This document shows, one piece after another, positions 1 through 64,000 of a DNA stretch of 64,000 nt. Origin of the DNA: Paralcaligenes ureilyticus (lineage in GTDB: Bacteria; Pseudomonadota; Gammaproteobacteria; Burkholderiales; Burkholderiaceae_B); NCBI RefSeq assembly GCF_004346225.1, contig NZ_SMAJ01000005.1, positions 186,001-250,000 on the forward strand, written 5' to 3'. The notes beneath the pieces were generated by a model. It was given only the letters and a program-made list of their open reading frames with translations. It ran no database searches and was not told the origin of the DNA. Numbering within the stretch: the stretch's first letter is position 1; every line of letters begins with the position of its first letter. Position numbers and translations under genes: made by a program.

Positions 1-88
1 TTGCCGACCCGTTATGTCTTGTAGCTCTAGAGTTGTCGGATCCCTGTTGGCAAACATTTAAGGCTAATTCGCACCATCGGAGACTTTT
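1..88 (+). promoter_or_regulatory. Leader of the Bug/OCD operon
   Basis: This AT-rich stretch precedes the first gene. A GGAGA ribosome-binding site lies at about 79-83, six bases before the ATG at 89. No clear promoter hexamers can be assigned, and the upstream gene is outside the window. Confidence 0.4.
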
Positions 89-1075
89 ATGAGTATCGTA
101 AAGAAAATAGCTGGGTTATTGGTGGGCGTGGTATCGCTTGCCTCAATGGGCAATGCGTTTGCGGCAAGTGCGGGAACCTATCCGGATCGATCCGTTAAGT
201 TGATAGTTCCGTTCGCGGCGGCAGGCATAGCGGACACGCTTGCACGAATTGTTGCTCAGCATTTGGCGGAAAAATGGAAGCAGTCGGTCATTGTTGAAAA
301 TAAACCTGGGGCGGCTGGCAATATAGGTATGTCCATGGGGGCCAAGGCTGCTCCAGATGGTTATACCCTGGTGCTGGCGCCCGTAGGAAACCTGACCGTC
401 AATGAATTGTTATTCACGAAATTGACTTTTAAAGTGGCGGATTTTGCGCCCATTACCGAGTTGGCAGCTTCGCCAAACGTATTGGTCGTTGGGAAAAAAA
501 TGCCGGTGAAGAGTTTTGCCGAATTTATCAGCTATGCAAAAGCCAATCCGGACAAGGTTGATTTTTCTTCGCCGGGTATAGGCAGCGGAGCCCATCTGGC
601 CGGCGAGTTATTGAAGCAAATGGCGGGAATCAACATGCTGCATGTACCTTATGCGGGAATGTCGCCGGCGTTAAACGATGTGATAGCGGGAAATGTGAGT
701 GCCATGTTCGCCGGCATTTCCACTGTTCTGCCCTATATCAAAGATGGCAAATTGACTGCTCTGGCCGTAGCTGGCCCCGAGCAACTCCCGGAGTTGCCCG
801 GCGTTCCTACCGTATCCGACAGTGGATATAAAGGGTTCGATGTGACTTCCTGGTATGGATTGATCACGCAAAAAAATGTTCCCCAGGCGATTGTCCAGAA
901 AATACAGAAAGACGTCGCTGCAGTTCTGAGTGATGTAAACGTCAAGAATAAACTATCGGCGCTGGGCGTTACGACGGTTGGAAGCACGCCTGAGGATTTT
1001 TCCAAAAAAATAGCGGCAGATACGAAAAACTGGGGCGCCATTATTAAAAAGGCAAACATTAAACCTCTGCAGTAG
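89..1075 (+). CDS. Bug-family tripartite tricarboxylate transporter binding protein
   Basis: This is a 328-aa periplasmic solute-binding protein of the Bug/TctC family, which captures carboxylated or small organic solutes for TctAB-type permeases or acts as a sensor. A signal peptide covers residues 1-25 (hydrophobic core, cleavage near AFA-A). The family signature YPDRSVKLIVPFAAAG follows immediately, and later GAKAAPDGYTL and the VPYAGMSPALNDVIAG region are also typical. It opens an operon: the next gene starts 13 bases after its stop. No TctA or TctB permease genes are in the window, so the protein must use a permease encoded elsewhere or serve another role. Many such orphan Bug genes occur in Bordetella relatives. 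The substrate cannot be read from the sequence. The base composition is visibly more AT-rich than genes from 3.1 kb onward. Confidence 0.93.
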   Translation: MSIVKKIAGLLVGVVSLASMGNAFAASAGTYPDRSVKLIVPFAAAGIADTLARIVAQHLAEKWKQSVIVENKPGAAGNIGMSMGAKAAPDGYTLVLAPVGNLTVNELLFTKLTFKVADFAPITELAASPNVLVVGKKMPVKSFAEFISYAKANPDKVDFSSPGIGSGAHLAGELLKQMAGINMLHVPYAGMSPALNDVIAGNVSAMFAGISTVLPYIKDGKLTALAVAGPEQLPELPGVPTVSDSGYKGFDVTSWYGLITQKNVPQAIVQKIQKDVAAVLSDVNVKNKLSALGVTTVGSTPEDFSKKIAADTKNWGAIIKKANIKPLQ

Positions 1076-1088
1076 ATAGGAGCTTTAG

Positions 1089-2093
1089 GTGCAATCAATA
1101 AATATTACCTACTTGAATGGGCCGGATATCGAAGCGTTATCGCTTACCGATGCAGAAATATTGGCTGCGGTTGAGTCTGCTCTGTTGGCACAGGGGAAAA
1201 AAGAAACGGTTATCGAGCCCAGGGTGCACTTGGTGCCTGAATCATCGGACAAAGGGCATTTCAATGTCTTGAGAGGGTATATAAAGTCTTTGGATGTCGC
1301 AGGCATCAAGGTTGTAGGGGACTTTGTTGATAATTACAAAGTCGACCTGCCTTCGGAGCTTGCCCTGTTGAGTCTGTTCTCCCCTGTAACGGGCAAACCG
1401 CTAGCCATTATTAATGCGACATCCATTACAGACATGCGCACGGGCGCGGTCACTGCGTTGGGTGCAAAATATCTGGCAAGGAAAAACAGTAAAGTTCTTG
1501 GGCACATTGGATCGCGAGGGACATCTTATTGGAATGTGAGGTTGTTGGATTCCTTATACGATTTTGATGAAATCCGTGTTCATTCCAAAAGGCCTGAAAG
1601 CCAGAATGCGTTTGCTGAACGGCTATCCCGGGATTTAAAGAAACCGGTTATTGCTGTCAACAATTGGGAAGATTGCGTACGCGACGCCGATATTATTGTA
1701 GAGGCGTCCCGTTTACCTGAACCGGCTCCTTTATTAAAAACAGGGTGGATAAAGAAAGGGGCATTTGTTGTGCCTTATGGCACGATGAGTGCGGTTGAGC
1801 TATCGCTTACAGACATAATGGACAAGGTGGTGGTTGACGACTGGGGGCAATGTCGTAAAGGACTTCCTTTCGGCTCTTTGCGTGCCCACGTGGATAGCGA
1901 TAAGCTGACTGAACACAATCTTCATGCTGAGCTTGGCCAGATTGTCGCTGGATTGAAATCCGGCAGGGAAAACGATGGTGAAACCATTTTGTTCTGGCAC
2001 AGGGGCTTATCCACAACAGATATTGCCTTGGGGCATGCCTTATTGGAAAAAGCCAAAATAAAAGGCGTGGGGCAGATACTAAGGTTTGCGTAA
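1089..2093 (+). CDS. Ornithine cyclodeaminase / mu-crystallin family protein
   Basis: This 334-aa protein belongs to the OCD/mu-crystallin family, NAD(P)-dependent enzymes that include ornithine cyclodeaminase, alanine dehydrogenase and imine reductases. Family landmarks are the MRTGAVTALGAKYLA segment (about 116-130) and the C-terminal GRENDGETILFWHRGLSTTDIALG segment (about 292-315). The usual GxGxQ dinucleotide-binding turn is replaced by GSRG (residues 141-144), so cofactor use or activity may differ. The start is GTG at 1089, supported by TAGGAG six bases upstream. It sits between two binding-protein genes with gaps of 13 and 12 bases, so it probably acts on the imported compound, perhaps an amino acid or imine. 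The precise reaction is unknown. Confidence 0.85.
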   Translation: MQSINITYLNGPDIEALSLTDAEILAAVESALLAQGKKETVIEPRVHLVPESSDKGHFNVLRGYIKSLDVAGIKVVGDFVDNYKVDLPSELALLSLFSPVTGKPLAIINATSITDMRTGAVTALGAKYLARKNSKVLGHIGSRGTSYWNVRLLDSLYDFDEIRVHSKRPESQNAFAERLSRDLKKPVIAVNNWEDCVRDADIIVEASRLPEPAPLLKTGWIKKGAFVVPYGTMSAVELSLTDIMDKVVVDDWGQCRKGLPFGSLRAHVDSDKLTEHNLHAELGQIVAGLKSGRENDGETILFWHRGLSTTDIALGHALLEKAKIKGVGQILRFA

Positions 2094-2105
2094 ACACAGG
2101 AAACC

Positions 2106-2927
2106 ATGGGTTTGATTGCTTCGACAAGAATGTACGATGTCTGTCCCAGTGCAAAAAATGCGTGGGCCGGCCTGCTTCAATACGCTTTAAATAAGGCGGA
2201 TCTACAGGTTGAGGTAATCGATCACGCCTGGCCAAAACCCATTTCCGATTTGTGGAGCAGGCCGGGATTGTGTGCGGTGTTTATGTGTGGGTGGCCATTT
2301 ATCCGTGCCCTTGCGGCGGGCCTTGAAGTCCGGCCTTTGGTTGGCGTAATTCCCGCCTGGCCTGCATATGGGGGGCTGGCGCGTTACAGGAGCGAGTTTT
2401 TAATTCGGGAGAGTGAAGGATGGGGCCGTCTTGAAGACAGCTTTGGTTCGCGCTACGGATGGATGGTCAAAGACTCGCAGTCTGGCTGGAATGCGCCTCG
2501 AATGCATTTGTCGTCGTATGCGGCGAAATACGGAAGGGCACTGTTTGCCGAATCAAGGGGCCCTTATGGGAATCCATTGGGCTTGATCAATGCACTGACT
2601 AGCCATGAGATTGATATTACCGCTATCGATGGTTGGTATTTGGATCTGATCCGATCTCATTGCCCCGAAGTGTTGGCGGGGATACAAACAATGGATTTTA
2701 CGGAGTGGACGCCAAATCCTTTGCTGATTGTGTCGGCTACTTTGGATGAAGATAAGTACCAGGGCCTTTTAATGGCTTTTTTGGACATGGACAAGGATTT
2801 GTACGGTAAGGAATTGCTGAAAAGGGCAAACGTTTTGCGTTTTCAGAACGTTGATGTTGAAAAGTATTTTTCATTGATCGATATGGAAAAACGAGCTTTG
2901 GCAAACAATTATCCTGAGATAGCATAA
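2106..2927 (+). CDS. NMT1/PhnD/SsuA-like substrate-binding protein without signal peptide
   Basis: This is a 273-aa type-2 periplasmic-binding-fold protein resembling the PhnD/SsuA/transferrin group. Supporting segments are MCGWPFIRALAAGLEVRPLVGVIPAWPAY (about 59-87), LGLINALTSHEIDITAIDGWYLDLI and the downstream PNPLLIVSATL. The start ATGGGTTTG has no hydrophobic leader, so it is likely cytoplasmic or a non-exported relative such as a ligand-binding enzyme or sensor. It is the last gene of the three-gene operon that begins at 89. The ligand is unknown. Like its two neighbours it is AT-richer than the rest of the window. Confidence 0.75.
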   Translation: MGLIASTRMYDVCPSAKNAWAGLLQYALNKADLQVEVIDHAWPKPISDLWSRPGLCAVFMCGWPFIRALAAGLEVRPLVGVIPAWPAYGGLARYRSEFLIRESEGWGRLEDSFGSRYGWMVKDSQSGWNAPRMHLSSYAAKYGRALFAESRGPYGNPLGLINALTSHEIDITAIDGWYLDLIRSHCPEVLAGIQTMDFTEWTPNPLLIVSATLDEDKYQGLLMAFLDMDKDLYGKELLKRANVLRFQNVDVEKYFSLIDMEKRALANNYPEIA

Positions 2928-3134
2928 GTGTGTACTCTCGATTGGACCGCTGCGCCGGAAGGCTGGAACTGGGCATCGCAAGACGAAGACGGCCGCTGGT
3001 TCTGGTATCGGGTCAAGCCGCTGCCCAGCATCGGCGGCGGAGTGTGGCGTGCGCCCTCGCGTGCCCAGGTATTGGCATGGGAAGGGCAGCCCAACCCCGA
3101 TTGGGTTCACACCCTGCGGCAGCGTCCTGAATAA
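2928..3134 (+). CDS. Small conserved-looking protein, function unknown
   Basis: This is a 68-aa, tryptophan-rich, acidic ORF. Its GTG start follows the TAA of the preceding gene with no gap and in the same reading frame. Its codon use is GC-rich, unlike that of the upstream operon. It has no signal peptide or membrane segment. The pattern of WNWASQDEDGRWFWYR followed by WRAPSRAQVLAWEGQPNPDW looks like a folded protein rather than noise. The abutting start raises the possibility that the upstream AT-rich block has replaced its native 5' end. The function is unknown. Confidence 0.5.
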   Translation: MCTLDWTAAPEGWNWASQDEDGRWFWYRVKPLPSIGGGVWRAPSRAQVLAWEGQPNPDWVHTLRQRPE

Positions 3135-3140
3135 GCGGTT

Positions 3141-3203
3141 GTAGCGCCACCTCGTAGCGTCACCCAGTAGCGCCACCTTGTAGCGCCACCCCTTGTGGGT
3201 GGC
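3141..3203 (-). repeat. ACAAG hairpin repeat (type C) with degenerate tandem half-units
   Basis: A full hairpin copy lies at 3179-3203 in minus orientation with arms GCCACCC/GGGTGGC. Before it (3141-3178) stand three partial copies of the GTAGCGCCACC half, a small tandem array of the tail plus one arm. Confidence 0.85.
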
Positions 3204-3242
3204 AAAACCATTGACAGTCGGGGTCGTCTTTATGTAAAAAAT

Positions 3243-3341
3243 GCCACCCACAAGGGGTGGCGCTACATGATTCACGGGTAGGTCTTTGTCGATATCGCCT
3301 TGGACGTCAAGGTTTTTGTAGCGGCACCCCTTGTGGGTGCC
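3243..3341. repeat. ACAAG hairpin repeats: plus copy (type C) and minus copy (type A)
   Basis: A plus-orientation hairpin with arms GCCACCC/GGGTGGC occupies 3243-3267. A minus-orientation hairpin with arms GGCACCC/GGGTGCC occupies 3317-3341. They lie between the small ORF and the 3' end of the MscS gene. The 3268-3316 spacer is longer than in the compact composites. Confidence 0.9.
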
Positions 3342-3360
3342 ATTCGCGCAGCGCGGCAAG

Positions 3361-5835
3361 TCAGGCGGGCGCCGTCGGCATGGCAGCGTCCGTGCCGGGC
3401 AGGACTGGCGTATCGGGCGGCATCATGATTATGGTGGATGGCTTCGATAGCGGCAGGTTGGCTTGCCCGAGCTGCTTCAATACCTCGAACAGCAGTGCAC
3501 TGCGCACGCCGTAGGCCGCGCGCGGTGAATTGACATAGCCGGTGGCGTTGAATACTAGGAGGCCGTGGTTGGGATCTATGCCGTCGAGCAAGACCTTGGG
3601 GGCAGGCTCGTCGAGCACGTCGTCGTGACTGCGGAATATCTCAACGATAAGGCTGCGCACCCGCTCCGCATCGGTTGAGAGCGGCATGGGCAGCTTGATT
3701 TGCACCAGGCCCAACGGATTGGCGTGCGTAACGTTGCGCACGACCTTGGTAATGAATTCGGAATTGGGCACGATGACCGTGGAGCGGTCGCTCATCTGGA
3801 TTTCGGTGGCGCGCACATTAATGCGGCGTATATCGCCCTCGACGCCTCCAAGGGATACCCAGTCGCCTACCCTGACCGGCCGTTCGGCGAGCAGTATCAG
3901 GCCGGAAACAAAATTTTGCACCACGGCCTGCAGCCCGAAGCCGATGCCGACCGATAGCGCGCTGGCTATCCACGCGACTCGCTCCAGGCTGAGGCCCGCC
4001 GCCGACAGGGCCAGCGCCACCGCCAGCACATAGCCTGCGTAGCTGAATAAATTGGCCGTGGATTGGCGCATGCCGGGGTCCAGGCTGGTGGTAGGCAGAT
4101 ATTGGGCCGCCAGCCAGCGCTGCAGAATTCGTACGCATCCGAAACCCAATAACAAGACCACTGCCGATTGCAGCACAGAGGTGGGGCGGATCTGCACCTC
4201 GCCGATTGAAATTCCGGCATGCAGATAATCAATGTGGCTAAGCAGTTCGGCTGGCCCTTCGCCGAACGGCGCCAGTAAAAAAGCCACGGCGAGCAGCACG
4301 ATGCCCAAGCGGCCCAGGCCCGACAGCACTACGACGGCCTGACTGCGGGCACGGGTCAGGGGTCGCGCCAGGTGTTCATCCTCGGCATTGTGCCGTATCG
4401 AGGCGAGCAGGCTCACGCAGCCGTCGTGTATCAGCACCGTCAACAGATACATGGCGCTTAGCACGACGGCGTACCAGACCATTTGCTTGATGACAAAACT
4501 GCCAAATGCGACGAAGCCCGTGAGGACGCATATCACGCCGCCGACCAGCACCAGCCAGGCCAAACTGAACAAGGCAGTCAGCCACAAGGGGCTGGCGGGG
4601 GATTGCGCGCTCTCCGGATCCAGCTTGTGTCGGCGCCGCAACCGGCTGGCGCGCAGCAACGCGGCGGCCATCGTAACGGCCAGGGCGAGCGCCATGAAGC
4701 ATTCGATGGTAACCGTGGCGGCCAGGCTGGCGTTGATTATCTTTGCCAGCTCTTCGAAAAACCAGCCTATCGATACGACTATCGCGAGAATCAGTGGAAA
4801 TCGCCCCAGGCTCGACGCAACGGTATCAAGTATGGGCGGCAAACGCCACGATGGACGTACGGGCGCCAGCAGCGCCGAGCCGAGGCCCGCAATCAAGCCG
4901 CCGTAACAAGAGATGACCAGCACCCAGTCCAGCAGGGTGGAGAACGCGTCGGATAGTGAATTGGACCGGGCCAGGCCTATGCGCAAAGCGTCGGCAACCA
5001 GGCCGGGCGTGGCGATGCTGAGCAGAACCACCGCCATGGCGAATAGTGACCGCCGCAGTCGCCCGGGCGGCACACGTGTTGTGGTCAGGCGTATCAGAGC
5101 GCGGCCGGCGAATACGCGCAAGCCCAGTATGAGCACGATGGCCAGAAAAATGCCGATCCAAGCCTGCAGCGGCGTAGCGGCCAGGACGGCCGTCAGCTCT
5201 GTGCGCAGCGGTTTCAGCCGGCGCGCGTCCTTGGGCCATTCGCGGTGCAATTCGGCCCAGAAAGGTTCTCCCAGGATGGAATCGGTGCGCTCGCCCATTC
5301 GGGCCTGGAACTGGGAACGGCGCAGCGACAGGATTTGTTCGGCAGCCTGCCCGGCTTCGACGGAAATCAGGCGGGCCAGTTTGTTTTGTGCGTCCAGCTT
5401 GCTGCTGCTTTTAGTCAGTTCTGTCCGTTGTGCCGCGACATCGGCCGCTTCGGGTGTGTCCGTACTGGGAACGCCCAATTGAGCCAGCCGGGCTTGTACG
5501 CTGGTCAGTTGGGGTGCAATGGCGGCGGCGGCCGCATCGGCTTTGGCTTGAGCGGCCTGCGCGGTGGCCCGCAAGTCCACCAGCTCGGCGTCGGTTTGCG
5601 GTTCTTTCAGGCTTTTTTGCACCGAATCCATTTGCGCGCGCAAAGTGTCCAGAGCAGTACTGACGTCTACCGGCGCTTCGCCGCCCACTTTCGCGTCGCG
5701 CGGCTGAGCGCGGGCGGGCGCGAGTGTCAACGCCATGAGCGCGATCAGTGCAATCAGCCACCACAGCGCCAAGCGCCCGCTAAAACTAAAGATCCGGATA
5801 TGTGTCGGAAATGACGTGTGATCAGGCGATGTCAT
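3361..5835 (-). CDS. Large mechanosensitive channel (DUF3772 + MscS)
   Basis: This 824-aa inner-membrane protein carries a C-terminal MscS domain that opens under membrane tension and releases solutes on hypo-osmotic shock. An N-terminal signal or anchor (about residues 20-44) is followed by a periplasmic helical region with the DUF3772 character (about 55-215), then roughly ten membrane segments (215-620). The MscS pore and beta domain come at about 610-800, including the segment RVAWIASALSVGIGFGLQ, the ERPVRVGDWVSLGGVEGDI turn and IVPNSEF. The length is that of MscK/YbiO-like large channels rather than the 280-aa MscS. It stands alone, divergent from the small gene at 6021. The start is ATG at 5835. 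Confidence 0.9.
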   Translation of the reverse strand: MTSPDHTSFPTHIRIFSFSGRLALWWLIALIALMALTLAPARAQPRDAKVGGEAPVDVSTALDTLRAQMDSVQKSLKEPQTDAELVDLRATAQAAQAKADAAAAAIAPQLTSVQARLAQLGVPSTDTPEAADVAAQRTELTKSSSKLDAQNKLARLISVEAGQAAEQILSLRRSQFQARMGERTDSILGEPFWAELHREWPKDARRLKPLRTELTAVLAATPLQAWIGIFLAIVLILGLRVFAGRALIRLTTTRVPPGRLRRSLFAMAVVLLSIATPGLVADALRIGLARSNSLSDAFSTLLDWVLVISCYGGLIAGLGSALLAPVRPSWRLPPILDTVASSLGRFPLILAIVVSIGWFFEELAKIINASLAATVTIECFMALALAVTMAAALLRASRLRRRHKLDPESAQSPASPLWLTALFSLAWLVLVGGVICVLTGFVAFGSFVIKQMVWYAVVLSAMYLLTVLIHDGCVSLLASIRHNAEDEHLARPLTRARSQAVVVLSGLGRLGIVLLAVAFLLAPFGEGPAELLSHIDYLHAGISIGEVQIRPTSVLQSAVVLLLGFGCVRILQRWLAAQYLPTTSLDPGMRQSTANLFSYAGYVLAVALALSAAGLSLERVAWIASALSVGIGFGLQAVVQNFVSGLILLAERPVRVGDWVSLGGVEGDIRRINVRATEIQMSDRSTVIVPNSEFITKVVRNVTHANPLGLVQIKLPMPLSTDAERVRSLIVEIFRSHDDVLDEPAPKVLLDGIDPNHGLLVFNATGYVNSPRAAYGVRSALLFEVLKQLGQANLPLSKPSTIIMMPPDTPVLPGTDAAMPTAPA

Positions 5836-6020
5836 CAGGCTTACGCTGAAAAGGCGGGAAACGCCCGTCGATGGCGAGCATCATACCGCGTCGCCTTATG
5901 GCCGCAAAGCCATGTTGAGGTTTGTTGCACTCCAGTCGATAATACATTCGTGTACCGGGTTTTCAAGGGTAATACTGCATTTTGCTTGAAGCTCAGTGCG
6001 CAACACAACTGGGGATTCAC

Positions 6021-6272
6021 GTGGCAAATCGATCAAAATCCATACAGGATATATACACCCGCAAGGTAGGCGGTGAAACGTTTCAGTACAACGTCACGTA
6101 CACGCCCGGTGCAACCGTCGATTGGAACGCCCGCGTTTATCAGGATGGCGAGCTAAAAGGCACTCCTTCCGGGTCCGTCAGCCACAATGTAATGACAGGT
6201 AAAGCCTTGTCTCAATTTCTTGTCAGCTATGTTGAAGGCATTATTGAACGGGGCCTCGGGATCGAGGAGTAG
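6021..6272 (+). CDS. Small hypothetical protein (83 aa)
   Basis: The GTG at 6021 is preferred because GGGGA stands five bases upstream; an in-frame earlier start (5982) lacks a site. The product is soluble, without signal peptide, with a beta-rich N-terminal half (GETFQYNVTYTPGATVDWNARVYQDGELKG) and a helical C-terminus ending GLGIEE. I do not recognise the family. It is divergent from the MscS gene, with about 185 bases of shared upstream DNA. Confidence 0.6.
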   Translation: MANRSKSIQDIYTRKVGGETFQYNVTYTPGATVDWNARVYQDGELKGTPSGSVSHNVMTGKALSQFLVSYVEGIIERGLGIEE

Positions 6273-6275
6273 GCA

Positions 6276-6364
6276 TGTAGGGGCGACCCTTGTGGTCACC
6301 CATTCGGCAGACGATACCTGCAAGGGCTGACGCGCTAAGGGCGACCACAAGGGTCGCCCCTACA
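6276..6364. repeat. ACAAG hairpin repeats, type E pair in tail-out orientation
   Basis: A minus copy (6276-6300) and a plus copy (6339-6364) have arms of the GGCGACC/GGTCGCC type and a CCTACA tail instead of GCTACA. The minus copy has one T.G wobble in its stem. The order (minus then plus) is the reverse of the usual composite. Confidence 0.85.
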
Positions 6365-6394
6365 AAACCTACCCGTCGCGTATCACGCCATGGC

Positions 6395-6727
6395 TTACCG
6401 CCGAAAATCGAGCGGGAAAAATAAACTGATGCCGGGTGATTGCTGTGGCTCATAGTACACAGGCGGCGGGACGTAGACGGGTTGCGCGTAGTAATAACGC
6501 CGACGCTCAGGCGGCGGCTCCCTATAGACCCTGCGATGGTTACGCGATTCATTCCGATAATGATCGTTATGCGACGCACGTTGGCTACGATTGTCATGCT
6601 CATTGTTTTGTTCCGCTAGCGCCGACGTTATCGACAAGCCACTTATCAGCGAAGCAAAGGCCAGTGCGGTCACGGCCTTGCGGCCGGCTAACCTTACACC
6701 GCCAGGCTGCCGTATTGAGGATTTCAT
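6395..6727 (-). CDS. Small exported protein, Arg/Tyr/Pro-rich
   Basis: This 110-aa protein has a probable signal peptide (residues 1-38, hydrophobic AVTALAFASLISGLSI, cleavage after ALA). The mature part is charged, with many N, H, R and E residues (39-75), and is followed by a Tyr/Pro segment RRRYYYAQPVYVPPPVYY and a hydrophobic end. It resembles small periplasmic or envelope proteins with PXPV/YPP repeats, with no known enzymatic function. AAGGAA upstream supports the ATG at 6727. Confidence 0.6.
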   Translation of the reverse strand: MKSSIRQPGGVRLAGRKAVTALAFASLISGLSITSALAEQNNEHDNRSQRASHNDHYRNESRNHRRVYREPPPERRRYYYAQPVYVPPPVYYEPQQSPGISLFFPLDFRR

Positions 6728-6811
6728 AATGATGTTTCCTTTTTCGAATGCTTGATCCGATCACGAACCGGGGACTGGAATTGCCTGGCCCGGGCATAAT
6801 CCTGTTCGTAG

Positions 6812-7309
6812 TTATTTTGCCTTGGACATCTTATGGCCACGCTTGTGGTCACGATGACGGAACAAGGTATCCGCGTCTTTTTTCTGAGAGTCCGACATGC
6901 TGGAATAAAGTGCGGCAAACGCCGGGGTCAGTTTTTTGATCCCGTCCGCATGGGCATCGGTGATATCACCGTAGGATTTAAGATTGTCGACAGCGGTCAT
7001 GTCCTTGGCATGATCGTCCCTTGCCTGAATAAGCGTGTCCATGGTTTTTGCATTTTCACGCATTATCTGGGCAACTTTGGCCCACTGATCTTCCTGTGCC
7101 GCCGTGATCTTAAGCTTGGCGTGCATGTTGGCGATGCGTTGTTCAGTGCGGTCCTGGTGAGTCTCGCTAGCGGCGTGAACCGTCCCCGACGCGGAAGCGG
7201 GGGTGGCGGCGAAAACCGCGCCCGGCGCGAAAGTCAGAGTCGCGGCCAGAGCTGCTGCCGCAATAAGACGCATGCTTGCATAAGTGGGTTGCTTGCTGCT
7301 TAGCTTCAT
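6812..7309 (-). CDS. Spy/CpxP-like periplasmic protein
   Basis: This 165-aa exported helical protein of the Spy/CpxP (LTxxQ-motif) family has relatives that act as periplasmic chaperones or adaptors in envelope stress. A signal peptide spans about residues 1-32. The motif-bearing stretch is IANMHAKLKITAAQEDQW, with a second helix around LTPAFAALYSSMSDSQKKDADTLF and a basic His-rich tail. The ATG at 7309 is chosen over an upstream in-frame start because GGAG stands seven bases before it and the signal peptide begins there. It is not linked to a visible CpxRA system. Confidence 0.8.
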   Translation of the reverse strand: MKLSSKQPTYASMRLIAAAALAATLTFAPGAVFAATPASASGTVHAASETHQDRTEQRIANMHAKLKITAAQEDQWAKVAQIMRENAKTMDTLIQARDDHAKDMTAVDNLKSYGDITDAHADGIKKLTPAFAALYSSMSDSQKKDADTLFRHRDHKRGHKMSKAK

Positions 7310-7583
7310 GTTTGTTCTCCAGATTGATCCAAGTTTTCTTGCGTCCGCCAATTCGGGCGGCATGCCATACGAATAGCTATTATTTCCCTTTGTCAGACGG
7401 CGTTCCGTTCGATAACGCACATATAGTCGGGAAAAATAAAGGCAGGGGCGCAAGCTTGACGATGCTCGGAAGTGAGCCAAATCTTGCCGCCGCAGCGCAG
7501 ATTTTCAGAGGGGGTAACAGCGTGTTGCTGTGCGATCAAGATTGATCAGGCGCGCGTAATTTTCACCGTCCGGCATCTTGGTT

Positions 7584-7612
7584 GTAGTGGCTCCCGCCAG
7601 GAATGCCACTAC
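7584..7612. repeat. Divergent hairpin element with GTAGTGGC arms
   Basis: Perfect 8-bp inverted arms GTAGTGGC / GCCACTAC enclose a 13-base centre. The GTAG-GGC and GCC-CTACA ends resemble the ACAAG repeats, but the loop is unrelated. It is probably a distant relative of the family. Confidence 0.55.
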
Positions 7613-7633
7613 AAAAGCCATGCAAAACAGTAT

Positions 7634-7681
7634 CTACAAAAACGCACCCGTGAATCTGTAGCGACAGGCCTTGTGCCTGTC
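7634..7681 (-). repeat. Truncated composite repeat, type D hairpin
   Basis: A minus-orientation hairpin (7657-7681) has arms GACAGGC/GCCTGTC and the invariant loop. The spacer and tail of a lost left partner (CTACAAAAACG) precede it, so this is a 5'-truncated composite. Confidence 0.85.
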
Positions 7682-7716
7682 ATCTGCGCAAGATACCGTC
7701 TGATCGCCAAGATTTT

Positions 7717-7772
7717 GTCACCCACAAGGGGTGGCGCTACAAAGAATGGCACCCACAAGGGGTGCCGCTACA
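7717..7772 (+). repeat. Two tandem plus-strand ACAAG hairpins
   Basis: Copy one (7717-7740) has arms GTCACCC/GGGTGGC with a T.G wobble. Copy two (7748-7772) is type A with GGCACCC/GGGTGCC. Both lie just downstream of the convergently oriented peptidase gene end. Confidence 0.88.
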
Positions 7773-7807
7773 AAATCTTGTGGTGCCGCCGCCCACGTCA
7801 AAGTCAA

Positions 7808-9004
7808 TCACGCGATTTTCTCTTGCCCTAAAAACCGTTCGACCAGCCTTGCCCAGTAGGCGGCGCCCACGGTCAGGTTGCCGTCGGTGAAGTCGTACGA
7901 GGCGTTGTGCAGCATGGGGGTGTCGCCATTTCCAAGGCGCAGGAAACATCCCGGCTTGTGCTGCAGGTAGTAGGCGAAATCTTCGCTGCCGGTGACGGGT
8001 CCAAAGGGAGCGATCACGCGCGCCGGGCCGACCAGTTCTTCGGCCACTCCGCGAGCGAATTCGGCCTCGGCTTCGGTATTGACCAGGACCGGGTAGCCCT
8101 GCTGGTAGTCAATCTCCACGCGGCCGCCGTAGCCCTGCACATGCAGCGTCACCAGCTCGGTGATGCGCTGCTGCAACTGCTCGCGCACTGCAGGGCTGAA
8201 CGAGCGCACGCTTAAAGCCATGCTGGCCGATTCGGGGATGACGTTGGCGGCGATGCCGGCGTTGAGCATGCCGATGGTGACGATAGCGGTTTGGGTGGGG
8301 TCGATGTTGCGCGACACCACGCTTTGCAGCGCCATGACCAGGCTGCCGGCGATCAGGATCGGGTCGACCGCCAGGTGAGGACGGGCGGCATGGCCGCCGC
8401 GGCCGTGTATCGTGATCTTTACCGTATCGGAGGCGGCCATGAAGGGGCCGCTGCCAAACATGAAAGTGCCCGCCGGATAACCGGGATGGTTGTGCAGGCC
8501 GAAGATGGCGTCGCACGGAAAACGTTCAAACAGGCCGTCGGCAATCATCTGCTGGGCGCCGCTGTTGCGGCCGGCTTCTTCGGCGGGCTGAAAAACCAGA
8601 TGCACCGTGCCGGAAAAGTTGCGCGTGGCCGCCAGATGCCGGGCGGCGCCCAGCAGCATGGTGGTGTGGCCGTCGTGTCCGCAGGCATGCATGCGGCCGG
8701 CGTGGCGGCTCGCATAGGGCAAGCCGGTTTCTTCCAGAATTGGCAAGGCGTCCATATCGGCGCGCACGCTAACGCTGCGCGTGCCATGGCCTACCTTCAG
8801 CGTTGCCACCACGCCGTGCCCGCCTACGTTGCGCGTGACCTGGTAGCCCCACTGGGCCAGGTTTTGCGCCACTAGTTCGGAGGTATCCACTTCGTGAAAG
8901 GAAAGCTCGGGATTGTGGTGGATGTGATGGCGGGTCTTGGCGAGGAATTCGGTCGACTCGGCCAGGTCGTCGAGCTCGCAATAATTATTGCCGGGAGCTG
9001 TCAT
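7808..9004 (-). CDS. M20 family aminoacylase/amidohydrolase
   Basis: This is a 398-aa M20D-type metallohydrolase, a family cleaving N-acyl amino acids, dipeptides or amidated amino acids such as hippurate. Metal-ligand and catalytic positions are visible: RADMDALPI (81-89), ACGHDGHT with C108 and H110, the catalytic pair E142-E143 in QPAEEAG, H171 in LHNHPG, and a C-terminal GSEDFAYYLQ. The ATG at 9004 overlaps the TGA of the upstream peptidase gene (ATGA), and an in-frame start further upstream would lie inside that gene. It is the last gene of the dpp-like operon, so it likely hydrolyses what the importer brings in. Confidence 0.9.
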   Translation of the reverse strand: MTAPGNNYCELDDLAESTEFLAKTRHHIHHNPELSFHEVDTSELVAQNLAQWGYQVTRNVGGHGVVATLKVGHGTRSVSVRADMDALPILEETGLPYASRHAGRMHACGHDGHTTMLLGAARHLAATRNFSGTVHLVFQPAEEAGRNSGAQQMIADGLFERFPCDAIFGLHNHPGYPAGTFMFGSGPFMAASDTVKITIHGRGGHAARPHLAVDPILIAGSLVMALQSVVSRNIDPTQTAIVTIGMLNAGIAANVIPESASMALSVRSFSPAVREQLQQRITELVTLHVQGYGGRVEIDYQQGYPVLVNTEAEAEFARGVAEELVGPARVIAPFGPVTGSEDFAYYLQHKPGCFLRLGNGDTPMLHNASYDFTDGNLTVGAAYWARLVERFLGQEKIA

Positions 9005-10410
9005 GAGTGCGCCTTCGTCTGAGCGTGTTTGGGGGTGTCGCCGGCTCCCATGTCCCAATACAGGCCAGTCATGACGGCGAGGCCTTCGCGCAGTACGGCC
9101 GGCGGCAGGTGCTCGTTGGGCGCGTGCTGCGAGCAGCCGGGGTAGGAGTGAGGTACCCACACCGTGCGCAGGCCCAATACGTCGGTGAAAATGTCATTGG
9201 GCAGCGACCCGCCCAGATTGGGCAGGACGGCCGGCTTCTTGCCGCTGGTTTGTGCAATCGAGGCCACGGCCCATTGCACCCACGCGTCGTCGGGGTCGAT
9301 GCGCGTGGCCTGAAACAAACCCTCGCGATTCTGCGCAAGCTTGACCATGGGAAAGCCCTGGCGATCCAGGTGGCGGCGCAAGGCGGGCAGGACGTTGGCA
9401 GGATCGATTCCCACGACAAAACGCAATTGGCAGCGTGCCCAGGCACGCGCCGGAATCGCATTCACGGGAGTCTCCGGGTTGCCGGTTTTATACGCCAGGA
9501 CTTCGAACGAGCACCAGCCAAAGACCCGCTCGGCCGGAGACAGCCCAGGCTCGCCCCACCAGGGTTCGATCTGCGGCCCGTCGGCGCCGCCATCGACTTC
9601 GCAGTCGGCCAGCGCGCGGCGAACCGAAGCAGGCAGTTCCGCGGGCACCCATTCGGGGATGCGGATCTGGCCCGTGGGCGATACGATGCTGGCAATGGCA
9701 TGCGCCAGTTGTATGCCGGGGTTCGAAATCAGGCCGCCCCAGTTTCCCGAGTGATGACCGCCCGCCCGTGCTTCGATGCTCAGATCGAAGTTGACGCTGC
9801 CGCGCGAGCCCAGAAATACTGTGGGGCGTTCGGCGCTTAAGCGTGGCCCATCCGAGGCGATGAGGAGATCGGCGCTGAATAATTCCTTGTTGGCCTCGCA
9901 CAGTTCGCGCAAGCCCTGCGAGCCGGTTTCTTCGCCCATTTCTATCAGATACTTGGCATTGAAACCCAACTTTCCGCGGGTCTGCAGGACGGTGCGCATG
10001 GCTTCCATGTTGACGCTGTGCTGGCCTTTGTTGTCGGCAATGCCGCGCCCGTACCAGCGGCCATCGGATTCGGTAAGCAACCAGGGCGAGAGCGGTTCTT
10101 TCCATTCGCGCTCCAGGCCGCGGATCACGTCGCCGTGGCCGTAGCCAAAGACGGTGGGCAGGCTGGGGTCTTCAATCCGTTGTGCAAACAGAAAGGGGGC
10201 GCGAGCCTTGGGATGGCTCATGATCTGGCAACTGAACCCCATGGCTTCAAACGCCGGGCGCATCTCGTTTTCCAGATAGGTGGCCAGAATCGGGGCGCGT
10301 TCGGGGTTCTGGCTTTCGGTGGGAATGGCGATGCGCCGCGCCAGGGTTTCCTGGAATTGGCCGGAATCGAAATGGCGTTGGGCGGCGATGACGGCTTCTG
10401 AGCGATTCAT
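9001..10410 (-). CDS. M20 family peptidase (dipeptidase/DapE-ArgE type)
   Basis: This 469-aa cytosolic zinc peptidase of the M20 family is of the longer type related to CNDP dipeptidases and ArgE/DapE. Visible motifs are FGYGHGDV (metal His), the aspartate in RGIADNKGQH, the catalytic EMGEETGSQG, LIASDGPRL and a C-terminal HAPNEHL. It shares a 4-base ATGA overlap with the ATPase gene upstream and with the second M20 gene downstream, so translation is probably coupled. The context suggests hydrolysis of an imported peptide or acyl-amino acid. Confidence 0.9.
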   Translation of the reverse strand: MNRSEAVIAAQRHFDSGQFQETLARRIAIPTESQNPERAPILATYLENEMRPAFEAMGFSCQIMSHPKARAPFLFAQRIEDPSLPTVFGYGHGDVIRGLEREWKEPLSPWLLTESDGRWYGRGIADNKGQHSVNMEAMRTVLQTRGKLGFNAKYLIEMGEETGSQGLRELCEANKELFSADLLIASDGPRLSAERPTVFLGSRGSVNFDLSIEARAGGHHSGNWGGLISNPGIQLAHAIASIVSPTGQIRIPEWVPAELPASVRRALADCEVDGGADGPQIEPWWGEPGLSPAERVFGWCSFEVLAYKTGNPETPVNAIPARAWARCQLRFVVGIDPANVLPALRRHLDRQGFPMVKLAQNREGLFQATRIDPDDAWVQWAVASIAQTSGKKPAVLPNLGGSLPNDIFTDVLGLRTVWVPHSYPGCSQHAPNEHLPPAVLREGLAVMTGLYWDMGAGDTPKHAQTKAHS

Positions 10411-11381
10411 GATGCGTGTCCTTGGATGGTAGGCGGATACAGATGGCAGGCGACTTGGCCTTGCTCATGTTGAATAAGGGCGGGGCGCTGGCTGCTGCAC
10501 TGGGGCAGGCGTTGCGGGCAGCGCGGGTAAAACGAGCAGCCGGGCGGTGGATTGAGCGGGTCGGGGAAGGCCAGGCCCAGACCGATATCGGGCAGCCCCA
10601 GGCCAGGTTCCGGCGTTAGCACTGAAGCCAGCAGGGCCTGAGTGTACGGATGGCGCGGTTGGCGAAACAGGTTTGCCGTCTCCGTTTGTTCCACCACTCG
10701 GCCCAGATACATCACGGCCACGTGGGTGGCGATGTGTTCAACCACGGCCAGGTTATGGCTGATGAACACATAGGTCAGGCCGAATTCTCGGCGCAGATCG
10801 AGCAGCAAATTCAGGATTTGCGCCTGAACCGAAACATCCAGGGCTGAAGTCGGCTCGTCGCAAATCACGATTTCCGGGTTCATCACCAAAGCGCGGGCAA
10901 TCGCCACGCGCTGACGCTGCCCACCCGACAACTGGCCTGGCGTATGGTCGGCGTAGCGCGCCGGAAGCCCTACGCGCTCCATCATTTCGATGGCCTTGCG
11001 GCGCTGCTCGGCCGCCAAACCCAGGCCGTGCACCTGAAGCGGAAACGCGATGATCGAGCTGATGCTGCGTCGCGGGTTGAGTGACGAGTAGGGGTCCTGG
11101 AATATAGGTTGAATGCGGCGCGCCAGGGCGCGGCGATCCAGGCTGTGTATGTTCTGATCCTCGAGGGTGATGTGACCGCCGCTGGGCGCGAGCAGCCCCA
11201 GCAACATGCGGGCCAGCGTCGATTTCCCGCAACCCGACTCGCCGACGATGGCCAGCACGTCGCCGCGATGCAGGCTGAGGTCGACGCCATTGACGGCATG
11301 CAGCGTGCGGCGCGGCGCAAACATGCCGCCCCCGACGCGAAAGGAACGTGTCAGGTCGTGGGCCTGAAGCAGGGCGCTCAT
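10407..11381 (-). CDS. Peptide ABC transporter ATPase, DppF/OppF type
   Basis: This 324-aa ATPase subunit energises the peptide importer at the inner membrane. It shows Walker [10 protein letters not shown] (about 45-53), signature LSGGQRQR, Walker B IVICDEPTSALD, and the oligopeptide/dipeptide C-terminal extension with the cysteines in GCSFYPRCPQRLPQCSSQRP that bind a cluster or zinc in OppD/F-type proteins. The ATG at 11381 overlaps the stop of the DppD-type gene by four bases. A much longer in-frame reading upstream is only the shadow of that gene. Confidence 0.93.
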   Translation of the reverse strand: MSALLQAHDLTRSFRVGGGMFAPRRTLHAVNGVDLSLHRGDVLAIVGESGCGKSTLARMLLGLLAPSGGHITLEDQNIHSLDRRALARRIQPIFQDPYSSLNPRRSISSIIAFPLQVHGLGLAAEQRRKAIEMMERVGLPARYADHTPGQLSGGQRQRVAIARALVMNPEIVICDEPTSALDVSVQAQILNLLLDLRREFGLTYVFISHNLAVVEHIATHVAVMYLGRVVEQTETANLFRQPRHPYTQALLASVLTPEPGLGLPDIGLGLAFPDPLNPPPGCSFYPRCPQRLPQCSSQRPALIQHEQGQVACHLYPPTIQGHAS

Positions 11382-12355
11382 GCCGGCGCTCCATTCAGGA
11401 TGCAGCGCCAGCGATGATCGTGTTCGGATGTGTGCACGGGCACCGTTACTCGACAACGTTCTTGCGCATGCGGGCAGCGCTCGCGAAAACCGCAGCCCTG
11501 GAATTCGCCGATCAAGGAGGGCACCACGCCCGGTATGGTGCCCAGCCTTCCGCCCGGCGCGGTGCGCCCCGGCACGGGAATGCAGCTTAGCAAGCCTTGC
11601 GTATACGGATGGCGCGGGTCGGCAAAGAGGTCGTGCGCCAGGCCTTCTTCGACGACCTCTCCGGCGTACATGACGGCCACGCGGTGGGCAATGCGCGCCA
11701 CCACGCCCAGATCGTGGGTAATGAGTATCATGGCGATGCCCAGTTCCTGCTGCAGGTCGGCGAGCAACCGCAGAATCTGTGCCTGTATGGTCACATCCAG
11801 CGCCGTGCTGGGTTCGTCGGCAATCAGCAGCTCGGGGCTGCACATCAGCGCCATGGCAATCATGACCCGCTGGCGCAACCCGCCGGATAACTGATGAGGG
11901 TACTGGTCGAGGCGCTGGGCGCTGGAGGTGATGCCTACTTTTTCCAGCAAGTCGATGGCTCGTGCGCGGGCCTCGGCCGCGCTGCTGCGTCGATGCTGCA
12001 GGTAGGACTCCATCAACTGGTTGCCGATGGTATAGGCGGGATTCAAGGCGGTCATGGGTTCCTGGAAGATCATGGCCATCTTGTTGCCGCGCAAGGCATT
12101 GATGCGTTTTTTGTCGGCCGCGGCCAAGTCTTCGCCTAAAAAAGAAAGGTGCTGCGCGCTGCGCTTTGCCACCTTGGGCAGCAGGCTCATCAAAGCCAGC
12201 GAAGTCATGGATTTGCCGCAACCCGATTCGCCTACCAGGCACAAGGTCTCGCCGCGCCGAACCTGGAACGAGACATTGCGTACGGCGTGCAGCGGGCCGT
12301 TTGGCGTGGCCAGATCGACATTCAGGCCCTGGACGTCCAGAACGATGTTGTCCAT
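11378..12355 (-). CDS. Peptide ABC transporter ATPase, DppD/OppD type
   Basis: This 325-aa ATPase pairs with the DppF-type subunit. It has Walker [10 protein letters not shown], with a terminal M where S/T is usual (the family tolerates this), signature LSGGLRQR, Walker [13 protein letters not shown], and the OppD/F C-terminal region with [13 protein letters not shown]. The gap to the permease gene upstream is four bases. Together with the permeases at 12360 and 13429 and the binding protein at 14487 it completes a five-component importer. Confidence 0.92.
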
Positions 12356-12359
12356 AGGC

Positions 12360-13307
12360 CTAAGACCTCCCTTCGGGCGAGAGTAGATCGTGCAGCCCGT
12401 CGCCCGCCAGGTTGATCGAGAAAATCAGCAAGGCCAGCGCGCTGCCCGGCAAGGCAATAAGCCAGAACGAAAAAAACATATAGGTCTTGGCTTCCGAAAT
12501 CATCAGCCCCCAGGAAGGCAACGGCGGTTGCACGCCCAGGCCCAGAAAGGACAGTGCGGCTTCGAGCAGAATGGCGCTGGCTGCTTCAAGGGTAGCGATC
12601 ACGATCAGATGAGGAACGACATTGGGCAGCACCTCTTGCAACAGTATCCGCAAGGTGGAGGCTCCCGCCGATTGTGCGGCTGCTACGTAATCCAGCGAAC
12701 GTACTTGCTGAGTGGCGCTGCGCATGACCACGGCATAACGGTCCCATTTGAGCAGGCCCAGCACGATGATGACTACCCACAAAGAGCTGCCCATGATCGC
12801 AACGGTGGCCAATGCGACCAGTATCACCGGCATCGACAGACGGGTTGTCACCAGGAAAGACACGAGCATGTCGGTCTTGCCGCCGAAATAGCCGGCCAGC
12901 ATACCCATGGTTGCGCCTATCAGCCCGGAAATCAGGGCGACGCTGGCACCGATAAGCAGGGAAATGCGCGCACCGTAAAACAGGCGCGAAAGATAGTCGC
13001 GACCCAGCGGATCGGTGCCCAGGGGGTGCACCCAGGACCCTCTGGCATACCAAACGGGGGGGACGTTGCGGTTGATCAGGTTTTGCGTGTAGGGATCGTG
13101 CGGCGATAGCCAGGGGGCGAAGATGGCAATCAGGAAGATCAGCAGCAACAGGCCACCGCCCACCATGAACGCCTTGTTGCGCCGCGCGCGGCGCCAGAAA
13201 CCGTGTTTGGAAATGGCTGCGCCAGGCGCGTTTGCGGGTGCGCCACTCATGGTGTTTCCCGTGTCGATCGCGACCGCGGATTCTTTGCCTGAGCTGTTTG
13301 ATTTCAT
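12360..13307 (-). CDS. Peptide ABC transporter permease, DppC type
   Basis: This 315-aa inner-membrane permease has six predicted helices. The N-terminal OppC/DppC segment KAFMVGGGLLLLIFLIAIFAPWLSPHDPY is followed by the EAA-loop region DYVAAAQSAGASTLRILLQEVLPN, which docks on the ATPase. ATG at 13307 is used; a TTG two codons upstream (13313) is possible. A composite hairpin repeat separates it from the DppB-type gene, so the two permeases may be expressed at different levels. Confidence 0.92.
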   Translation of the reverse strand: MKSNSSGKESAVAIDTGNTMSGAPANAPGAAISKHGFWRRARRNKAFMVGGGLLLLIFLIAIFAPWLSPHDPYTQNLINRNVPPVWYARGSWVHPLGTDPLGRDYLSRLFYGARISLLIGASVALISGLIGATMGMLAGYFGGKTDMLVSFLVTTRLSMPVILVALATVAIMGSSLWVVIIVLGLLKWDRYAVVMRSATQQVRSLDYVAAAQSAGASTLRILLQEVLPNVVPHLIVIATLEAASAILLEAALSFLGLGVQPPLPSWGLMISEAKTYMFFSFWLIALPGSALALLIFSINLAGDGLHDLLSPEGRS

Positions 13308-13339
13308 GTTCAAGGCGTCTCAATGGGCGGTCGGGTTTT

Positions 13340-13408
13340 GGCACCCACAAGGGGTGCCGCTACATGAGCAGCTGGTACGTTTTTGTAGCGGCACCCCTTG
13401 TGGGTGCC
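13340..13408. repeat. Composite ACAAG repeat (69 bp) between dppB- and dppC-like genes
   Basis: A plus type A hairpin (13340-13364), a 19-base spacer and a minus type A hairpin (13384-13408). It lies inside the operon, between two permease genes. Confidence 0.92.
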
Positions 13409-13428
13409 ATTTATCTTCAATGTCATAT

Positions 13429-14346
13429 CTACGCCACCCTGATACGCGGATCGAGCCATGCATTGGCAATGTCGGAGGCCAGCGTCAGCAGCACATAAAT
13501 GACCGAGAGCAACAACACAATCAGCTGCATCACCGGAAAATCCTTGAAGGTAATGCTCTGGTAAGCCAGATACCCGAGCCCGTCCAGCGCGAAAATGGTT
13601 TCCACCACGACCGAGCCGCCCAGCAGAAAGCCCAGTTGCACGGCGGTCAGGGCTACGACAGGCACGATGGCGTTGCGTAGCGCGTGCTTGAAAATAACGC
13701 GTCCGGTGGATAAGCCTTTGGCGCGCGCTGTACGAATATAGTCGGCCTCGAGCACCTCGACCATGCCGGCGCGTATCAGGCGCATGAAGGCGGGTGCCAC
13801 GTAATAGCCCAGTGATATGGCCGGCATGACGAAATGCTGCCAGGTTCCGCTGCCCGATACCGGCAGAATGTGCAGCGAAATCGACAGCAGCATAATCAGC
13901 AGCAGCGCAAAAAAGAAATTGGGCAGCGCCTGGCCTACCACAGCCACCGCTAGGCACAGGCGGTCGATCCAGCTATTTCTGTAAATGGCGGCCAGCACTC
14001 CCAGGGGTACGGATATCCCCAAGGCCACGGCAAGCGCGGCCACGCCCAGGATCAGGGTGGTTTGCAGTTTCTCGAAAATAAGCGGGCCGGCGGGTGTTTT
14101 GAAGTAGATCGAATCGCCGAAGTTGCCATGCAATATTTTGCCCAGCCAATCGAAATATTGCACGGGCAAGGGCCGGTCAAAGCCGTAGGTCTGACGTATC
14201 AGGTCGATGTCGGCCTGTCGTGCGCCTTCACCGGCGATCGCAATAGCCGGATCGCCCGACAGGCGCAGCAAGAGGAAGGCGATGATCGATACGGTCAGCG
14301 CCACCAGCACCGCCAGCGCCAGCCGTTTTATGATGTACGCAGACAT
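13429..14346 (-). CDS. Peptide ABC transporter permease, DppB type
   Basis: This 305-aa permease shows the DppB/OppB N-terminus (MSAYIIKRLALAVLVALTVSIIAFLL), six predicted membrane helices and the coupling loop EADYIRTARAKGLSTGRVIFKHALRNA (about 205-231). It ends in WLDPRIRVA, a common OppB/DppB ending. It is flanked on both sides by composite hairpin repeats rather than by overlapping genes, unlike the downstream part of the operon. Confidence 0.93.
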   Translation of the reverse strand: MSAYIIKRLALAVLVALTVSIIAFLLLRLSGDPAIAIAGEGARQADIDLIRQTYGFDRPLPVQYFDWLGKILHGNFGDSIYFKTPAGPLIFEKLQTTLILGVAALAVALGISVPLGVLAAIYRNSWIDRLCLAVAVVGQALPNFFFALLLIMLLSISLHILPVSGSGTWQHFVMPAISLGYYVAPAFMRLIRAGMVEVLEADYIRTARAKGLSTGRVIFKHALRNAIVPVVALTAVQLGFLLGGSVVVETIFALDGLGYLAYQSITFKDFPVMQLIVLLLSVIYVLLTLASDIANAWLDPRIRVA

Positions 14347-14405
14347 AAATCTGATCCTTCCTGCTGCTTGTCGATGGTTTGCTGATGGAGTGGTTTGTTG
14401 ATGAT

Positions 14406-14474
14406 GGCACCCACAAGGGGTGCCGCTACAAAAACGTGCCAGTAGTTAATGTAGCGGCACCCCTTGTGGGTGCG
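14406..14474. repeat. Composite ACAAG repeat (69 bp) between dppA- and dppB-like genes
   Basis: Plus type A (14406-14430), 19-base spacer, minus type A (14450-14474). The outermost base pair of the second hairpin is a C/C mismatch. It lies inside the operon just after the binding-protein gene. Confidence 0.92.
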
Positions 14475-14486
14475 CCAGAATCGTGC

Positions 14487-16028
14487 CTACTTCCAGCTCA
14501 TTTCCCAGAAACGCACCAGCTCATCGGGATAGGCCTTGAAACTCAATTCCTTGTTGGCCACGTAATAGACCGGCAATGACCACAACGGTACGCCGTAGGC
14601 CTGGTCGGCGATCCGGTCCAGCGCCTTTTTGTAGGCATCTTTGCGCACCTGCGGGTCGACCGAGTTGTTGCCTTTATTCAGCCATTCGATCACTTGTTTG
14701 TCATGGGTTACGTCGTCCGAGCCGCCGCCATAAAACACCGGTGTCGATGCCGATACATCGTTCACCGAAAAGGAACCCCAGGTTTGATTGACCAGTTCCG
14801 ACTTGTTGGAGCGGTTCATGTCGCGCATGGCGGCGTATTGCAGGAAGTTGAGTTTGGCCTTGATTCCTACCGCTTTCAGGTTGCCGATAATGGCTTCGAT
14901 CTGGTTGCGTTCGCGATAGGCCAGGATGCTGATGTCAAAGCCATTGGGAAAGCCCGCTTCGGCCAACAGCTTTTTCGACAAGGCCGGGTCGTACGTGTAG
15001 CGCGGTGCGCCTTCGTCGGTGCAGCCGAACTGCGAGGGGAAGCACATGGTGTTGAGGACCCGTGCACCCGCCCCGACAATATTCTTGGCAATGGAGGCGC
15101 GGTCTATGGCATGGATAATGGCCTGGCGCACTCGTATGTCTTTTAACTGGGGCAAGGGAGAACCGTCGCGCATGTTCATCTGAAGAAACGAAATCCGCAT
15201 GGTTTCGCCGCTGACCACTTGCAGGTTCGGCACCTGGGCGGCCTGATCGGCCTGATCCTTGGGCACGTACATGATGAAGTCCACGCCCGAAGACAGTGCC
15301 TCGGCCATCTGGGTCTGGCGGTCTGGAATAAAGCGGATTTCAATTTTGCCGATCTTGGCATGCGCCTTGGGCGAATCGGCGAAATAATGGGGGTTGCGCA
15401 CCAGCGTAATCGACTTGCCCGGGGTGTATTGCGACACCATGTAGGGGCCTGTGCCGACGGGCTTGGCATTCATGCCTTTAGGGCCCACCTCTTTGTAGTA
15501 TTTGGCAGGGTGTATGACCACGGGGCCCGCCAGATACTCGATAGCGGCCGGGAACACCCCTTTGGTGGTCAGCCTTACCTTGTATTTGCCCAGCTTTTCG
15601 GCCTTTGCAATCCAGTTGACGTTTTGCTGGGTGGTTACCTTGTTTTTGGGGTCGGCAATGAAGTTGAGCGTGTACACCACCGAATCCGCGTCGAAGTCTT
15701 CGCCATTGTGAAATTTGATGCCCTGGCGCAATTCGAAATCGATCGTGTGGTCATCGACCTGCTTCCAGCTTTTGGCCAGCAGCCCTTTGTATTCATTGGT
15801 TTCCGGGTCGCGGTAAATGAGCGTATCCCAGACATTGGCGCCGATGATCACGCCTATGCGCACATTATTGAAGTAGGGATCCACGCTTTCGGGTGCCTGA
15901 TCGTAGGCAAAACGCAGCGTATCGTCTTTTTTGTTGGCCGATGCCGGGCCGCTGAAGGCCATCAAGCCGCTTACGAGCGAGCAGACGGCAAGCCGCGCCA
16001 CCCAGTGTCCGGTTTTCAGAATATTCAT
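14487..16028 (-). CDS. Peptide ABC transporter binding protein, DppA type
   Basis: This 513-aa periplasmic binding protein belongs to family 5 (DppA/OppA/NikA). A signal peptide lies at residues 1-31 (cleavage after PASA). Family landmarks are FAYDQAPESVDPYFNN, GLLAKSWKQVDDHTIDFELRQGIKFHNGEDF and PVGTGPYMV. The ATG at 16028 has a strong GGAGG site. It is the first gene of a seven-gene operon running down to 7808. A FadR-type palindrome lies about 55-65 bases upstream. Two M20 peptidases in the same operon point to a peptide or N-acylated amino acid as substrate. Confidence 0.93.
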   Translation of the reverse strand: MNILKTGHWVARLAVCSLVSGLMAFSGPASANKKDDTLRFAYDQAPESVDPYFNNVRIGVIIGANVWDTLIYRDPETNEYKGLLAKSWKQVDDHTIDFELRQGIKFHNGEDFDADSVVYTLNFIADPKNKVTTQQNVNWIAKAEKLGKYKVRLTTKGVFPAAIEYLAGPVVIHPAKYYKEVGPKGMNAKPVGTGPYMVSQYTPGKSITLVRNPHYFADSPKAHAKIGKIEIRFIPDRQTQMAEALSSGVDFIMYVPKDQADQAAQVPNLQVVSGETMRISFLQMNMRDGSPLPQLKDIRVRQAIIHAIDRASIAKNIVGAGARVLNTMCFPSQFGCTDEGAPRYTYDPALSKKLLAEAGFPNGFDISILAYRERNQIEAIIGNLKAVGIKAKLNFLQYAAMRDMNRSNKSELVNQTWGSFSVNDVSASTPVFYGGGSDDVTHDKQVIEWLNKGNNSVDPQVRKDAYKKALDRIADQAYGVPLWSLPVYYVANKELSFKAYPDELVRFWEMSWK

Positions 16029-16081
16029 GGATCTCCCTCCGCAATGGGTGTGCGCAATACACGCCCGGTATTTGTTTTAAT

Positions 16082-16094
16082 GTGGTCTGACCAC
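16082..16094. promoter_or_regulatory. Predicted GntR/FadR-type operator upstream of the dpp/M20 operon
   Basis: The perfect palindrome GTGGTCTGACCAC matches the TGGTnnGACCA core recognised by FadR-subfamily GntR regulators. It lies just downstream of a TATAGT-like -10 element on the minus strand (16109-16114), as expected for a repressor site near the transcription start of the binding-protein gene. No GntR gene is in the window. Confidence 0.6.
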
Positions 16095-16182
16095 TTGAGC
16101 ACCATTTAACTATAGGCTCTAGCCAGTTTGCTCTTGTGGTTTACCCTAAAATTCAGACTTTCGATGTGGCATCGGCTTTGGT

Positions 16183-17265
16183 TCATAAGGATGGAAATAC
16201 CCAAACCTGGTCGTCGGGCAGCATCAGATGATGATTCCCGGGCGCGCGGCTGTTCAGGCCATAGGCGCGCAGGGCCAGAGCCTGCGCCGGGTTTTCATCG
16301 GCTGCGCGAAATACATATTCCCACCGGTCGCCCAGATACATGCTGGTTACCAGCGGCATTTCCAGGCTGTTGTCGGTAGCGCTGTCGGCCAGCCGCACCT
16401 GTTCCACACGAATGATGGCCACTGCGTCCCTGCCGGCCTCCAGGCCCGCGCCGGCCTTGCCCCACAACGACCATCCGCGGCCCTGGATGCGGGCGCGGCC
16501 GTCTTGCACCTCGGTCACGCGGCCGGGCAGGCGGTTGTTGCTGCCCATGAATTCGGCGCAGAACAAGGTGGTGGGCGAACCGTACATTTCCTGGGGGGTG
16601 CCTTGCTGTTCGATTTTGCCGTTGTTGAGCAGCAGGATGCGGTCCGAAATGGCCATGGCTTCGGCTTGGTCGTGCGTGACCATTAGCGCCGAAAGGCCCA
16701 GGCGCATGATCAGCTCGCGCAGGAACGCGCGCGCTTCTTCCCGCAGTTTGGCGTCCAGATTTGAAAGCGGTTCGTCCAGTAAAAGCACGGGTGGGTTATA
16801 GACCAGTGCCCGGCCTATCGCCACGCGTTGCTGCTGCCCGCCCGAGAGTTCGTGCGGGTGGCGCGCGCCAAGGTGGCCCAGCCCCAGTTGGTCGAGCACT
16901 TTTTGTACACGTTCGCGCAGTTCGGCACCCGCAACCTTGCGCAATTTGAGTGGATAGGCCACGTTTTCATAGACGGTCTTGTGTGGCCACAGGGCGTAGG
17001 ATTGAAACACCAGCCCCAAATCCCGGAACTCGGCGGCCACTTCGCTGTGGGTGGCGTCGTCGAAGACGATACGCTCGTTGATGGTAATGCGGCCTTTTTT
17101 GGCGGCTTCCAGGCCGGCGACGGCGCGCAGCAGCGTCGTCTTGCCGCTGCCCGAAGGGCCCAGCAAAGACACCACTTCGCCGCGCCGCAGTTCCATGGAA
17201 ACGCCTTTGAGCACGGGGTTGCTGCCGTAATCCAGATGCAGGTTTTCAACGCTTAGCTCAATCAT
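16183..17265 (-). CDS. ABC transporter ATPase, FbpC/PotA type
   Basis: This 360-aa ATPase has a C-terminal TOBE domain and energises the importer encoded upstream. It shows Walker A GPSGSGKTT (about 36-44), signature LSGGQQQR, Walker B VLLLDEPLSNLD, the switch histidine in LMVTHDQAEAM, and TOBE motifs beyond residue 250 (CAEFMGSNNRLPG). Its start overlaps the permease stop by eight bases, so translation is coupled. Relatives move ferric iron, 2-aminoethylphosphonate, thiamine or spermidine. Confidence 0.92.
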   Translation of the reverse strand: MIELSVENLHLDYGSNPVLKGVSMELRRGEVVSLLGPSGSGKTTLLRAVAGLEAAKKGRITINERIVFDDATHSEVAAEFRDLGLVFQSYALWPHKTVYENVAYPLKLRKVAGAELRERVQKVLDQLGLGHLGARHPHELSGGQQQRVAIGRALVYNPPVLLLDEPLSNLDAKLREEARAFLRELIMRLGLSALMVTHDQAEAMAISDRILLLNNGKIEQQGTPQEMYGSPTTLFCAEFMGSNNRLPGRVTEVQDGRARIQGRGWSLWGKAGAGLEAGRDAVAIIRVEQVRLADSATDNSLEMPLVTSMYLGDRWEYVFRAADENPAQALALRAYGLNSRAPGNHHLMLPDDQVWVFPSL

Positions 17266-19027
17266 GAAGTTTGACTCCGAATCGCAGGGCGATCGCCAGA
17301 CCGGCCACCACTAGAACGATATTGATGAAAGACAACGCAGCAACGATGTCGATGGCGCCTGAAGCCCATAGCGACACCAGCATCGAGCCTATGGTTTCGG
17401 TGCCGGGCGACAGCAGGTAAACGCCGGTTGAATACTCACGCTCGAAAATCAGGAACATGAGCAGCCACGAGCCGATCAGCCCATAGCGCGCCAATGGAAC
17501 GGTGACGTGCCGCGTGACCTGCGCGCGGCTGGCACCGGTGCTGCGAGCGGCCTCTTCGAGTTCGGGCCCGACCTGCAGGAGGGTAGAAGAAATCAGCCGC
17601 AGACCGTAGGCCATCCACACGACTGAATACGCCAGCCAGACGCTGAAAATGGTGGAGCGCAGGCCGCGCAGGGTTTCGATAAAATTGTCGCGCAGCCATT
17701 CGGCCATAGGTAGCGCAGACAGCCAACCGTCTTCCAGCGAGTTGTCCAGCACCATGGGCACGAACAGGAATACCCACAAGAACGCCAGGCCCGCCAGCAG
17801 CCCCGGCACCGCGCGGGGCACCAGCACGCTGTAGTCCATGAATCGGGTGACCCTGTCCGGTTTGCGGTGCATGGATAGGCCGATTGCGGTGTAGCAGGCC
17901 ACCGCCAGCGCCCCGCCTATGACACCGATGGCCACCGAGTTGACGATGGCTCGCATGAGGGTTGTCTGGCTGAGAATGGTGCGAAAGGCTTCGAGCGACA
18001 GGACGTCGAATAATGACACCCCCATTCCCCAATTGGAGACGAACGAGCGCAGGAATACCCCCGCCAGCGGCACGACGACCGCCACCACCAGCCATAGCAT
18101 GACCACGGCGCCGGCCGGCCAGCGCCACTTGCCCAGAGGCAGCGGCCGCGAGCGCGACGCCTTGCCCTTGACCGTGACGTAGCGGTTGGCCGAGCGCATC
18201 AGCCGCCGCTGCAGCATGACCAGTGGAATCGTAAAGGTGATAAGCACCACGGCGACAGCGGCCATCAGATGGTAGGAGGGTGTGCCCAGCTTGTTGGTCA
18301 GCTTGTACAGATAGGTGGACATGACCAGGTGGCCTTCAGGGTCGCCCAGCACCAGCATCAGGCCAAACACTTCCAGACCCAGGAAGAACAGCAGCACCGA
18401 GGCATACAGCAAGGCCGGGCGCACCATGGGCAGGCTGACCGACATCATCACCTGCAGCGGCGAAGCGCCGGTTACCCGGGCCGCTTCTTCCACATCCGAT
18501 CCCATACTGCGCAATGCCGAGGAAATATACAGATAGGCGTAGGGCACGTGAGTCAGCCCGGCGATGATGACGATACTGGTCAGAGAATAGATATTCCAGG
18601 GCGTGAAGCCCAGCAAATCCTTCGCCCATAGCGAAAAAAAGCCCACCGGCCCGGCCGCCACAACGTAACCGAACCCCAGCACCATCGGCGATACGAAGAC
18701 GGGCACCAGGATAAGCGGCTCGATCCAGCGTCGCCCCGGCAGGTCGGTGCGGGCCATCAGGAACGCCAGCATGGCGCCCAGCGGCACGGCGATGATGAAC
18801 AGCCCGAACGCCAGGATGAAACCGCTGACGAGCGCCTTGGTGAAATCGGGGTCGGCGAAGATGAAGCGAAACGCTTCGAGGCCGTACGATTTGGACGGCA
18901 TGAAAAACGGCGCCGACATGAAGCTCTGGGCAATGATCAGCGTCAGCGGCACGTAGATGGCCAGTGTCGTGATCAGCACCACCAGACCGCGCGGCAATGA
19001 TTGCCATTTCCTGCGGAGCGAATTCAT
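17258..19027 (-). CDS. ABC transporter fused permease, FbpB type
   Basis: This 589-aa permease holds two tandem six-helix permease domains in one chain, as in the FbpB/SfuB class. Each half carries a coupling loop: MGSDVEEAARVTGASPLQVMMSVSLPMVRPA in the first and ELEEAARSTGASRAQVTRHVTVPLARYG in the second. The ATG at 19027 is preferred: GGAG precedes it, whereas an upstream in-frame extension would read through a hairpin repeat. It is separated from the binding-protein gene by three hairpin copies. Confidence 0.92.
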   Translation of the reverse strand: MNSLRRKWQSLPRGLVVLITTLAIYVPLTLIIAQSFMSAPFFMPSKSYGLEAFRFIFADPDFTKALVSGFILAFGLFIIAVPLGAMLAFLMARTDLPGRRWIEPLILVPVFVSPMVLGFGYVVAAGPVGFFSLWAKDLLGFTPWNIYSLTSIVIIAGLTHVPYAYLYISSALRSMGSDVEEAARVTGASPLQVMMSVSLPMVRPALLYASVLLFFLGLEVFGLMLVLGDPEGHLVMSTYLYKLTNKLGTPSYHLMAAVAVVLITFTIPLVMLQRRLMRSANRYVTVKGKASRSRPLPLGKWRWPAGAVVMLWLVVAVVVPLAGVFLRSFVSNWGMGVSLFDVLSLEAFRTILSQTTLMRAIVNSVAIGVIGGALAVACYTAIGLSMHRKPDRVTRFMDYSVLVPRAVPGLLAGLAFLWVFLFVPMVLDNSLEDGWLSALPMAEWLRDNFIETLRGLRSTIFSVWLAYSVVWMAYGLRLISSTLLQVGPELEEAARSTGASRAQVTRHVTVPLARYGLIGSWLLMFLIFEREYSTGVYLLSPGTETIGSMLVSLWASGAIDIVAALSFINIVLVVAGLAIALRFGVKLHD

Positions 19028-19069
19028 GGGCCTATCTCCGATGCGGTTTTGATTTCTAACGTTGCAGAT

Positions 19070-19138
19070 GGCAGCCACAAGGGCTGCCGCTACAAAAACG
19101 TGTCCGCCGCTAATGTAGCGGCACCCCTTGTGGGTGCC
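19070..19138. repeat. Composite ACAAG repeat with mixed arm types
   Basis: A plus type B hairpin (GGCAGCC/GGCTGCC, 19070-19094), a 19-base spacer and a minus type A hairpin (19114-19138). Because the two hairpins differ in arms, a long arm-to-arm duplex would be mismatched while each local hairpin stays perfect. Confidence 0.92.
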
Positions 19139-19192
19139 ATGTCGGCACCTGAAGCGGCCCCCAGCAAAGGCATGGTTTTGCGTGACGCGAAT

Positions 19193-19217
19193 GGCAGCCA
19201 CGAGGGCTGCCGCTACA
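19193..19217 (+). repeat. Solo ACAAG-family hairpin, type B
   Basis: Arms GGCAGCC/GGCTGCC with loop ACGAG instead of ACAAG. It lies just beyond the stop of the binding-protein gene. Confidence 0.88.
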
Positions 19218-19239
19218 AATCTACACCGCCGCTACATGA

Positions 19240-20334
19240 TCACTTGCCTGCCGCCGTCCGCCATTTTTTGATGAATGCCAGGCGTTTGTCTTGCTGCAAA
19301 TAGTCCAGCAGGGATTCGTTGACTGGAATGGGCTTGAGCGCCTTCCCCAGTTTTTTGGTCATGCCGTCGACGTCGTTGTCGCCGTCGATATCGTCGCGTA
19401 CCGAAGCCAGGTCAGCTTTGTTGGCAAGCACGTTCTGGCCGCGTTTGGACAGCAGATAATCCATCCACAACTTGGCGGCATTTTTGTGCTTGGCCTTCTT
19501 GCTGATGAAGGCCACGCGCGACAGCACCAGGACGTAGTCGGTGGGGTATGCCACGCCGATCGACGGATCTTTTTTGGCGCGGGTTTCGGCGTAGGAGCCC
19601 AGAATGTTATAGCCGATCAGGTTTTCGCCGGACGACACGCGTTCCATCATGGTACCGGTAGAGGACTGCACCACCAGGCCCGCGTGACCCACATCGCGGA
19701 CGAAGTCGAAGTAGTTGGGATCGTCCAGATTATCTTGCACGGCAAACATGAAACCGACAGCCGATTTCTCGATATCGTAGGTCGTGACCTTGTTTTTGAA
19801 ACGCTCGGCCTGGCTGCTGACCAGCTTGGCAAAGGCAGCATGAGTGGTGGGTACTTCTTCTTTCTTGATCAGGCGCGTGTTGTAGATGAAGACGGCGGGC
19901 TCGAAGGTCGTGCCGTAGGCCTTGTCTTTCCACATGGACCAAGCCGGCAGCTTAGGGGTTTCTTCCGACTTGTAGGCCAGGGCATAGTCGGCCGCCAGTT
20001 TCAGGGCCGAATCCATCGATGAACTCCAGACCACATCGCCGCTGGCACCACCCGCCGCCTGTTCGCTGATATAGCGGTTGTAGATTTCGGTGCTGTTCAT
20101 GTCGTTGTATTCGACCTTGACGTCCGGATAGAGCGCTTCGAAGTCTTTGACCACGGGGGTGGCCGCCTTGGTGTCGGTCGTGGAATAAACCACAACCTTG
20201 CCTTCTTTTTTCGCTGCATCGATCAGTTTTTGATACGTGGCCGGGTAGCCGTTGGGAACCTGTGCCAGAGCCGAGCCGCAAGCAACGGAAAACGCAGCCG
20301 CACAAACGGCCGCCAGTCGAGTGGTATGTAACAT
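19240..20334 (-). CDS. ABC transporter binding protein, Fe(3+)/phosphonate type
   Basis: This is a 364-aa periplasmic binding protein of family 1 (FbpA/AfuA/PhnS-like). A signal peptide spans residues 1-24 (cleavage ALA-Q). The mature start AAKKEGKVVVYSTTDTKAATPVVKDFEALYPDVKVEY is typical of the group. It is the first gene of the importer operon with the fused permease (17258) and ATPase (16183). The paired tyrosines that bind iron in FbpA cannot be assigned with confidence, so the substrate may be iron or an organic anion. Confidence 0.9.
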   Translation of the reverse strand: MLHTTRLAAVCAAAFSVACGSALAQVPNGYPATYQKLIDAAKKEGKVVVYSTTDTKAATPVVKDFEALYPDVKVEYNDMNSTEIYNRYISEQAAGGASGDVVWSSSMDSALKLAADYALAYKSEETPKLPAWSMWKDKAYGTTFEPAVFIYNTRLIKKEEVPTTHAAFAKLVSSQAERFKNKVTTYDIEKSAVGFMFAVQDNLDDPNYFDFVRDVGHAGLVVQSSTGTMMERVSSGENLIGYNILGSYAETRAKKDPSIGVAYPTDYVLVLSRVAFISKKAKHKNAAKLWMDYLLSKRGQNVLANKADLASVRDDIDGDNDVDGMTKKLGKALKPIPVNESLLDYLQQDKRLAFIKKWRTAAGK

Positions 20335-20514
20335 TATGTCTTCTCCTGTGGAGTATTTTTTAAGGGAGATAAGGCCCCTGCCCGCTGTATCATAGATGAG
20401 TCGGTGATTTATGGCTACTGCGGCGTTTTGGCTGGTATTGCGGCCCTATGCCGTTCACCACCGCCGCCTTGATTGCATCGCCACTCGCTTTACCCGATGA
20501 TTGGGGGAAACGTT
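20335..20514. promoter_or_regulatory. Divergent intergenic region, iron-type ABC operon / carotenoid oxygenase
   Basis: This 180-base region must hold promoters for both the minus-strand importer and the plus-strand oxygenase gene. GGGGGA at about 20502 serves as ribosome-binding site for the ATG at 20515. No repeat or clear operator is seen. Confidence 0.35.
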
Positions 20515-21951
20515 ATGACGCACAATGGAAATGACGCAGATAGCCGCGTTTGGCTAGCGGGCCTGGGAAGCTCGATGACGGTAGAACATGATTACTACCC
20601 TCAAGTCGACGGGCTGTTGCCGGGCGGGCTGCAAGGCACGCTTTATCGCAATGGGCCGGGGCGCTTCGAGCTGGGGGGCGTGCGCAAGCAACATTTGCTC
20701 GATGGCGACGGCATGGTCCAGGCCTTTGATTTTCGCGCCGGCAAGGTTCGCTATCGCAATCGTTTTGTGCGTACCGAGAAGTATCTGGCCGAAGAGCTGG
20801 CCGGCCGATTGACCCTGCCCACCTGGACCACTCTGGCACCGGGCGGAGCGCTGCAGAATATGGGCAATCGCATTAAATCGCAGGCCGGGGTAACGGTCGT
20901 ATTGAAAAATCGCCGCTTATACGCCTTTGACGAGGTGGGCTTGCCTTATGGCCTGGACCCGCAAACCCTGGACACCTTGGGCGCGCAGGCGGTGGGCTCG
21001 CCGGATGCGCGCCCGGATTACAAGGCTCATACCAAGACCGATCCTAAAACGGGCGCCTGGCTATTGCTGGGCGTTGAGCATGGGCCGCGCATGCATCTGC
21101 ACTTGGCCGAACATGCGGCTGATGGCGCGTTGCAACGCCATCAGCGCATCCCGGCGCCGCGTTCCGTTTACATACACGACTGGTTCGCAACGCAGCGCTA
21201 TGCGCTTGTTTTGCTGCATCCGGTAAAGCTGGGGCTGGCCCGGTTTTTGAGCGGCTGGAACAGTTTCACCGATAGCCTGCAATGGAAGCCGGAACTGGGC
21301 AATCTGCTGATGATCATTGACCGCGAAGGCGTCAAGGCGCCCATTGTTCTGGAAACGTCCGCGTGTTTCATGTGGCATAGCCTCAATGCCTTCGAAATGA
21401 ACGATTCCATCATTGCCGATTTTGTGGGCTACGATAAGCCTGATCATTTTCTTGGGCCCAATGCCGCTTTCAGGGCCATTATGCAAGGCCGGCAGGGCGA
21501 GCAGAACTACGCAGGCACCGTTCGTCGCTACGTGATCAACCCCGAACAAAGGCAAATTACCGAAGATGTGCTAAGTGGCGACAACCATGAGTTTCCCATG
21601 GTCGACCCTCGCGTTGCGGGCGGTCGTTATCGTTATGGCTATTTCGCTACCGCGCCGCACACGACCGTTTTCCATAACGGGCTGGCCCGGCTGGATGTCC
21701 AGGGTGGCGGGCGCGAAGTCGCGTATATGGGCAATGACGTTCATCTGGGCGAGCCGATATTTGTGCCTGACGGCATGGCGGACAATGAGCCGGGCTGGCT
21801 ATTGTCGTTGGGCCTGGATGGAAAAACCGGAAATTCGTTTTTAGGTGTTTTTCGCGCAGAGCGCCTGGCCGACGGGCCGGTATGCAGGGTGCTGCTTGAG
21901 CATTCCACCCCGTTGAGCTTTCACGGCTGGTGGCATGGACGCGCGGTTTGA
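20515..21951 (+). CDS. Carotenoid oxygenase (RPE65/CCO) family protein
   Basis: This 478-aa non-heme iron(II) oxygenase cleaves conjugated double bonds of carotenoids, stilbenes or lignin-derived phenylpropanoids. The four iron-ligand histidines of the seven-bladed propeller are all in place: H172 (AHTKTDP), H221 (IHDWFAT), H288 (WHSLNAFE) and H470 (FHGWWHG). The N-terminal GTLYRNGPGRFE and HLLDGDGMV blocks are also family hallmarks. ATG at 20515 is preferred over a TTG at 20473 because GGGGGA stands about seven bases before it. No carotenoid synthesis genes are nearby, so an imported or aromatic (lignostilbene-like) substrate is plausible. Confidence 0.93.
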   Translation: MTHNGNDADSRVWLAGLGSSMTVEHDYYPQVDGLLPGGLQGTLYRNGPGRFELGGVRKQHLLDGDGMVQAFDFRAGKVRYRNRFVRTEKYLAEELAGRLTLPTWTTLAPGGALQNMGNRIKSQAGVTVVLKNRRLYAFDEVGLPYGLDPQTLDTLGAQAVGSPDARPDYKAHTKTDPKTGAWLLLGVEHGPRMHLHLAEHAADGALQRHQRIPAPRSVYIHDWFATQRYALVLLHPVKLGLARFLSGWNSFTDSLQWKPELGNLLMIIDREGVKAPIVLETSACFMWHSLNAFEMNDSIIADFVGYDKPDHFLGPNAAFRAIMQGRQGEQNYAGTVRRYVINPEQRQITEDVLSGDNHEFPMVDPRVAGGRYRYGYFATAPHTTVFHNGLARLDVQGGGREVAYMGNDVHLGEPIFVPDGMADNEPGWLLSLGLDGKTGNSFLGVFRAERLADGPVCRVLLEHSTPLSFHGWWHGRAV

Positions 21952-21968
21952 TAATAAAAGGAGGCCTC

Positions 21969-22442
21969 ATGGACGAGCCTGCTGCGTTTCCGACACCGGG
22001 TCGTGTTCGCTATTGGCTGTTCCTGCCAGCTCTGTTATTACTGCTGATTTGGCAGTCTGGCGCTTTTGCCGCCACGCTGGCGATCAATATTTCCGGCGTG
22101 CGCGATACGCAGGGCAAGGTGGCGGTAGCCCTGTTCTCGAGCGCTGCCGGCTTTCCCAAAGACGATTCCAAGGCCATACGGCGCATCATGCTGCCCATCG
22201 ACGCCGCCTCGCATTCCGCCCGGATCGTTTTGTCGGATATCGTGCCGGGCAGCTACGCCATTGCCGCTTTTCACGATGACAACAATAGTGGAAAACTGGA
22301 AACCAATTTCTTTGGCGTACCTAAAAAGGGCTACGGGTTTTCCAATAATCCAAAGCCGAGGATGCGTCCGGCGACCTACGATGAAGCGCGTTTTGTGGTT
22401 CCCGCGGCAGGCGCGAGCGTGAGTATCCAGTTGGTTTATTGA
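21969..22442 (+). CDS. DUF2141 exported protein
   Basis: This 157-aa protein has an N-terminal membrane/signal segment (about 15-35) and a DUF2141 beta-sandwich domain. Typical elements are LAINISGVRDTQGKVAVALFSS, DIVPGSYAIAAFHDDNNSGKLETNFFGVPKKGYGFSNN and the closing VSIQLVY. Its ATG has an AGGAGG site and follows the oxygenase gene by 17 bases, so the two form an operon. DUF2141 proteins have no established biochemical role but often neighbour carotenoid-related genes, in agreement with this pairing. Confidence 0.88.
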   Translation: MDEPAAFPTPGRVRYWLFLPALLLLLIWQSGAFAATLAINISGVRDTQGKVAVALFSSAAGFPKDDSKAIRRIMLPIDAASHSARIVLSDIVPGSYAIAAFHDDNNSGKLETNFFGVPKKGYGFSNNPKPRMRPATYDEARFVVPAAGASVSIQLVY

Positions 22443-22520
22443 ATCCGGGCAAGAGCCTTACAGCAGTTTGTAAAACGCATCCGTTCAATTTGTAGATGCC
22501 ATTTTTCCCCTCAGGGCTTT

Positions 22521-22587
22521 GGCACCCACAAGGGGTGCCGCTACAAAAACGTGTCTGTGACATGTAGCGGCACCCCTTGTGGGTGCC
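22521..22587. repeat. Composite ACAAG repeat, type A/A
   Basis: Plus hairpin 22521-22545, 17-base spacer, minus hairpin 22563-22587. It lies between the convergent 3' ends of the DUF2141 gene and the binding-protein gene, where it may act as a bidirectional terminator-like structure. Confidence 0.92.
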
Positions 22588-22620
22588 ACCCTCCTACCAG
22601 CGAAAGCCTGGCCCCAACAG

Positions 22621-23838
22621 TTAACGTTTAGACCATGAAGGTATGGGATATTGGGGTTGGTCCATGAACTTCTGCCCGTTAAAAACGGGTTTGACGGCGC
22701 CATCTTGAACTTGGATGACGGTTTGGTCCAGGTTGATTTGCCCGGTTGCGCTAAACGCAATCTTTCCGTACAGGCTATCAAAGTCACTGGCAGCGATCGC
22801 ATCGCGCACCTTTCCAGGGTCGAGCGAGTTGGCTTTTTCGATGGCGTTGACGATGGTTTCAACGTCAGCCACTCCGGACGCTACATGATAGTCGGGCTCA
22901 TAGCCATATTTCGCCGCGTACGCTGTGGCAAATTGCTTGGCATCGCCGAACCATTTGTCTTTGCGCGATGTGCTGGGCAGCCACGCCGTCATGCCAAAGG
23001 CGTAGTCGGCATCCTTGCCCAATGCTTTGCGAAAATCTTCGCTGGGCACCCCTACGGTAAACGAATAGATATGGGGATTGACGTCAAGGCTTTTAGCCTG
23101 GCGTATGAAATTCAGGATTTCAGTTTCGTGGCCGCCCACTAAAACCGCATCGACTTTTCTTGATTTGATTTGCGATAGCAGGGAGCTGAAGTTGGTGGTG
23201 TTGGTACTGAAGCGTTCGTCCATCACCAAATTCAGTCCGGCTGCCTTTAGCAAGGGACGCGTATTTTTGGCCAGGGTTACATCAAAGGAGTCGTCGGCAC
23301 AAAGCAGTGCCACCGACGCAGGCACAGGATGCAGCTTGGTTAACATGGCTACGGTGCTGCGAAAATAGGCGCTTCCCGGCGCCAGCGTGCCGAAAATATA
23401 GTGAAAGTTACGAGAGAAAATTTCGTCCGAAGCGCCACCGCCTTCCACCATGGGCACATGATATTTTTCCGAAACCGCAGAGTCGGCGACGGTAAAGTTG
23501 CTGCCGTAAGGGCCGAGCAAGAAATTGACTTTGTCGTGAGATACAAGCTGCGTATATTGCCGCACGCTCAAGTTGACGTCTGATTGATTGTCGTAGAGTT
23601 TCAAGGCTAGGTGGTATGTTTTCTGGCCGACCTTGATGCCTCCGGCAGAGTTGATTTTATCGACAGCAAACTTGTATGCGTCCGGGTAGTAGCGGCCCGT
23701 ATTTGAAATGGGCCCGGTCAACTGTATGGATGCCCCCAAAACGATTTCGGCTGGTGCGGCCTGGACGTTGCTGAGCAAAAAAGAGAGGGTGAGGGCAGTG
23801 AGGGCCACCGGGATAATGCGTGTAGATATTAAAGGCAT
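22621..23838 (-). CDS. Branched-chain amino-acid-type ABC binding protein (orphan)
   Basis: This is a 405-aa type-1 periplasmic binding protein (LivJ/HAAT family). A signal peptide lies at residues 1-27 (VQA-AP). The mature N-terminus [38 protein letters not shown] is characteristic. ATG at 23838 is chosen because GGAGA lies about seven bases before it; an ATG at 23850 is possible. No permease or ATPase genes lie nearby, so it either borrows a distant transporter or serves as a sensor. It is divergent from a LysR gene that probably controls it. Confidence 0.9.
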
Positions 23839-23913
23839 GCTTGTCTCCATGTTGGATATTTTTTTGATATTTTTACCGATTGCATTTTGGCAGACGAGCT
23901 TGTTTAATGTCCA

Positions 23914-23929
23914 CAACAATCTATTGTTG
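23914..23929. promoter_or_regulatory. Palindrome in the LysR / binding-protein intergenic region
   Basis: The perfect 7-bp inverted repeat CAACAAT-CT-ATTGTTG lies between the divergent binding-protein (23838) and LysR (23956) starts. This is the expected place for a LysR activator site, but no family consensus beyond dyad symmetry is claimed. Confidence 0.45.
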
Positions 23930-23955
23930 GTCATTATTCCAACTGACGCATTAAA

Positions 23956-24918
23956 TTGCCTAGACAGGGGACTTCCATCCATCCTGCAAATTTTCCAGAT
24001 ATCGGTGCAAAGGAACTTCTTGCCATTGTTGCGGTGGCCGAATGCGGGAATTTCATCGCTGCGTCGTTGACCCTGAACATGTCTCAACCTGCCTTGACGA
24101 GAACCGTCCAGCGTGTCGAGCAGCAGATAGGGGTTGCGCTTTTTCGACGTAGTACCCGCCATGTCGAGATCACTCCCGCCGGACAGGAATTTGTCGCCGT
24201 GGCGTTGCGCATCCTTGATGACTTGCGTATCTCGTTGACAAACATGCGCGAAATCGCCGACGAGCAGCGAGGGCAAGTCATCGTGTCTGCCGTCATGTCG
24301 GTCGCGCACACTTCGCTGGCGCGCATGGTGGCTCGCTATCGAACGGATCGCCAAGGCGTTGAAGTTCATATCCGCGAAGGACTGCACGGCACGGTGCTTG
24401 AAGATGTCCGAAGTGGCATCGCCGATTTGGGCATAACGTACATCGACGAAGTGCATCCGGCCCTGGATTGCATCCCGCTGGGCTCGGAAGCCTTGCATGT
24501 TGTTTTGCCGGTGGGGCATCCGCTCGCAGGCCAGAGGGGCATACCTTTCATTAAACTGCGTGGACTGCAACTGGTATCGCTACCCAGGGAATCGCGGATC
24601 CGCAGGATCGCCGACCTGGCTGCCACTTCGGCCGGATTCAGCTTGATGCATTCGGTCAGCGTGACCCAGTTCGCCACCCTCATTCAATTTGTCCTCGCAG
24701 GGGTCGGCATTGCGATTGTTCCCGGTGGCGCGTTGCCCGAAGCATTAAGCGCCGGCCTGGCCGCACGCCCCATCGTGCAGCCTTCCATCAGCAGGGAATT
24801 GGGCGTCATCACATTAAGGAACAGAAGCCTGGCTCCGGCGGCCAGCAGCTTTTTGGACCTGATCCGGCAGCAATGGCCGGCCAGCGAACGCAAGCGGGGT
24901 AAGGGCAAGCGATCTTGA
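23956..24918 (+). CDS. LysR-family transcriptional regulator
   Basis: This 320-aa regulator has an N-terminal winged HTH (about 16-75: [43 protein letters not shown]) and a C-terminal effector-binding domain from about residue 105. The start is uncertain: TTG at 23956 is the first in-frame candidate, and no strong ribosome-binding site is seen. It is divergent from the orphan binding-protein gene and upstream, in the same direction, of the 371-aa/CGSC gene pair, so it could control either. The effector is unknown. Confidence 0.88.
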
Positions 24919-25049
24919 CACAGCCCTGCCGGCACAAGTGGATATATGCATAAATAGGAATAATAAAAAGAAATAGATTGTTATTGTCATAAATAGGCTT
25001 GATTCGGTATTCTTGGATGAACCCAGCATTCACCGTAAGGAGCTTCGAC

Positions 25050-26165
25050 ATGGCGGCAACATTGGAACGCACTGAATTAACAATGGAGATGGTCAGCCCC
25101 GATGTGGATCTGGTGGAGTATTACTTCGAACGCGGATTCACCGACGGCTTGCCCGTCGTTCCGCCCACCCAGGAAAAAGTGTCTGAAGTCGTTGCGGCTT
25201 TGGGAGGCAAGCCGGAATTCGTCGAGTGCCGTGTGGCGCCGCGTTGGGGCGAGCTTAGCCGCGAAATCCTGGCCATCAATATGGTGATGGCGGGATGCAA
25301 GCCTGAATACGCCCCGGTCGTGCGGGCGGCCATGCTGGCCCTTACCGACCCGGCATTCAATCTCAATGGTGTCCAGGCGACTACGCATGTAGCCTCGCCG
25401 CTTATCGTGGTAAACGGTCCTATTGCCCGGGAAATCGGCATGAATGCGGGATGCAATGCCTTCGGGTCCGGCAATCGCGCCAACGCCACTATCGGCCGCG
25501 CGGTTCGGTTGATCATGTTGAATGTCGGCGGCGGCTGGCCGGGCGACCTGGACAAGAGCACCTTGGGCCATCCGGGAAAATACACCTATTGCGTAGCTGA
25601 AAATGAAGCCGCAAGCCCGCTCGCGCCGTATCACGTGGAACATGGCTACAAGGCTGAAGACAGCACAGTGTTCGTCATCGCGGCCGAAGCGCTGCATAGT
25701 GTCACCAATCATATTGCCAATGATCCCGAAGGCATTCTGGACACGATCTGCTCGGCCATGAGCACCATTGCCTCGAACAGCGCCGTGCTTGGAGGCCACT
25801 GCACGGTCGTACTGGGGATGGAGCATGCGCATGCGATCGCACGCCACGGTTGGTCGCGTGCCGACATTCGCAACTATATCTGGACCAACCATGGCAACCG
25901 CTTTATCGATCTGGCGTACGGGCATCGTTATGGCAAGGTTTATAACCGCAATCTGCCCAAGTGGTACAAGCGCGAGCCGGACACGATCATCCCCATCACA
26001 CCCAGCCCCGATCACATCCACCTGTTCGTCATCGGCGGCGACGCCGGCCAGTTCTCGGGCTTGATCCCGGGCTGGGGACACATGAGCACTCCGGTCTTGC
26101 GTGCGATCGATCCAAGGGTCGACACCGTAGAATCCGACTGCACCGACGGCGCCTGCGCCCTTTAA
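25050..26165 (+). CDS. Protein of unknown function paired with the UGSC-type protein
   Basis: This 371-aa soluble protein has no signal peptide. ATG at 25050 follows AAGGAG by seven bases. Segments that look structurally conserved are RGFTDGLPVVPPTQEKV (about 29-45), INMVMAGCKPEYAPVV, NGVQATTHVASPLIVVNGPIAREIGMNAGCNAFGSGNRANATIGRA (about 106-150) and a long NVGGGWPGDLDKSTLGHPGKYTYCVAENE. The chain ends with a cysteine pair in CTDGAC (C364, C369). I do not recognise a characterised family. The gene directly precedes the CGSC-motif gene by 16 bases, and the two are probably co-transcribed. A thiol-dependent reaction or substrate handoff is an inference from this pairing. Confidence 0.8.
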   Translation: MAATLERTELTMEMVSPDVDLVEYYFERGFTDGLPVVPPTQEKVSEVVAALGGKPEFVECRVAPRWGELSREILAINMVMAGCKPEYAPVVRAAMLALTDPAFNLNGVQATTHVASPLIVVNGPIAREIGMNAGCNAFGSGNRANATIGRAVRLIMLNVGGGWPGDLDKSTLGHPGKYTYCVAENEAASPLAPYHVEHGYKAEDSTVFVIAAEALHSVTNHIANDPEGILDTICSAMSTIASNSAVLGGHCTVVLGMEHAHAIARHGWSRADIRNYIWTNHGNRFIDLAYGHRYGKVYNRNLPKWYKREPDTIIPITPSPDHIHLFVIGGDAGQFSGLIPGWGHMSTPVLRAIDPRVDTVESDCTDGACAL

Positions 26166-26181
26166 TCTCAAGAGGCTTGTT

Positions 26182-26745
26182 ATGTTGCAAAAAGTCGATA
26201 CCCGCCAAGTTCGCGTTTATGATCCGCGCGGGCTCATTCGCGCCGAGAATGTTGCGCTGGCCCCACGGGCTGGCAAGCTCGACGGCTTGCGCCTGGGCGT
26301 CCTGGACAATGCCAAGTGGAATGCCAACAAGCTGCTGCGCGGCGCCATGGCCGCCTTGGGCGAAAGCGTCAAGTTTGCCCAAGTGAATTATTACGTGAAG
26401 CACAGTTTCTCAAAAGACGCGTTTCCCGAATTGATCGAAAAAATTGCCGCCGAAAACGATATTGTTTTGACCGCAATCGGCGATTGCGGCTCATGCACCT
26501 CGGCGTGCATACGTGACGCCATCGCACTGGAAAAACGCGGCATACCCACTGCCGCCATCGTTACCACGGAATTCGTGCGCGAAACCGCTTTGACCCGTAC
26601 GGCCTTGGGCATGGCGGAACTGGAGCCGATCATTATTAGCCACCCGGTTAGTTCAATCACCCAGGAACAGGTTGATCAGCGCGTCGCGCAAATCAAGACC
26701 CAATCACAAGCGGTATGGTTGGGGGACAAACTTCGTATCGGCTGA
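26182..26745 (+). CDS. UGSC-family (seleno)protein homologue, cysteine (CGSC) form
   Basis: This 187-aa protein matches the UGSC family, in which a UGSC or CGSC motif sits in a Rossmann-like fold and selenocysteine may replace the first cysteine. Here the motif is AIGDCGSCTSAC with C102, C105 and C109. Flanking family blocks are LGVLDNAKWNANKLLRGA (about 38-55), VKHSFSKDAFPELIEKIA and LEKRGIPTAAIVTTEFV. The codon at the first motif position is TGC, so no selenocysteine is used here. A redox or thiol-based catalytic role is likely from the CxxC arrangement; the reaction is not established. The stop faces a small minus-strand gene ending six bases further on. Confidence 0.88.
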   Translation: MLQKVDTRQVRVYDPRGLIRAENVALAPRAGKLDGLRLGVLDNAKWNANKLLRGAMAALGESVKFAQVNYYVKHSFSKDAFPELIEKIAAENDIVLTAIGDCGSCTSACIRDAIALEKRGIPTAAIVTTEFVRETALTRTALGMAELEPIIISHPVSSITQEQVDQRVAQIKTQSQAVWLGDKLRIG

Positions 26746-26750
26746 GCGGT

Positions 26751-26915
26751 TCAGTGCGCCGAAGAGCAGTGCCCTCCGGTGGAAGCCTGCCCCGATCCCG
26801 CCGCGATCAGCGGTGGTTCCAGGCGCACATTGATGGGTGGAGACGCCACGGCATCCCACCCTATAAAGACGATCAATAGAGTCCAAAAAATCAGACGAAA
26901 AGAAAAAGTCTTCAC
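26751..26915 (-). CDS. Small exported or membrane-anchored peptide (54 aa)
   Basis: The GTG start at 26915 lies two bases after the stop of the YeeE gene, so translation is probably coupled. Residues 5-24 are strongly hydrophobic (FRLIFWTLLIVFIGWDAVAS), acting as a signal or anchor. The remainder is a short Pro-containing tail ending GGHCSSAH with one cysteine between histidines. No family is recognised. Its position in a rhodanese/YeeE operon suggests a metal- or sulfur-binding accessory peptide, which is an inference. Confidence 0.55.
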   Translation of the reverse strand: MKTFSFRLIFWTLLIVFIGWDAVASPPINVRLEPPLIAAGSGQASTGGHCSSAH

Positions 26916-26917
26916 GG

Positions 26918-28015
26918 CTATCCGGAAAAATTGAGATATCGGCGCAGACGAACTCCGATCAGCGTACCGCAAAACGCCATGGGCACCCAAATCCAGCCGT
27001 GGAGGCTGCCGGTTGATATGCCGCTGAACACGGCGCCGACATTGCAGCCGAAGGCGAGCCGTGAGCTGTATCCCATGACAAAACCCGCAACCAGTCCCGC
27101 GGCCCATTGGGTCGGCGTCAGGCGTGGCGCCCGGGCCGGCGGCTTGCCGGCCGACACCAACAATGCGCCGGCCAGTACGCCGATATTGGTAATGGAAGTA
27201 ACGTCCAATAGCACGAACTGAGAGAGTATTTGGGAATTGTCCGGCTGGCTCCAAAACCAGTTATGACTGGGGTTGAAGAAGCCGCTGGCCGTTGCGATTT
27301 TGGCGGCCCACAGTCCGAACCCGTACACGATGCCCCATGGCTGGCCGGCAATGATAAGGTTCAAGCCCATCAGCACGGCGAGGGCGATGGCTCCGATCAG
27401 TAGCCGCCGGTCAAACCAGGGCGTCTTTTTACCTGACCAGATCAAGGCCGCCAACGCCAGGACAATCAAACCCAGGCAGGTAATGCCGAAGGCTTCGATG
27501 GGTCCGTATAACTGCACCAAGCCGATGGGGTTGACGTTTCCAAGCGCCAGCCACCAGTCCATCTGCGCCGAGCCTATAAAGCTGCCCAGCGCAAATAATG
27601 GAAGAATGGTCATATTGAGCGGGACGCCAAGGCCCGCTTTGTAGAGTGTGCCCGAGCCGCAGCCGTCGGCGATCTGCATGGTTAGCCCAAACACGAATGC
27701 GCCCACCAGAAGGCTGATGCTGGGAGGGCCAAGCGCGGCATTGAGCTCTGTGGGAAACCGCGCCAGCAAAGGCATCGAAATCGCCGCTGCCGCAGCCAAT
27801 AGTGTCAGTTGCGCGATAACGCTGCGTGGATCGCGGCTTAGAATAAGCCGCCGCCAGCCGGTGGTAAAGCTAAAGCGCGTGGAGGCTAAAACGCTGCCCA
27901 AACCGACGCCGACCAACAGCAACAGCGCCTGACGCGCCGATACGAACCAGGCCAGGCCGACAAAAAAAGCGGCCACGAGGGCCGCCAGTGGCAAGCGGCT
28001 CATGAAGGGTCGCAT
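26918..28015 (-). CDS. YeeE/YedE family (DUF395) sulfur-compound transporter
   Basis: This 365-aa polytopic membrane protein contains two DUF395 repeats. Each has the small-residue/cysteine helix motif that passes thiosulfate in characterised YeeE: ADGCGSGTLYKAGLG in the first half and AFGCNVGAVFSGISTGSLHGW near the C-terminus. About ten helices are predicted. It starts five bases after the rhodanese gene stop and is followed at two bases by a small peptide gene. The context argues for uptake of thiosulfate or another sulfane-sulfur compound. Confidence 0.9.
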   Translation of the reverse strand: MRPFMSRLPLAALVAAFFVGLAWFVSARQALLLLVGVGLGSVLASTRFSFTTGWRRLILSRDPRSVIAQLTLLAAAAAISMPLLARFPTELNAALGPPSISLLVGAFVFGLTMQIADGCGSGTLYKAGLGVPLNMTILPLFALGSFIGSAQMDWWLALGNVNPIGLVQLYGPIEAFGITCLGLIVLALAALIWSGKKTPWFDRRLLIGAIALAVLMGLNLIIAGQPWGIVYGFGLWAAKIATASGFFNPSHNWFWSQPDNSQILSQFVLLDVTSITNIGVLAGALLVSAGKPPARAPRLTPTQWAAGLVAGFVMGYSSRLAFGCNVGAVFSGISTGSLHGWIWVPMAFCGTLIGVRLRRYLNFSG

Positions 28016-28020
28016 AGGTA

Positions 28021-28962
28021 TTACTGGAAGATTTTAGTGAACCACGCCTTGGCATCATAAACGAGCTGCTTGCCGCGGCTTGGCACATTGTCCATCGCCA
28101 GGGGAGTCGGGGCCTGGGTCCAGTCGACCATGGATCCCGGGTATAGCTTGACGTCTTTCTTGCCTAGAACTTCCGACATGGCAAACCAGTTTGTGGCGGC
28201 CCAGTGACCTGTGTTGCAGAAGGACACGTCCTCGCTCTCGCCTTTGATTCCTGACTTGGTCCAGATTTTTTGGGCATCCTGGGCGGAGACAAAAGTCGAG
28301 GTGCCGGGTTTGAACCATTTGTCGTTGTCGAAATTAATGGCGGTATGGATCGTGCCTGATATTTTCGCGGCGGGATGGCGAACGTCACCATTGAAAAATT
28401 CCGGAGGACGCGCGTCGATCAGCCGGGTATGGGGATTGCCGATTTGCTTGGCAACTTCGTCGCGCGATGCGATGAGGTTTTGATCCAGCGTTGGAGTGTA
28501 TGCACTGGGGGTTACCTTGACGGCGGCGCGATCCTGTTCCAATGAAGCGGCGCTCCACGCTTTGACGCCGCCATTTAGAATGGATAAATCTTTCAGCCCC
28601 AGGACTTTCAGTGTCCAGTAAACTCGCGCGGATGCGCCGAAGTCCGTTGAATCGGCACCGGAAGAAACCACCACGGCGTGTGTATCGGGGCTAAGCCCCA
28701 GGCTTTGGATGAGCGCGGTCAATTTTGCCAGCGGCGGGAGTTCTCCCGGGTTGGTCGCCGGGCCGCGCCATTTCCCGTAGGGGGCGGATACGGCGCCTGG
28801 TATATGGTTGCTGTTGTACTCTTTGCTGGGACGCACATCGATCACGCGCACCGCCGGGTCTGTTATCAATGGCTTGAGCTCTGCGGGCGTGAGCAAAGGT
28901 GTGGCGGCAAAGCTCAATGAGGCAAAACCCATGCCGATCACAAGCGCGATAATTTTTTTCAT
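28021..28962 (-). CDS. Exported two-domain rhodanese (thiosulfate sulfurtransferase)
   Basis: This 313-aa protein is predicted to be periplasmic, with a signal peptide (residues 1-20, cleavage SFA-AT) and two rhodanese domains (about 25-150 and 165-290). Only the second domain keeps a catalytic cysteine in its loop (SFCNTGHWA); the corresponding loop of the first reads VSSGADSTD, as usual for tandem rhodaneses. ATG at 28962 has AGGGG upstream. It heads an operon with the YeeE transporter and a 54-aa peptide. It likely transfers sulfane sulfur before or during uptake. A 16-bp palindrome overlaps its promoter. Confidence 0.9.
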   Translation of the reverse strand: MKKIIALVIGMGFASLSFAATPLLTPAELKPLITDPAVRVIDVRPSKEYNSNHIPGAVSAPYGKWRGPATNPGELPPLAKLTALIQSLGLSPDTHAVVVSSGADSTDFGASARVYWTLKVLGLKDLSILNGGVKAWSAASLEQDRAAVKVTPSAYTPTLDQNLIASRDEVAKQIGNPHTRLIDARPPEFFNGDVRHPAAKISGTIHTAINFDNDKWFKPGTSTFVSAQDAQKIWTKSGIKGESEDVSFCNTGHWAATNWFAMSEVLGKKDVKLYPGSMVDWTQAPTPLAMDNVPSRGKQLVYDAKAWFTKIFQ

Positions 28963-29021
28963 GCATGACCCCTGAAATAATGGTCGATAAAACCCAGGCA
29001 CTATTATTTCAACTTTTTCTT

Positions 29022-29055
29022 ATTATAAGAACGACTATTTATTAGTATACTAATA
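29022..29055 (-). promoter_or_regulatory. Predicted rhodanese/YeeE operon promoter with overlapping 16-bp palindrome
   Basis: On the minus strand a perfect TATAAT -10 (29022-29027) lies about 60 bases before the rhodanese ATG. The perfect palindrome TATTAGTATACTAATA (29040-29055) covers the -35 zone. This is the layout of a repressor operator, as for ArsR-type sulfide/sulfane-sulfur regulators, but no such gene is in the window. Confidence 0.55.
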
Positions 29056-29125
29056 GCGATTAGATATAAATGGAGGCGCTGTTCTTGAGGCGTCATCCTT
29101 TCGCGGACATATGCCGCTACTGCGA

Positions 29126-30061
29126 TCAAGGCGTCAGCAAACCACCGAAACGCTGATAGAAGTAGGGGGCGGCTTCGGGTGCGTGATCGTCTTCTCGTCG
29201 CAGGGTGTCCAGAATATAACGCTCGGCGCGTTCGACGCTTAAGCTGTAAATGGCGCGGCAAAGCTCATAAGCGCGAGTGCCCGCCCAGTTCGCGGGCAGC
29301 AACTCCAGCGGCAATAGCGGGTCGTGCAGATGCAGGCGTCGATACTCGTGTATCAATAAAGTGCGAATAATGAAAGCCTGCTCTGGATCGATCGCCTTTT
29401 TTTGTTCGAGGAGTGCTTGCGCCGGCGCAAAGCGGGCGGTAAAGGCCTCGTAGTCGTCGGCAACGGCGCCCAACTGCCAGCATTGGCCGATCAGGTCGCC
29501 CAGCGGCCGGCCTTCCAGCGCCTCGGTCTGAGTGGCGGAGCATACAAAGACCTTGGATTTGATCCGGGCGCGAGTCAGTATGTCGTCGAGCGTGTCGTGA
29601 TTGGCGCGCGGGTGTATGAAAACCATGGGTGCGACGGACCCGAAACCTTCCCAAAGCAATTCGCGGCGTAGATCGGCGCGCTGTTTGGCGTTGAGTGCAT
29701 CGGCGGCGGCAAATACCAGCGTCCATATGCCGTCCCACTCCAGGCTGGCGGGTTCGTAGATCCGTCGGTAGGCCAGTTCGAAGCGGCGTGCCGCTGTGCT
29801 GCTCAATGCGTACAGGCTGCGACGCCCCTCGCGCTGGGCGCTAAGCCAGCCTTCTTCGGCCAGGCGAAACACGCTGGTGCGGACCAAGCGGTCGTTAACG
29901 CCAAAGGGCGCCAGTAGCCGGATCAGGCTCCCCAGCCAAAGGGCGCCGCCGTGCGGTCGGATTACATCGCCAAACAAGGTCATGACCAAAGACTTTGCGC
30001 GCGGCGGGCTTAGTGCGATGAGCTGTTCAGTCCAGTATTGCGGCGCAGGGGAAGTCGTCAT
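29126..30061 (-). CDS. PaaX-family transcriptional regulator
   Basis: This 311-aa regulator belongs to the PaaX family, GntR-like repressors of phenylacetate degradation that respond to phenylacetyl-CoA. The N-terminal domain (about 10-85) has SLVMTLFGDVIRPHGGALWLGSLIRLLAPFGVNDRLVRTSVFRLAEEGWL, the central part RRIYEPASLEWDGIWTLVF, and the C-terminal PaaX_C region LLPANWAGTRAYELCRAIY. ATG at 30061 is preferred to an upstream in-frame start. No paa catabolic genes are in the window, so its targets lie elsewhere or it has been recruited to the neighbouring sulfur locus. Confidence 0.9.
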   Translation of the reverse strand: MTTSPAPQYWTEQLIALSPPRAKSLVMTLFGDVIRPHGGALWLGSLIRLLAPFGVNDRLVRTSVFRLAEEGWLSAQREGRRSLYALSSTAARRFELAYRRIYEPASLEWDGIWTLVFAAADALNAKQRADLRRELLWEGFGSVAPMVFIHPRANHDTLDDILTRARIKSKVFVCSATQTEALEGRPLGDLIGQCWQLGAVADDYEAFTARFAPAQALLEQKKAIDPEQAFIIRTLLIHEYRRLHLHDPLLPLELLPANWAGTRAYELCRAIYSLSVERAERYILDTLRREDDHAPEAAPYFYQRFGGLLTP

Positions 30062-30226
30062 GAGTGTGATGGCAGTGGTGCGATTCTGGTTTTCAGGATG
30101 GATGGCCAATAGGTTCTGCGGCACGGCGTCCGACGATATAGTAAGGCCACTATCCCCGGATTTCCAGGCAGGCCGAGTTTGAGTTCGATGTTTTCGATAG
30201 TTGGCCTTGACGGTCAACGGTTTTAT

Positions 30227-30294
30227 GGCACCCACAAGGGGTGCCGCTACGAAATGTGAACGTGAATTTTGTAGCGACAGGCCTTGTGCCTGTC
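30227..30294. repeat. Composite ACAAG repeat, mixed types A and D
   Basis: Plus type A (30227-30251), 18-base spacer, minus type D with arms GACAGGC/GCCTGTC (30270-30294). It lies in the 313-base region between the PaaX start and the serine-hydrolase stop, which otherwise holds no gene. Confidence 0.9.
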
Positions 30295-30331
30295 ATCGAC
30301 GCAAAACGCCGCCTTTATTGTCGGCGATTCT

Positions 30332-30356
30332 GGCACCCACAAGGGGTGCCGCTACA
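30332..30356 (+). repeat. Solo ACAAG hairpin, type A
   Basis: Perfect GGCACCC/GGGTGCC arms with the GCTACA tail, 18 bases before the stop codon of the convergently read serine hydrolase. Confidence 0.92.
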
Positions 30357-30374
30357 AAAACAGAATGGCAGCCC

Positions 30375-31982
30375 TTAATTCCCCCGCCTCACAAAAGTGC
30401 CCTGGCCGTTCCTGTTGAGGAATTCGATCATCAGGCTTTTTCCCTTTCCCGTATCGCTCATGGTGAAGTCGGCAGACGAGACGGAGCCGGGCGGTTCATA
30501 TTGCGTTGAAAGCGGGAATACAAATCTGTTTTTGCCCCAGGGCTGAAGTGTATATTTCCGGTTTTGCGGCCCAATAGTCAGCAAAAGCTTGCCGGCATGG
30601 TCTTTGACGGTGATGGGGCCAAAGTAGTTATTGGTGTAGGTGCCTGTGTAGGACGCCGGCGGCGAACCTGTATTCGCCTGCATGGGCGGATGTTGCCCCG
30701 CGAGCTCGCCAAAAGGCGTGTCCATCCCTGCCATCGCGTTGGCGTAGAGGCTATACCAATCGCGGGTAATGGTGCCAAGCTGGACCAGCTCGGTGAACTC
30801 CACCGCCAAGGCTTCGACGGCTCCTACGGGCGAGGCATTGCTTAGTACCACGATTCCGACATGGGCCGAAGGGATCAACTCGAACGTTGTTGCCACGCCC
30901 TCCGTTAGCGCGCCGGAGTGACTGAGCATCACTCGTCCGCTGGGCTGGATGCCTACGTTAAAACCATAACCGTAAAAAGATGACCGGGCGCTGGCCGAGG
31001 TGGGCCGGTGCGTTAGGGTCTGGGGCGTGATGGCCGGCAATAGTGCGTCTTTGGCGACGATCCGGCGGCCTTGATAGCGGCCGTACTGCAATACCATGGC
31101 CATCCATTTAGCCATGTCATTGGCTGAAGAACTGGCCCCTCCTGCCGGCGCCTGGGAGTCGGTTTGCGGTGTGTAGATGGCCTCGAAGCCGTGCGCGCCG
31201 CGGATATGCGCGTAAGCGCGATCGCTGCGCTTTGCGAAATCGGCATAGCGCGAACTGGTAGAGCTCATGCCTAGTGGGCCGTACAACACATTCTGCGACA
31301 GCGTCGCCCAGTCTTCGCCCGATGCCGCTGCGACGGATTCGGCGGCGGCGGTCAACCCCATACTGCTGTAGCTGTATGAATTGCGAAATGGCTTGAGCCG
31401 CAGGAATCGCAGGCTTTTGATGATTTCCTGTTTATTGTAGCCCAGGTTTATTAAATCTTCGCCGGCCAGATCGGGCAGGCCCGAGCGATGCGAAAACAGG
31501 TCGCCGATGGTGACGTGTTGCGTCACCCACGGATCGTCCAGTGCGAACCATGGCAGGTGTTTTACGACGGGAGTTTTCCAGCGAATAATGCCTTCGCCCA
31601 CCTGATGCGCAACGACGGTGGACCCAAGAGCTTTTGACAATGATGCCAGTTGAAACACAGTGTCGGCATCAACCCGCGCGTCTTCGCCGATTTTTCGTAC
31701 GCCAAAACCCTTGGCATAGACCGTTTTGCCGTCTTTGACAACGGCTACCGACATTCCGGGTATGCCGCTTTTTTTCATAACGCTATCGGCCAAGGCGTCG
31801 AGCTGAGCAATCGCCCTGTCGATCTGACCATCGACGATGGGAACCCCGGCCGTTCGCTCCGGTGCCAGCTGAGAGGCCGTAGGCGGGGTAGGTGCCGCGT
31901 GCGCCATCGCCGACAACATGAACACGGCGCTTATGCCCAGCGCCGCCGTGTGGACAGGCCGGAGAACGAATGATGAAATCAT
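30375..31982 (-). CDS. Exported beta-lactamase-fold serine hydrolase
   Basis: This 535-aa protein has a signal peptide (1-30, AHA-AP), a class C beta-lactamase/PBP-like domain (about 50-400) and a C-terminal DUF3471-type beta domain. The catalytic SxxK is S114-LSK117. The Y-x-S/N element is in SYSYSSMGL and the third motif is HSG in LSHSGALTEG. This family includes esterases, D-aminopeptidases and inactive relatives; real beta-lactam resistance is not implied. ATG at 31982 has GAGGG upstream, and an in-frame extension would cross a degenerate hairpin repeat. Confidence 0.88.
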   Translation of the reverse strand: MISSFVLRPVHTAALGISAVFMLSAMAHAAPTPPTASQLAPERTAGVPIVDGQIDRAIAQLDALADSVMKKSGIPGMSVAVVKDGKTVYAKGFGVRKIGEDARVDADTVFQLASLSKALGSTVVAHQVGEGIIRWKTPVVKHLPWFALDDPWVTQHVTIGDLFSHRSGLPDLAGEDLINLGYNKQEIIKSLRFLRLKPFRNSYSYSSMGLTAAAESVAAASGEDWATLSQNVLYGPLGMSSTSSRYADFAKRSDRAYAHIRGAHGFEAIYTPQTDSQAPAGGASSSANDMAKWMAMVLQYGRYQGRRIVAKDALLPAITPQTLTHRPTSASARSSFYGYGFNVGIQPSGRVMLSHSGALTEGVATTFELIPSAHVGIVVLSNASPVGAVEALAVEFTELVQLGTITRDWYSLYANAMAGMDTPFGELAGQHPPMQANTGSPPASYTGTYTNNYFGPITVKDHAGKLLLTIGPQNRKYTLQPWGKNRFVFPLSTQYEPPGSVSSADFTMSDTGKGKSLMIEFLNRNGQGTFVRRGN

Positions 31983-32020
31983 GGACCCTCGGCGCAAAAA
32001 ACAGGGATGGGCTCGTCGCT

Positions 32021-32045
32021 TGTAGTGGCAGCCTTTGTGACTGCC
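32021..32045 (-). repeat. Degenerate ACAAG-family hairpin
   Basis: Minus orientation, arms GGCAGTC/GGCTGCC with one T.G wobble and loop ACAAA; tail ACTACA. Confidence 0.75.
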
Positions 32046-32104
32046 AAAATCGTCGACAATCGAGGCCGCATCGTCGAACCGACAGTGTGTGAGCCTATAA
32101 GACA

Positions 32105-32842
32105 CTACCCTTCACGGCCGTCAAAGTGCGCTGTCGGTGCTGGGTCCGACGTGGCCCGTCCCAGCCTGGCACCTCGTGCCGAGGCCGCATAAATTGCCTC
32201 GCCGCGATTATGTACGCCGAGCCGTTGGTACACGCTATCGGTGTGCACCTTGGCCGTAGCGACTGAAATATTCAGGTTGCGTGCTACCGCTTTTATGGGA
32301 TTCCCGCGGGCCAACAAAACAAGCACCTCGTATTGTCGGGGCGTGAGTCCCAGCATGGCGGCCTCGGTACCCGCGGGAACCGGCTTGCTCTCGCTCTTGC
32401 CGGATATCTCCGTGTCGGGAATGTTGGTCGACCGATGCGGTATTTCGGGGGCGTCGCCCATGCGCTGGGGGAAGCAGAGCCCTCCTGCGAGCACGACTCT
32501 GACACAGGCAAGAAAGACTTCCGGCGCGGACTGTTTATTGATCAGCCCGGCCACGACGGCCGGCAACCCTTGCATGGAGTCCGTGGTAGGCTCGCCTTCC
32601 GACATGAGTATCATGGACTTTGGCGAATAGGCCCGGTTACTGGCTGCAATCAGCGAGTCTCGTCTTTCGGGCGACGAAACAGATAGCAATACCAGCGTGG
32701 CCTGACGAGTTTTATCGGGCTCCACGTCCAGGTCGGAATAGGCGTGTCCCGATACGGTGACCTCGGGTGTCAGGCCGGACAGCAATTGCACAATTCCAGC
32801 TCTAAAGAAAACATTACGTTCAATTACCACAATCTTGGTCAT
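32105..32842 (-). CDS. LuxR-type regulator with degenerate receiver domain
   Basis: This 245-aa protein is organised like a NarL/LuxR response regulator. It has a receiver-like domain (1-125), a linker (125-175) and a GerE HTH (about 178-232: GLTPRQYEVLVLLARGNPIKAVARNLNISVATAKVHTDSVYQRL). The receiver lacks the acidic pair (IERN where IADDH is usual) and the phospho-acceptor aspartate (LVLLSVSSP where VLMDLxMP is usual), while a lysine near GLINK remains. It is therefore unlikely to be controlled by phosphorylation. No histidine kinase is adjacent. GGAAGG supports the ATG at 32842. Confidence 0.85.
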   Translation of the reverse strand: MTKIVVIERNVFFRAGIVQLLSGLTPEVTVSGHAYSDLDVEPDKTRQATLVLLSVSSPERRDSLIAASNRAYSPKSMILMSEGEPTTDSMQGLPAVVAGLINKQSAPEVFLACVRVVLAGGLCFPQRMGDAPEIPHRSTNIPDTEISGKSESKPVPAGTEAAMLGLTPRQYEVLVLLARGNPIKAVARNLNISVATAKVHTDSVYQRLGVHNRGEAIYAASARGARLGRATSDPAPTAHFDGREG

Positions 32843-32934
32843 GATGCCTTCCCTGTCGGTGCCGCGTCCCTTTTGGGGCCTGTGCACCAGATGCGCCATT
32901 CAACGCTTCTTTCGGATTACAGAGTGCGCTCCCT

Positions 32935-32959
32935 TGTAGAGGCAGCCCTTGTGGCTGCC
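32935..32959 (-). repeat. Solo ACAAG hairpin, type B
   Basis: Arms GGCAGCC/GGCTGCC with tail CTCTACA, in the promoter-side intergenic region of the LuxR-type gene. The rest of 32843-33344 (about 500 bases) holds no gene that I can support. Confidence 0.88.
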
Positions 32960-33167
32960 TTTATGCCGGATGCACTGGGTTCACTTAGGTCCGTTGATCA
33001 ATAGTAGATGAGTACATGTACATGTTGTAACGTTGCAAGTATTTTGGCGTTGCGCGCCGAGATCCCGTCTTCTGTTCACAGCTTTTCCAGCACCTTTCGT
33101 TGTACAGGTTTACGCTGGAGGGGCGTTTATTGTAGAAGCTCCCACCCTGTGCATTCTATATTGCTTG

Positions 33168-33213
33168 ATTATGCTTGCATAATGCCTACACGAAGCTGAC
33201 ATTAACCTGACAC
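33168..33213 (+). promoter_or_regulatory. Palindrome plus 7-4-7 direct repeat upstream of the 33345 gene
   Basis: ATTATGC-TT-GCATAAT (33168-33183) is a perfect inverted repeat. It is followed by CTGACAT-TAAC-CTGACAC (33196-33213), a direct repeat with 11-base period like OmpR/PhoB-class boxes. They lie in the region between the divergent LuxR-type gene and the periplasmic-protein gene. Confidence 0.4.
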
Positions 33214-33344
33214 TTGCTCAGAAAACAAATTATTTTTAACTTCTTGCGCGGCGGATTCCTGTTACGCAGCGGTTTTTCCGCGGTAAAGTGCAAGAACCGT
33301 TTGCGTTATTTCCCAGGCGGGCTTGCCTCACCGGAAAACACATC

Positions 33345-33935
33345 ATGAAACTTGCCCACCTCTTGGTCGCGCTACTGCTGGCGACCGTTTCTGCCTCCTC
33401 TTTCGCGCAACCGCTGCGGGTACGTGGTGAAATCGAAAAGCTCGATCATTCCGTCCTGACGGTAAAAGCCAGCGATGCTGCCGTCTTCAATGTGAAACTT
33501 GACGATGCGGTCCAGGTCACGGCTATGGCGGCTGCCAGCCTGGCCGATATCACCATCGGCAAATTCGTCGGTACGGCGGCCCGTCCGGGGCCCAATGGCC
33601 AGTTGGTGGCGTTGGAAGTGCATATTTTTCCCGAGAGCATGCGCGGCACAGGAGAGGGTCATCGCCCTATGGACCACGAAAACACCATGACCAACGCCAC
33701 AGTGAATAAAGTCGTAACCGCCGTGCATGGGCGAGTATTGACCTTGCATTACAAGGGCGGCGAGCAGCAGGTGCAAATACCGGACGGTGTGCCGATCGTT
33801 ATGTTGTCTCCGAGCAATCGCGGTGTGCTCAAGCCGGGCGAGCATGTATCGATTCGCGCAATAAAGCAGCCGGATGGCTCAATCAGCGCCGCGCGCGTCA
33901 CGGTCGGATTGAACGGCCTTGTGCCGCCTTTATAA
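33345..33935 (+). CDS. Periplasmic DUF5666-like beta protein
   Basis: This 196-aa exported protein has a signal peptide at residues 1-21 (SFA-QP). The mature chain shows two similar beta-rich halves: RVRGEIEKLDHSVLTVKASDAAVFNVKLDD, then ATVNKVVTAVHGRVLTLHYKGGEQQVQIPDG, each followed by a GKFVGTAARPGPNGQ / GEHVSIRAIKQPDGS turn. This OB-like doubled pattern fits DUF5666-type domains, whose function is not established. GGAAAA precedes the ATG. Confidence 0.7.
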   Translation: MKLAHLLVALLLATVSASSFAQPLRVRGEIEKLDHSVLTVKASDAAVFNVKLDDAVQVTAMAAASLADITIGKFVGTAARPGPNGQLVALEVHIFPESMRGTGEGHRPMDHENTMTNATVNKVVTAVHGRVLTLHYKGGEQQVQIPDGVPIVMLSPSNRGVLKPGEHVSIRAIKQPDGSISAARVTVGLNGLVPPL

Positions 33936-33959
33936 CGGTCATTATTTTGTTGGCGATTC

Positions 33960-34028
33960 GGCAGCCACAAGGGTTGCCGCTACAAAAACGTAGCCGCCAA
34001 TAATGTAGCGGCAGCCCTTGTGGCTGCC
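33960..34028. repeat. Composite ACAAG repeat, type B/B
   Basis: Plus hairpin (33960-33984, arms GGCAGCC/GGTTGCC with a G.T wobble), 19-base spacer, minus type B hairpin (34004-34028). It lies between the periplasmic-protein gene and the tRNA terminator. Confidence 0.92.
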
Positions 34029-34061
34029 ATGCCTCCGTCAACGCGTTGCGCCCGATAGCCG

Positions 34062-34095
34062 AAAAAAAAAGCCCTTCAATGACTTGAAAGGCTTG
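34062..34095 (-). terminator. Rho-independent terminator of tRNA-Asn
   Basis: Read on the minus strand after the tRNA, an AAGCCTTTCAAG stem with its near-perfect complement CTTGAAGGGCTT (loop at about 34081) is followed by nine T residues. It is placed immediately after the tRNA 3' end. Confidence 0.8.
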
Positions 34096-34102
34096 ATTTT
34101 TT

Positions 34103-34178
34103 TGGCTCCCCGACCTGGGCTCGAACCAGGGACCTGCGGATTAACAGTCCGTCGCTCTACCGACTGAGCTATCGGGGA
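34103..34178 (-). tRNA. tRNA-Asn (anticodon GTT)
   Basis: This is a 76-base cloverleaf on the minus strand. The acceptor stem TCCCCGA pairs with TCGGGGA, the D-arm contains AGCTCAGTCGGTAGAGC, the anticodon loop is CTGTTAA (GTT, Asn), the T-arm contains GGTTCGAGCC, and the 3' CCA is encoded. It stands alone and is followed by a strong terminator. Confidence 0.97.
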
Positions 34179-34258
34179 ATTAAAGAAGCGAGACTATAGC
34201 ATAGAACTCCAGCCGGTCGCAAACTGAAGGGCCGCGATTGGGGGCGGCCGGATTCATT

Positions 34259-35848
34259 TTAGTGGGCTCCTGCGGCGAGGCTGCCATCGGCGATTACTTT
34301 CTTCGGACGGGCAAACCAGACCAGGCCGATCAGCACCAGAAAGAGGATGGCCGAGGCATAGAATATGTCGGCGGCCGACATGGTGAACGCTTGCTGGTTG
34401 ATCAGATTGTTGATGAGCGTTGCCGATTGCGCCTGGGTCATCCCCTTGGTGTGCAGGCCGGCCATGACCGCATCGAACGCGGGTTGGCCGGGGCGTGCAA
34501 TTTCGGCCAAATGGGCGTGATGCAGGACAGCGCGGTTTTCCCATAGGGTGGTGGTAATCGAGGTGCCGAATGCGCCGAAGAGCACGCGTACGAAGTTCGT
34601 CAGGCCTGCGGCGGCGGGGATGCGATGCGGGTCCAGGCCCGAAAGCGTAATGGTGGTCAGGGGAATGAAGAACATGGCCATGGCCGCACCCTGGATGAAG
34701 GTGGGGATCATGATGGTGACGATGTCGACGTCGGTATTGAATTCGGCTCTCATGTAGCTGATGAGAGCAAAGATCAGGAACGAAGTGGTCACGATATAAC
34801 GCGGGTCGCGTTTGGCCAGCATTTTCCCCACGATGGGTGAAAAAATGATGGCGAGAATACCTACCGGGGCCGAGGCAATGCCGGCGTCGGTGGCCGTGTA
34901 CCCAAGCGTGCTTTGCATCCATAGCGGCAGCAGCACGACGGTGCCGAAGAACACGCCGTAGGCGACCGAAATGGTAACGGTGCCCGAGGTGAAGTTGCGG
35001 CCTTTGAAAAGCGTCAGGTCGACCACCGGATGTTTGGCGGTCAATTCCCAAATCACAAAAAATACGAAGGAAACGACCACCACAATGGCCATGGTGGTAA
35101 TGGCGGAGCTGGAAAACCAGTCCAGCTCCTTGCCTTTGTCCAGCATCAACTGCAGCGCGCCGACCCATAGGATCAGCAACGCCAGGCCGATGCGATCGAT
35201 CGGCAGCCTGACCCGCAGGGAATCGCGGCTTTTGTAAATTTCCCAGGTTCCCCAGCCGGCGAGCAGGCCTACCGGCACATTAATATAAAAAATCCACGAC
35301 CAGTTGTAATTGTCGGAAATGACGCCGCCCAGCAGGGGGCCGGCCACCGGCCCCACCAATACGGTAATCGACCATAGCGCCAGCGCCATGCCGGCCTTTT
35401 CCTTGGGGTAGCTGGCCAGCATCAGGGATTGCGACAAGGGGATCATCGGGCCGGCCACTGCGCCCTGGATGATACGAAAGACCACGAGCGATTCAATCGA
35501 CCACGAGAGCCCGCACAGCCATGAAGACAGCACGAACAGGAAGATCGACATGACAAAGAGGCGTACCTGGCCGAAGCGCTGTGTCAGCCATCCCGTCAGC
35601 GGAATCGTGATCGCGTTGGCTACCGCAAAGGAAGTAATCACCCAAGTGCCTTGAGTGGCGCTCACCCCCAGGTCTCCCGCGATGGTGGGGATGGAGACAT
35701 TGGCAATGGATGAGTCCAGCACGTTCATGAAGACCGCGGCTGACACCGCGATGGTTCCGAACATGCGGGCGCGGCCTTCCAGCGGCGCGTAGACAGGTTG
35801 TTTAGACTTGGCAGGCGCCGAGGGGGTGACGGTTTCGTCGCTGCTCAT
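34259..35848 (-). CDS. emrB: DHA2-family MFS drug efflux pump, EmrB type
   Basis: This 529-aa, 14-helix proton-coupled exporter pumps lipophilic drugs through the EmrA adaptor and an outer-membrane channel. Diagnostic segments are FMNVLDSSIANVSIPTIAGDLGVS with the motif D1 core (about 40-63), WVITSFAVANAITIPLTGWLTQRFG (motif A) and WSITVLVGPVAGPLLGGVI (motif C). Its ATG overlaps the emrA stop by four bases. The marR, outer-membrane factor, emrA and emrB genes are all on one strand, a full tripartite system in one operon-like block. Confidence 0.93.
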   Translation of the reverse strand: MSSDETVTPSAPAKSKQPVYAPLEGRARMFGTIAVSAAVFMNVLDSSIANVSIPTIAGDLGVSATQGTWVITSFAVANAITIPLTGWLTQRFGQVRLFVMSIFLFVLSSWLCGLSWSIESLVVFRIIQGAVAGPMIPLSQSLMLASYPKEKAGMALALWSITVLVGPVAGPLLGGVISDNYNWSWIFYINVPVGLLAGWGTWEIYKSRDSLRVRLPIDRIGLALLILWVGALQLMLDKGKELDWFSSSAITTMAIVVVVSFVFFVIWELTAKHPVVDLTLFKGRNFTSGTVTISVAYGVFFGTVVLLPLWMQSTLGYTATDAGIASAPVGILAIIFSPIVGKMLAKRDPRYIVTTSFLIFALISYMRAEFNTDVDIVTIMIPTFIQGAAMAMFFIPLTTITLSGLDPHRIPAAAGLTNFVRVLFGAFGTSITTTLWENRAVLHHAHLAEIARPGQPAFDAVMAGLHTKGMTQAQSATLINNLINQQAFTMSAADIFYASAILFLVLIGLVWFARPKKVIADGSLAAGAH

Positions 35849-37029
35849 GATTCAAGATTTTCTTTGATGATTTTGTCAATGACTGCGTCCACGCCGTCTT
35901 TGCTGCCTTCAAACACATTGGTTTCGAGTTTGGAGTTTTCGCCTTGCGCCGCGTCCTTCTGGTCGGGCTTGACCAAGTGCACTTTGGCAACCATTGACAG
36001 GCCGACGCGCAAGGGATGTTCGGCCAATTCTTTGGGGTCCAGCGAGATGCGTACGGGAATGCGTTGCACAACCTTGATCCAGTTGCCGCTGGCGTTTTGC
36101 GCAGGCAGTAAGGCAAAGGCGCTGCCGGTGCCGGCTGCGATGCCTTCTATTTTGCCGTGGTAGACCACATTGTCGCCATAAACGTCGGCGGTAAGTTCCA
36201 CCTTCTGGCCCGGCAGCATATGGGCCACTTGGTTTTCCTTGAAATTGCCTTCAACCCACACTTGCTGCAGCGGAACCAGCGTCATCAGCGGCGTGCCCGG
36301 TGCGACGTGCTGGCCAACCTGCACCGAGCGCTGCGCGACCACGCCGTTGATGGGGGCGGGCAGGGCAGTGCGCGCACGGGCAAGCCAGGCGTTGCGCACG
36401 CGGTCGGCGGCCAGTTGCACGTCGGGGTGCGCGGCTACCGTCGTGCCGGTCGTCAGGGCCTGGTTGGTTTGCAGCTTGGCCCGCGAGGCGGCCAATGCGG
36501 CGTGAGCCTGAGCGACGCCGGCCTGCGCAGCTTTCACGGCCGTCTGGGCATGCAGAATTTCTTCGCCGCTGATGCCGCCTGTTTTAGCTAGGGTCTGGCG
36601 GCGCTTCAGATCGCTTTGGGCCTTGTTCAGATCCACCTCGGCGCGCTCGACATTGGCTTGTTGCAGCGCGACGTCGGCCTTGAGCGCGTCGTTTTGCACA
36701 TACAGTGTGCGCGTATGGCGTACGGCCTGGGCAAGCGAGGCTTCGGCCTGTTTAAGCGCGACATCGGCATCGGTGGCGTCGAGCTTGATGAGTGGAGCGC
36801 CCATCTGAACGTGTTGCGTATCGTCGGCTTCAATGGCTATGACGGTGCCGGAAATTTGCGAGGTGACCTGCACCAGATTGCCATGTACGTAAGCATCGTC
36901 GGTGGACTCGTAGTGCGACAGCACCAGCACCCACCAGATGGCGTAGACAATGCCCAGGACAATAAATATTAGCGCTGCGCCAAGCAGCAGCGGTTTGCGT
37001 TTGGAGGCCGATTTGTTTTCGGTAGTCAT
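35845..37029 (-). CDS. emrA: HlyD-family membrane fusion protein, EmrA type
   Basis: This 394-aa periplasmic adaptor links the EmrB pump to the outer-membrane factor. An N-terminal cytoplasmic basic stretch and a single transmembrane helix (about 14-36) are followed by the first lipoyl half (DDAYVHGNLVQVTSQISGTVIAIEADD), a long coiled coil (about 88-215) and the second half with RVRNAWLARARTALPAPINGVVAQRSVQVGQHV, then beta-barrel VWVEGNFKENQVAHMLPGQKV. It follows the outer-membrane factor gene by 29 bases. Confidence 0.93.
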   Translation of the reverse strand: MTTENKSASKRKPLLLGAALIFIVLGIVYAIWWVLVLSHYESTDDAYVHGNLVQVTSQISGTVIAIEADDTQHVQMGAPLIKLDATDADVALKQAEASLAQAVRHTRTLYVQNDALKADVALQQANVERAEVDLNKAQSDLKRRQTLAKTGGISGEEILHAQTAVKAAQAGVAQAHAALAASRAKLQTNQALTTGTTVAAHPDVQLAADRVRNAWLARARTALPAPINGVVAQRSVQVGQHVAPGTPLMTLVPLQQVWVEGNFKENQVAHMLPGQKVELTADVYGDNVVYHGKIEGIAAGTGSAFALLPAQNASGNWIKVVQRIPVRISLDPKELAEHPLRVGLSMVAKVHLVKPDQKDAAQGENSKLETNVFEGSKDGVDAVIDKIIKENLES

Positions 37030-37058
37030 TGCTTTCTCGTGTTTCAGTCAGTCGTGTA

Positions 37059-38510
37059 TCAGTTGGATTTGCGGGTGCCGGACGCCGCGCCGGGTGTGGC
37101 CGGGACGCCGGCGGCAGGTGTTGCCGCAGAGTCGTAGCCGCCGCCCAGCGCCGTTGCCAGTTGCGCGTCGAGGTTATAGGCGCGTGCCCGCAGGTCGGTA
37201 TCCAGAATGGCTTGTTTCTGGACTTCGTTTTGCGCCAGCAGCACTTGCACGTAATTGCCCAGGCCGGAGCGATAACGCTGCACCGCGATGTCGTAGGCCG
37301 ATGAAATGGCTTTGTAGCTCGCCCGCTGGTCGACAATCTGCCCTTGCAGGGCGCGTATCGCTGTGCTGGCATCGGCCACTTCACGCACCGCCGTCAGTAC
37401 AGTCTGGTTATATTGGGCAATGGCCAGGTCCCGCTCGGATCGCTTGCTATTGAGCTGTGCATTCAGGGCACCGCCATGGAATATCGGCAGCGTAATGGCC
37501 GGGCCCGCGCCGTATACCTTGCTTCCGCCTTTGAGCAGATTATCCAGGCCCAGCGACATGAATCCGGCAAAAGCCGATAGATTGATGTCGGGATAGAACT
37601 CTGCCTTGGCGGCGGAGATTTCGCTCGAACTGGCTTTAACCTGGAGCTTGGCGGCAACGATATCGGGCCGGCGTCCCAACAGGTTCATGGGTAATTGGCT
37701 AGGCACGCCTTCGGGCACGGCGGCGAGCGTCGCCCGCGTGATGGCCCGACCTTGCTCGGGGCCTTCACCCGTCAGCGCCGATAGTTGATGACGCAGCAAA
37801 TCGGCGTTGGTGCCAACCTGACTTAACTGAACTCTGGCTGCCGACAGCGCTGAATCCGCCTGATTGACTTCGACCTGGGTGTCCAGGCCTGCCGTGACCC
37901 GTTGGTGCGTAATTTTGGCAACATCTTCAAGCTGTTTGACGATACGTTCGATGACTTGGTGCTGCGCCAGCGAATTTTGCAGGTTGAAATAGCTTTGCGT
38001 GACAGCGCTGATGAGCGCGTTGCGAGCCAGTTGCGTGTCGGCCTGGGCCGCGGCCGCGCGCGAGACGGCGGCAGTGTAATGGGCGCGATTTTTACCCCAT
38101 AGGTCCAGGTCCAGGCCCAGGTTCAGCTGCAGCGAGTTATCGGTTTGCATGGAGCCCGCAAACGGAGGCGGGTAGATGTAGTTTTCTGAAAAGCGTTCGC
38201 GCGTCATCTGGTACCCGGCATTAAGCTGAGGCAGTTGTACGGCGCGCGCGCCGCTGACTGCGGCATTGGCCATCCCCAGGCGCGCTTGCGCAGCGGCCAT
38301 CGACGGGTTGTTGCGCAGGGCTTGTTCGATCAGGCGGTCGAGTTGCGGGTCTTGGTAGCGCTGCCACCACTGATCCACAGGCCACGCAATAGGGGTATCG
38401 CGCAGGCCGAGCTGGGCGCCCTGAATCTCTTTCACGGCAGGTGCGCCAGGATTGATGGCGGCGCAGCCGGTAAGCGCGGTAACGAGTAGTAGAGGTGCGA
38501 GGAGTTTCAT
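37059..38510 (-). CDS. Outer-membrane factor lipoprotein (NodT/OprM family)
   Basis: This 483-aa TolC-like channel is anchored by an N-terminal lipid. The lipobox LTGCAA places the acylated cysteine at residue 16. Two similar OEP halves follow, with PVDQWWQRYQDPQLDRLIEQALRNNPSMAAAQARL at the start, LGLDLDLWGKNRAHY in the first repeat and RPDIVAAKLQ plus the NYVQVLLAQNEVQKQAI end block. ATG at 38510 is chosen to open the signal peptide. A MarR-type box lies about 35-50 bases upstream. Confidence 0.92.
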   Translation of the reverse strand: MKLLAPLLLVTALTGCAAINPGAPAVKEIQGAQLGLRDTPIAWPVDQWWQRYQDPQLDRLIEQALRNNPSMAAAQARLGMANAAVSGARAVQLPQLNAGYQMTRERFSENYIYPPPFAGSMQTDNSLQLNLGLDLDLWGKNRAHYTAAVSRAAAAQADTQLARNALISAVTQSYFNLQNSLAQHQVIERIVKQLEDVAKITHQRVTAGLDTQVEVNQADSALSAARVQLSQVGTNADLLRHQLSALTGEGPEQGRAITRATLAAVPEGVPSQLPMNLLGRRPDIVAAKLQVKASSSEISAAKAEFYPDINLSAFAGFMSLGLDNLLKGGSKVYGAGPAITLPIFHGGALNAQLNSKRSERDLAIAQYNQTVLTAVREVADASTAIRALQGQIVDQRASYKAISSAYDIAVQRYRSGLGNYVQVLLAQNEVQKQAILDTDLRARAYNLDAQLATALGGGYDSAATPAAGVPATPGAASGTRKSN

Positions 38511-38544
38511 GCTGACAGTAAACTGAATATGTTTGATAGGGCTG

Positions 38545-38562
38545 TATCTGACTAGACAATAA
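38545..38562. promoter_or_regulatory. Candidate MarR box upstream of the outer-membrane factor gene
   Basis: CTGACTAGACAA (38548-38559) shares its TGNCTAGNCA core with a second copy upstream of the marR gene (39341-39358), consistent with joint repression. Confidence 0.45.
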
Positions 38563-38680
38563 TCTGTAAAAATCGGTAGAGGCAATGCAAAACGTGAGGT
38601 GAGTTTCGAAAGGCTGGAGGTATAGGGATAAAGGGAGGCGTGTCTGGCGCCGAAGACGTTATCCGGTAGTTGGCGCCGGG

Positions 38681-39319
38681 TTATGCCTTTGACGAATCCG
38701 GCCTGCGGGGCGGTCTGATCTGCGGGTCGTGCTCTGCGTCAGGATCGGCGCACGCGGCTGGATTGGCGCCATTGGCAATCATGCGTCGCAGGAAGTCGAG
38801 CAGCAGCTCCGTTTCTTGTTTTGAAAAACCCGCCAGGTGATTGTTCAATGTATCGGCTACAGGACCGAGGATGCCTCCTATGACCTGTTGCCCGCTGTCG
38901 GTCAATGCCAGTTTGACCACACGGCGATCTTCCAGGCAGCGATGCCGGCTTATAAAGCCTTTGGCTTCAAGGCGATCGAGAACGCGCGTCATGGCGCCGG
39001 TATCTACGTTCGTCACGCGAGACAGTTCCGCCGGGGTATCGATGTCGTGGTGGCAAATCATGATGAGCGGCTTCCATTGCTTGGCCGTCAGGCCGATGGG
39101 CGCAACACCTTGGTCGATCATGCGATTGATCGACGCGTAGACATTCTTGATGAGATGGCCGATATTGTTGTCTTGCCTGAGCGATTGCTCGTCGGGGTGA
39201 TAAAACGCCGATTTGGCCCCCGCCTTGCGGCTGGAGGTGGGCGAGCGCCCAGCGGAAGCCACGCCGTTGGGACGTGTGGGGTTTGCGTGGCCGGAAATGG
39301 CGTGCGGTGCGTTCTTCAT
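38681..39319 (-). CDS. MarR-family repressor of the efflux genes
   Basis: This 212-aa regulator has a 55-residue disordered basic extension and then a MarR winged HTH (about 70-190): ALTDSG wing, TNVDTGAMTRVLDRLEAKGFISRHRCLEDRRVVKLAL recognition region. The start is ATG at 39319 or 39328; neither has a strong ribosome-binding site. It precedes the efflux genes on the same strand by 170 bases. Shared boxes before both genes suggest it represses itself and the efflux operon, released by a toxic ligand. Confidence 0.88.
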   Translation of the reverse strand: MKNAPHAISGHANPTRPNGVASAGRSPTSSRKAGAKSAFYHPDEQSLRQDNNIGHLIKNVYASINRMIDQGVAPIGLTAKQWKPLIMICHHDIDTPAELSRVTNVDTGAMTRVLDRLEAKGFISRHRCLEDRRVVKLALTDSGQQVIGGILGPVADTLNNHLAGFSKQETELLLDFLRRMIANGANPAACADPDAEHDPQIRPPRRPDSSKA

Positions 39320-39340
39320 GGAAAACATTCTAGCGCTACA

Positions 39341-39380
39341 TAGCTGACTAGGCAACTATTGTTTTAACATTAGTTGTTAA
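39341..39380. promoter_or_regulatory. Candidate MarR box and second dyad upstream of marR
   Basis: TAGCTGACTAGGCAACTA (39341-39358) is an imperfect palindrome with the core TGNCTAGNCA. A further inverted repeat TTAACA-TTAGT-TGTTAA lies at 39364-39380. Both fall in the expected marR promoter. Confidence 0.5.
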
Positions 39381-39462
39381 TGATATATCTGATAGGACAT
39401 TGTTTAGCCAGGCGGACGATAGTCGTGCGACGGCTTTGGTTCTTTTGTTCTTTGGAAATAAT

Positions 39463-39534
39463 GGCACCCACAAGGGGTGCCGCTACAACAAAAACGTGCC
39501 CGTCGTTCATGTAGCGGCAGCCCTTGTGGCTGCC
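39463..39534. repeat. Composite ACAAG repeat, mixed types A and B
   Basis: Plus type A (39463-39487), 22-base spacer, minus type B (39510-39534). It lies between the marR promoter and the patatin gene stop. Confidence 0.92.
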
Positions 39535-39545
39535 ATCTCCCGCCG

Positions 39546-40730
39546 CTAGGCGGTTTTGGGTTTGTGCATCGATCGCTCGATTTCTTCGCCGTGTACGTCG
39601 TGCGTGACGAATCCGGAATCGTTGTCGGGCATGGCCAGGCGCGTCGGATCTTTCAGTGTGTCGTGGATATCCTGCAGGCCGGCAGCCCAGTGTTCGCGCA
39701 TGGTGGCCAGGCTGAATTGGTAATCTTTATAGTGTTGTTCGTAGGGCTTGTCGCGATAAATCAGATGCACCACGTTGTAGCGCTTGCTGCTCGATAGCTC
39801 CTGGGCCAGCTTGCAATAGGTATCCTGGGCTCGCACGTCCGCCGGAATATCTTCAAGAATATGCGAGAGCAGAACGCGCAGGTGCTGGGTCCAGCGCAAT
39901 TGGTCGGTAATCAGGCGCGTGCGGCTGGAATACTGTATTTCTTTTATGCGATCGGATACTTCATTCATGGTGGCGGGCGCACGTCCGCGCGCGCTCCACA
40001 GGTCGACCTGGAAGGCCAGGGTGTCGGTGCGGGGGCGCGAATTGAGTACGTCGGCCAACGGCGTGTTCGAAACCAGGCCGCCATCCCAGTAATAGTCGCC
40101 CTCGATTTCGATGGCCGGGAAGGCTGGCGGCAGGGCGGCTGATGCCATGAAATGCTCGGGCTTCAAGGCGATTTGGGTGTTGTCGAAATGAGTGAAATTG
40201 CCCGTGCGGACGTTCACGGCGCCCACCGATACGTGCAGCTCGCCCGAGTTGATGCGGTCGAAATCGCACAGGCGCTCCAGTGTTTCCTTAAGCGGTTGGG
40301 TGTCGTAGTAGCTGGTATTGTCCGGTTCGCCCGCTATATCCAGCGATGGCGCAGGAAAACGCGGCCGGAAAAACCCTTGCTGGCCGCCTATGACGGTGTT
40401 CATCGCACTCAAGAAGCTCATGCCCTGGCGCATTGTGTCGTTAAGGTTGAACAGGCTTTGTTCGATAAAAGGATTGGCGGCAAAGCCCAGGCCCGGCTGG
40501 CAGATGGTTTCCCAGAATTCGACAAGCCGCGCCAGGCGTTTGCGCGGGGCGTTGCCGGCGATGATGGCAATGTTCAATGCCCCGATGGAGATGCCGGAAA
40601 AACGGTTGGGCTTGATGTGGGCTTCGGTCAGGCCCTGGAACACGCCCGCCTGGTAGGCGCCCAGTGCGCCGCCGCCTTGCAGCACCAAGGCAATCGTTTC
40701 ATAGGCGGGCAAGTCCAAAGGGGTGGTCAT
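39546..40730 (-). CDS. Patatin-like phospholipase with DUF3734
   Basis: This 394-aa acyl hydrolase of the patatin family acts through a Ser-Asp dyad. It has the oxyanion glycine loop QGGGALGAY (18-26), the nucleophile S48 in GISIG and the aspartate D216 in DGG, all in the expected order. The C-terminal portion (about 270-380: SSRTRLITDQLRWTQHL, YNVVHLIYRDKPYEQHYKDYQFS) matches DUF3734. It has no signal peptide. Relatives act on membrane lipids or polyhydroxyalkanoate. It is monocistronic between repeats and a LysR gene. Confidence 0.9.
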   Translation of the reverse strand: MTTPLDLPAYETIALVLQGGGALGAYQAGVFQGLTEAHIKPNRFSGISIGALNIAIIAGNAPRKRLARLVEFWETICQPGLGFAANPFIEQSLFNLNDTMRQGMSFLSAMNTVIGGQQGFFRPRFPAPSLDIAGEPDNTSYYDTQPLKETLERLCDFDRINSGELHVSVGAVNVRTGNFTHFDNTQIALKPEHFMASAALPPAFPAIEIEGDYYWDGGLVSNTPLADVLNSRPRTDTLAFQVDLWSARGRAPATMNEVSDRIKEIQYSSRTRLITDQLRWTQHLRVLLSHILEDIPADVRAQDTYCKLAQELSSSKRYNVVHLIYRDKPYEQHYKDYQFSLATMREHWAAGLQDIHDTLKDPTRLAMPDNDSGFVTHDVHGEEIERSMHKPKTA

Positions 40731-40809
40731 GGCGAAGTAAAACCTTAAAGAGGGCGTTTTGATAGGGCTGCCCATGCAGGACAGCATCTTGCAGTGCGCA
40801 CTGCCTGGG

Positions 40810-41700
40810 TCAGGGTGGATCGATTTCCAGGCTTGTCACAAAGGCTTCGATCAGGGCGCCGCGGTAACGGGCCTTATGCAGTACCAGCGACAAGCGCCGG
40901 TGCAGATCCAGAAACGGGGTGTCCAGAATGGTCAGCCGTCCGCACGCGACAGCATCCACGGTGGCGTTTATCGGCAGGCAGGCAATGCCCAGTCCCGCGA
41001 TCACCGCCTGTTTTATGGCTTCGACCTGCCCCAGTTCCAGCACGATCTGGCCAAGCGGCAGGGAATTCAAGGCTTGTTGGCTTAATACCCGCATGGCCGA
41101 ACCCGGCTCGCGCAGTATCCATTTGGCATTCTTGAAATGCCGGGGCTGCAGGCGCTGGGTTTGAGTCAAAGGGTGATGGGCCGCGGCGCACACCACCAGC
41201 GCATCGTCGCGCCAGGTCTGCACGTCGAGCAGTGGGTGGTTGACGGGGCCCTCCACGCAGCCCACATCGATATTGTGCTCGAGGAGCCCGTCGATGATGT
41301 TGCGGGTGTTGTTGACGCTGACCCTCAGCGACACCTTTGGATGCGCGCCGATAAAGGGGCCGAGCAATTCTCCCACCAGATAGTTGCCTATCGTGTTGCT
41401 CGCACCCACGCGCAATTCGCCGGTCAGGGTCGCTTGGGCACCGCCCGCCTGGCGCAGCATCTCATGCATGCGTTCAATGACTTCCTGGGCGAGGGGAAGC
41501 AGTTCTTTACCGCGCGAACTGAGATACAGGCGCCCCCGCATACGATCGAACAGCGGCGCATTCAACTGACGCTCCAGCTCGGCCAAGGCCATGCTGGCCG
41601 CAGGCTGCGTTACGAACAGGCGCTCGGAAGCCGCGCGCACGCTGCCGGTAGCGGCAATGGCTGCGAACACCTCAATCTGTCGAAAGCTGACTCCAATCAT
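40810..41700 (-). CDS. LysR-family regulator divergent from yeiH-like gene
   Basis: This 296-aa regulator has an N-terminal HTH (about 4-62: FRQIEVFAAIAATGSVRAASERLFVTQPAASMALAELE) and an effector domain that begins near LTGELRVGASNTIGNYLVGELLG. It is divergent from the YeiH-family exporter gene. In Escherichia coli YeiE controls yeiH, and the organisation and CysB/CbbR-like effector domain are similar. It is therefore likely the activator of its neighbour, probably in response to sulfite or a related anion. Confidence 0.9.
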   Translation of the reverse strand: MIGVSFRQIEVFAAIAATGSVRAASERLFVTQPAASMALAELERQLNAPLFDRMRGRLYLSSRGKELLPLAQEVIERMHEMLRQAGGAQATLTGELRVGASNTIGNYLVGELLGPFIGAHPKVSLRVSVNNTRNIIDGLLEHNIDVGCVEGPVNHPLLDVQTWRDDALVVCAAAHHPLTQTQRLQPRHFKNAKWILREPGSAMRVLSQQALNSLPLGQIVLELGQVEAIKQAVIAGLGIACLPINATVDAVACGRLTILDTPFLDLHRRLSLVLHKARYRGALIEAFVTSLEIDPP

Positions 41701-41796
41701 CAGTAAATTTTATACCATTAATAAGCATTAATGAATTTTCTTATATATAAAGCAATCCTAAAATTACTTTCATTCATTAATACATAAGAGATCACC
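41701..41796. promoter_or_regulatory. LysR / yeiH divergent promoter region
   Basis: This very AT-rich 96-base region contains the perfect inverted repeat ATTAATGAA (41727-41735) and TTCATTAAT (41773-41781), about 46 bases apart, as a LysR regulator with recognition and activation half-sites might use. Confidence 0.45.
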
Positions 41797-42876
41797 ATGA
41801 TAGCCGCATCACCCCACGCCGGATCCCAAACAGGAGCACGGCCGCACGCGCCGCGATCCGGCGCCAAAAACCGCGGGCCCGTGTCCGTGCAGCCTTCGCC
41901 TCTGTATGGCTTGTTGTTGGCGGCGGCGGTGGGTATTGCCGCTTTGCTCCTGGGTCGCTGGGCGCCCATTATCGGCGGCCCTGTGTTTGGAATTGTTCTG
42001 GGCATTTTGATTCGCAACTCAATGGGCGTTGCCCCTGTATTCAAGCCGGGCTTGGGGTTTGCTTCCAAAAAGATACTGCAGTGGTCGATTATCGCTCTGG
42101 GGTTTGGCCTGAGCATTCAGCAGGTGGCCAAGACCGGCGTAGAGTCGTTGTCGGTCACGTTCGTGACAATCTGTGTGGCGTTTGGTTCGGCCTACCTGTT
42201 GGGCAAGTGGCTGAAGATTCCGCCCAAGCTTCAGACTTTGATCGGCGTAGGTACAGCCATTTGCGGAGGGTCGGCCATTGCTGCGGTCACGCCCATCATC
42301 AAATCTGATGACCACGAAACGGCGTTTGCCATTTCCACTATATTCATCTTCAATATTATCGCGGTGCTGACGTTTCCCCTGCTGGGGCACTGGTTGCATA
42401 TGTCGGATGCCGGCTTTGGCATGTGGGCCGGCACGGCCATCAACGATACCTCGTCCGTTGTGGCGGCCGGCTACAGCTACAGCACGGCGGCTGGCGATTA
42501 CGCGACAATCGTCAAACTCACCCGCGCAACACTCATTATCCCGATTTGTCTGGCGCTGGCCTGTTACGTCGCCTGGCGCAGTAAAAAGCAAGGCGCGGGC
42601 GATTTCAGCCTGGCGCGGATTTTTCCCTGGTTCATCTTGTGGTTTCTGGCGGCCTCGGGGTTGCGCTCAAGCGGCATGATTCCTCAAGCCTGGAATGGCG
42701 GGATCCATTTCATGGCCGAATTCCTGATTATCGTGGCTCTGACGGCAATTGGCCTGTCCTCCGATCTGCGCCGCATGGCAACGGCCGGCATCCGCCCAGT
42801 TTTGCTGGGATTGGGCGTGTGGATGTCGGTTTTGCTCAGCAGCCTGCTGGTGCAGCACCTGATAGGCTCGTGGTAG
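41797..42876 (+). CDS. YeiH family putative sulfate/anion exporter (UPF0324)
   Basis: This 359-aa membrane protein has about ten helices. Family blocks are FGIVLGILIRNSMG, GTAICGGSAIAAVTPIIKSDDHETAFAISTIFIFNIIAVLTFP (about 150-195), MWAGTAINDTSSVVAAGYSYS and GIRPVLLGLGVWMSV. The N-terminal 40 residues are polar. A role in sulfate or sulfite export has been proposed for the family. The divergent LysR gene is its probable regulator. Confidence 0.9.
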   Translation: MIAASPHAGSQTGARPHAPRSGAKNRGPVSVQPSPLYGLLLAAAVGIAALLLGRWAPIIGGPVFGIVLGILIRNSMGVAPVFKPGLGFASKKILQWSIIALGFGLSIQQVAKTGVESLSVTFVTICVAFGSAYLLGKWLKIPPKLQTLIGVGTAICGGSAIAAVTPIIKSDDHETAFAISTIFIFNIIAVLTFPLLGHWLHMSDAGFGMWAGTAINDTSSVVAAGYSYSTAAGDYATIVKLTRATLIIPICLALACYVAWRSKKQGAGDFSLARIFPWFILWFLAASGLRSSGMIPQAWNGGIHFMAEFLIIVALTAIGLSSDLRRMATAGIRPVLLGLGVWMSVLLSSLLVQHLIGSW

Positions 42877-43020
42877 TGGTGTAAACCGCCTTGTTTGGCG
42901 CATAATTGTTGTCCCCCGTTTTGTTTCTCCCCGTTTGGCTGGTACGCGCTCATTGATTTGATCGATGAGCGCAATGCTGGTTAAGCTGGTCATCATGGCG
43001 ACGGTGGGTTCGGAGAATGT

Positions 43021-44001
43021 ATGCGCGGTATTTTGTTGAAGATGGCGGCGTTGGTCTTCGCCGCCTGTTCCGGCCTGGCGGCGGCCACCGCTTTTGCCGG
43101 GCCCGGCAGGCTGGATGGGCCGCTGACGATGATTGTCGGCTATGCGCCGGGGGGCGCGTCGGATCGGGCTGCCCGCATTATTGCGCAAGAACTGCAAAGC
43201 AATTTGGGTATCTTCATCACTATCGAGAACAGGACAGGGGCAGGTGGCCGAGTCGCTGCCGATTATGTGAAGGCTACGCCGGCCAAAAATGTGGTGTTGC
43301 TGAGCAACCCGGCTGTCATGGTGGCGGCGCCTTTGGTATATAAAAAGCTGGCGTACGATCCTCGGGCAGACTTCAAGGCCGTATCCATGGTGGCCCAGTA
43401 CCAGTTCGGCGTGGCCGTGGCGAGCGACAGCCCAATTAAAAATCTGGCGGGGCTGGTCGATTGGGCGCGTGCGCATCCCGATGAATTCAAGCTAAGCGTG
43501 CCGGCAACAGGCAGCCTGTCGCATTTCGTCGGCTTGATGCTGGCCGATAAAATCGGGGTCAAGGCGGGAATCGTCGGCCATCGGGATCCGGCGTTGCCTA
43601 TGGCCGATCTTATCGACCATTCGGTTCCGTTTGCCGTTGATACACTGGACATGCAGGTTGCGCAGCACCTGAATAAAAAAATTCGAATTCTGGCCACGTC
43701 GGGTACGGAACGCGAGCCGCAGTTATCCGCAATACCCACCTTTACGCAAGCCGGCGTCAAGCTCGAGGCGCTGGGATGGAATGCCTTTTTTGCGCCGGCC
43801 AGTATGCCCAATGCTGAAGTCCGGATGCTGGGAAAGGCCATCATGGAAGTCGTCTCGACACCCAGCGTGCAAAAAACGTTGCGGGAAAACGGGTTGATCC
43901 CCGTCGTGGCCGATGCCGCCAAGACCGAGCAGTTGATCGACGCGTTTCGTCAACGGTGGGAGCCGGTGATCAGGTCATCGGGTTTCGTTGTGGATAAATA
44001 G
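43021..44001 (+). CDS. Bug-family tripartite tricarboxylate transporter binding protein
   Basis: This 326-aa exported solute-binding protein has a signal peptide at residues 1-25 (AFA-GP). The family signature LTMIVGYAPGGASDRAARIIAQELQ follows, with NRTGAGGRVAADYV and GWNAFFAPASMPN further on. It is monocistronic and no TctAB genes are near. It differs from the protein at 89 and has normal local base composition. GGAGAATGT precedes the ATG at 43021. Confidence 0.92.
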   Translation: MRGILLKMAALVFAACSGLAAATAFAGPGRLDGPLTMIVGYAPGGASDRAARIIAQELQSNLGIFITIENRTGAGGRVAADYVKATPAKNVVLLSNPAVMVAAPLVYKKLAYDPRADFKAVSMVAQYQFGVAVASDSPIKNLAGLVDWARAHPDEFKLSVPATGSLSHFVGLMLADKIGVKAGIVGHRDPALPMADLIDHSVPFAVDTLDMQVAQHLNKKIRILATSGTEREPQLSAIPTFTQAGVKLEALGWNAFFAPASMPNAEVRMLGKAIMEVVSTPSVQKTLRENGLIPVVADAAKTEQLIDAFRQRWEPVIRSSGFVVDK

Positions 44002-44006
44002 GATGT

Positions 44007-44031
44007 TGTAGCGGCAGCCCTTGTGGCTGCC
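44007..44031 (-). repeat. Solo ACAAG hairpin, type B
   Basis: Arms GGCAGCC/GGCTGCC with the GCTACA tail, six bases after the stop of the Bug gene and before the convergent SirB2 stop. Confidence 0.92.
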
Positions 44032-44053
44032 ATTCATCCAAAATAAAACAACC

Positions 44054-44428
44054 TCACCCCATCCACGACATGGGATTATGCCGTATGGCCACACCCACGA
44101 TATAAAAGAATATGGCAATGGCAATCAACGCTGCCGCGCCGCGCGACCCGGCGGTTTTGCCGCGTTTGATGGCGATCGTGCCTATGCCTATATATAACAC
44201 CAGGGCCACGAGCTTGGCGATGATCCAGGGTTGCAGGCCGCCCAGCATGAAAGTCAGAATAACCCCGCAAACAAGCAGCACGGTGTCGATCACATGGGGA
44301 AGGATTCTGACGAGGCGGCGCGCAAGCAGGCCCGAGCCGGTAATGGACCAATAGGCGCGAACGACAAAGAAAATAATGCTTAAGGCCGCGGCGCTCATGT
44401 GGAGCTGTTTGATGATGAAGTAGTTCAT
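44054..44428 (-). CDS. SirB2-family membrane protein
   Basis: This 124-aa inner-membrane protein has four helices. It opens with YFIIKQLHMSAAALSIIFFVVRAYWSITGS and contains VRILPHVIDTVLLVCGVILTFMLG, the SirB2 pattern. The biochemical role of the family is unknown. It follows the ABC transporter gene by ten bases and is probably co-transcribed with it. Confidence 0.88.
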   Translation of the reverse strand: MNYFIIKQLHMSAAALSIIFFVVRAYWSITGSGLLARRLVRILPHVIDTVLLVCGVILTFMLGGLQPWIIAKLVALVLYIGIGTIAIKRGKTAGSRGAAALIAIAIFFYIVGVAIRHNPMSWMG

Positions 44429-44438
44429 GTTCGATCCC

Positions 44439-46352
44439 TTAACTCAATTCCCACGCGCCGCCGCCTTTGAGCGCAAGTTGCCGCGGGTGATACGCAGTCA
44501 GCGTGCTGCGATGTCCGACGCTTAGCAGGATTGTGTCAGGCAGAAGCTCGCGTGTAAGACGATACATGGATTCTTCCAGGCCTTCATCCAGGGCCGATGT
44601 CGCTTCGTCCAGAAACGCCGCGTCCGGCGCGGCCAGGAGCAGGCGGCCAAAGGCCAGGCGCTGTTGTTCGCCCAGCGAAAGGATGCGGCCCCAGTCGGCG
44701 ATTTCGTCAAGGCGCGCGGCCAGATGACCCAACTGCACTTGCCGCAGCATGTCCTGGGCGCGATCATCGGGCGGGTTTGAACGTTTAGGATCAAGCAGCA
44801 AATTGCCCGGGCCGAACACGTTATCGAAGTCTTTGATGGCGTTCTTCGATCCACTTGAGGATGGGTCTTGCGCCGCTGCGCCGCTGGTGTATGCGATGGC
44901 ACGCTCTGTGTCGGGCAATTGGTTGGGATAGTACAGGGCTTCACGCAAGCTGCCTAAAGGCAGGTAGGGCTTTTGCGACAAGAACAGTACGTCGTGGTCG
45001 GGTCGGATAATATCGCCTTCGCAGTAGGGCCAGAGGCCGGCGATGGAGCGCAGCAAAGTGGTTTTGCCCGAACCCGACGCCCCGCGAATCAGAAGAGGTG
45101 CGCCGGGCTGGACTTCGAGCGACAGGCGATCGAGCAGGATTTTATTGTCAGGCGTGCGTACAGTCAGGTGATCGAGGGCGACCCGCTTGCCTTTGGCATG
45201 GGTATTGGGCGCGGGCAAGGTATATGAATTCTGGATAGCCGTCGTAAAGCCCGTCAGGCGATCGAGGGTCGCCCGGTATGCGGCGAAGCTATCGTACGCA
45301 TTGCGGAAGAACGACAGATTGTCTTGCAGCCGGCCAAAGGCTTGCGCAGTCTGCATCAAGTCGCCCAGGCTGATCTTCTTGGTGAAGAAACGTTGCGCCT
45401 GAATGATAAAGGGGAAGACCACGGCAGTCTGCGTGACCGAAAAGTTGAACCCCAGAAACTTCAGCGAGCGATAAATAATGGCCCAGGCGTTTGCGATGAT
45501 CTGTGCAAACCGGCTGCGCAACAAGGCGCCTTCGACTTTTTCACCCGCATAGAAAGCCACGCTTTCGGCGTATTCGCGCAAGCGCACCAGGGCATAGCGG
45601 TAATCGGCGTTGAAGCGCTCGCTTAGGAAATTCAGGCTGATCAACGGGCGGCCGATGCGTATGGCGAATACGGTAGCGATCAGCACATAGACGAACACCA
45701 GGAACACCATGCCGCGTGGTATGTCCAGGCCCATGATGGCCAGCGTGCCGGATAAATTCCACAAAATCAGGGTAAAGGCAAAGGTCGACACCAGGGCGTT
45801 GACCACACCCATGGACAAGGTGAGTGATGTGGTCACGAAGGTTGCGACGTCTTGCTGTATGCGCTGATCGGGGTTATCGATTGGGCGCTCCAGGTACTGC
45901 GAACGATAATAAGCCTGGCGGTCGATCCAGCGGCTCAGCATTTGTTCGTTAAGCCACACCCGCCAGTGGACGCCGAAGGCCTGTTGTACGTAAAAATCGA
46001 TCAACGAGCGAACCACGTGTATGGTGGCCAGTACCGCGAAGAGCCACATTGCAAACCAGAATTGCGCTTCGTCCAGCTTTTGCAGCGCTGTATACATATT
46101 GTTGTACCAGGACGAGAACAAGACGTCGAGGCGTACGGCGCTCAAGGTTAAAAACAGGATGAACGCCAGCGCGGCCAGCGGGCGCCAGCTGCGTTTTGGA
46201 GAAAAATAGGCGCCTGCCAGATTCCAGAATTGCCGGCCCCAAAGGGTGAACCGGGCCAAACCCCATATCGTCAAACCGGACAGCACCACCGTAATGGCAT
46301 AAGCCTGCGCTATCCAGATAGCGCTATCGAGCACCTCGTGATTCCAATTCAT
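44439..46352 (-). CDS. SbmA/YddA-type ABC transporter (fused permease-ATPase)
   Basis: This 637-aa half-transporter of the SbmA_BacA/YddA (ABCD-like) family works as a dimer in the inner membrane. The N-terminal membrane domain (about 10-360) includes RLDVLFSSWYNNMYTALQ and RIQQDVATF, both family hallmarks. The ATPase (about 400-630) has Walker A GASGSGKTT, signature LSLGEQQRLAFGRLL, Walker B AAFLDEATSALDE and the switch H in SVGHRST. A linker of about 30 polar residues (AAAQDPSSSGSKNA) interrupts the ATPase before the signature. The substrate is unknown; relatives handle peptides or very-long-chain lipids. Confidence 0.9.
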   Translation of the reverse strand: MNWNHEVLDSAIWIAQAYAITVVLSGLTIWGLARFTLWGRQFWNLAGAYFSPKRSWRPLAALAFILFLTLSAVRLDVLFSSWYNNMYTALQKLDEAQFWFAMWLFAVLATIHVVRSLIDFYVQQAFGVHWRVWLNEQMLSRWIDRQAYYRSQYLERPIDNPDQRIQQDVATFVTTSLTLSMGVVNALVSTFAFTLILWNLSGTLAIMGLDIPRGMVFLVFVYVLIATVFAIRIGRPLISLNFLSERFNADYRYALVRLREYAESVAFYAGEKVEGALLRSRFAQIIANAWAIIYRSLKFLGFNFSVTQTAVVFPFIIQAQRFFTKKISLGDLMQTAQAFGRLQDNLSFFRNAYDSFAAYRATLDRLTGFTTAIQNSYTLPAPNTHAKGKRVALDHLTVRTPDNKILLDRLSLEVQPGAPLLIRGASGSGKTTLLRSIAGLWPYCEGDIIRPDHDVLFLSQKPYLPLGSLREALYYPNQLPDTERAIAYTSGAAAQDPSSSGSKNAIKDFDNVFGPGNLLLDPKRSNPPDDRAQDMLRQVQLGHLAARLDEIADWGRILSLGEQQRLAFGRLLLAAPDAAFLDEATSALDEGLEESMYRLTRELLPDTILLSVGHRSTLTAYHPRQLALKGGGAWELS

Positions 46353-46445
46353 TTATGCTCCGCGCAAGGGTGGGTGGGTAGTTGAAGCCACTGCAATTGC
46401 CAATCCGTATGTCATGTGAATGTCGTGTTTGTTGTGAAGGATTGC

Positions 46446-46547
46446 GCCACCCACGAGGGGTGGCGCTACAAAGCGAACCGGCCGCTAACGAACCGGCCGT
46501 CAGCAGACGTACCGTCCGCTAATGTAGCGGCACCCCTTGTGGGTGCC
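46446..46547. repeat. Expanded composite of ACAAG hairpins, types C and A
   Basis: Plus type C hairpin with loop ACGAG (46446-46470) and minus type A hairpin (46523-46547). The 52-base spacer contains repeated AACCGGCCG/ACCGTCCGCTAA units, suggesting local duplication of the usual spacer. Confidence 0.88.
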
Positions 46548-46990
46548 ACATGCCCCGTCCGCTACGAATGCCTCGCCAACCAAAGCCGTATCTTCGCAAC
46601 ACCGCGGCAACTCATTAATGACCCGCCCGCGCCAAGTAGGTTCCCTTGATCCTGTATTTTCCCGTTCCGGACCTTATTCCATTTCTAAATCAATCGTGCG
46701 CTTTGTCAGCTTTGCTTGCCATACCTAATGTACTGTCTATGCTTCGCTTTCGCGTTCACAATCGATTTGGAAATGGAATTACAACGCATCGGCAGAAATC
46801 TTCATCCAATACCGGCCGTTTGCCTCGGGTTCAAGACATTGTCCTGCGCGGATATTAACGTGTATGGCCAGGAAAATCTGCGTGAATGGCCCGTTGCGGT
46901 GCTTAAATAGTCGATATGTTTGAATATATAATGGGCTCACTTGAATCAGGTGGCTTATGGCCCAATCGTCGAAAGAACGCGCCGGTGGCG
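46548..46990. other. Gene-free intergenic stretch
   Basis: About 440 bases with no ORF whose composition or start signals support a gene. It is locally AT-rich near 46640-46930, where the MOSC gene promoter must lie. No hairpin or dyad of note is seen. Confidence 0.4.
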
Positions 46991-47713
46991 ATGGAGAATA
47001 GATCGGCAACTTGGCCCTTGCTGTCGTTGCGGGCAGGCAGGCCGCAGCCTTTTGGGCCGCGAGGCGAACCAAGCGCCATAGATAAACAGGCGTTGTCCGA
47101 GCCGGAATTTCTGGATTTTGCGGGCTTTGGCTCCGACCAGCAAGGCGATCCGCGCCATCATGGCGGCCCCGAGAAAGCAGTGCATCATTACGCCGCCGAG
47201 CACTATTCCATGTGGGCGTTTGAATTGTCGGCCGTGCCTGGTGTGCAAAACCTGGCTGTCGGCGGTTTTGGCGAGAATATCTCGACCTATGGCCTGACCG
47301 AAGATACGGTGTCGGCCGGCGATATCTTCAGGCTGGGGCATGCCCTTATACAGGTCAGCCAACCGCGCCAGCCCTGCTGGAAATTAAATGTCCGTTTCAA
47401 TGTCGAGCAAATGGCCTTGCGTGTGCAAACCAGCGGGCGTACGGGTTGGTATTACCGGGTACTCGAGCCTGGTTGGGTGGCCCCCGATAGCAATCTGGCT
47501 CGCGTGGAGCGTCCGTATCCGGCGTGGACGTTAAGCCGTATCCTGAATGTGCTGTACCGCAATCGCCTGGATACGGACGAGCTGCGCGCGCTCGCGGCGG
47601 TGGGCGCGCTGACTGAAAAAATGCGCCAACTGGTGGAAAAACGCCTAAGTCTGCGCAAGGTCGAGCCCTGGGCGCGTCGCCTGGACGGTGTGAGTCCTTC
47701 GCAGGTGGGATAA
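46991..47713 (+). CDS. MOSC-domain protein, YiiM type
   Basis: This 240-aa protein carries a MOSC domain, a molybdenum-cofactor/sulfur-carrier fold. The block DQQGDPRHHGGPEKAVHHYAAEHY (about 50-73), FGENISTYGLTEDTVSAGDIFRLG and the key cysteine in QPRQPCWKLN match YiiM-like proteins, which reduce N-hydroxylated substrates. A C-terminal helical 3-alpha extension follows. The start is uncertain: ATG at 46991 has GGTGG upstream, and an earlier in-frame ATG is at 46916. Confidence 0.85.
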   Translation: MENRSATWPLLSLRAGRPQPFGPRGEPSAIDKQALSEPEFLDFAGFGSDQQGDPRHHGGPEKAVHHYAAEHYSMWAFELSAVPGVQNLAVGGFGENISTYGLTEDTVSAGDIFRLGHALIQVSQPRQPCWKLNVRFNVEQMALRVQTSGRTGWYYRVLEPGWVAPDSNLARVERPYPAWTLSRILNVLYRNRLDTDELRALAAVGALTEKMRQLVEKRLSLRKVEPWARRLDGVSPSQVG

Positions 47714-47722
47714 CGCGGGCAT

Positions 47723-47791
47723 GGCACCCACAAGGGGTGCCGCTACATGATTCACGGATATGCATTTGTAGCGGCACCCCTTGTGGGTGCC
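47723..47791. repeat. Composite ACAAG repeat, type A/A
   Basis: Plus hairpin 47723-47747, 19-base spacer TGATTCACGGATATGCATT, minus hairpin 47767-47791. It lies between the MOSC and tautomerase genes. Confidence 0.92.
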
Positions 47792-47950
47792 ATCCAGGCC
47801 CATTTCAGCCACCATCCAGGCTAATTCCGACCGCCGCCGCCCATCCTGGTTTGTACAGATCGTTGGCTGCATAGATAATATAAAGGTTGTTCCGCAGACG
47901 CATTGGGGCGGAACCCCTTCTTTTCCATTACCTTACTTAAGAGATTTCGC

Positions 47951-48325
47951 ATGCCATACATTACGATTAGCGCTACCCAAGGTCTTTCTTCCGATCAGAA
48001 AAAACAGTTGCTTGAACGCTCCAGCAATGCTGTGGTCGACAGCATCGGCGCGCCGCAGGCCAGCGTACGGGTTATGTTGCACGAATTGCCCCGTGAACAT
48101 TATCTGGATGCAGGCCAGTTCGGCGCGGCCACGGTGATGTATCAGGTGGAGTTTATTGTGGGCCGCACCGAAGAGCTCAAGTCGGCGCTGATTGCGTCTT
48201 TAAGCAAAACCGCGAGCGAGATCACGGGCATTCCGGAACGCGATGTACGCGTGCGATTGATCGACTTCCCTAAGGAAAACATGGGTATGGCGGGCGGTAT
48301 CAGCGCCAAGAAAATGGGGCACTGA
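47951..48325 (+). CDS. Tautomerase superfamily protein
   Basis: This 124-aa protein of the 4-oxalocrotonate tautomerase/MIF superfamily has the catalytic N-terminal proline (P2 after Met removal, MPYITISATQGL). The first beta-alpha-beta unit (2-60) is followed by a second half (70-124) with VEFIVGRTEELKSALIASLSKTASEITGIPERDVRVRLIDFPKENMGMAG, so the chain is of the two-unit fused length. The substrate is unknown. It precedes the DUF924 gene by three bases. Confidence 0.9.
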   Translation: MPYITISATQGLSSDQKKQLLERSSNAVVDSIGAPQASVRVMLHELPREHYLDAGQFGAATVMYQVEFIVGRTEELKSALIASLSKTASEITGIPERDVRVRLIDFPKENMGMAGGISAKKMGH

Positions 48326-48328
48326 AAG

Positions 48329-48868
48329 GTGTTTCCCGAGGCCGATGCGGTGGTGCGCTTTTGGCGCGATGCGGGCCCCGCGCGCTGGTTCAGGAAAGAT
48401 GCCGGTTTTGATCAGTCGTTTCGCGACGCCTTTTTTGATTTGCATTTTGCCGCAGCCCGGCGCGAACACGACGACTGGCTAAGCGATCCCTACGCCGCGT
48501 TGGCCTTGATCCTTTTGCTGGATCAGTTTCCACGCAATGTCTTTCGCGGTTCGGCGCACATGTATGCCACGGATTCCCTGGCACGGTTTTATGCGCGGAC
48601 CGCTATCGCTTCGAACGCCATCGCCGCCATTGAAGATGAACTTAAGTCGTTTGTTTGCCTGCCTTTTATGCACTCGGAGAATATCGATGATCAGCGCTAT
48701 GCACTTGAACTCTATCGACGATACAGTCCGGGCGATATAAAGTATGCGCAAGAGCATTGTGAAATTGTGCGGCGGTTCGGGCGTTTTCCCCATAGGAATG
48801 TCGCGCTTGGGCGCATCACGACGGACGAGGAGCAGGCGTTTCTGGACGCCGGCGGATTCGCAGGGTAG
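48329..48868 (+). CDS. DUF924 family protein
   Basis: This 179-aa all-helical protein of the DUF924 (TPR-like) family contains typical VVRFWRDAGPARWFRKDAGFDQSFRD, LALILLLDQFPRNVFRG (about 50-66) and the C-terminal GRFPHRNVALGRITTDEEQAFLDAGGFAG. The GTG start at 48329 lies three bases after the tautomerase stop, making an operon. The function of the family is not established. Confidence 0.9.
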   Translation: MFPEADAVVRFWRDAGPARWFRKDAGFDQSFRDAFFDLHFAAARREHDDWLSDPYAALALILLLDQFPRNVFRGSAHMYATDSLARFYARTAIASNAIAAIEDELKSFVCLPFMHSENIDDQRYALELYRRYSPGDIKYAQEHCEIVRRFGRFPHRNVALGRITTDEEQAFLDAGGFAG

Positions 48869-48906
48869 AACCCTGCACTGCCGGCGCAAGCCTTGATTCT
48901 TTTGGT

Positions 48907-48930
48907 GGGCCCACAAGGGGTACCGCCACA
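48907..48930 (+). repeat. Degenerate ACAAG-family hairpin
   Basis: GGGCCC-ACAAG-GGGTACC with a CCACA tail keeps the loop and tail, but the arms are only partly paired. It is a decayed copy. Confidence 0.6.
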
Positions 48931-48947
48931 AAATTTATGGATGGGCG

Positions 48948-49955
48948 ATGCTGATGGATGCGGCCGATATTCAAGTACTTCAAAGCGCGGTGGCCTGGAT
49001 GGAGCAAGGCAAAGCCGTGGCGCTGGTAACAGTGGTGCGCAACTGGGGGTCTGCGCCGCGACCGCGTGGTTCGCTGTTTGCGGCCAGCAACGCAGGCGAT
49101 TTCGTGGGTTCGGTATCGGGCGGCTGTATTGAAGACGATTTGCTGCAACGCTTTGCCGCGGACTTTCCGCAGTCGGTATCCACGATCAGTTACGGTATTC
49201 ATGCCGCTCAAATGCGCCGCTTCGGCTTGCCTTGCGGCGGCACGCTGGAGCTGGTCGTTGAGCGATTGCACGATCTGGCAAGCCTGCGGGTTTTGTGCGC
49301 GGCGATCGACGGCCGTGAACTGATCGAGCGTCATGTCGATCTCGCCAGCGGCACGGTGACTTTGGCGCCTAATCTTGCCGATTTCACCCTCCGTTTTGAC
49401 GGATTGGAACTGGTACAGGTGTTCGGGCCGCGCTGGCGTTTGCTGATCATAGGTGCTGGGGCTGTGTCGGAGTATCTTGCGCAGATGGCGCCGGCGCTGG
49501 GGTTTGCCGTGTATCTGAACGATCCTCGGGAAGATCAGCGGCGCAATTGGCGTACGGTGGGGGTTCAATGGCTGCCCGGCATGCCCGATGATGCCGTACT
49601 GGCTTTCAAACCCGATCGTCGAACGGTGATAGTGACGCTTAGCCATGATCCGAAAGTGGATGACATGGCTTTGATGGAAGCGCTGAAAACACCGGCTTTC
49701 TTTGTTGGCGCGATCGGGTCTGCGGCAAGCACGCAGGCGCGGCGCGAGCGACTGCTGACGCTCGATGTGGCCGAGTACGAGTTGAACCGGTTACATGCGC
49801 CGGTGGGCCTGGCCATCAATAGCCGTGCGCCGGCCGAAATTGCGGTGTCGATATTGGCCGAGCTTATAGCGCAACGCAATGCCGCCCAGCCGTCGTCGCA
49901 AGCCAGCGCCTGTGCTTTTGTGCCGGGTGTGGCGGCGCGTGCAGGGGGGAAGTGA
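48948..49955 (+). CDS. XdhC/CoxI family protein
   Basis: This 335-aa maturation factor belongs to the XdhC family, whose members bind molybdenum cofactor and assist its sulfuration and insertion into xanthine dehydrogenase-type enzymes. The N-terminal XdhC_CoxI domain shows ALVTVVRNWGSAPRPRGSLFA and FVGSVSGGCIEDDL (about 22-65). The C-terminal Rossmann domain begins LLIIGAGAVSEYLAQMAPALGF (about 164-185) and contains AIGSAASTQARRERL. It is followed by a MobA-like gene. No molybdenum hydroxylase subunits are in the window. Confidence 0.9.
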   Translation: MLMDAADIQVLQSAVAWMEQGKAVALVTVVRNWGSAPRPRGSLFAASNAGDFVGSVSGGCIEDDLLQRFAADFPQSVSTISYGIHAAQMRRFGLPCGGTLELVVERLHDLASLRVLCAAIDGRELIERHVDLASGTVTLAPNLADFTLRFDGLELVQVFGPRWRLLIIGAGAVSEYLAQMAPALGFAVYLNDPREDQRRNWRTVGVQWLPGMPDDAVLAFKPDRRTVIVTLSHDPKVDDMALMEALKTPAFFVGAIGSAASTQARRERLLTLDVAEYELNRLHAPVGLAINSRAPAEIAVSILAELIAQRNAAQPSSQASACAFVPGVAARAGGK

Positions 49956-49973
49956 GGCGGGGGATTGATGGAT

Positions 49974-49998
49974 GGCAGCCACAAGGGCTGCCACTACG
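49974..49998 (+). repeat. Solo ACAAG hairpin, type B
   Basis: Arms GGCAGCC/GGCTGCC with tail ACTACG, between the XdhC and MobA-like genes, 28 bases before the start of the latter. Confidence 0.9.
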
Positions 49999-50026
49999 AA
50001 GGTATCGTTTTCAGAAGGACACAACG

Positions 50027-50596
50027 GTGGCGGAAATATCGGCGATTGTTTTAGCGGCGGGCCGCTCGCAGCGGTTTGGGCGCGACAAACGGCTCGAACT
50101 TATCGACGCCACACCCATGTTCCTGCTAACGGCGCTTAAGCTGAAAGCTGTAATCGCCGATACGCTGGTTATACTTGGCCCGCAGGATGAGGTGCATCAA
50201 CGGCTTTTGTGCGATCGCGGCCTGGATTTTGCCGTATGCCCGGATGCGCACCGCGGCATGGCGCATAGCCTGGCGTACGGCGTGGCTCAGAGGCCCGATG
50301 CTTCGGGATGGCTCATCATGCCGGCCGACATGCCATTCATACAAGAGGCTACCTTGCTGGCACTGATTCGGGCATCGCGCAGGCAGGCATTGGCCGCGCC
50401 AGTTTGCCGGGGGCGTCGCGGCCACCCGGTCTGGTTCGAGCACGCCTATTATCAATCCTTATGCGCACTGACAGGCGATCAGGGCGCGCGTTCTGTATTG
50501 AACGGCGCCCAGGCTACGCTGCATCAAATCCCCGTTGACGATACGGGTTGTTTGCTGGATATCGACAAGCCGCAGGACTTGCCGGATATCAAGTGA
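50027..50596 (+). CDS. MobA/MocA-like nucleotidyltransferase
   Basis: This 189-aa NTP transferase of the MobA-like family includes MocA, which makes the cytosine form of molybdenum cofactor. The nucleotide-binding start AIVLAAGRSQRFGRDKRL (about 6-23), the metal/nucleotide aspartate in MPADMPF and the GRRGHPVWF turn are visible. GTG at 50027 is preferred because AAGGA lies eight bases upstream; further upstream the reading frame crosses a hairpin repeat. It pairs functionally with the XdhC gene. It ends eight bases inside the convergent CytX gene. Confidence 0.88.
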   Translation: MAEISAIVLAAGRSQRFGRDKRLELIDATPMFLLTALKLKAVIADTLVILGPQDEVHQRLLCDRGLDFAVCPDAHRGMAHSLAYGVAQRPDASGWLIMPADMPFIQEATLLALIRASRRQALAAPVCRGRRGHPVWFEHAYYQSLCALTGDQGARSVLNGAQATLHQIPVDDTGCLLDIDKPQDLPDIK

Positions 50597-51884
50597 TAAC
50601 GGGCGATAGTTGCCTGCGCGTGAGCATGGCCAGTACGAACGTGAACGCCAGTGCCGGCAGCGCAGAGCCCATATCCGGCGCCCATTGCGCCAGCGCGTGA
50701 TAGAGCGCGATTCCCAGAATCCATATGCAGGCGGCTATGCCGTCGACTTTTGGGGTCTGCGCGGGCGTGCCCGCATAGCCAAAGCCCAGCCGTCCCAGTA
50801 TCACACCATAGAGCGGTACGAACACCGAGCTGAGTATCAATAGGAAGGGTTCCAGTCCGTGCATGGGCAACACCAGCGCCAGCAGCGTGCTCGCGACGGC
50901 CAGCAATAAACCCCAGCGGCGGATGCTCCAGCCTGGCTTCAGGCTGTGCGCCGACACGGATCCCGAATACACGTCGCCATAGGCATTGTCGAGTTCGTCG
51001 ATCAGTATCAGGCCCAGCGCAATCAGGCCGCCTTGCGCCAGCAGCAAGGCGCTGACGAGGTCGGTATTGGGGGTGGCGACGCTGACCACCACTACGCCCA
51101 GCGCGTAGCACCAGATATTGGCAACGGTATAGCCCAGCCAGGTTCCGCTCAGTGCGCCGCGGCCGGTGCGGCCGTGGCGGGAATAGTCGGCGACGAGGGG
51201 GAGCCACGAGACCGGCATCGCGATCACTAGGTCCAGCGCCGAAAAGACCCCCATGCTGCCATCGCCCTGACGATTCCAGACGGTGCTCAAGCCCGCGGTT
51301 TGCAATTGATTGGCGAATTGCCAGGTCAGCCACAGTAAAGACAGCACGACCAGCGGCAGGCCATAGCGGCTGACGAAGCGGCGCACCAGGGTGATCATGG
51401 AACCGGCCAGCAGGGCGGTCAGTACGCAGCCCCAGAACACGGTGGACACTATCACACCCGTGCTTTTATCCAGATTCAAACCGAAAGCCTGATTGCCGAT
51501 GGTGATGGTGCCTTCGCGCATGATCACCAATTCGAAGGTGGTCCAGCCCAGCAACTGTACGATGTTCAGGAAAACCGGCAGGCGCGCAAAATAGCGGCCG
51601 TAGGTGGTGTGAATCAGCCCTGCGCTGGACAGACCGCTGTCGCAGCCCACCTTGGCGACCCACGCGAGCAGGCCCGAACCGATGATCGATCCGGCGATGA
51701 TGGCGAACAGGGCTTCTTTCGTGCCGGCGGCCGGCACCAGATAGGCGCCCACTTGCATGACCAGAAGCCCCACGCCCATGCTGAACCAGAGCGATGCATG
51801 GTCGGCCCAGCCGAAAACGCGTGAAGATGCGGACGTGGGCGTCAAGGCCTGGTTGTGTATGGACGGGCTGGAAGGGCTTGTCAT
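50589..51884 (-). CDS. NCS1-type transporter, CytX-like
   Basis: This 431-aa, 12-helix permease of the nucleobase-cation-symport-1 family resembles CytX, the putative hydroxymethylpyrimidine transporter. Landmarks are FGWADHASLWFSMGVGLLVMQVGAYLVP (about 24-51), ADYSRHGRTGRGALSGTWLGYTVANIWCYALG and VDGIAACIWILGIALYHALAQW. No TPP riboswitch is seen in its 180-base leader, which instead contains hairpin repeats. The substrate could be hydroxymethylpyrimidine, cytosine or another nucleobase. Confidence 0.87.
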   Translation of the reverse strand: MTSPSSPSIHNQALTPTSASSRVFGWADHASLWFSMGVGLLVMQVGAYLVPAAGTKEALFAIIAGSIIGSGLLAWVAKVGCDSGLSSAGLIHTTYGRYFARLPVFLNIVQLLGWTTFELVIMREGTITIGNQAFGLNLDKSTGVIVSTVFWGCVLTALLAGSMITLVRRFVSRYGLPLVVLSLLWLTWQFANQLQTAGLSTVWNRQGDGSMGVFSALDLVIAMPVSWLPLVADYSRHGRTGRGALSGTWLGYTVANIWCYALGVVVVSVATPNTDLVSALLLAQGGLIALGLILIDELDNAYGDVYSGSVSAHSLKPGWSIRRWGLLLAVASTLLALVLPMHGLEPFLLILSSVFVPLYGVILGRLGFGYAGTPAQTPKVDGIAACIWILGIALYHALAQWAPDMGSALPALAFTFVLAMLTRRQLSPVIT

Positions 51885-51917
51885 GGTGCGCGGCTATAAA
51901 TCATGGTTGCAAATGAC

Positions 51918-52024
51918 GGCACCCACAAGGGGTGCCGCTACAAAAACGGGGTGTCGCTACAAAAGCGGGGTGCCGCTACAAAAACCGTACCGGCCGCTAT
52001 GTAGTGGCAGCCCTTGTGGCTGCC
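51918..52024. repeat. ACAAG repeat composite with tandem half-units
   Basis: Plus type A hairpin (51918-51942), then two repeated right halves GGGGTG(T/C)CGCTACAAAA (51948-51982), then a minus type B hairpin (52000-52024). The half-unit duplication explains the longer spacer. Confidence 0.9.
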
Positions 52025-52066
52025 AGAATCCGTGATACCAGGACGTCATCCGTCAACAGGGCGAAT

Positions 52067-52606
52067 CTAACGCCCGAACATGCGGACAAAGGTCGTATCC
52101 TTAGCCACGAAATGATGCCACAAGGCGGCCAGGATATGCACAATAACCAGATAGAGCATAACGTTACCCAGGAATTCATGGGTGCCTTTCACGATGGCTT
52201 TTACCTCGGTGCTCGAACCCACGATGGTGGGCAGCGTGACGCCGAAAAAATCCACCACATGATCGCTGGATTGCCATGTCAGGATGCCTAGAATGGGCAG
52301 AACCAGCATCAGCGCATACAGCATATAGTGCGTCAGATTGGCAATAGCCTTGATGAAGCGGCCTGGTGCCGGATCGATGTCTGGCTGGCTGTTGGCTGAA
52401 CGCCAGAGTATTCGGGGCACGATCAGCCACAGCACAAAGAGGCCGGCCTGGATGTGCGCGTATTGCATCAGCGCGCGGCCGTCGCTGCCTTTGGGAAAGT
52501 AGGGCTTTATTTCAATAAAGATGAGTGCGGCAATAACGCACAGGGCGCAAAAACCGTGGAAGATACGGCTTGGCGTGCCATATTTGTTATGCGAGTTGAA
52601 GATCAT
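52067..52606 (-). CDS. Cytochrome b561 family membrane protein
   Basis: This 179-aa, four-helix diheme cytochrome b of the bacterial b561 (YodB/CybB) family transfers electrons from quinol. Candidate heme histidines lie in RIFHGF (H17), YAHIQAG (about 50), LTHYMLY (about 91), GTHEFLG (about 142) and VHILAALWHHF (about 156-164). It is monocistronic, with its own start at 52606. Confidence 0.9.
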   Translation of the reverse strand: MIFNSHNKYGTPSRIFHGFCALCVIAALIFIEIKPYFPKGSDGRALMQYAHIQAGLFVLWLIVPRILWRSANSQPDIDPAPGRFIKAIANLTHYMLYALMLVLPILGILTWQSSDHVVDFFGVTLPTIVGSSTEVKAIVKGTHEFLGNVMLYLVIVHILAALWHHFVAKDTTFVRMFGR

Positions 52607-52781
52607 GATATGGCCCGAGTCGTAAAAGATCGCGAGTGGCGAACACGAAGTATCTGGTGGGTCTGATAAGAAGGCAAATTATAGGGGGTGCTCTGAGGCG
52701 GCCGATGAATAAACTATTTCACGGTGTTTCACGCTCGTCGCCCAAGCCTGGCTTTGCCATTATTTAGTTGCTCTGGGCTTT

Positions 52782-53345
52782 TCAGCCAAGCCAGAGATAG
52801 CGGATCGGGTTGTCGACGCAGGCGCCAAAGCCGCATTCCAGCAGGGTCGAGCCCATATTGGCCAGGGCCAGCAGGAAAAACAGCCACATAACCTGCCGGG
52901 CATAAGGGCCGGTGCTGCGTGCGAGCGTAGTTTGGGCATTGGCCCGGTCAAGGCAAAGCATCAGGCCGCAATACGCGATAAGCGCTACGAATATCAGCAG
53001 CGCCCAGGTATAAAAATGCAAACCTAAAAACGGCGCGCCGTAGCCGGCGTCGCCAGGCGCGATATGCAGCGCCATTTGGCGGGCGGCGACGAACACGCCG
53101 GCCAAGGCCGACAGAATGGTGATCCCGTAGTGCGCAGGTGCCGGGCCATGCTGGACGTTAAGCAACAGCCCTATCCCGGCCAGAATGAAAGCTACGCGCT
53201 GCAGCAGGCACAGGGGGCAGGGTATTTCGTGATAGAGCAGTTGCCATGCAAAGGCGAACCCCAGTACGCCGCACAGCCCCAAAAGGGCAAAGGCATTCAT
53301 GGCGCGCGAGGCGTAGGAGGAATCGGATTGAAACGGTGTGGACAT
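52782..53345 (-). CDS. dsbB: DsbB-like disulfide oxidoreductase, variant cysteine layout
   Basis: This 187-aa inner-membrane protein resembles DsbB, which reoxidises periplasmic thiol oxidases with quinone. The first periplasmic CxxC is present (HEIPCPLCLLQRVAF). The second periplasmic loop after helix 3 (LHIAPGDAGYGAPFLG) has no cysteine. Instead a fifth helix leads to a C-terminal tail with LECGFGACVDNP, which would face the periplasm and could supply the second pair. The ATG at 53345 is used. A DUF5993 gene ends 12 bases upstream, its usual partner. Confidence 0.85.
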   Translation of the reverse strand: MSTPFQSDSSYASRAMNAFALLGLCGVLGFAFAWQLLYHEIPCPLCLLQRVAFILAGIGLLLNVQHGPAPAHYGITILSALAGVFVAARQMALHIAPGDAGYGAPFLGLHFYTWALLIFVALIAYCGLMLCLDRANAQTTLARSTGPYARQVMWLFFLLALANMGSTLLECGFGACVDNPIRYLWLG

Positions 53346-53357
53346 GGCGCGCAAACC

Positions 53358-53516
53358 CTAAAACGACAGGGTAAGCGGGTCGGTCATGTGAAACCGGGAC
53401 CACGCGAGAAAGACGGCCATGGTAATAGCCCAAAACCACAGGCAAGCCCGGCGCTGGCCGTGCACCCCCAACCAGATCGAGATCGTCCCGGTTAAAAAAG
53501 GCAACATCATAATCAT
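53358..53516 (-). CDS. DUF5993 family small membrane protein (52 aa)
   Basis: This gene is shorter than usual ORF cut-offs but well supported. ATG at 53516 has GAGGTG upstream, and the product starts MIMMLPFLTGTISIWLGVHGQRR. A second hydrophobic stretch follows (CLWFWAITMAVFLAWSRFH) and the chain ends MTDPLTLSF, the DUF5993 pattern. Two membrane segments are predicted. It sits directly before the dsbB-like gene, as is typical of the family, and may assist it. Confidence 0.8.
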   Translation of the reverse strand: MIMMLPFLTGTISIWLGVHGQRRACLWFWAITMAVFLAWSRFHMTDPLTLSF

Positions 53517-53630
53517 GACCACACCTCAAGCTTTCTTATCACAATGCTTTACGCTTTCTCGGGGCAGCGCCCTGAGTTTTTCATAACTAACGCAATGTAA
53601 CAGAAACATGCGACTGTGTGTGATGGCGAT

Positions 53631-53699
53631 GGCAGCCACAAGGGCTGCCGCTACATGATTCACGGATGCGTTTTTGCAGCGGCAGCCCTTGTGGCAGCC
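53631..53699. repeat. Composite ACAAG repeat, type B
   Basis: Plus type B hairpin (53631-53655), 19-base spacer TGATTCACGGATGCGTTTT, minus copy (53675-53699) with GGCTGCC arms on both sides giving one T.T mismatch. Confidence 0.9.
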
Positions 53700-53709
53700 A
53701 TTCGCCTTT

Positions 53710-53734
53710 TCTAGCGGCGCCCCTTGCAGGCGCC
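53710..53734 (-). repeat. Solo hairpin, type F arms
   Basis: Minus orientation, arms GGCGCCT/GGGCGCC (T.G wobble at the loop-closing pair), loop GCAAG, tail GCTAGA. This is a sixth paired arm variant. Confidence 0.75.
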
Positions 53735-53791
53735 GGGCCATCCCCAACCACGCCAAGGCCTGCGCGCGGTTTAACGCGCACTACATTAATT

Positions 53792-53812
53792 TAATGCGCA
53801 TTATATTATAAT
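53792..53812 (+). promoter_or_regulatory. SulP promoter with overlapping palindromes
   Basis: The palindrome TAATGCGCATTA (53792-53803) is followed by the dyad ATTATA-T-TATAAT (53800-53812), which includes a perfect TATAAT -10. It lies 38-58 bases before the SulP start. This suggests an operator over the promoter. Confidence 0.5.
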
Positions 53813-53849
53813 GATATCCACATTTTATTAGCTTATTTTCCGGATCACT

Positions 53850-55496
53850 ATGTTTGCCCTGTTTGAGGCGCATCGCGCCGGCCTGCTGCGGCGGCCGTAC
53901 TGGCTTTCCAATATTGTGGCCGGGGTCATCGTCGGTGTGGTGGCGTTGCCTCTTGCCATGGCGTTTGCGATTGCGTCCGGGGTCAATCCGGAAATGGGCT
54001 TGTACACGTCGATTGTGGCAGGGCTGGCTGTATCGATATTCGGCGGCAGCCGTATCCAGATTGCCGGGCCGACGGGCGCCTTTATCGTCATATTGGCCGG
54101 CATCACTGCCAAGCATGGCGTTGACGGCTTGCAAATTGCCACCTTGATGGCCGGCATCATATTGTTCTGCTTCGGCTTGGCCCGGATGGGCGCCGTCATC
54201 AAATTCATCCCGGCGCCGGTGATTTCCGGCTTTACGGCGGGCATCGGCGTCATCATCTGGGTGGGCCAATGGCAGGATTTCTTTGGCTTGCCCAAGATAA
54301 CGGGCGAGCATTTTCATCAGAAGCTGTGGGCGCTTTTTCAGGCGTTTCCGCAGATGGATATGGCCACCACCGGCCTGGCCATGCTGTCGTTGGTGCTGGT
54401 AATCTTCACCTCCAAGGCGCCTGGCTTCAAACGCGTCCCCGGGCCTTTGGTGGCTCTTATCGTGGTGACGATTCTGCAGTCGGTCTTTGCGTTCAAAAGC
54501 GTCGCCACCATCGGCAGCACTTTCGGAGAAATTCCGCGTAGCCTGCCTGCGTTCCAGCTGCCCCAGATCACCCTGTCGCGGATTGTCGAACTTATCGGGC
54601 CGGCCTTCGCCATCGCCATGTTGGGCGCCATCGAGTCCTTGTTGTCGGCGGTGGTGTCCGACGGCATGGCCGGCACGCGCCACAATTCAAATCAGGAACT
54701 GATCGGGCAGGGCATCGCCAACGTATTGGCGCCGCTCTTTGGCGGGTTCGCCGCGACCGGCGCCATTGCCCGCACGGCCACCAACATTCGTAATGGCGGC
54801 ACGAGCCCCTTGGCGGGCATTGTGCATAGCCTGACGTTGGTGCTGATTATCCTGTTCCTCGCGCCCTATGCGTCCAATGTGCCGCTGGCGACCTTGGCCG
54901 CCATTCTGTTTGTCGTGGCCTGGAATATGAGCGAGGCACGGCACTTCGTCAGAATGATCCGGCGGGCGCCGCGCGCCGATGTGCTGATTTTGCTGGTCAC
55001 CTTTTTCCTTACCGTTTTTGTCGATCTGGTGGTGGCGGTCAATATCGGCGTGATTCTGGCCATGCTGCACTTTCTGCGGCGCATGGCGGCCAGCGTGGTG
55101 GTGCGCGAAGAGTCCGAACAGGAACTGCATAGAGAACTGGTGGGAGAGGGCTTTACCCGGTTGCCGCCGGGGGTGCATGTCTATGCGGTTGAAGGGCCTA
55201 TTTTTTTTGGCGCTGTGGAAGCATTTGAGGAAGCGCTCGATAGCACGGATGCCGACCTTCGTGTATTGATCATCCGCTTGCGCCGGGTGCCATTTATCGA
55301 TGCGACCGGCTTGCAGGCGCTTGAAACCGTTTTGCGTGATTGGCGCCAGAAGCAGGTGCGCATCATTTTGACCGAGGCCAACGCGCGTGTGGAGAGCAAG
55401 CTTGGCAAGATGGGTTTGATCGACAAGCTTGGGCGCGAATGCGTGGTTGAAACCCTGGGCCAGGCCATGAAGGTTTGTGGCGCTACCCCCGCGTGA
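53850..55496 (+). CDS. SulP-family anion transporter with STAS domain
   Basis: This 548-aa inner-membrane transporter of the SLC26/SulP family takes up sulfate, bicarbonate or carboxylates. The membrane domain (about 10-400) begins PYWLSNIVAGVIVGVVALPLAMAFAIASGV with the sulfate-transporter signature nearby (AGPTGAFIVILAG). The C-terminal STAS domain (about 435-545) includes VLIIRLRRVPFIDATGLQALE. It is monocistronic, converging on a small ribbon-helix-helix gene with a six-base gap. The substrate is not determined by sequence alone. Confidence 0.92.
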   Translation: MFALFEAHRAGLLRRPYWLSNIVAGVIVGVVALPLAMAFAIASGVNPEMGLYTSIVAGLAVSIFGGSRIQIAGPTGAFIVILAGITAKHGVDGLQIATLMAGIILFCFGLARMGAVIKFIPAPVISGFTAGIGVIIWVGQWQDFFGLPKITGEHFHQKLWALFQAFPQMDMATTGLAMLSLVLVIFTSKAPGFKRVPGPLVALIVVTILQSVFAFKSVATIGSTFGEIPRSLPAFQLPQITLSRIVELIGPAFAIAMLGAIESLLSAVVSDGMAGTRHNSNQELIGQGIANVLAPLFGGFAATGAIARTATNIRNGGTSPLAGIVHSLTLVLIILFLAPYASNVPLATLAAILFVVAWNMSEARHFVRMIRRAPRADVLILLVTFFLTVFVDLVVAVNIGVILAMLHFLRRMAASVVVREESEQELHRELVGEGFTRLPPGVHVYAVEGPIFFGAVEAFEEALDSTDADLRVLIIRLRRVPFIDATGLQALETVLRDWRQKQVRIILTEANARVESKLGKMGLIDKLGRECVVETLGQAMKVCGATPA

Positions 55497-55502
55497 TGGC
55501 GG

Positions 55503-55706
55503 CTATTTGCCCGAACGCGCTTTAACCTTGGGGTTGGATGTACTGGTGCTATGGGCGTAAGTGACCCCGTGTTGGGTAAGGTAGTCGCGGATCAACTGCC
55601 GGACCACTTGCGATGGAGTAATGTCCTGAGCCGCGCACAAGCCTTCGAAGGCTTTCTTTTTGTGCGGATCGATCAAAATGGTGAGGCGGGCAGTCTTCTT
55701 TTCCAT
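55503..55706 (-). CDS. Ribbon-helix-helix DNA-binding protein (CopG-like)
   Basis: This 67-aa protein has an N-terminal beta strand (ARLTILIDPHKKKAFEGLC) followed by two helices (DITPSQVVRQLIRDYLTQHG), the ribbon-helix-helix fold of CopG/MetJ-type regulators, and a basic tail ending KVKARSGK. It is probably a dimeric transcription regulator. No toxin partner gene is adjacent, so an antitoxin role is not supported. Confidence 0.75.
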   Translation of the reverse strand: MEKKTARLTILIDPHKKKAFEGLCAAQDITPSQVVRQLIRDYLTQHGVTYAHSTSTSNPKVKARSGK

Positions 55707-55788
55707 GAGCGCTTGCGGTGTCTGTGATGATAATCAAATTGTAATGCAAGGGCCGGAATAAAAGGCAGCGCCTGTATTTTGGGAAAGT

Positions 55789-55813
55789 GGCAGCCACAAG
55801 GGCTGCCGCTACA
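55789..55813 (+). repeat. Solo ACAAG hairpin, type B, overlapping a stop codon
   Basis: Perfect GGCAGCC/GGCTGCC arms; the GCTACA tail lies over the 3' end of the minus-strand lipoate-ligase-like gene and provides its TAG stop (55809-55811). Confidence 0.92.
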
Positions 55814-56534
55814 CGATGGCTTCTATCTGCTCGGACAAGGATTTTTTCAAACCTCGCACAAAATCAACGAGCGTCATTGCGGGCAGTCCTGGCAGACACT
55901 CGTATAGCGAAGCGATGCGCGCCACGTCGTAGCGTTTGTCGCTGCCCAGTTGTTGTTCCAATTGATTGGCGCGGTCGGTCAATATCCGCGCATCTACGGC
56001 AGCCAGCAGCAAGGCATGCACCAGGACAACTTGCACTGTGGCGTGTTCCAGGTTAATCCGCCTCCATAGTTGCGCCGTACCGACCACCTTTTTTGCCGAA
56101 TTTTCCGGCCCACACGCAAGGTTGTAGCGGCCGTCGCAAAACGATCCTTCCACCGCCTGGATTCGGGTCTCGATTTCCCAAGGCTTGAGGGCGTTTTGGA
56201 TCAGGGTGCAAATGAGCCGGTAGGCCTCATCCGAATGCTGCAGCGGCGGGCCTTCGACCGCATAAGCCAGGCTCAGATTGATGATGCCCGGGCCTTGGGG
56301 CACCACGCCGCCGCCCGATAGCCTGACCGTGATCGGCCAGGCCTGCTCTGCAAACCTGGCACAGACGGCGTCAAAGCATTCATGGCGCCGATAGGTGCGC
56401 GGCACTACCAGGCCCTGCGGTGCTTCCCATAGGCTGGCTACGGGACCTTCCTGCGCCGCCGTGGCAATCAGCGATTCATCGAACCGGGCATTCTGGACTT
56501 CGCCGGGTAGCGCTGTGATCAGCTTGAAAGGCAT
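55809..56534 (-). CDS. Lipoate-protein ligase-like protein (LplA family)
   Basis: This 241-aa cytosolic protein of the biotin/lipoate A/B ligase family has the lipoyl-AMP loop RLSGGGVVPQGPGIINLSL (71-89) and the catalytic lysine region ENSAKKVVGTAQLWRR (K148/K149). The family attaches lipoate to E2 and GcvH domains. It is shorter than LplA (about 340), lacking the C-terminal accessory domain, as in many Bordetella-type single-domain homologues. ATG at 56534 is preferred. The stop codon lies in a dispersed hairpin repeat. It follows the TM2 gene by 17 bases. Confidence 0.82.
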   Translation of the reverse strand: MPFKLITALPGEVQNARFDESLIATAAQEGPVASLWEAPQGLVVPRTYRRHECFDAVCARFAEQAWPITVRLSGGGVVPQGPGIINLSLAYAVEGPPLQHSDEAYRLICTLIQNALKPWEIETRIQAVEGSFCDGRYNLACGPENSAKKVVGTAQLWRRINLEHATVQVVLVHALLLAAVDARILTDRANQLEQQLGSDKRYDVARIASLYECLPGLPAMTLVDFVRGLKKSLSEQIEAIV

Positions 56535-56551
56535 GATGGCTTTGGCCGGCC

Positions 56552-57028
56552 TTATCGCGCCGGCACGCGGCCGGGCGTGAACTCTTCGTCGCTCATGAAC
56601 AGGTAGCGTATGGCGTCGATCAGGCTGATGATGACGACCAGCGGCGTAAACAGATAGAAGATGATCAGGTACACGATGCCCCAGCCGATTTGGCCCAGGT
56701 AAAAGCGATGCCCGCCCAGCCAACCCAGGAAAATGGCCAGCACGATGGCAATTTTACGAGTGCTCGTGGGGTGATTGAGCTCTGCGCCCCGGTTCTTGAT
56801 GATCCACAGGCTGATGGGTACGGTCAGCACCAGCGCGATAATGACCTTGGCGGCGTGGGCGTGTACATAGTCCGTCACCAGATAATACACATCTGAAAAG
56901 TTGTGGATGACCAAGCCTGTCAGGTAGGAAACCCAGGCCAGGAATTCGTGTGCAATCGTTTCGCCGAAGGTGAGGGCGATCAGGATAATAATGAAAACGA
57001 CGCATGCCAGTACGATTTTTTGCAGCAT
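56552..57028 (-). CDS. TM2-domain membrane protein
   Basis: This 158-aa protein has four hydrophobic segments. The C-terminal pair forms a TM2 domain (about 85-145) with the signature FLGWLGGHRFYLGQIGWGIVYL and the DA(I/L) closing helix SLIDAIRYLFMSDEEF. The N-terminal helices (1-25, 28-70) form an additional hairpin. The family function is unknown. ATG at 57028 is used; upstream in-frame codons overlap the AapM-type gene end. Confidence 0.85.
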   Translation of the reverse strand: MLQKIVLACVVFIIILIALTFGETIAHEFLAWVSYLTGLVIHNFSDVYYLVTDYVHAHAAKVIIALVLTVPISLWIIKNRGAELNHPTSTRKIAIVLAIFLGWLGGHRFYLGQIGWGIVYLIIFYLFTPLVVIISLIDAIRYLFMSDEEFTPGRVPAR

Positions 57029-57093
57029 GGTTGAACTACGCCTTCTTTGAAGATCCGAAAGGCCTAGTGTAATGGCTATTGTTCGTTCGCTGA

Positions 57094-58224
57094 TCAGACA
57101 TGGCTCAACTTGTTTTCGACCACTCGGGAACTCCACGACAGCAAGGTGGCTATCACCAGATAAACCATAAACATGAAGGTGTAAACCTCATACATTTGCG
57201 CGGAGTGCTGCGGGTTCGACAGCAGGACCTGCCCGGCGCGCACGAATTCGGTCAGCCCGATGATAAAGAGTAGCGGCACATTATTGAAAATGTCGAGCAC
57301 ATTGCCTACCAGGCCTGGGAGCACCGAACGCAGGGCCTGCGGCAGAATGATGTAATACGTTGCCGCGAAGCTGTTCAAACCGAGTGAGCGCGCCGCGTTC
57401 AGCTGGCCTTCGGGTACTCCCTGCAGTCCACCGCGGACGTATTCCGCGACATAGGCGGCATAGAACAGCGTAAACCCGGCGGCGCCGCGAACCAGGTCGT
57501 TGATCCGGAAGTCGGCAGGCAGAATCAGCGGCACGACCATCCACGCCCAATAGAGTATGGAGATAAGAGGCAGCGAACGTATCAGTTCGATATAGGCCAC
57601 GCAGGTGATGCGTATTCCGGGCAGACGGTTGGTGCGGCCCAGGGCCAGCAACACGCCCAGCGGGAAACTGAAAACGGCGGCAACCAGCGTCATGAGTATG
57701 CCCAGCAGCAGGCCTCCTGCCGCTTTCCCGTCGTCGGGGATCAGCACGTTCCACATGATGATGGTAGTGATGATCCAGCCGATGCCAAGCAGCGCGCTGC
57801 CCGATGCGACGCGCTGCATGATCAGCCAGCCGCAGCCCGCCGCAATGAAGAGCGCCGCGGTCAATGCCTCGGAATAGCGGCCCATAGCCCAGAAGATGGT
57901 CGCAATCAGGATGAGCGCGGCGACTGCGGCGGCCACCGGCTTCAGATTTTTTGCCCGAGTAAGGCCGCCAAGGCTCAGGCCCGTCATGAATGAAAACAGG
58001 GTGGCGGCGACCCAGGCTCGCCCTATGCTGGCAATGGGCATGGACCCCGCCATCAGAAAGCGCATGCTTTCCGTAATAACGGCCCAGTTCGCCGTTATGA
58101 ACACCCATTTGAGGAAGGCATACAGAACCGCCACGACCAAGGCAGTGGTGATGGCCGACAGCACGCCTTCAAAGAAATTTGGGAATAGCCGGTGTTTCCA
58201 CTTGGCCAGAAAGGTGGGGGGCAT
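57094..58224 (-). CDS. aapM: Amino-acid ABC transporter permease, AapM type
   Basis: This 376-aa permease of the general L-amino-acid (Aap) class is longer than HisM-type permeases owing to an N-terminal extension (1-170) of membrane helices. The His/Glu/Gln-type permease core lies at about 175-370 with ALGRTNRLPGIRITCVAYIELIRSLPLISILYW and the EAA loop EGQLNAARSLGLNSFAATYYIILPQALR. It overlaps the AapQ-type stop by one base (TAATG). Confidence 0.92.
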   Translation of the reverse strand: MPPTFLAKWKHRLFPNFFEGVLSAITTALVVAVLYAFLKWVFITANWAVITESMRFLMAGSMPIASIGRAWVAATLFSFMTGLSLGGLTRAKNLKPVAAAVAALILIATIFWAMGRYSEALTAALFIAAGCGWLIMQRVASGSALLGIGWIITTIIMWNVLIPDDGKAAGGLLLGILMTLVAAVFSFPLGVLLALGRTNRLPGIRITCVAYIELIRSLPLISILYWAWMVVPLILPADFRINDLVRGAAGFTLFYAAYVAEYVRGGLQGVPEGQLNAARSLGLNSFAATYYIILPQALRSVLPGLVGNVLDIFNNVPLLFIIGLTEFVRAGQVLLSNPQHSAQMYEVYTFMFMVYLVIATLLSWSSRVVENKLSHV

Positions 58225-59393
58225 TAGCGGGCTCCCCTGGCGAGAAGGCGCCGGTTATAAATGTTCATGATCAGGCTGATCAGCCAGTTGATCATCAAGT
58301 AGGCGAGCATCACGATAAGTATGCCCTCCATGCTCCGCCCCGTCTGGTTGGCGATGGTGCCATAGATATTGAACAGGTCGGGAAAGCCGATGGCGATGGC
58401 CAGCGAGGTATTTTTGGCCAGATTCAGATATTGGTTGACCAGAGGCGGAACCAGGATGCGGAAAGCCTGCGGCAAAATAATGCTGATCATGGCTTGTCTT
58501 CGCGTCAGGCCCAGTGCATAGGAAGCCATCCACTGGCCCTTGGATACGGCCTCGATCGAGCCCCTGACGATTTCCGAGATAAATGCCGAGGTATAGACCA
58601 CGAGCGCCAGTAGTATCGCGGCAAACTCGGGGCTGAAGGCCAAGCCGCCGCTTGCTCTGAAGCGCGAGGCAATCGGGATATCGGCGTGCAGCGGCGCACC
58701 CAGCAGGGCGGCGGCCACGATCCAACCGATCGCGACCACCATGGCACCGGCTGCGAGCCCTTTGGCGGGCGATTTTTTTGCGATCCTGGCTGCAGCGCCA
58801 AGTGCGACGAGGCTGGCCAGGACGGCCCACCAGAAATAGGGCCACGCGCCGGCCACGACGACGCCAGGCGTGTAAATTCCTTGCCGGCTTGCTATCGTGC
58901 CGTACCAGCTGGATGCGGCCCGCAACGGCGGCAGTTGCAGAACGACGGCAAAATACCAGAAAAACAGTTGTATGAGTAATGGCGTGTTGCGTATAAGCTC
59001 GACAAAGCACAGGGATACGTGATTGACCATCCAGTTGAGCGACACTCGGCCCGCCCCCACCAGTAAACCCAGCAAGGTGCTGAGCAGGATGCCCAGCAGC
59101 GCGACTTTGAGCGTGTTGTACAACCCCAATATAAGCGCCTGCAGGTTGCTGTCGCTCGATACAAAACTTTTCAGGGTGAGGCCATGCGACCAGTCCAGAG
59201 TAGTGCCTTCGGTCAGGTGAAGGCCCGATGACTGGCTTAAAAAACCGAAATTGATGGGGATCTTGTGCGCGGCCAAGCCGTAATAAATGCTGCTGCCCAG
59301 CCCCACCACAACGGCTATGGCGGCTGCGGCCACCGCGACTTGCAGGATGTGGTCGAGCAAGGAGTATCGCTGGCGTCTACCTGTTGAATTCAT
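58224..59393 (-). CDS. aapQ: Amino-acid ABC transporter permease, AapQ type
   Basis: This 389-aa partner permease also has an extended N-terminus and a large insertion between helices (about 140-240), which is typical of AapQ. Its coupling loop is SKGQWMASYALGLTRRQAMISIILPQAFR. It forms the heterodimeric channel with the AapM-type protein. It starts 74 bases after the binding-protein gene, and a GC hairpin lies in that gap. Confidence 0.92.
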   Translation of the reverse strand: MNSTGRRQRYSLLDHILQVAVAAAAIAVVVGLGSSIYYGLAAHKIPINFGFLSQSSGLHLTEGTTLDWSHGLTLKSFVSSDSNLQALILGLYNTLKVALLGILLSTLLGLLVGAGRVSLNWMVNHVSLCFVELIRNTPLLIQLFFWYFAVVLQLPPLRAASSWYGTIASRQGIYTPGVVVAGAWPYFWWAVLASLVALGAAARIAKKSPAKGLAAGAMVVAIGWIVAAALLGAPLHADIPIASRFRASGGLAFSPEFAAILLALVVYTSAFISEIVRGSIEAVSKGQWMASYALGLTRRQAMISIILPQAFRILVPPLVNQYLNLAKNTSLAIAIGFPDLFNIYGTIANQTGRSMEGILIVMLAYLMINWLISLIMNIYNRRLLARGAR

Positions 59394-59432
59394 CTCCGGA
59401 CTCCCGTTTGCGGCTTAGGGGCGCTTGCAAGG

Positions 59433-59452
59433 CAGGCCGGTAGCCCGGCCTG
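59433..59452 (-). ncRNA. Intra-operon hairpin after the aapJ-like gene
   Basis: A perfect 8-bp stem CAGGCCGG/CCGGCCTG with a four-base loop stands between the binding-protein and permease genes and has no T-run. It is more likely an mRNA-stabilising or processing structure that raises binding-protein levels than a terminator. Type ncRNA is used for lack of a better class. Confidence 0.45.
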
Positions 59453-59467
59453 TCCAGGTTTTTGCGA

Positions 59468-60514
59468 TTAGCGGAAGGGAGGTGAGTACATCAGGCCGCC
59501 GCGAGTCCACAGATCGTTCAGGCTTCCCTTTCGGGCAATGCTGTAGGGCGTGCTGGGCCCGACGTTGCGGTCATAGATTTCGCCGTAGTTGCCGGTGGCG
59601 GCAATGACCTTTTGGATGAAATCCGGGGCCAGCCCGAAATCTTTCCCCAGGTCGCCCTCAGTGCCCAGAAACCGTTGAATATCGGGATTCGGGTCTTTGG
59701 CCATCTCGGCGACGTTCTTGGAGGTAATGCCAAGCTCTTCGGCCTCGACCAGCGCGTAGACGATCCAGGCGAGCGCGGTATGCCATTTTTGATCATCCTG
59801 GCGCACAAAGCCCGCGAGCGGTTCCTTGGAGATGGTTTCGGGGAGAATATCGAAATCGTCCGGTTTGGGTGCATTGCCCTTCCAGCCGACCAAGGCCGAT
59901 TTATCGGTCGTCATGGCGTTGCAGCGGCCGCCGTTGAGTGCCGCAAAAAGCTTATCCAGATCTTGATAGGTCAGTACCTGCGTGGTCTTTTCCCATTTAT
60001 GGCTTTTAATGTAATCGGCCCAGACCGCTTCGGTGGTGGACCCTTGCGTGGTGCAAATCGTGCCTCCGTTCAGATCGGCGATATGGGCGATTTTATCGGC
60101 CTTTTTGACCAGAACGCCGGTGCCGTCATAAAAATTGACGGGAAGAAAGTCGGCGCCCACGGCGGTTGCGCGCGTGGCGGTTACCGTGGTGTGGAAGAAG
60201 ACGACGTCGACCTCGCCGTTCTGCAAGGCGTTGAAGCGGTTCTTATCGGTCAGGGCAATCATCTTGACCTTGTTGCCGTCGCCAAGAATGCCCGCCGCCA
60301 TGGCGTGGCAGTAATCGACATCGAAGCCTTCGAGTTTGCCGGTTTTCGGGTTCAGGTAGCCAAACCCGGGCTTGGTATTGTCGGTGCCGCAGATAAGCTC
60401 GCCGCGTTTGATGACGGTATCCGTCTTTGAATCCTGCGCATAGACATTGGTGCTGATAAAGCCCGCCAGCAACAAGGCACCGCCAATACTGGTATGAAGT
60501 AGTCTGCTGTTCAT
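59468..60514 (-). CDS. aapJ: Amino-acid ABC transporter binding protein, AapJ type
   Basis: This 348-aa periplasmic binding protein of family 3 (AapJ/BztA) has a signal peptide at residues 1-27 (VYA-QD). The mature chain shows RGELICGTDNTKPGFGYLNPKTGKLEGFDVDYCHAMAAG and NRFNALQNGEVDVVFF. It is of the longer Aap/Bzt length (about 340), against 260 for HisJ. GGGAG precedes the ATG at 60514. It follows the SHMT-like gene on the same strand. The expected ATPase gene (aapP) is missing after the permeases. Confidence 0.92.
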   Translation of the reverse strand: MNSRLLHTSIGGALLLAGFISTNVYAQDSKTDTVIKRGELICGTDNTKPGFGYLNPKTGKLEGFDVDYCHAMAAGILGDGNKVKMIALTDKNRFNALQNGEVDVVFFHTTVTATRATAVGADFLPVNFYDGTGVLVKKADKIAHIADLNGGTICTTQGSTTEAVWADYIKSHKWEKTTQVLTYQDLDKLFAALNGGRCNAMTTDKSALVGWKGNAPKPDDFDILPETISKEPLAGFVRQDDQKWHTALAWIVYALVEAEELGITSKNVAEMAKDPNPDIQRFLGTEGDLGKDFGLAPDFIQKVIAATGNYGEIYDRNVGPSTPYSIARKGSLNDLWTRGGLMYSPPFR

Positions 60515-60612
60515 GTTGTCTCCCTTCTCCAATGCTTTCCCTGCGTGATGCTGGGAAAATATAAATATTTAGCCCGATGGCCCTCTATGGGGCCTGCCAG
60601 GTAAACGGGTTT

Positions 60613-61938
60613 TCATGTTCGGATAAAGTGCAGCTCCGTAAAGTTGCGGCGGTATTGGCTTACTTTCTTTGCCAGGGCGTCCAGGCCGCTGTTGGCCTTG
60701 AGCCCCTGGGAAATGAGTTCGGCCAAAGGCCCCATGTCTTCGGGCTGCATGCCAAAGCGCACCGCCTCGGGGGTTCCGAACCGCAAGCCGTTGACGTCGC
60801 CCTCAACCGCAGCCATGGGCAAGCCTATGCCGCAGGTCAGGACATTGATCTGGCGCAATTTTTTTGCGGCGGCTTGTCCGCCGCCGTAGGCGGCCGCTTC
60901 GACAGCGAATTGATGCGAGGTGGTAAAGCCCCGGTCGGCGGCAAAAACGGGTATATCGTTCTTATACAGGGCGCCGGCCAGCGCCTTGGCGGTTTGCGCC
61001 ATCATGCTGGCATAGGACTGCCCGTAAACTTTCCAATCCAAGAGCGCCATCGCCAGGGCGGCGGCCTTGGAGGCGTCGAAGTTCGCTGTCAGGCCCGGGT
61101 AGGCAATGGCATCGATTTTTTTTGCGATGTCGGCGTCGTTGGTAACGATCAAGCCTCCGGCGTGGCCCCCTAAGCTTTTGTATGTGCTCATGGTCATGAG
61201 GTGCGCACCCTCTTGCAACGGTTGCTGCCACGCCCGGCCGGCGATCATGCCCGACATGTGTGCGGCGTCAAATAACACGATAGCACCTATTTCGTCTGCA
61301 ATCTGGCGTATTTCTTTGATGGGGTGGCTAAATAGATTCAGGCTGCCCCCGATGGTAATGAGCTTGGGCCGCAGGCGTAGTGCGTCGGCTCGGAGCCGAT
61401 CGACGTCGACCGTATAACGCGTACTATCAACCGGGGCGCTATGGACTTGCAATCCGTATAAGCCCGCCGCCCCAGCAGGATGATGTGTAACATGGCCGCC
61501 GATCGAGGGGGGGGGAACGATGATGGCATCGCCCGGTTTTGTGGTCGCCATGAACGCGTACAAATTCGCCAAGGCTCCCGACCCTACCCGGATTTCGGCA
61601 TACCGCGCGTTGAATATTTCTGCCGCCAGCTCTGCGGCAAACACTTCAATTTCTTCGATCGCTTCCAGACCCATTTCGTATTTGTCGCCGGGGTATCCCA
61701 GCGAAGGGCGCGAGCCCAGGCCTTGCGCCAGCACGGCTTCTACTTTCGGGTTGACGACGTTCGTGGCCGGGTTCAGGTTAAAGCAATCCTGCTCGTGGAT
61801 TTTCCTGTTTTTCTTGATGAGCGAGGAAATTTGTTGGTCGACCTCGTCCACGGGCATGGTAGAGGCCCGATGGGAGATGGATTGTATGAATTGTTCCGTT
61901 TTTTCCGGAACCCAGTCCCGGCTTGCCAGCATGCTCAT
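60613..61938 (-). CDS. SHMT-like PLP-dependent enzyme
   Basis: This 441-aa fold-type I PLP enzyme is related to serine hydroxymethyltransferase (GlyA) but divergent. PLP-site residues are the aspartate D224 in FDAAHMSG and the Schiff-base lysine K254 in STYKSLGGHAGG, where GlyA has HKTLRGPRGG. The N-terminal FNLNPATNVVNPKVEAVL, GYPGDKYEMGLEAIEEIE and GSGALANLYAF blocks are SHMT-like. It is likely an aldolase or transferase for beta-hydroxy or alpha-methyl amino acids. It precedes an amino-acid importer operon, so its substrate or product is probably the transported amino acid. Confidence 0.8.
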   Translation of the reverse strand: MSMLASRDWVPEKTEQFIQSISHRASTMPVDEVDQQISSLIKKNRKIHEQDCFNLNPATNVVNPKVEAVLAQGLGSRPSLGYPGDKYEMGLEAIEEIEVFAAELAAEIFNARYAEIRVGSGALANLYAFMATTKPGDAIIVPPPSIGGHVTHHPAGAAGLYGLQVHSAPVDSTRYTVDVDRLRADALRLRPKLITIGGSLNLFSHPIKEIRQIADEIGAIVLFDAAHMSGMIAGRAWQQPLQEGAHLMTMSTYKSLGGHAGGLIVTNDADIAKKIDAIAYPGLTANFDASKAAALAMALLDWKVYGQSYASMMAQTAKALAGALYKNDIPVFAADRGFTTSHQFAVEAAAYGGGQAAAKKLRQINVLTCGIGLPMAAVEGDVNGLRFGTPEAVRFGMQPEDMGPLAELISQGLKANSGLDALAKKVSQYRRNFTELHFIRT

Positions 61939-62048
61939 GATTCACCCTGATGTGGTTATCGAAGCGTTAATCGCTTGTTGATCTTCATCGTAGAGGGTCG
62001 GAAATAGTCTGGGCAAACGATTTCTTGTAAGGCCAAGGCCTAGAATAT

Positions 62049-62951
62049 CTAGGCCTTCAAACACCGTAGAAGCGGTTCTTGCATCGCCATGAATGGAGAC
62101 CCTTCGGGTAGCAACAAGCATAACTCGTCGGGAGCCGGCATGCATACATCGAAGGGCGCAACGAGCTGGCCGGTTTCCAGCGCATGGGCGACCAGGGAGC
62201 TGCGCCCCATAAGGATGCCCGCGCCATCGATCGCTGACTGCAGGGCAAGGCTGTATATCGAAAATACGGAGCCCCTGGAAGCGTCAACGGCGGCGAAGCC
62301 GGCGAAATCAAGCCAGAGCTGCCAGTGGTGGCGCCATGAAGCGTCGTGCAGCAGACGCTGCGACTGAAGGTCCTGGGCGGTTTTGAGCGGGCCCGCCTTT
62401 TGCGCAAACGCGGGCGAACATACCGGCAGCAGCTCGTCTGGCCCCAGGGACAGGGTGGTGGAGCTTCGGGCGTCTTTGCTCAGGTAAAAAAATGCCATGT
62501 CGAAGTGATCGCGCTGCAAGTTGGGAGGGTGTTCGAGCGCGGTCACGGAGATAACGTATTCGGAAAAGAGAGCGGACAAACGCGGCAGTTTGGGCGATAG
62601 CCACAACAGGGCAATCGAGGGCAACGCGGCAATGGAGATCTCTTTGGGCTTGCCCAGATGCTGCAACTGGGTGACGGCGTCGCTCAACTGATCAAAAGCC
62701 TTGCTCAGCATGGGGAGCGCCAGGCGGCCTTCTTTATTCAGTTTGATGCCCTGCGCCAGGCGCTGGAACAAAGGGCAGCCTATCCAGTCTTCAAGCAGCT
62801 TGACTTGTTGCGCGATGGCCCCCGCCGTTACGTTGAGTTCGTCGGCAGCCCGTGAGAAGCTTTGATGCCTGGCCGCGGCTTCGAATGCCCGCAAGGCATT
62901 TAGCGACGGCGATTTCGCGCGCGAAAAGGGTTTGGGCGTGAAGGCTTGCAT
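62049..62951 (-). CDS. LysR regulator, GcvA-like
   Basis: This 300-aa LysR protein of the GcvA/AmpR type has an HTH (about 15-72) containing LNALRAFEAAARHQSFSRAADELNVTAGAIAQQVKLLEDWIG, the GcvA-class pattern. The C-terminal effector domain includes LWLDFAGFAAVDASRGSVFSIYSLALQSAIDGAGILMGRSSLV. It is located 110 bases upstream of the SHMT-like gene on the same strand and may be co-transcribed with, and regulate, the amino-acid operon. Confidence 0.9.
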   Translation of the reverse strand: MQAFTPKPFSRAKSPSLNALRAFEAAARHQSFSRAADELNVTAGAIAQQVKLLEDWIGCPLFQRLAQGIKLNKEGRLALPMLSKAFDQLSDAVTQLQHLGKPKEISIAALPSIALLWLSPKLPRLSALFSEYVISVTALEHPPNLQRDHFDMAFFYLSKDARSSTTLSLGPDELLPVCSPAFAQKAGPLKTAQDLQSQRLLHDASWRHHWQLWLDFAGFAAVDASRGSVFSIYSLALQSAIDGAGILMGRSSLVAHALETGQLVAPFDVCMPAPDELCLLLPEGSPFMAMQEPLLRCLKA

Positions 62952-62964
62952 GTGAATGAAGCGC

Positions 62965-63993
62965 CTATTGCTCAGAATGACCCAGCCGCCACAACGACGT
63001 GACCTCGGCCTTGCGCGCCAGATGCAGTGCGTCGGTTTCGTCCAATGCCTTCGGATGCAGCGGCCGGGCATCGTGCCTGGCCAGGATGCGCAGGCCGGCT
63101 CGTTCGGCGGCATCGAGCAGAAACTCGCGGCTGCGCAAGCCCAGGTGTTCGGCCAGATCCGACATGATCAGCCAGCCTTCGCCACCATCGCATAGATGTG
63201 CGGCCAGGCCGTTCAAAAACCCCAACAGCATGCGGCTGTCCGGGTCATAGATGGCGTGCTCCAGGGGCAGCGTGGGTCGCGCCGGCAACCAGGGTGGATT
63301 GCAAACGATAAGCGGGCTTTGTCCTGCCGGAAAAAGATCAATGTCCTGAATTTCGATCTGCGATTCCAGCCCAAGGCGTTGAACATTTTCGCGTGCGCAG
63401 GCCAGGGCGCGCGGATCATTTTCGGTAGCAATAATTCTTTTTATGCCGCGCTGCGCCAGCACGGCGGCCAGCACGCCGCTGCCGGTGCCGATATCGAACG
63501 CCAGGTCGGTTGCCGGCAAAGGTGTCTGTGCGACCAGCTCGATATACTCGCCCCGGATTGGCGAAAATACGCCGTAATGAACATGTATGTTCTGCGACAG
63601 GCCCGCTACGGCAATGCCTTTTTTGCGCCATTCATACGAGCCTATGATTCCCTGCAGGGCGCGTAGCGAAAGCAGCAGCGGCTCGTGCATCTGCCCCAGA
63701 GCGGCCTCGCACGCCGCCCGCACATCGGGAGCGCGGCGCAGTCCAATGTGAAAATCGCCATCCAGTTCGATCAGCAGACTATTCAAAAGGCGGGCGCGTT
63801 GCGATTGGGCCAGGCGATGCAGGCCGAAGGCCTCGGACGGCAGCACGTCCTTTTTAGGCTTTCGTCTTTTATCGACGCGCCGGGTCAGGGCCTGCAGCAA
63901 CTGCCTGGCGTTCTGGAAGTCGCCGCGCCACAGCATCGCCGTTCCGGCATTGGCCAGGCGAAAGGCCGTGTCCGCCGTCAGGGCGTCATCCAC
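62965..63993 (-). CDS. Class I SAM methyltransferase (PrmC/RsmC-like)
   Basis: This is a methyltransferase of at least 342 aa. The SAM-binding motif DIGTGSGVLAAVLAQRG (about 167-183) and the catalytic NPPW (about 233-236) indicate an N-methyltransferase of the glutamine/adenine/guanine class. The N-terminal 140 residues form a helical domain. The first in-frame start seen is GTG at 63993, but the reading frame is open to the window edge, so the true start may lie beyond it. It ends 13 bases upstream of the LysR start. Confidence 0.85.
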   Translation of the reverse strand: MDDALTADTAFRLANAGTAMLWRGDFQNARQLLQALTRRVDKRRKPKKDVLPSEAFGLHRLAQSQRARLLNSLLIELDGDFHIGLRRAPDVRAACEAALGQMHEPLLLSLRALQGIIGSYEWRKKGIAVAGLSQNIHVHYGVFSPIRGEYIELVAQTPLPATDLAFDIGTGSGVLAAVLAQRGIKRIIATENDPRALACARENVQRLGLESQIEIQDIDLFPAGQSPLIVCNPPWLPARPTLPLEHAIYDPDSRMLLGFLNGLAAHLCDGGEGWLIMSDLAEHLGLRSREFLLDAAERAGLRILARHDARPLHPKALDETDALHLARKAEVTSLWRLGHSEQ

Positions 63994-64000
63994 CGGAACG

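Follow-up and report, generated by a model that had tools for sequence, protein, structure and literature searches.

Two adjacent genes of Paralcaligenes ureilyticus, at positions 25,050–26,745 of the window (the whole 64,000-nucleotide stretch of DNA analyzed here), look like the two halves of one enzyme when their sequences are compared across bacteria. The first gene (25,050–26,165, + strand, ATG start) encodes a 371-aa protein of no named family, hereafter the partner, and the second (26,182–26,745, + strand) encodes a 187-aa cysteine form of the UGSC selenoprotein family. We are aware of no measured activity, experimental structure or established substrate for such a pair. We lean, by a little over even odds, toward a two-component, thioredoxin-dependent thiol/selenol reductase acting in the catabolism of imported carboxylates. 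Such an enzyme would probably draw on electrons of the thioredoxin type and cleave a bond in small acids that the cell imports as nutrients.

The two genes are separated by 16 bases (26,166–26,181, + strand) containing a ribosome-binding-like stretch, AAGAGG, a layout from which co-transcription appears likely; the partner frame is open already from a TTG at 24,999. Directly upstream of the pair lies a LysR regulator (23,956–24,918, + strand), and several members of the window's clade also have LysR close upstream. On the other side, convergent with the pair, are a YeeE/YedE-type sulphur transporter (PF04143; 26,918–28,015) and a two-domain rhodanese (28,021–29,001), both on the − strand and both absent from the conserved neighbors of the clade relatives. 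The surroundings also contain a PaaX-type regulator (29,126–30,235, −), a beta-lactamase-fold protein (30,375–32,105, −) and an RPE65-type carotenoid oxygenase (20,473–21,951, +). REP-like palindromic repeats with the core GGCACCCACAAGGGGTGCCGCTACAAAA, often arranged as inverted pairs of about 77 nt, occur across the window, the largest family counting 22 copies between 3,237 and 55,816.

The two families travel together. When the phylum was sampled evenly (349 genomes, among them that of the window), 5 genomes proved to carry both families and 344 to carry neither; in one of the five (G334), a frame break interrupts the UGSC gene, whose site reads CGSC. Among 61 genomes, consisting of that of the window and 60 relatives, 6 contain the partner, and UGSC, sought in these six, is present in all of them. 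A wider partner search, with motifs, returned at least 558 relatives in named genomes, of which the best 80 were kept as loci (L050–L129). At 70 of these 80, a UGSC match lies no more than 1,743 nt away on the same strand (no more than 546 nt at 68), and for the other 10 (L068, L073, L075, L077, L087, L088, L103, L106, L109 and L113) it is found elsewhere in the genome. The possibility that homologues of the two genes would mostly occur apart, raised in the preliminary description, is thus at odds with the samples searched, in which the families were not found apart. These best 80 of at least 558 partner relatives come from Proteobacteria, Chloroflexota, Rokubacteria, Binatia, Poribacteria, Acidobacteria, Mycobacterium, a Natrialba archaeon and others. 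Some genomes hold many copies: 20 partner and 19 UGSC matches in one (G040), 8 and 6 in another (G047). The Poribacteria partners (L077, L087, L088 and L113), whose UGSC is not adjacent, lack a stretch before the C-terminal strand.

The two proteins are also joined in single reading frames. We counted 23 distinct fusions (L110 among them), 22 with UGSC first and one with the partner first. A UGSC/Unknown_1 fusion figures in Zhang & Gladyshev (2008; PMC2398784), where UGSC is joined to a second conserved domain, possibly the family of the window's partner. When the identity-distance matrices of partner and UGSC were compared, they were correlated over 95 pairs, fused pairs included (r = 0.872), over the 18 pairs of the window's clade (r = 0.796) and over 18 paralogous pairs within G040 (r = 0.844), and none of 2,000 shuffles reached the observed r in any of the three comparisons. 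Inside a single genome such as G040, species history cannot produce the correlation.

The natural fusion L019 (545 aa, 117 alignment rows) gave a predicted model with pLDDT 95.0 and pTM 0.93, the latter suggesting that both domains are placed with confidence. In this model, Sec108 lies between a strand (100–106) and a helix (109–124) of an alternating beta-alpha domain. Fusions, the fused model and matched divergence together lend support to a complex and, with it, to the earlier proposal of a two-component thiol enzyme, whose reaction we can only suggest.

Assignment of the 187-aa protein is straightforward: it scores 205.2 bits against PF24696 (E 1.1e-60, cut-off 25 bits) and 153.7 bits against NF041046 (E 3.4e-45, cut-off 125 bits), with CGSC at residues 102–105 (codons at 26,485–26,496, + strand). 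It is thus a full member of the UGSC family and, as had been recognized from its letters, the cysteine counterpart of the selenoprotein, with Sec and Cys exchanged at the same codon. The motif AIGDCGSCTSAC, with C102, C105 and C109, is present as first read; the three cysteines differ in conservation. In an alignment of 48 UGSC proteins (the window protein and 47 of 101 UGSC matches), position 102 is Sec or Cys in all 48, G103 is likewise invariant and C105 is kept in at least 90%, whereas C109 is not conserved. Serine replaces C105 in 3 of the 101 matches (L078, L090 and L116), and the fused frame of L110, a weak UGSC-like match outside the alignment, has neither Sec nor Cys at position 102.

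Selenocysteine is the prevailing form. Homologues with TGA at codon 102, whose existence the preliminary description had left to be sought, proved to be the majority: for 103 of 112 partners the motif of a nearby UGSC gene could be read, some of these partners sharing one UGSC gene, and codon 102 is TGA in 90 cases and Cys in 13; the other 9 partners were left out of the count. The exchange involved at least 4 changes on the tree. A tRNA-Sec of at least 71 bits was detected in 7 of 10 genomes tested, namely all five with Sec forms (G028, G040, G047, G198 and G368) and two with Cys forms (G025 and G038). In the window genome, G202 and G334, all with Cys forms, the tRNA-Sec search gave only matches of 46.7–51.5 bits, which we take to be other tRNAs since matches of like length and score recur in genomes with a strong one, although that of G202 (51.5 bits) exceeds the curated cut-off of 47. 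In G028 and G368, a tRNA-Sec lies less than 2 kb from the pair with SelA or SelB adjoining (loci L136, 2,717–6,801, and L135, 5,006–9,388), as if selenium use traveled with the UGSC enzyme. A further selenium gene, for the tRNA 2-selenouridine synthase MnmH (12,234–13,334 of locus L052), is seen near the pair of that locus.

UGSC is related in sequence to the Sec domain of the glycine and proline reductases GrdB and PrdB. At E 1 or better, 22 of the 48 aligned members match the GrdB model TIGR01917 (best 3.9e-6) and 19 the PrdB model TIGR04483 (best 2.7e-7), with 16, 12 and 10 matching GrdF, the general family and GrdH, respectively. Scanned singly at 0.01, 5 of 10 members match a GrdB/PrdB-type model and 5 none; the curated cut-offs of the GrdB, PrdB, GrdF and GrdH models are not reached in these scans, the best of the ten scoring 30.3 of 300, and the match of the window protein to PrdB is marginal (E 0.0087, 15.5 bits, cut-off 300). 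In L046, Sec (residue 110) falls inside the stretches aligned to GrdB 315–384 and PrdB 112–181. An hhalign comparison of UGSC with four GrdB-like proteins gave a probability of 91.6 (E 8.4e-7, 50 columns) with C102 placed over Sec; these four neighboring frames were named GrdB-like by their motif, VATUG[ST]CNRCGAT, and their place. They share with UGSC the UG[ST]C site, and GrdB/PrdB, like UGSC, is a Sec protein paired with a second subunit. UGSC differs in being a stand-alone domain far under the curated cut-offs.

The kinship does not extend to the partner. PF09338, which we take to be the GrdE/PrdA-type, pyruvoyl-bearing partner subunit, was found in 8 of 301 genomes of the phylum of G405 (the genome of L068, Chloroflexota). 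In that phylum, loci L145, L146, L147 and L151 hold GrdE/GrdB-like pairs with a Sec motif UGTC or UGSC. Homology of the partner to GrdE/PrdA was rejected (hhalign probability 0.2 against GrdE; 0 of 29 partners match PF09338 at 0.1), as was homology to GrdB (hhalign probability 0.7). With UGSC akin to GrdB and the partner to neither subunit, the Sec domain is shared with the amino-acid reductases and the second subunit is a different one.

Neighboring genes bear on electron supply and pathway. The locus nearest to the window by tree (L051, Candidimonas nitroreducens) has the order partner, UGSC, CoA-transferase III, thioredoxin reductase, Peripla_BP_6 binding protein and permease; its thioredoxin reductase is TrxB-like, carries CATC and exceeds the TIGR01292 cut-off. 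Using queries from L051 and L136, TrxR-like flavoproteins with a CxxC motif were found at 5 of 88 loci (L050–L129, L134–L140 and the window at 15,001–37,000), 4 of which have them adjoining the pair or in its cluster, these being counts taken without a background rate. In L136, and in L138 and L117 found by the queries, the gene adjoins the pair on the same strand; in L051 it is the second gene after UGSC and shares its strand, and in L139, also found by the queries, it sits on the opposite strand at a distance of about 2.4 kb. A simple motif scan showed no thioredoxin gene beside the pairs.

In the window, a Peripla_BP_6 solute-binding protein (22,621–23,955, − strand, start approximate) is homologous to the one in the pair's cluster of L051 (E 6.4e-210), so that it may bind the substrate; no homologue at 1e-15 was seen in the other loci of the 88. 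Neighbor open reading frames, called with a rough, composition-scored caller, included 7 LysR, 6 CoA-transferase III and 3 TctC among 130 at 17 clade loci. Four of these CoA-transferases, scanned singly, were nearest to succinate-glutarate, mesaconate or oxalate types, under the cut-offs; none was seen near the window's own pair. Outside the clade, TctC was the commonest neighbor (15 of 125 frames scanned of 245 predicted, counted without a background control). The remaining neighbors were diverse, with 128 and 156 Pfam families in the censuses inside and outside the clade, respectively. Transport genes, Sec/Cys exchange, the NrdA-like tail described below, TrxR-like neighbors and CoA-transferases suggest, taken together, a catabolic reductase.

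The same TrxR-like neighbors, with the UxxC motif, would also suit an enzyme of stress defense, a peroxidase or disulphide reductase of the thiol/selenol type, in which they and the tail would support peroxide or disulphide reduction, and UGSC is grouped with thiol oxidoreductases in PMC2398784 and PMC13188914. We nevertheless judge such a role unlikely: a single genome can carry twenty partner and nineteen UGSC copies, some pairs have genes for transporters and CoA-transferases in their vicinity, and UGSC is akin to the substrate reductases GrdB and PrdB, all of which speaks against it.

The partner itself, described from its letters as belonging to no nameable family, remained without a name in every comparison: Pfam and NCBIfam gave nothing for it at E 1, a PDB sequence was retrieved neither by the protein itself nor, at E 1, by a profile of its family, no family matches more than one of 29 aligned partner relatives, and no significant PDB sequence relative was found for either protein of the pair. 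Residues D32, P39, G123, P124, R150 and E184 are invariant in 112 partners (the E184 codon, in an AENE motif, at 25,599–25,601, + strand), with N145 kept in 110, C83 and N158 in 108, N122 in 101 and C181 in 90. The family-wide cysteine is C83, in an MAGC motif (codon at 25,296–25,298, + strand), replaced in only 4 of the 112.

The predicted model of the partner alone has pLDDT 87.4 and pTM 0.89, and neither Foldseek nor VIA gave it a clear fold; for the UGSC domain both programs gave only generic alpha/beta likenesses, in VIA best to Rossmann/receiver-like chains (Z up to 11.4 among the best 50 rows). Among PDB structures, Foldseek placed class I fumarases nearest to the partner, at E 8.0e-4 but with a TM-score of 0.25, and the VIA Z is 4.4 or less. 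Class I fumarase requires three cysteines for its iron-sulphur cluster, whereas the partner has two widely conserved ones (C83 and C181) and matches no such enzyme in Pfam or among PDB sequences. Still, the fumarase match could mark a non-redox lyase, isomerase, racemase or hydratase, in which C102 or Sec would be an acid-base catalyst or covalent nucleophile and the partner a fumarase-like domain. Some UGSC members point the same way, with 1 of 48 matching Asp_Glu_race (0.021), 3 Asparaginase_C (best 9.3e-5) and 1 class I fumarase (0.0018). The low TM-score and Z of the fumarase match weaken this explanation, and the retention of C105, the preference for Sec and the TrxR-like neighbors favor redox chemistry, so that we hold it to be quite unlikely.

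The C-terminal tail distinguishes the window's clade. The partner ends SDCTDGACAL, with cysteines C364 and C369 (CTDGACAL, a CX4C tail, codons at 26,139–26,162, + strand). The CTDGAC ending noticed earlier is real in the window, but it is not a family trait, being kept in the window's clade only (19 of 112 partners). Within that clade (SH-aLRT 100 in a quick tree built without bootstrap, with long-branch warnings elsewhere), all 19 members end C-x2-G-x-C-x-[LIV]; among the other 93 partners, a few of which are cut at contig ends, a CX4C near the end is seen only in L049, in a different form. This relative, a fusion not belonging to the tail clade, has the ending CGSDACVI, possibly a second origin of a CX4C tail.

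NrdA of E. coli K-12, the class I ribonucleotide reductase, closes with GCESGACKI, an identical pattern equally far from the chain end, so that CTDGACAL in the window compares with CESGACKI in E. coli. In NrdA, the tail is the relay by which thioredoxin delivers electrons to the active site. The likeness is confined to the tail. Pfam gives the partner no match, to ribonucleotide reductase or otherwise, and the 28-residue tail alone found no match in the PDB. The window genome's own NrdA was rejected as a model because it ends CEVCQ, in another arrangement; the likeness is therefore to E. coli NrdA. Since the other clades lack the cysteine pair, the tail cannot be the general electron path of the partner family. 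That CTDGAC instead binds a metal ion or stabilizes the fold in an otherwise identical two-component reductase would fit its presence in one clade only and the different end of the genome's own NrdA, yet we find this improbable given its place at the very chain end, its low confidence or disorder in the model (residues 358–363 and 366–371 below pLDDT 50), its NrdA-like spacing and end, and the thioredoxin reductase in the cluster of the nearest relative, L051.

For the two-component reductase, we infer a working complex, a redox cycle, a type of bond and a substrate along the following lines. The UGSC subunit would provide the catalytic nucleophile, C102 here and Sec in most relatives, which sits where a helix begins; the surrounding domain is Rossmann/flavodoxin-like and akin to the one that bears Sec in GrdB/PrdB. 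C105 would act as the resolving thiol. Most of the other conserved residues belong to the partner (D32, R150, E184, N122-G-P and C83), which probably forms the substrate site. The substrate would be a small carboxylate imported by the neighboring binding-protein transporter, and attack by C102 would lead to reductive cleavage of a carbon–heteroatom bond. C105 would then release the product, leaving a disulphide, or a selenenyl sulphide in the Sec forms. In this clade, the flexible CX4C tail could carry electrons from thioredoxin reductase and thioredoxin to that disulphide, as the NrdA tail does, and the acid product would be activated by a family III CoA-transferase and then oxidized.

The accessible parts of earlier reports (PMC2398784, PMC13188914 and PMC9312934) present UGSC as a selenoprotein family that is uncharacterized or Trx-like, its fold probably of the Trx type, and draw no tie to GrdB; our comparisons link it to a single partner family and to GrdB/PrdB. 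Literature searches on UGSC, its accessions and UGSC with glycine reductase returned no title telling a function, and searches on selenoproteins with reductase terms, or on lineage names, returned nothing on the UGSC–partner pair among the titles listed.

More broadly, and as a tentative view that we hold at rather less than even odds, UGSC and its partner may represent a large class of two-component reductases, most of them dependent on selenium, that has been overlooked and in which a GrdB-type selenol module is combined with a new substrate subunit. Spread over many phyla and present in up to 20 copies per genome, each perhaps with its own substrate, these enzymes would break carbon–heteroatom bonds of organic acids with thioredoxin-type electrons, and the window would hold a cysteine form with an acquired ribonucleotide-reductase-like redox tail. 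With UGSC paired to one partner family unnamed in Pfam and NCBIfam and akin to GrdB/PrdB, the function of this selenoprotein family becomes testable, through the partner subunit, the conserved residues, the electron donor and, as a route to the substrate, the transporter protein.
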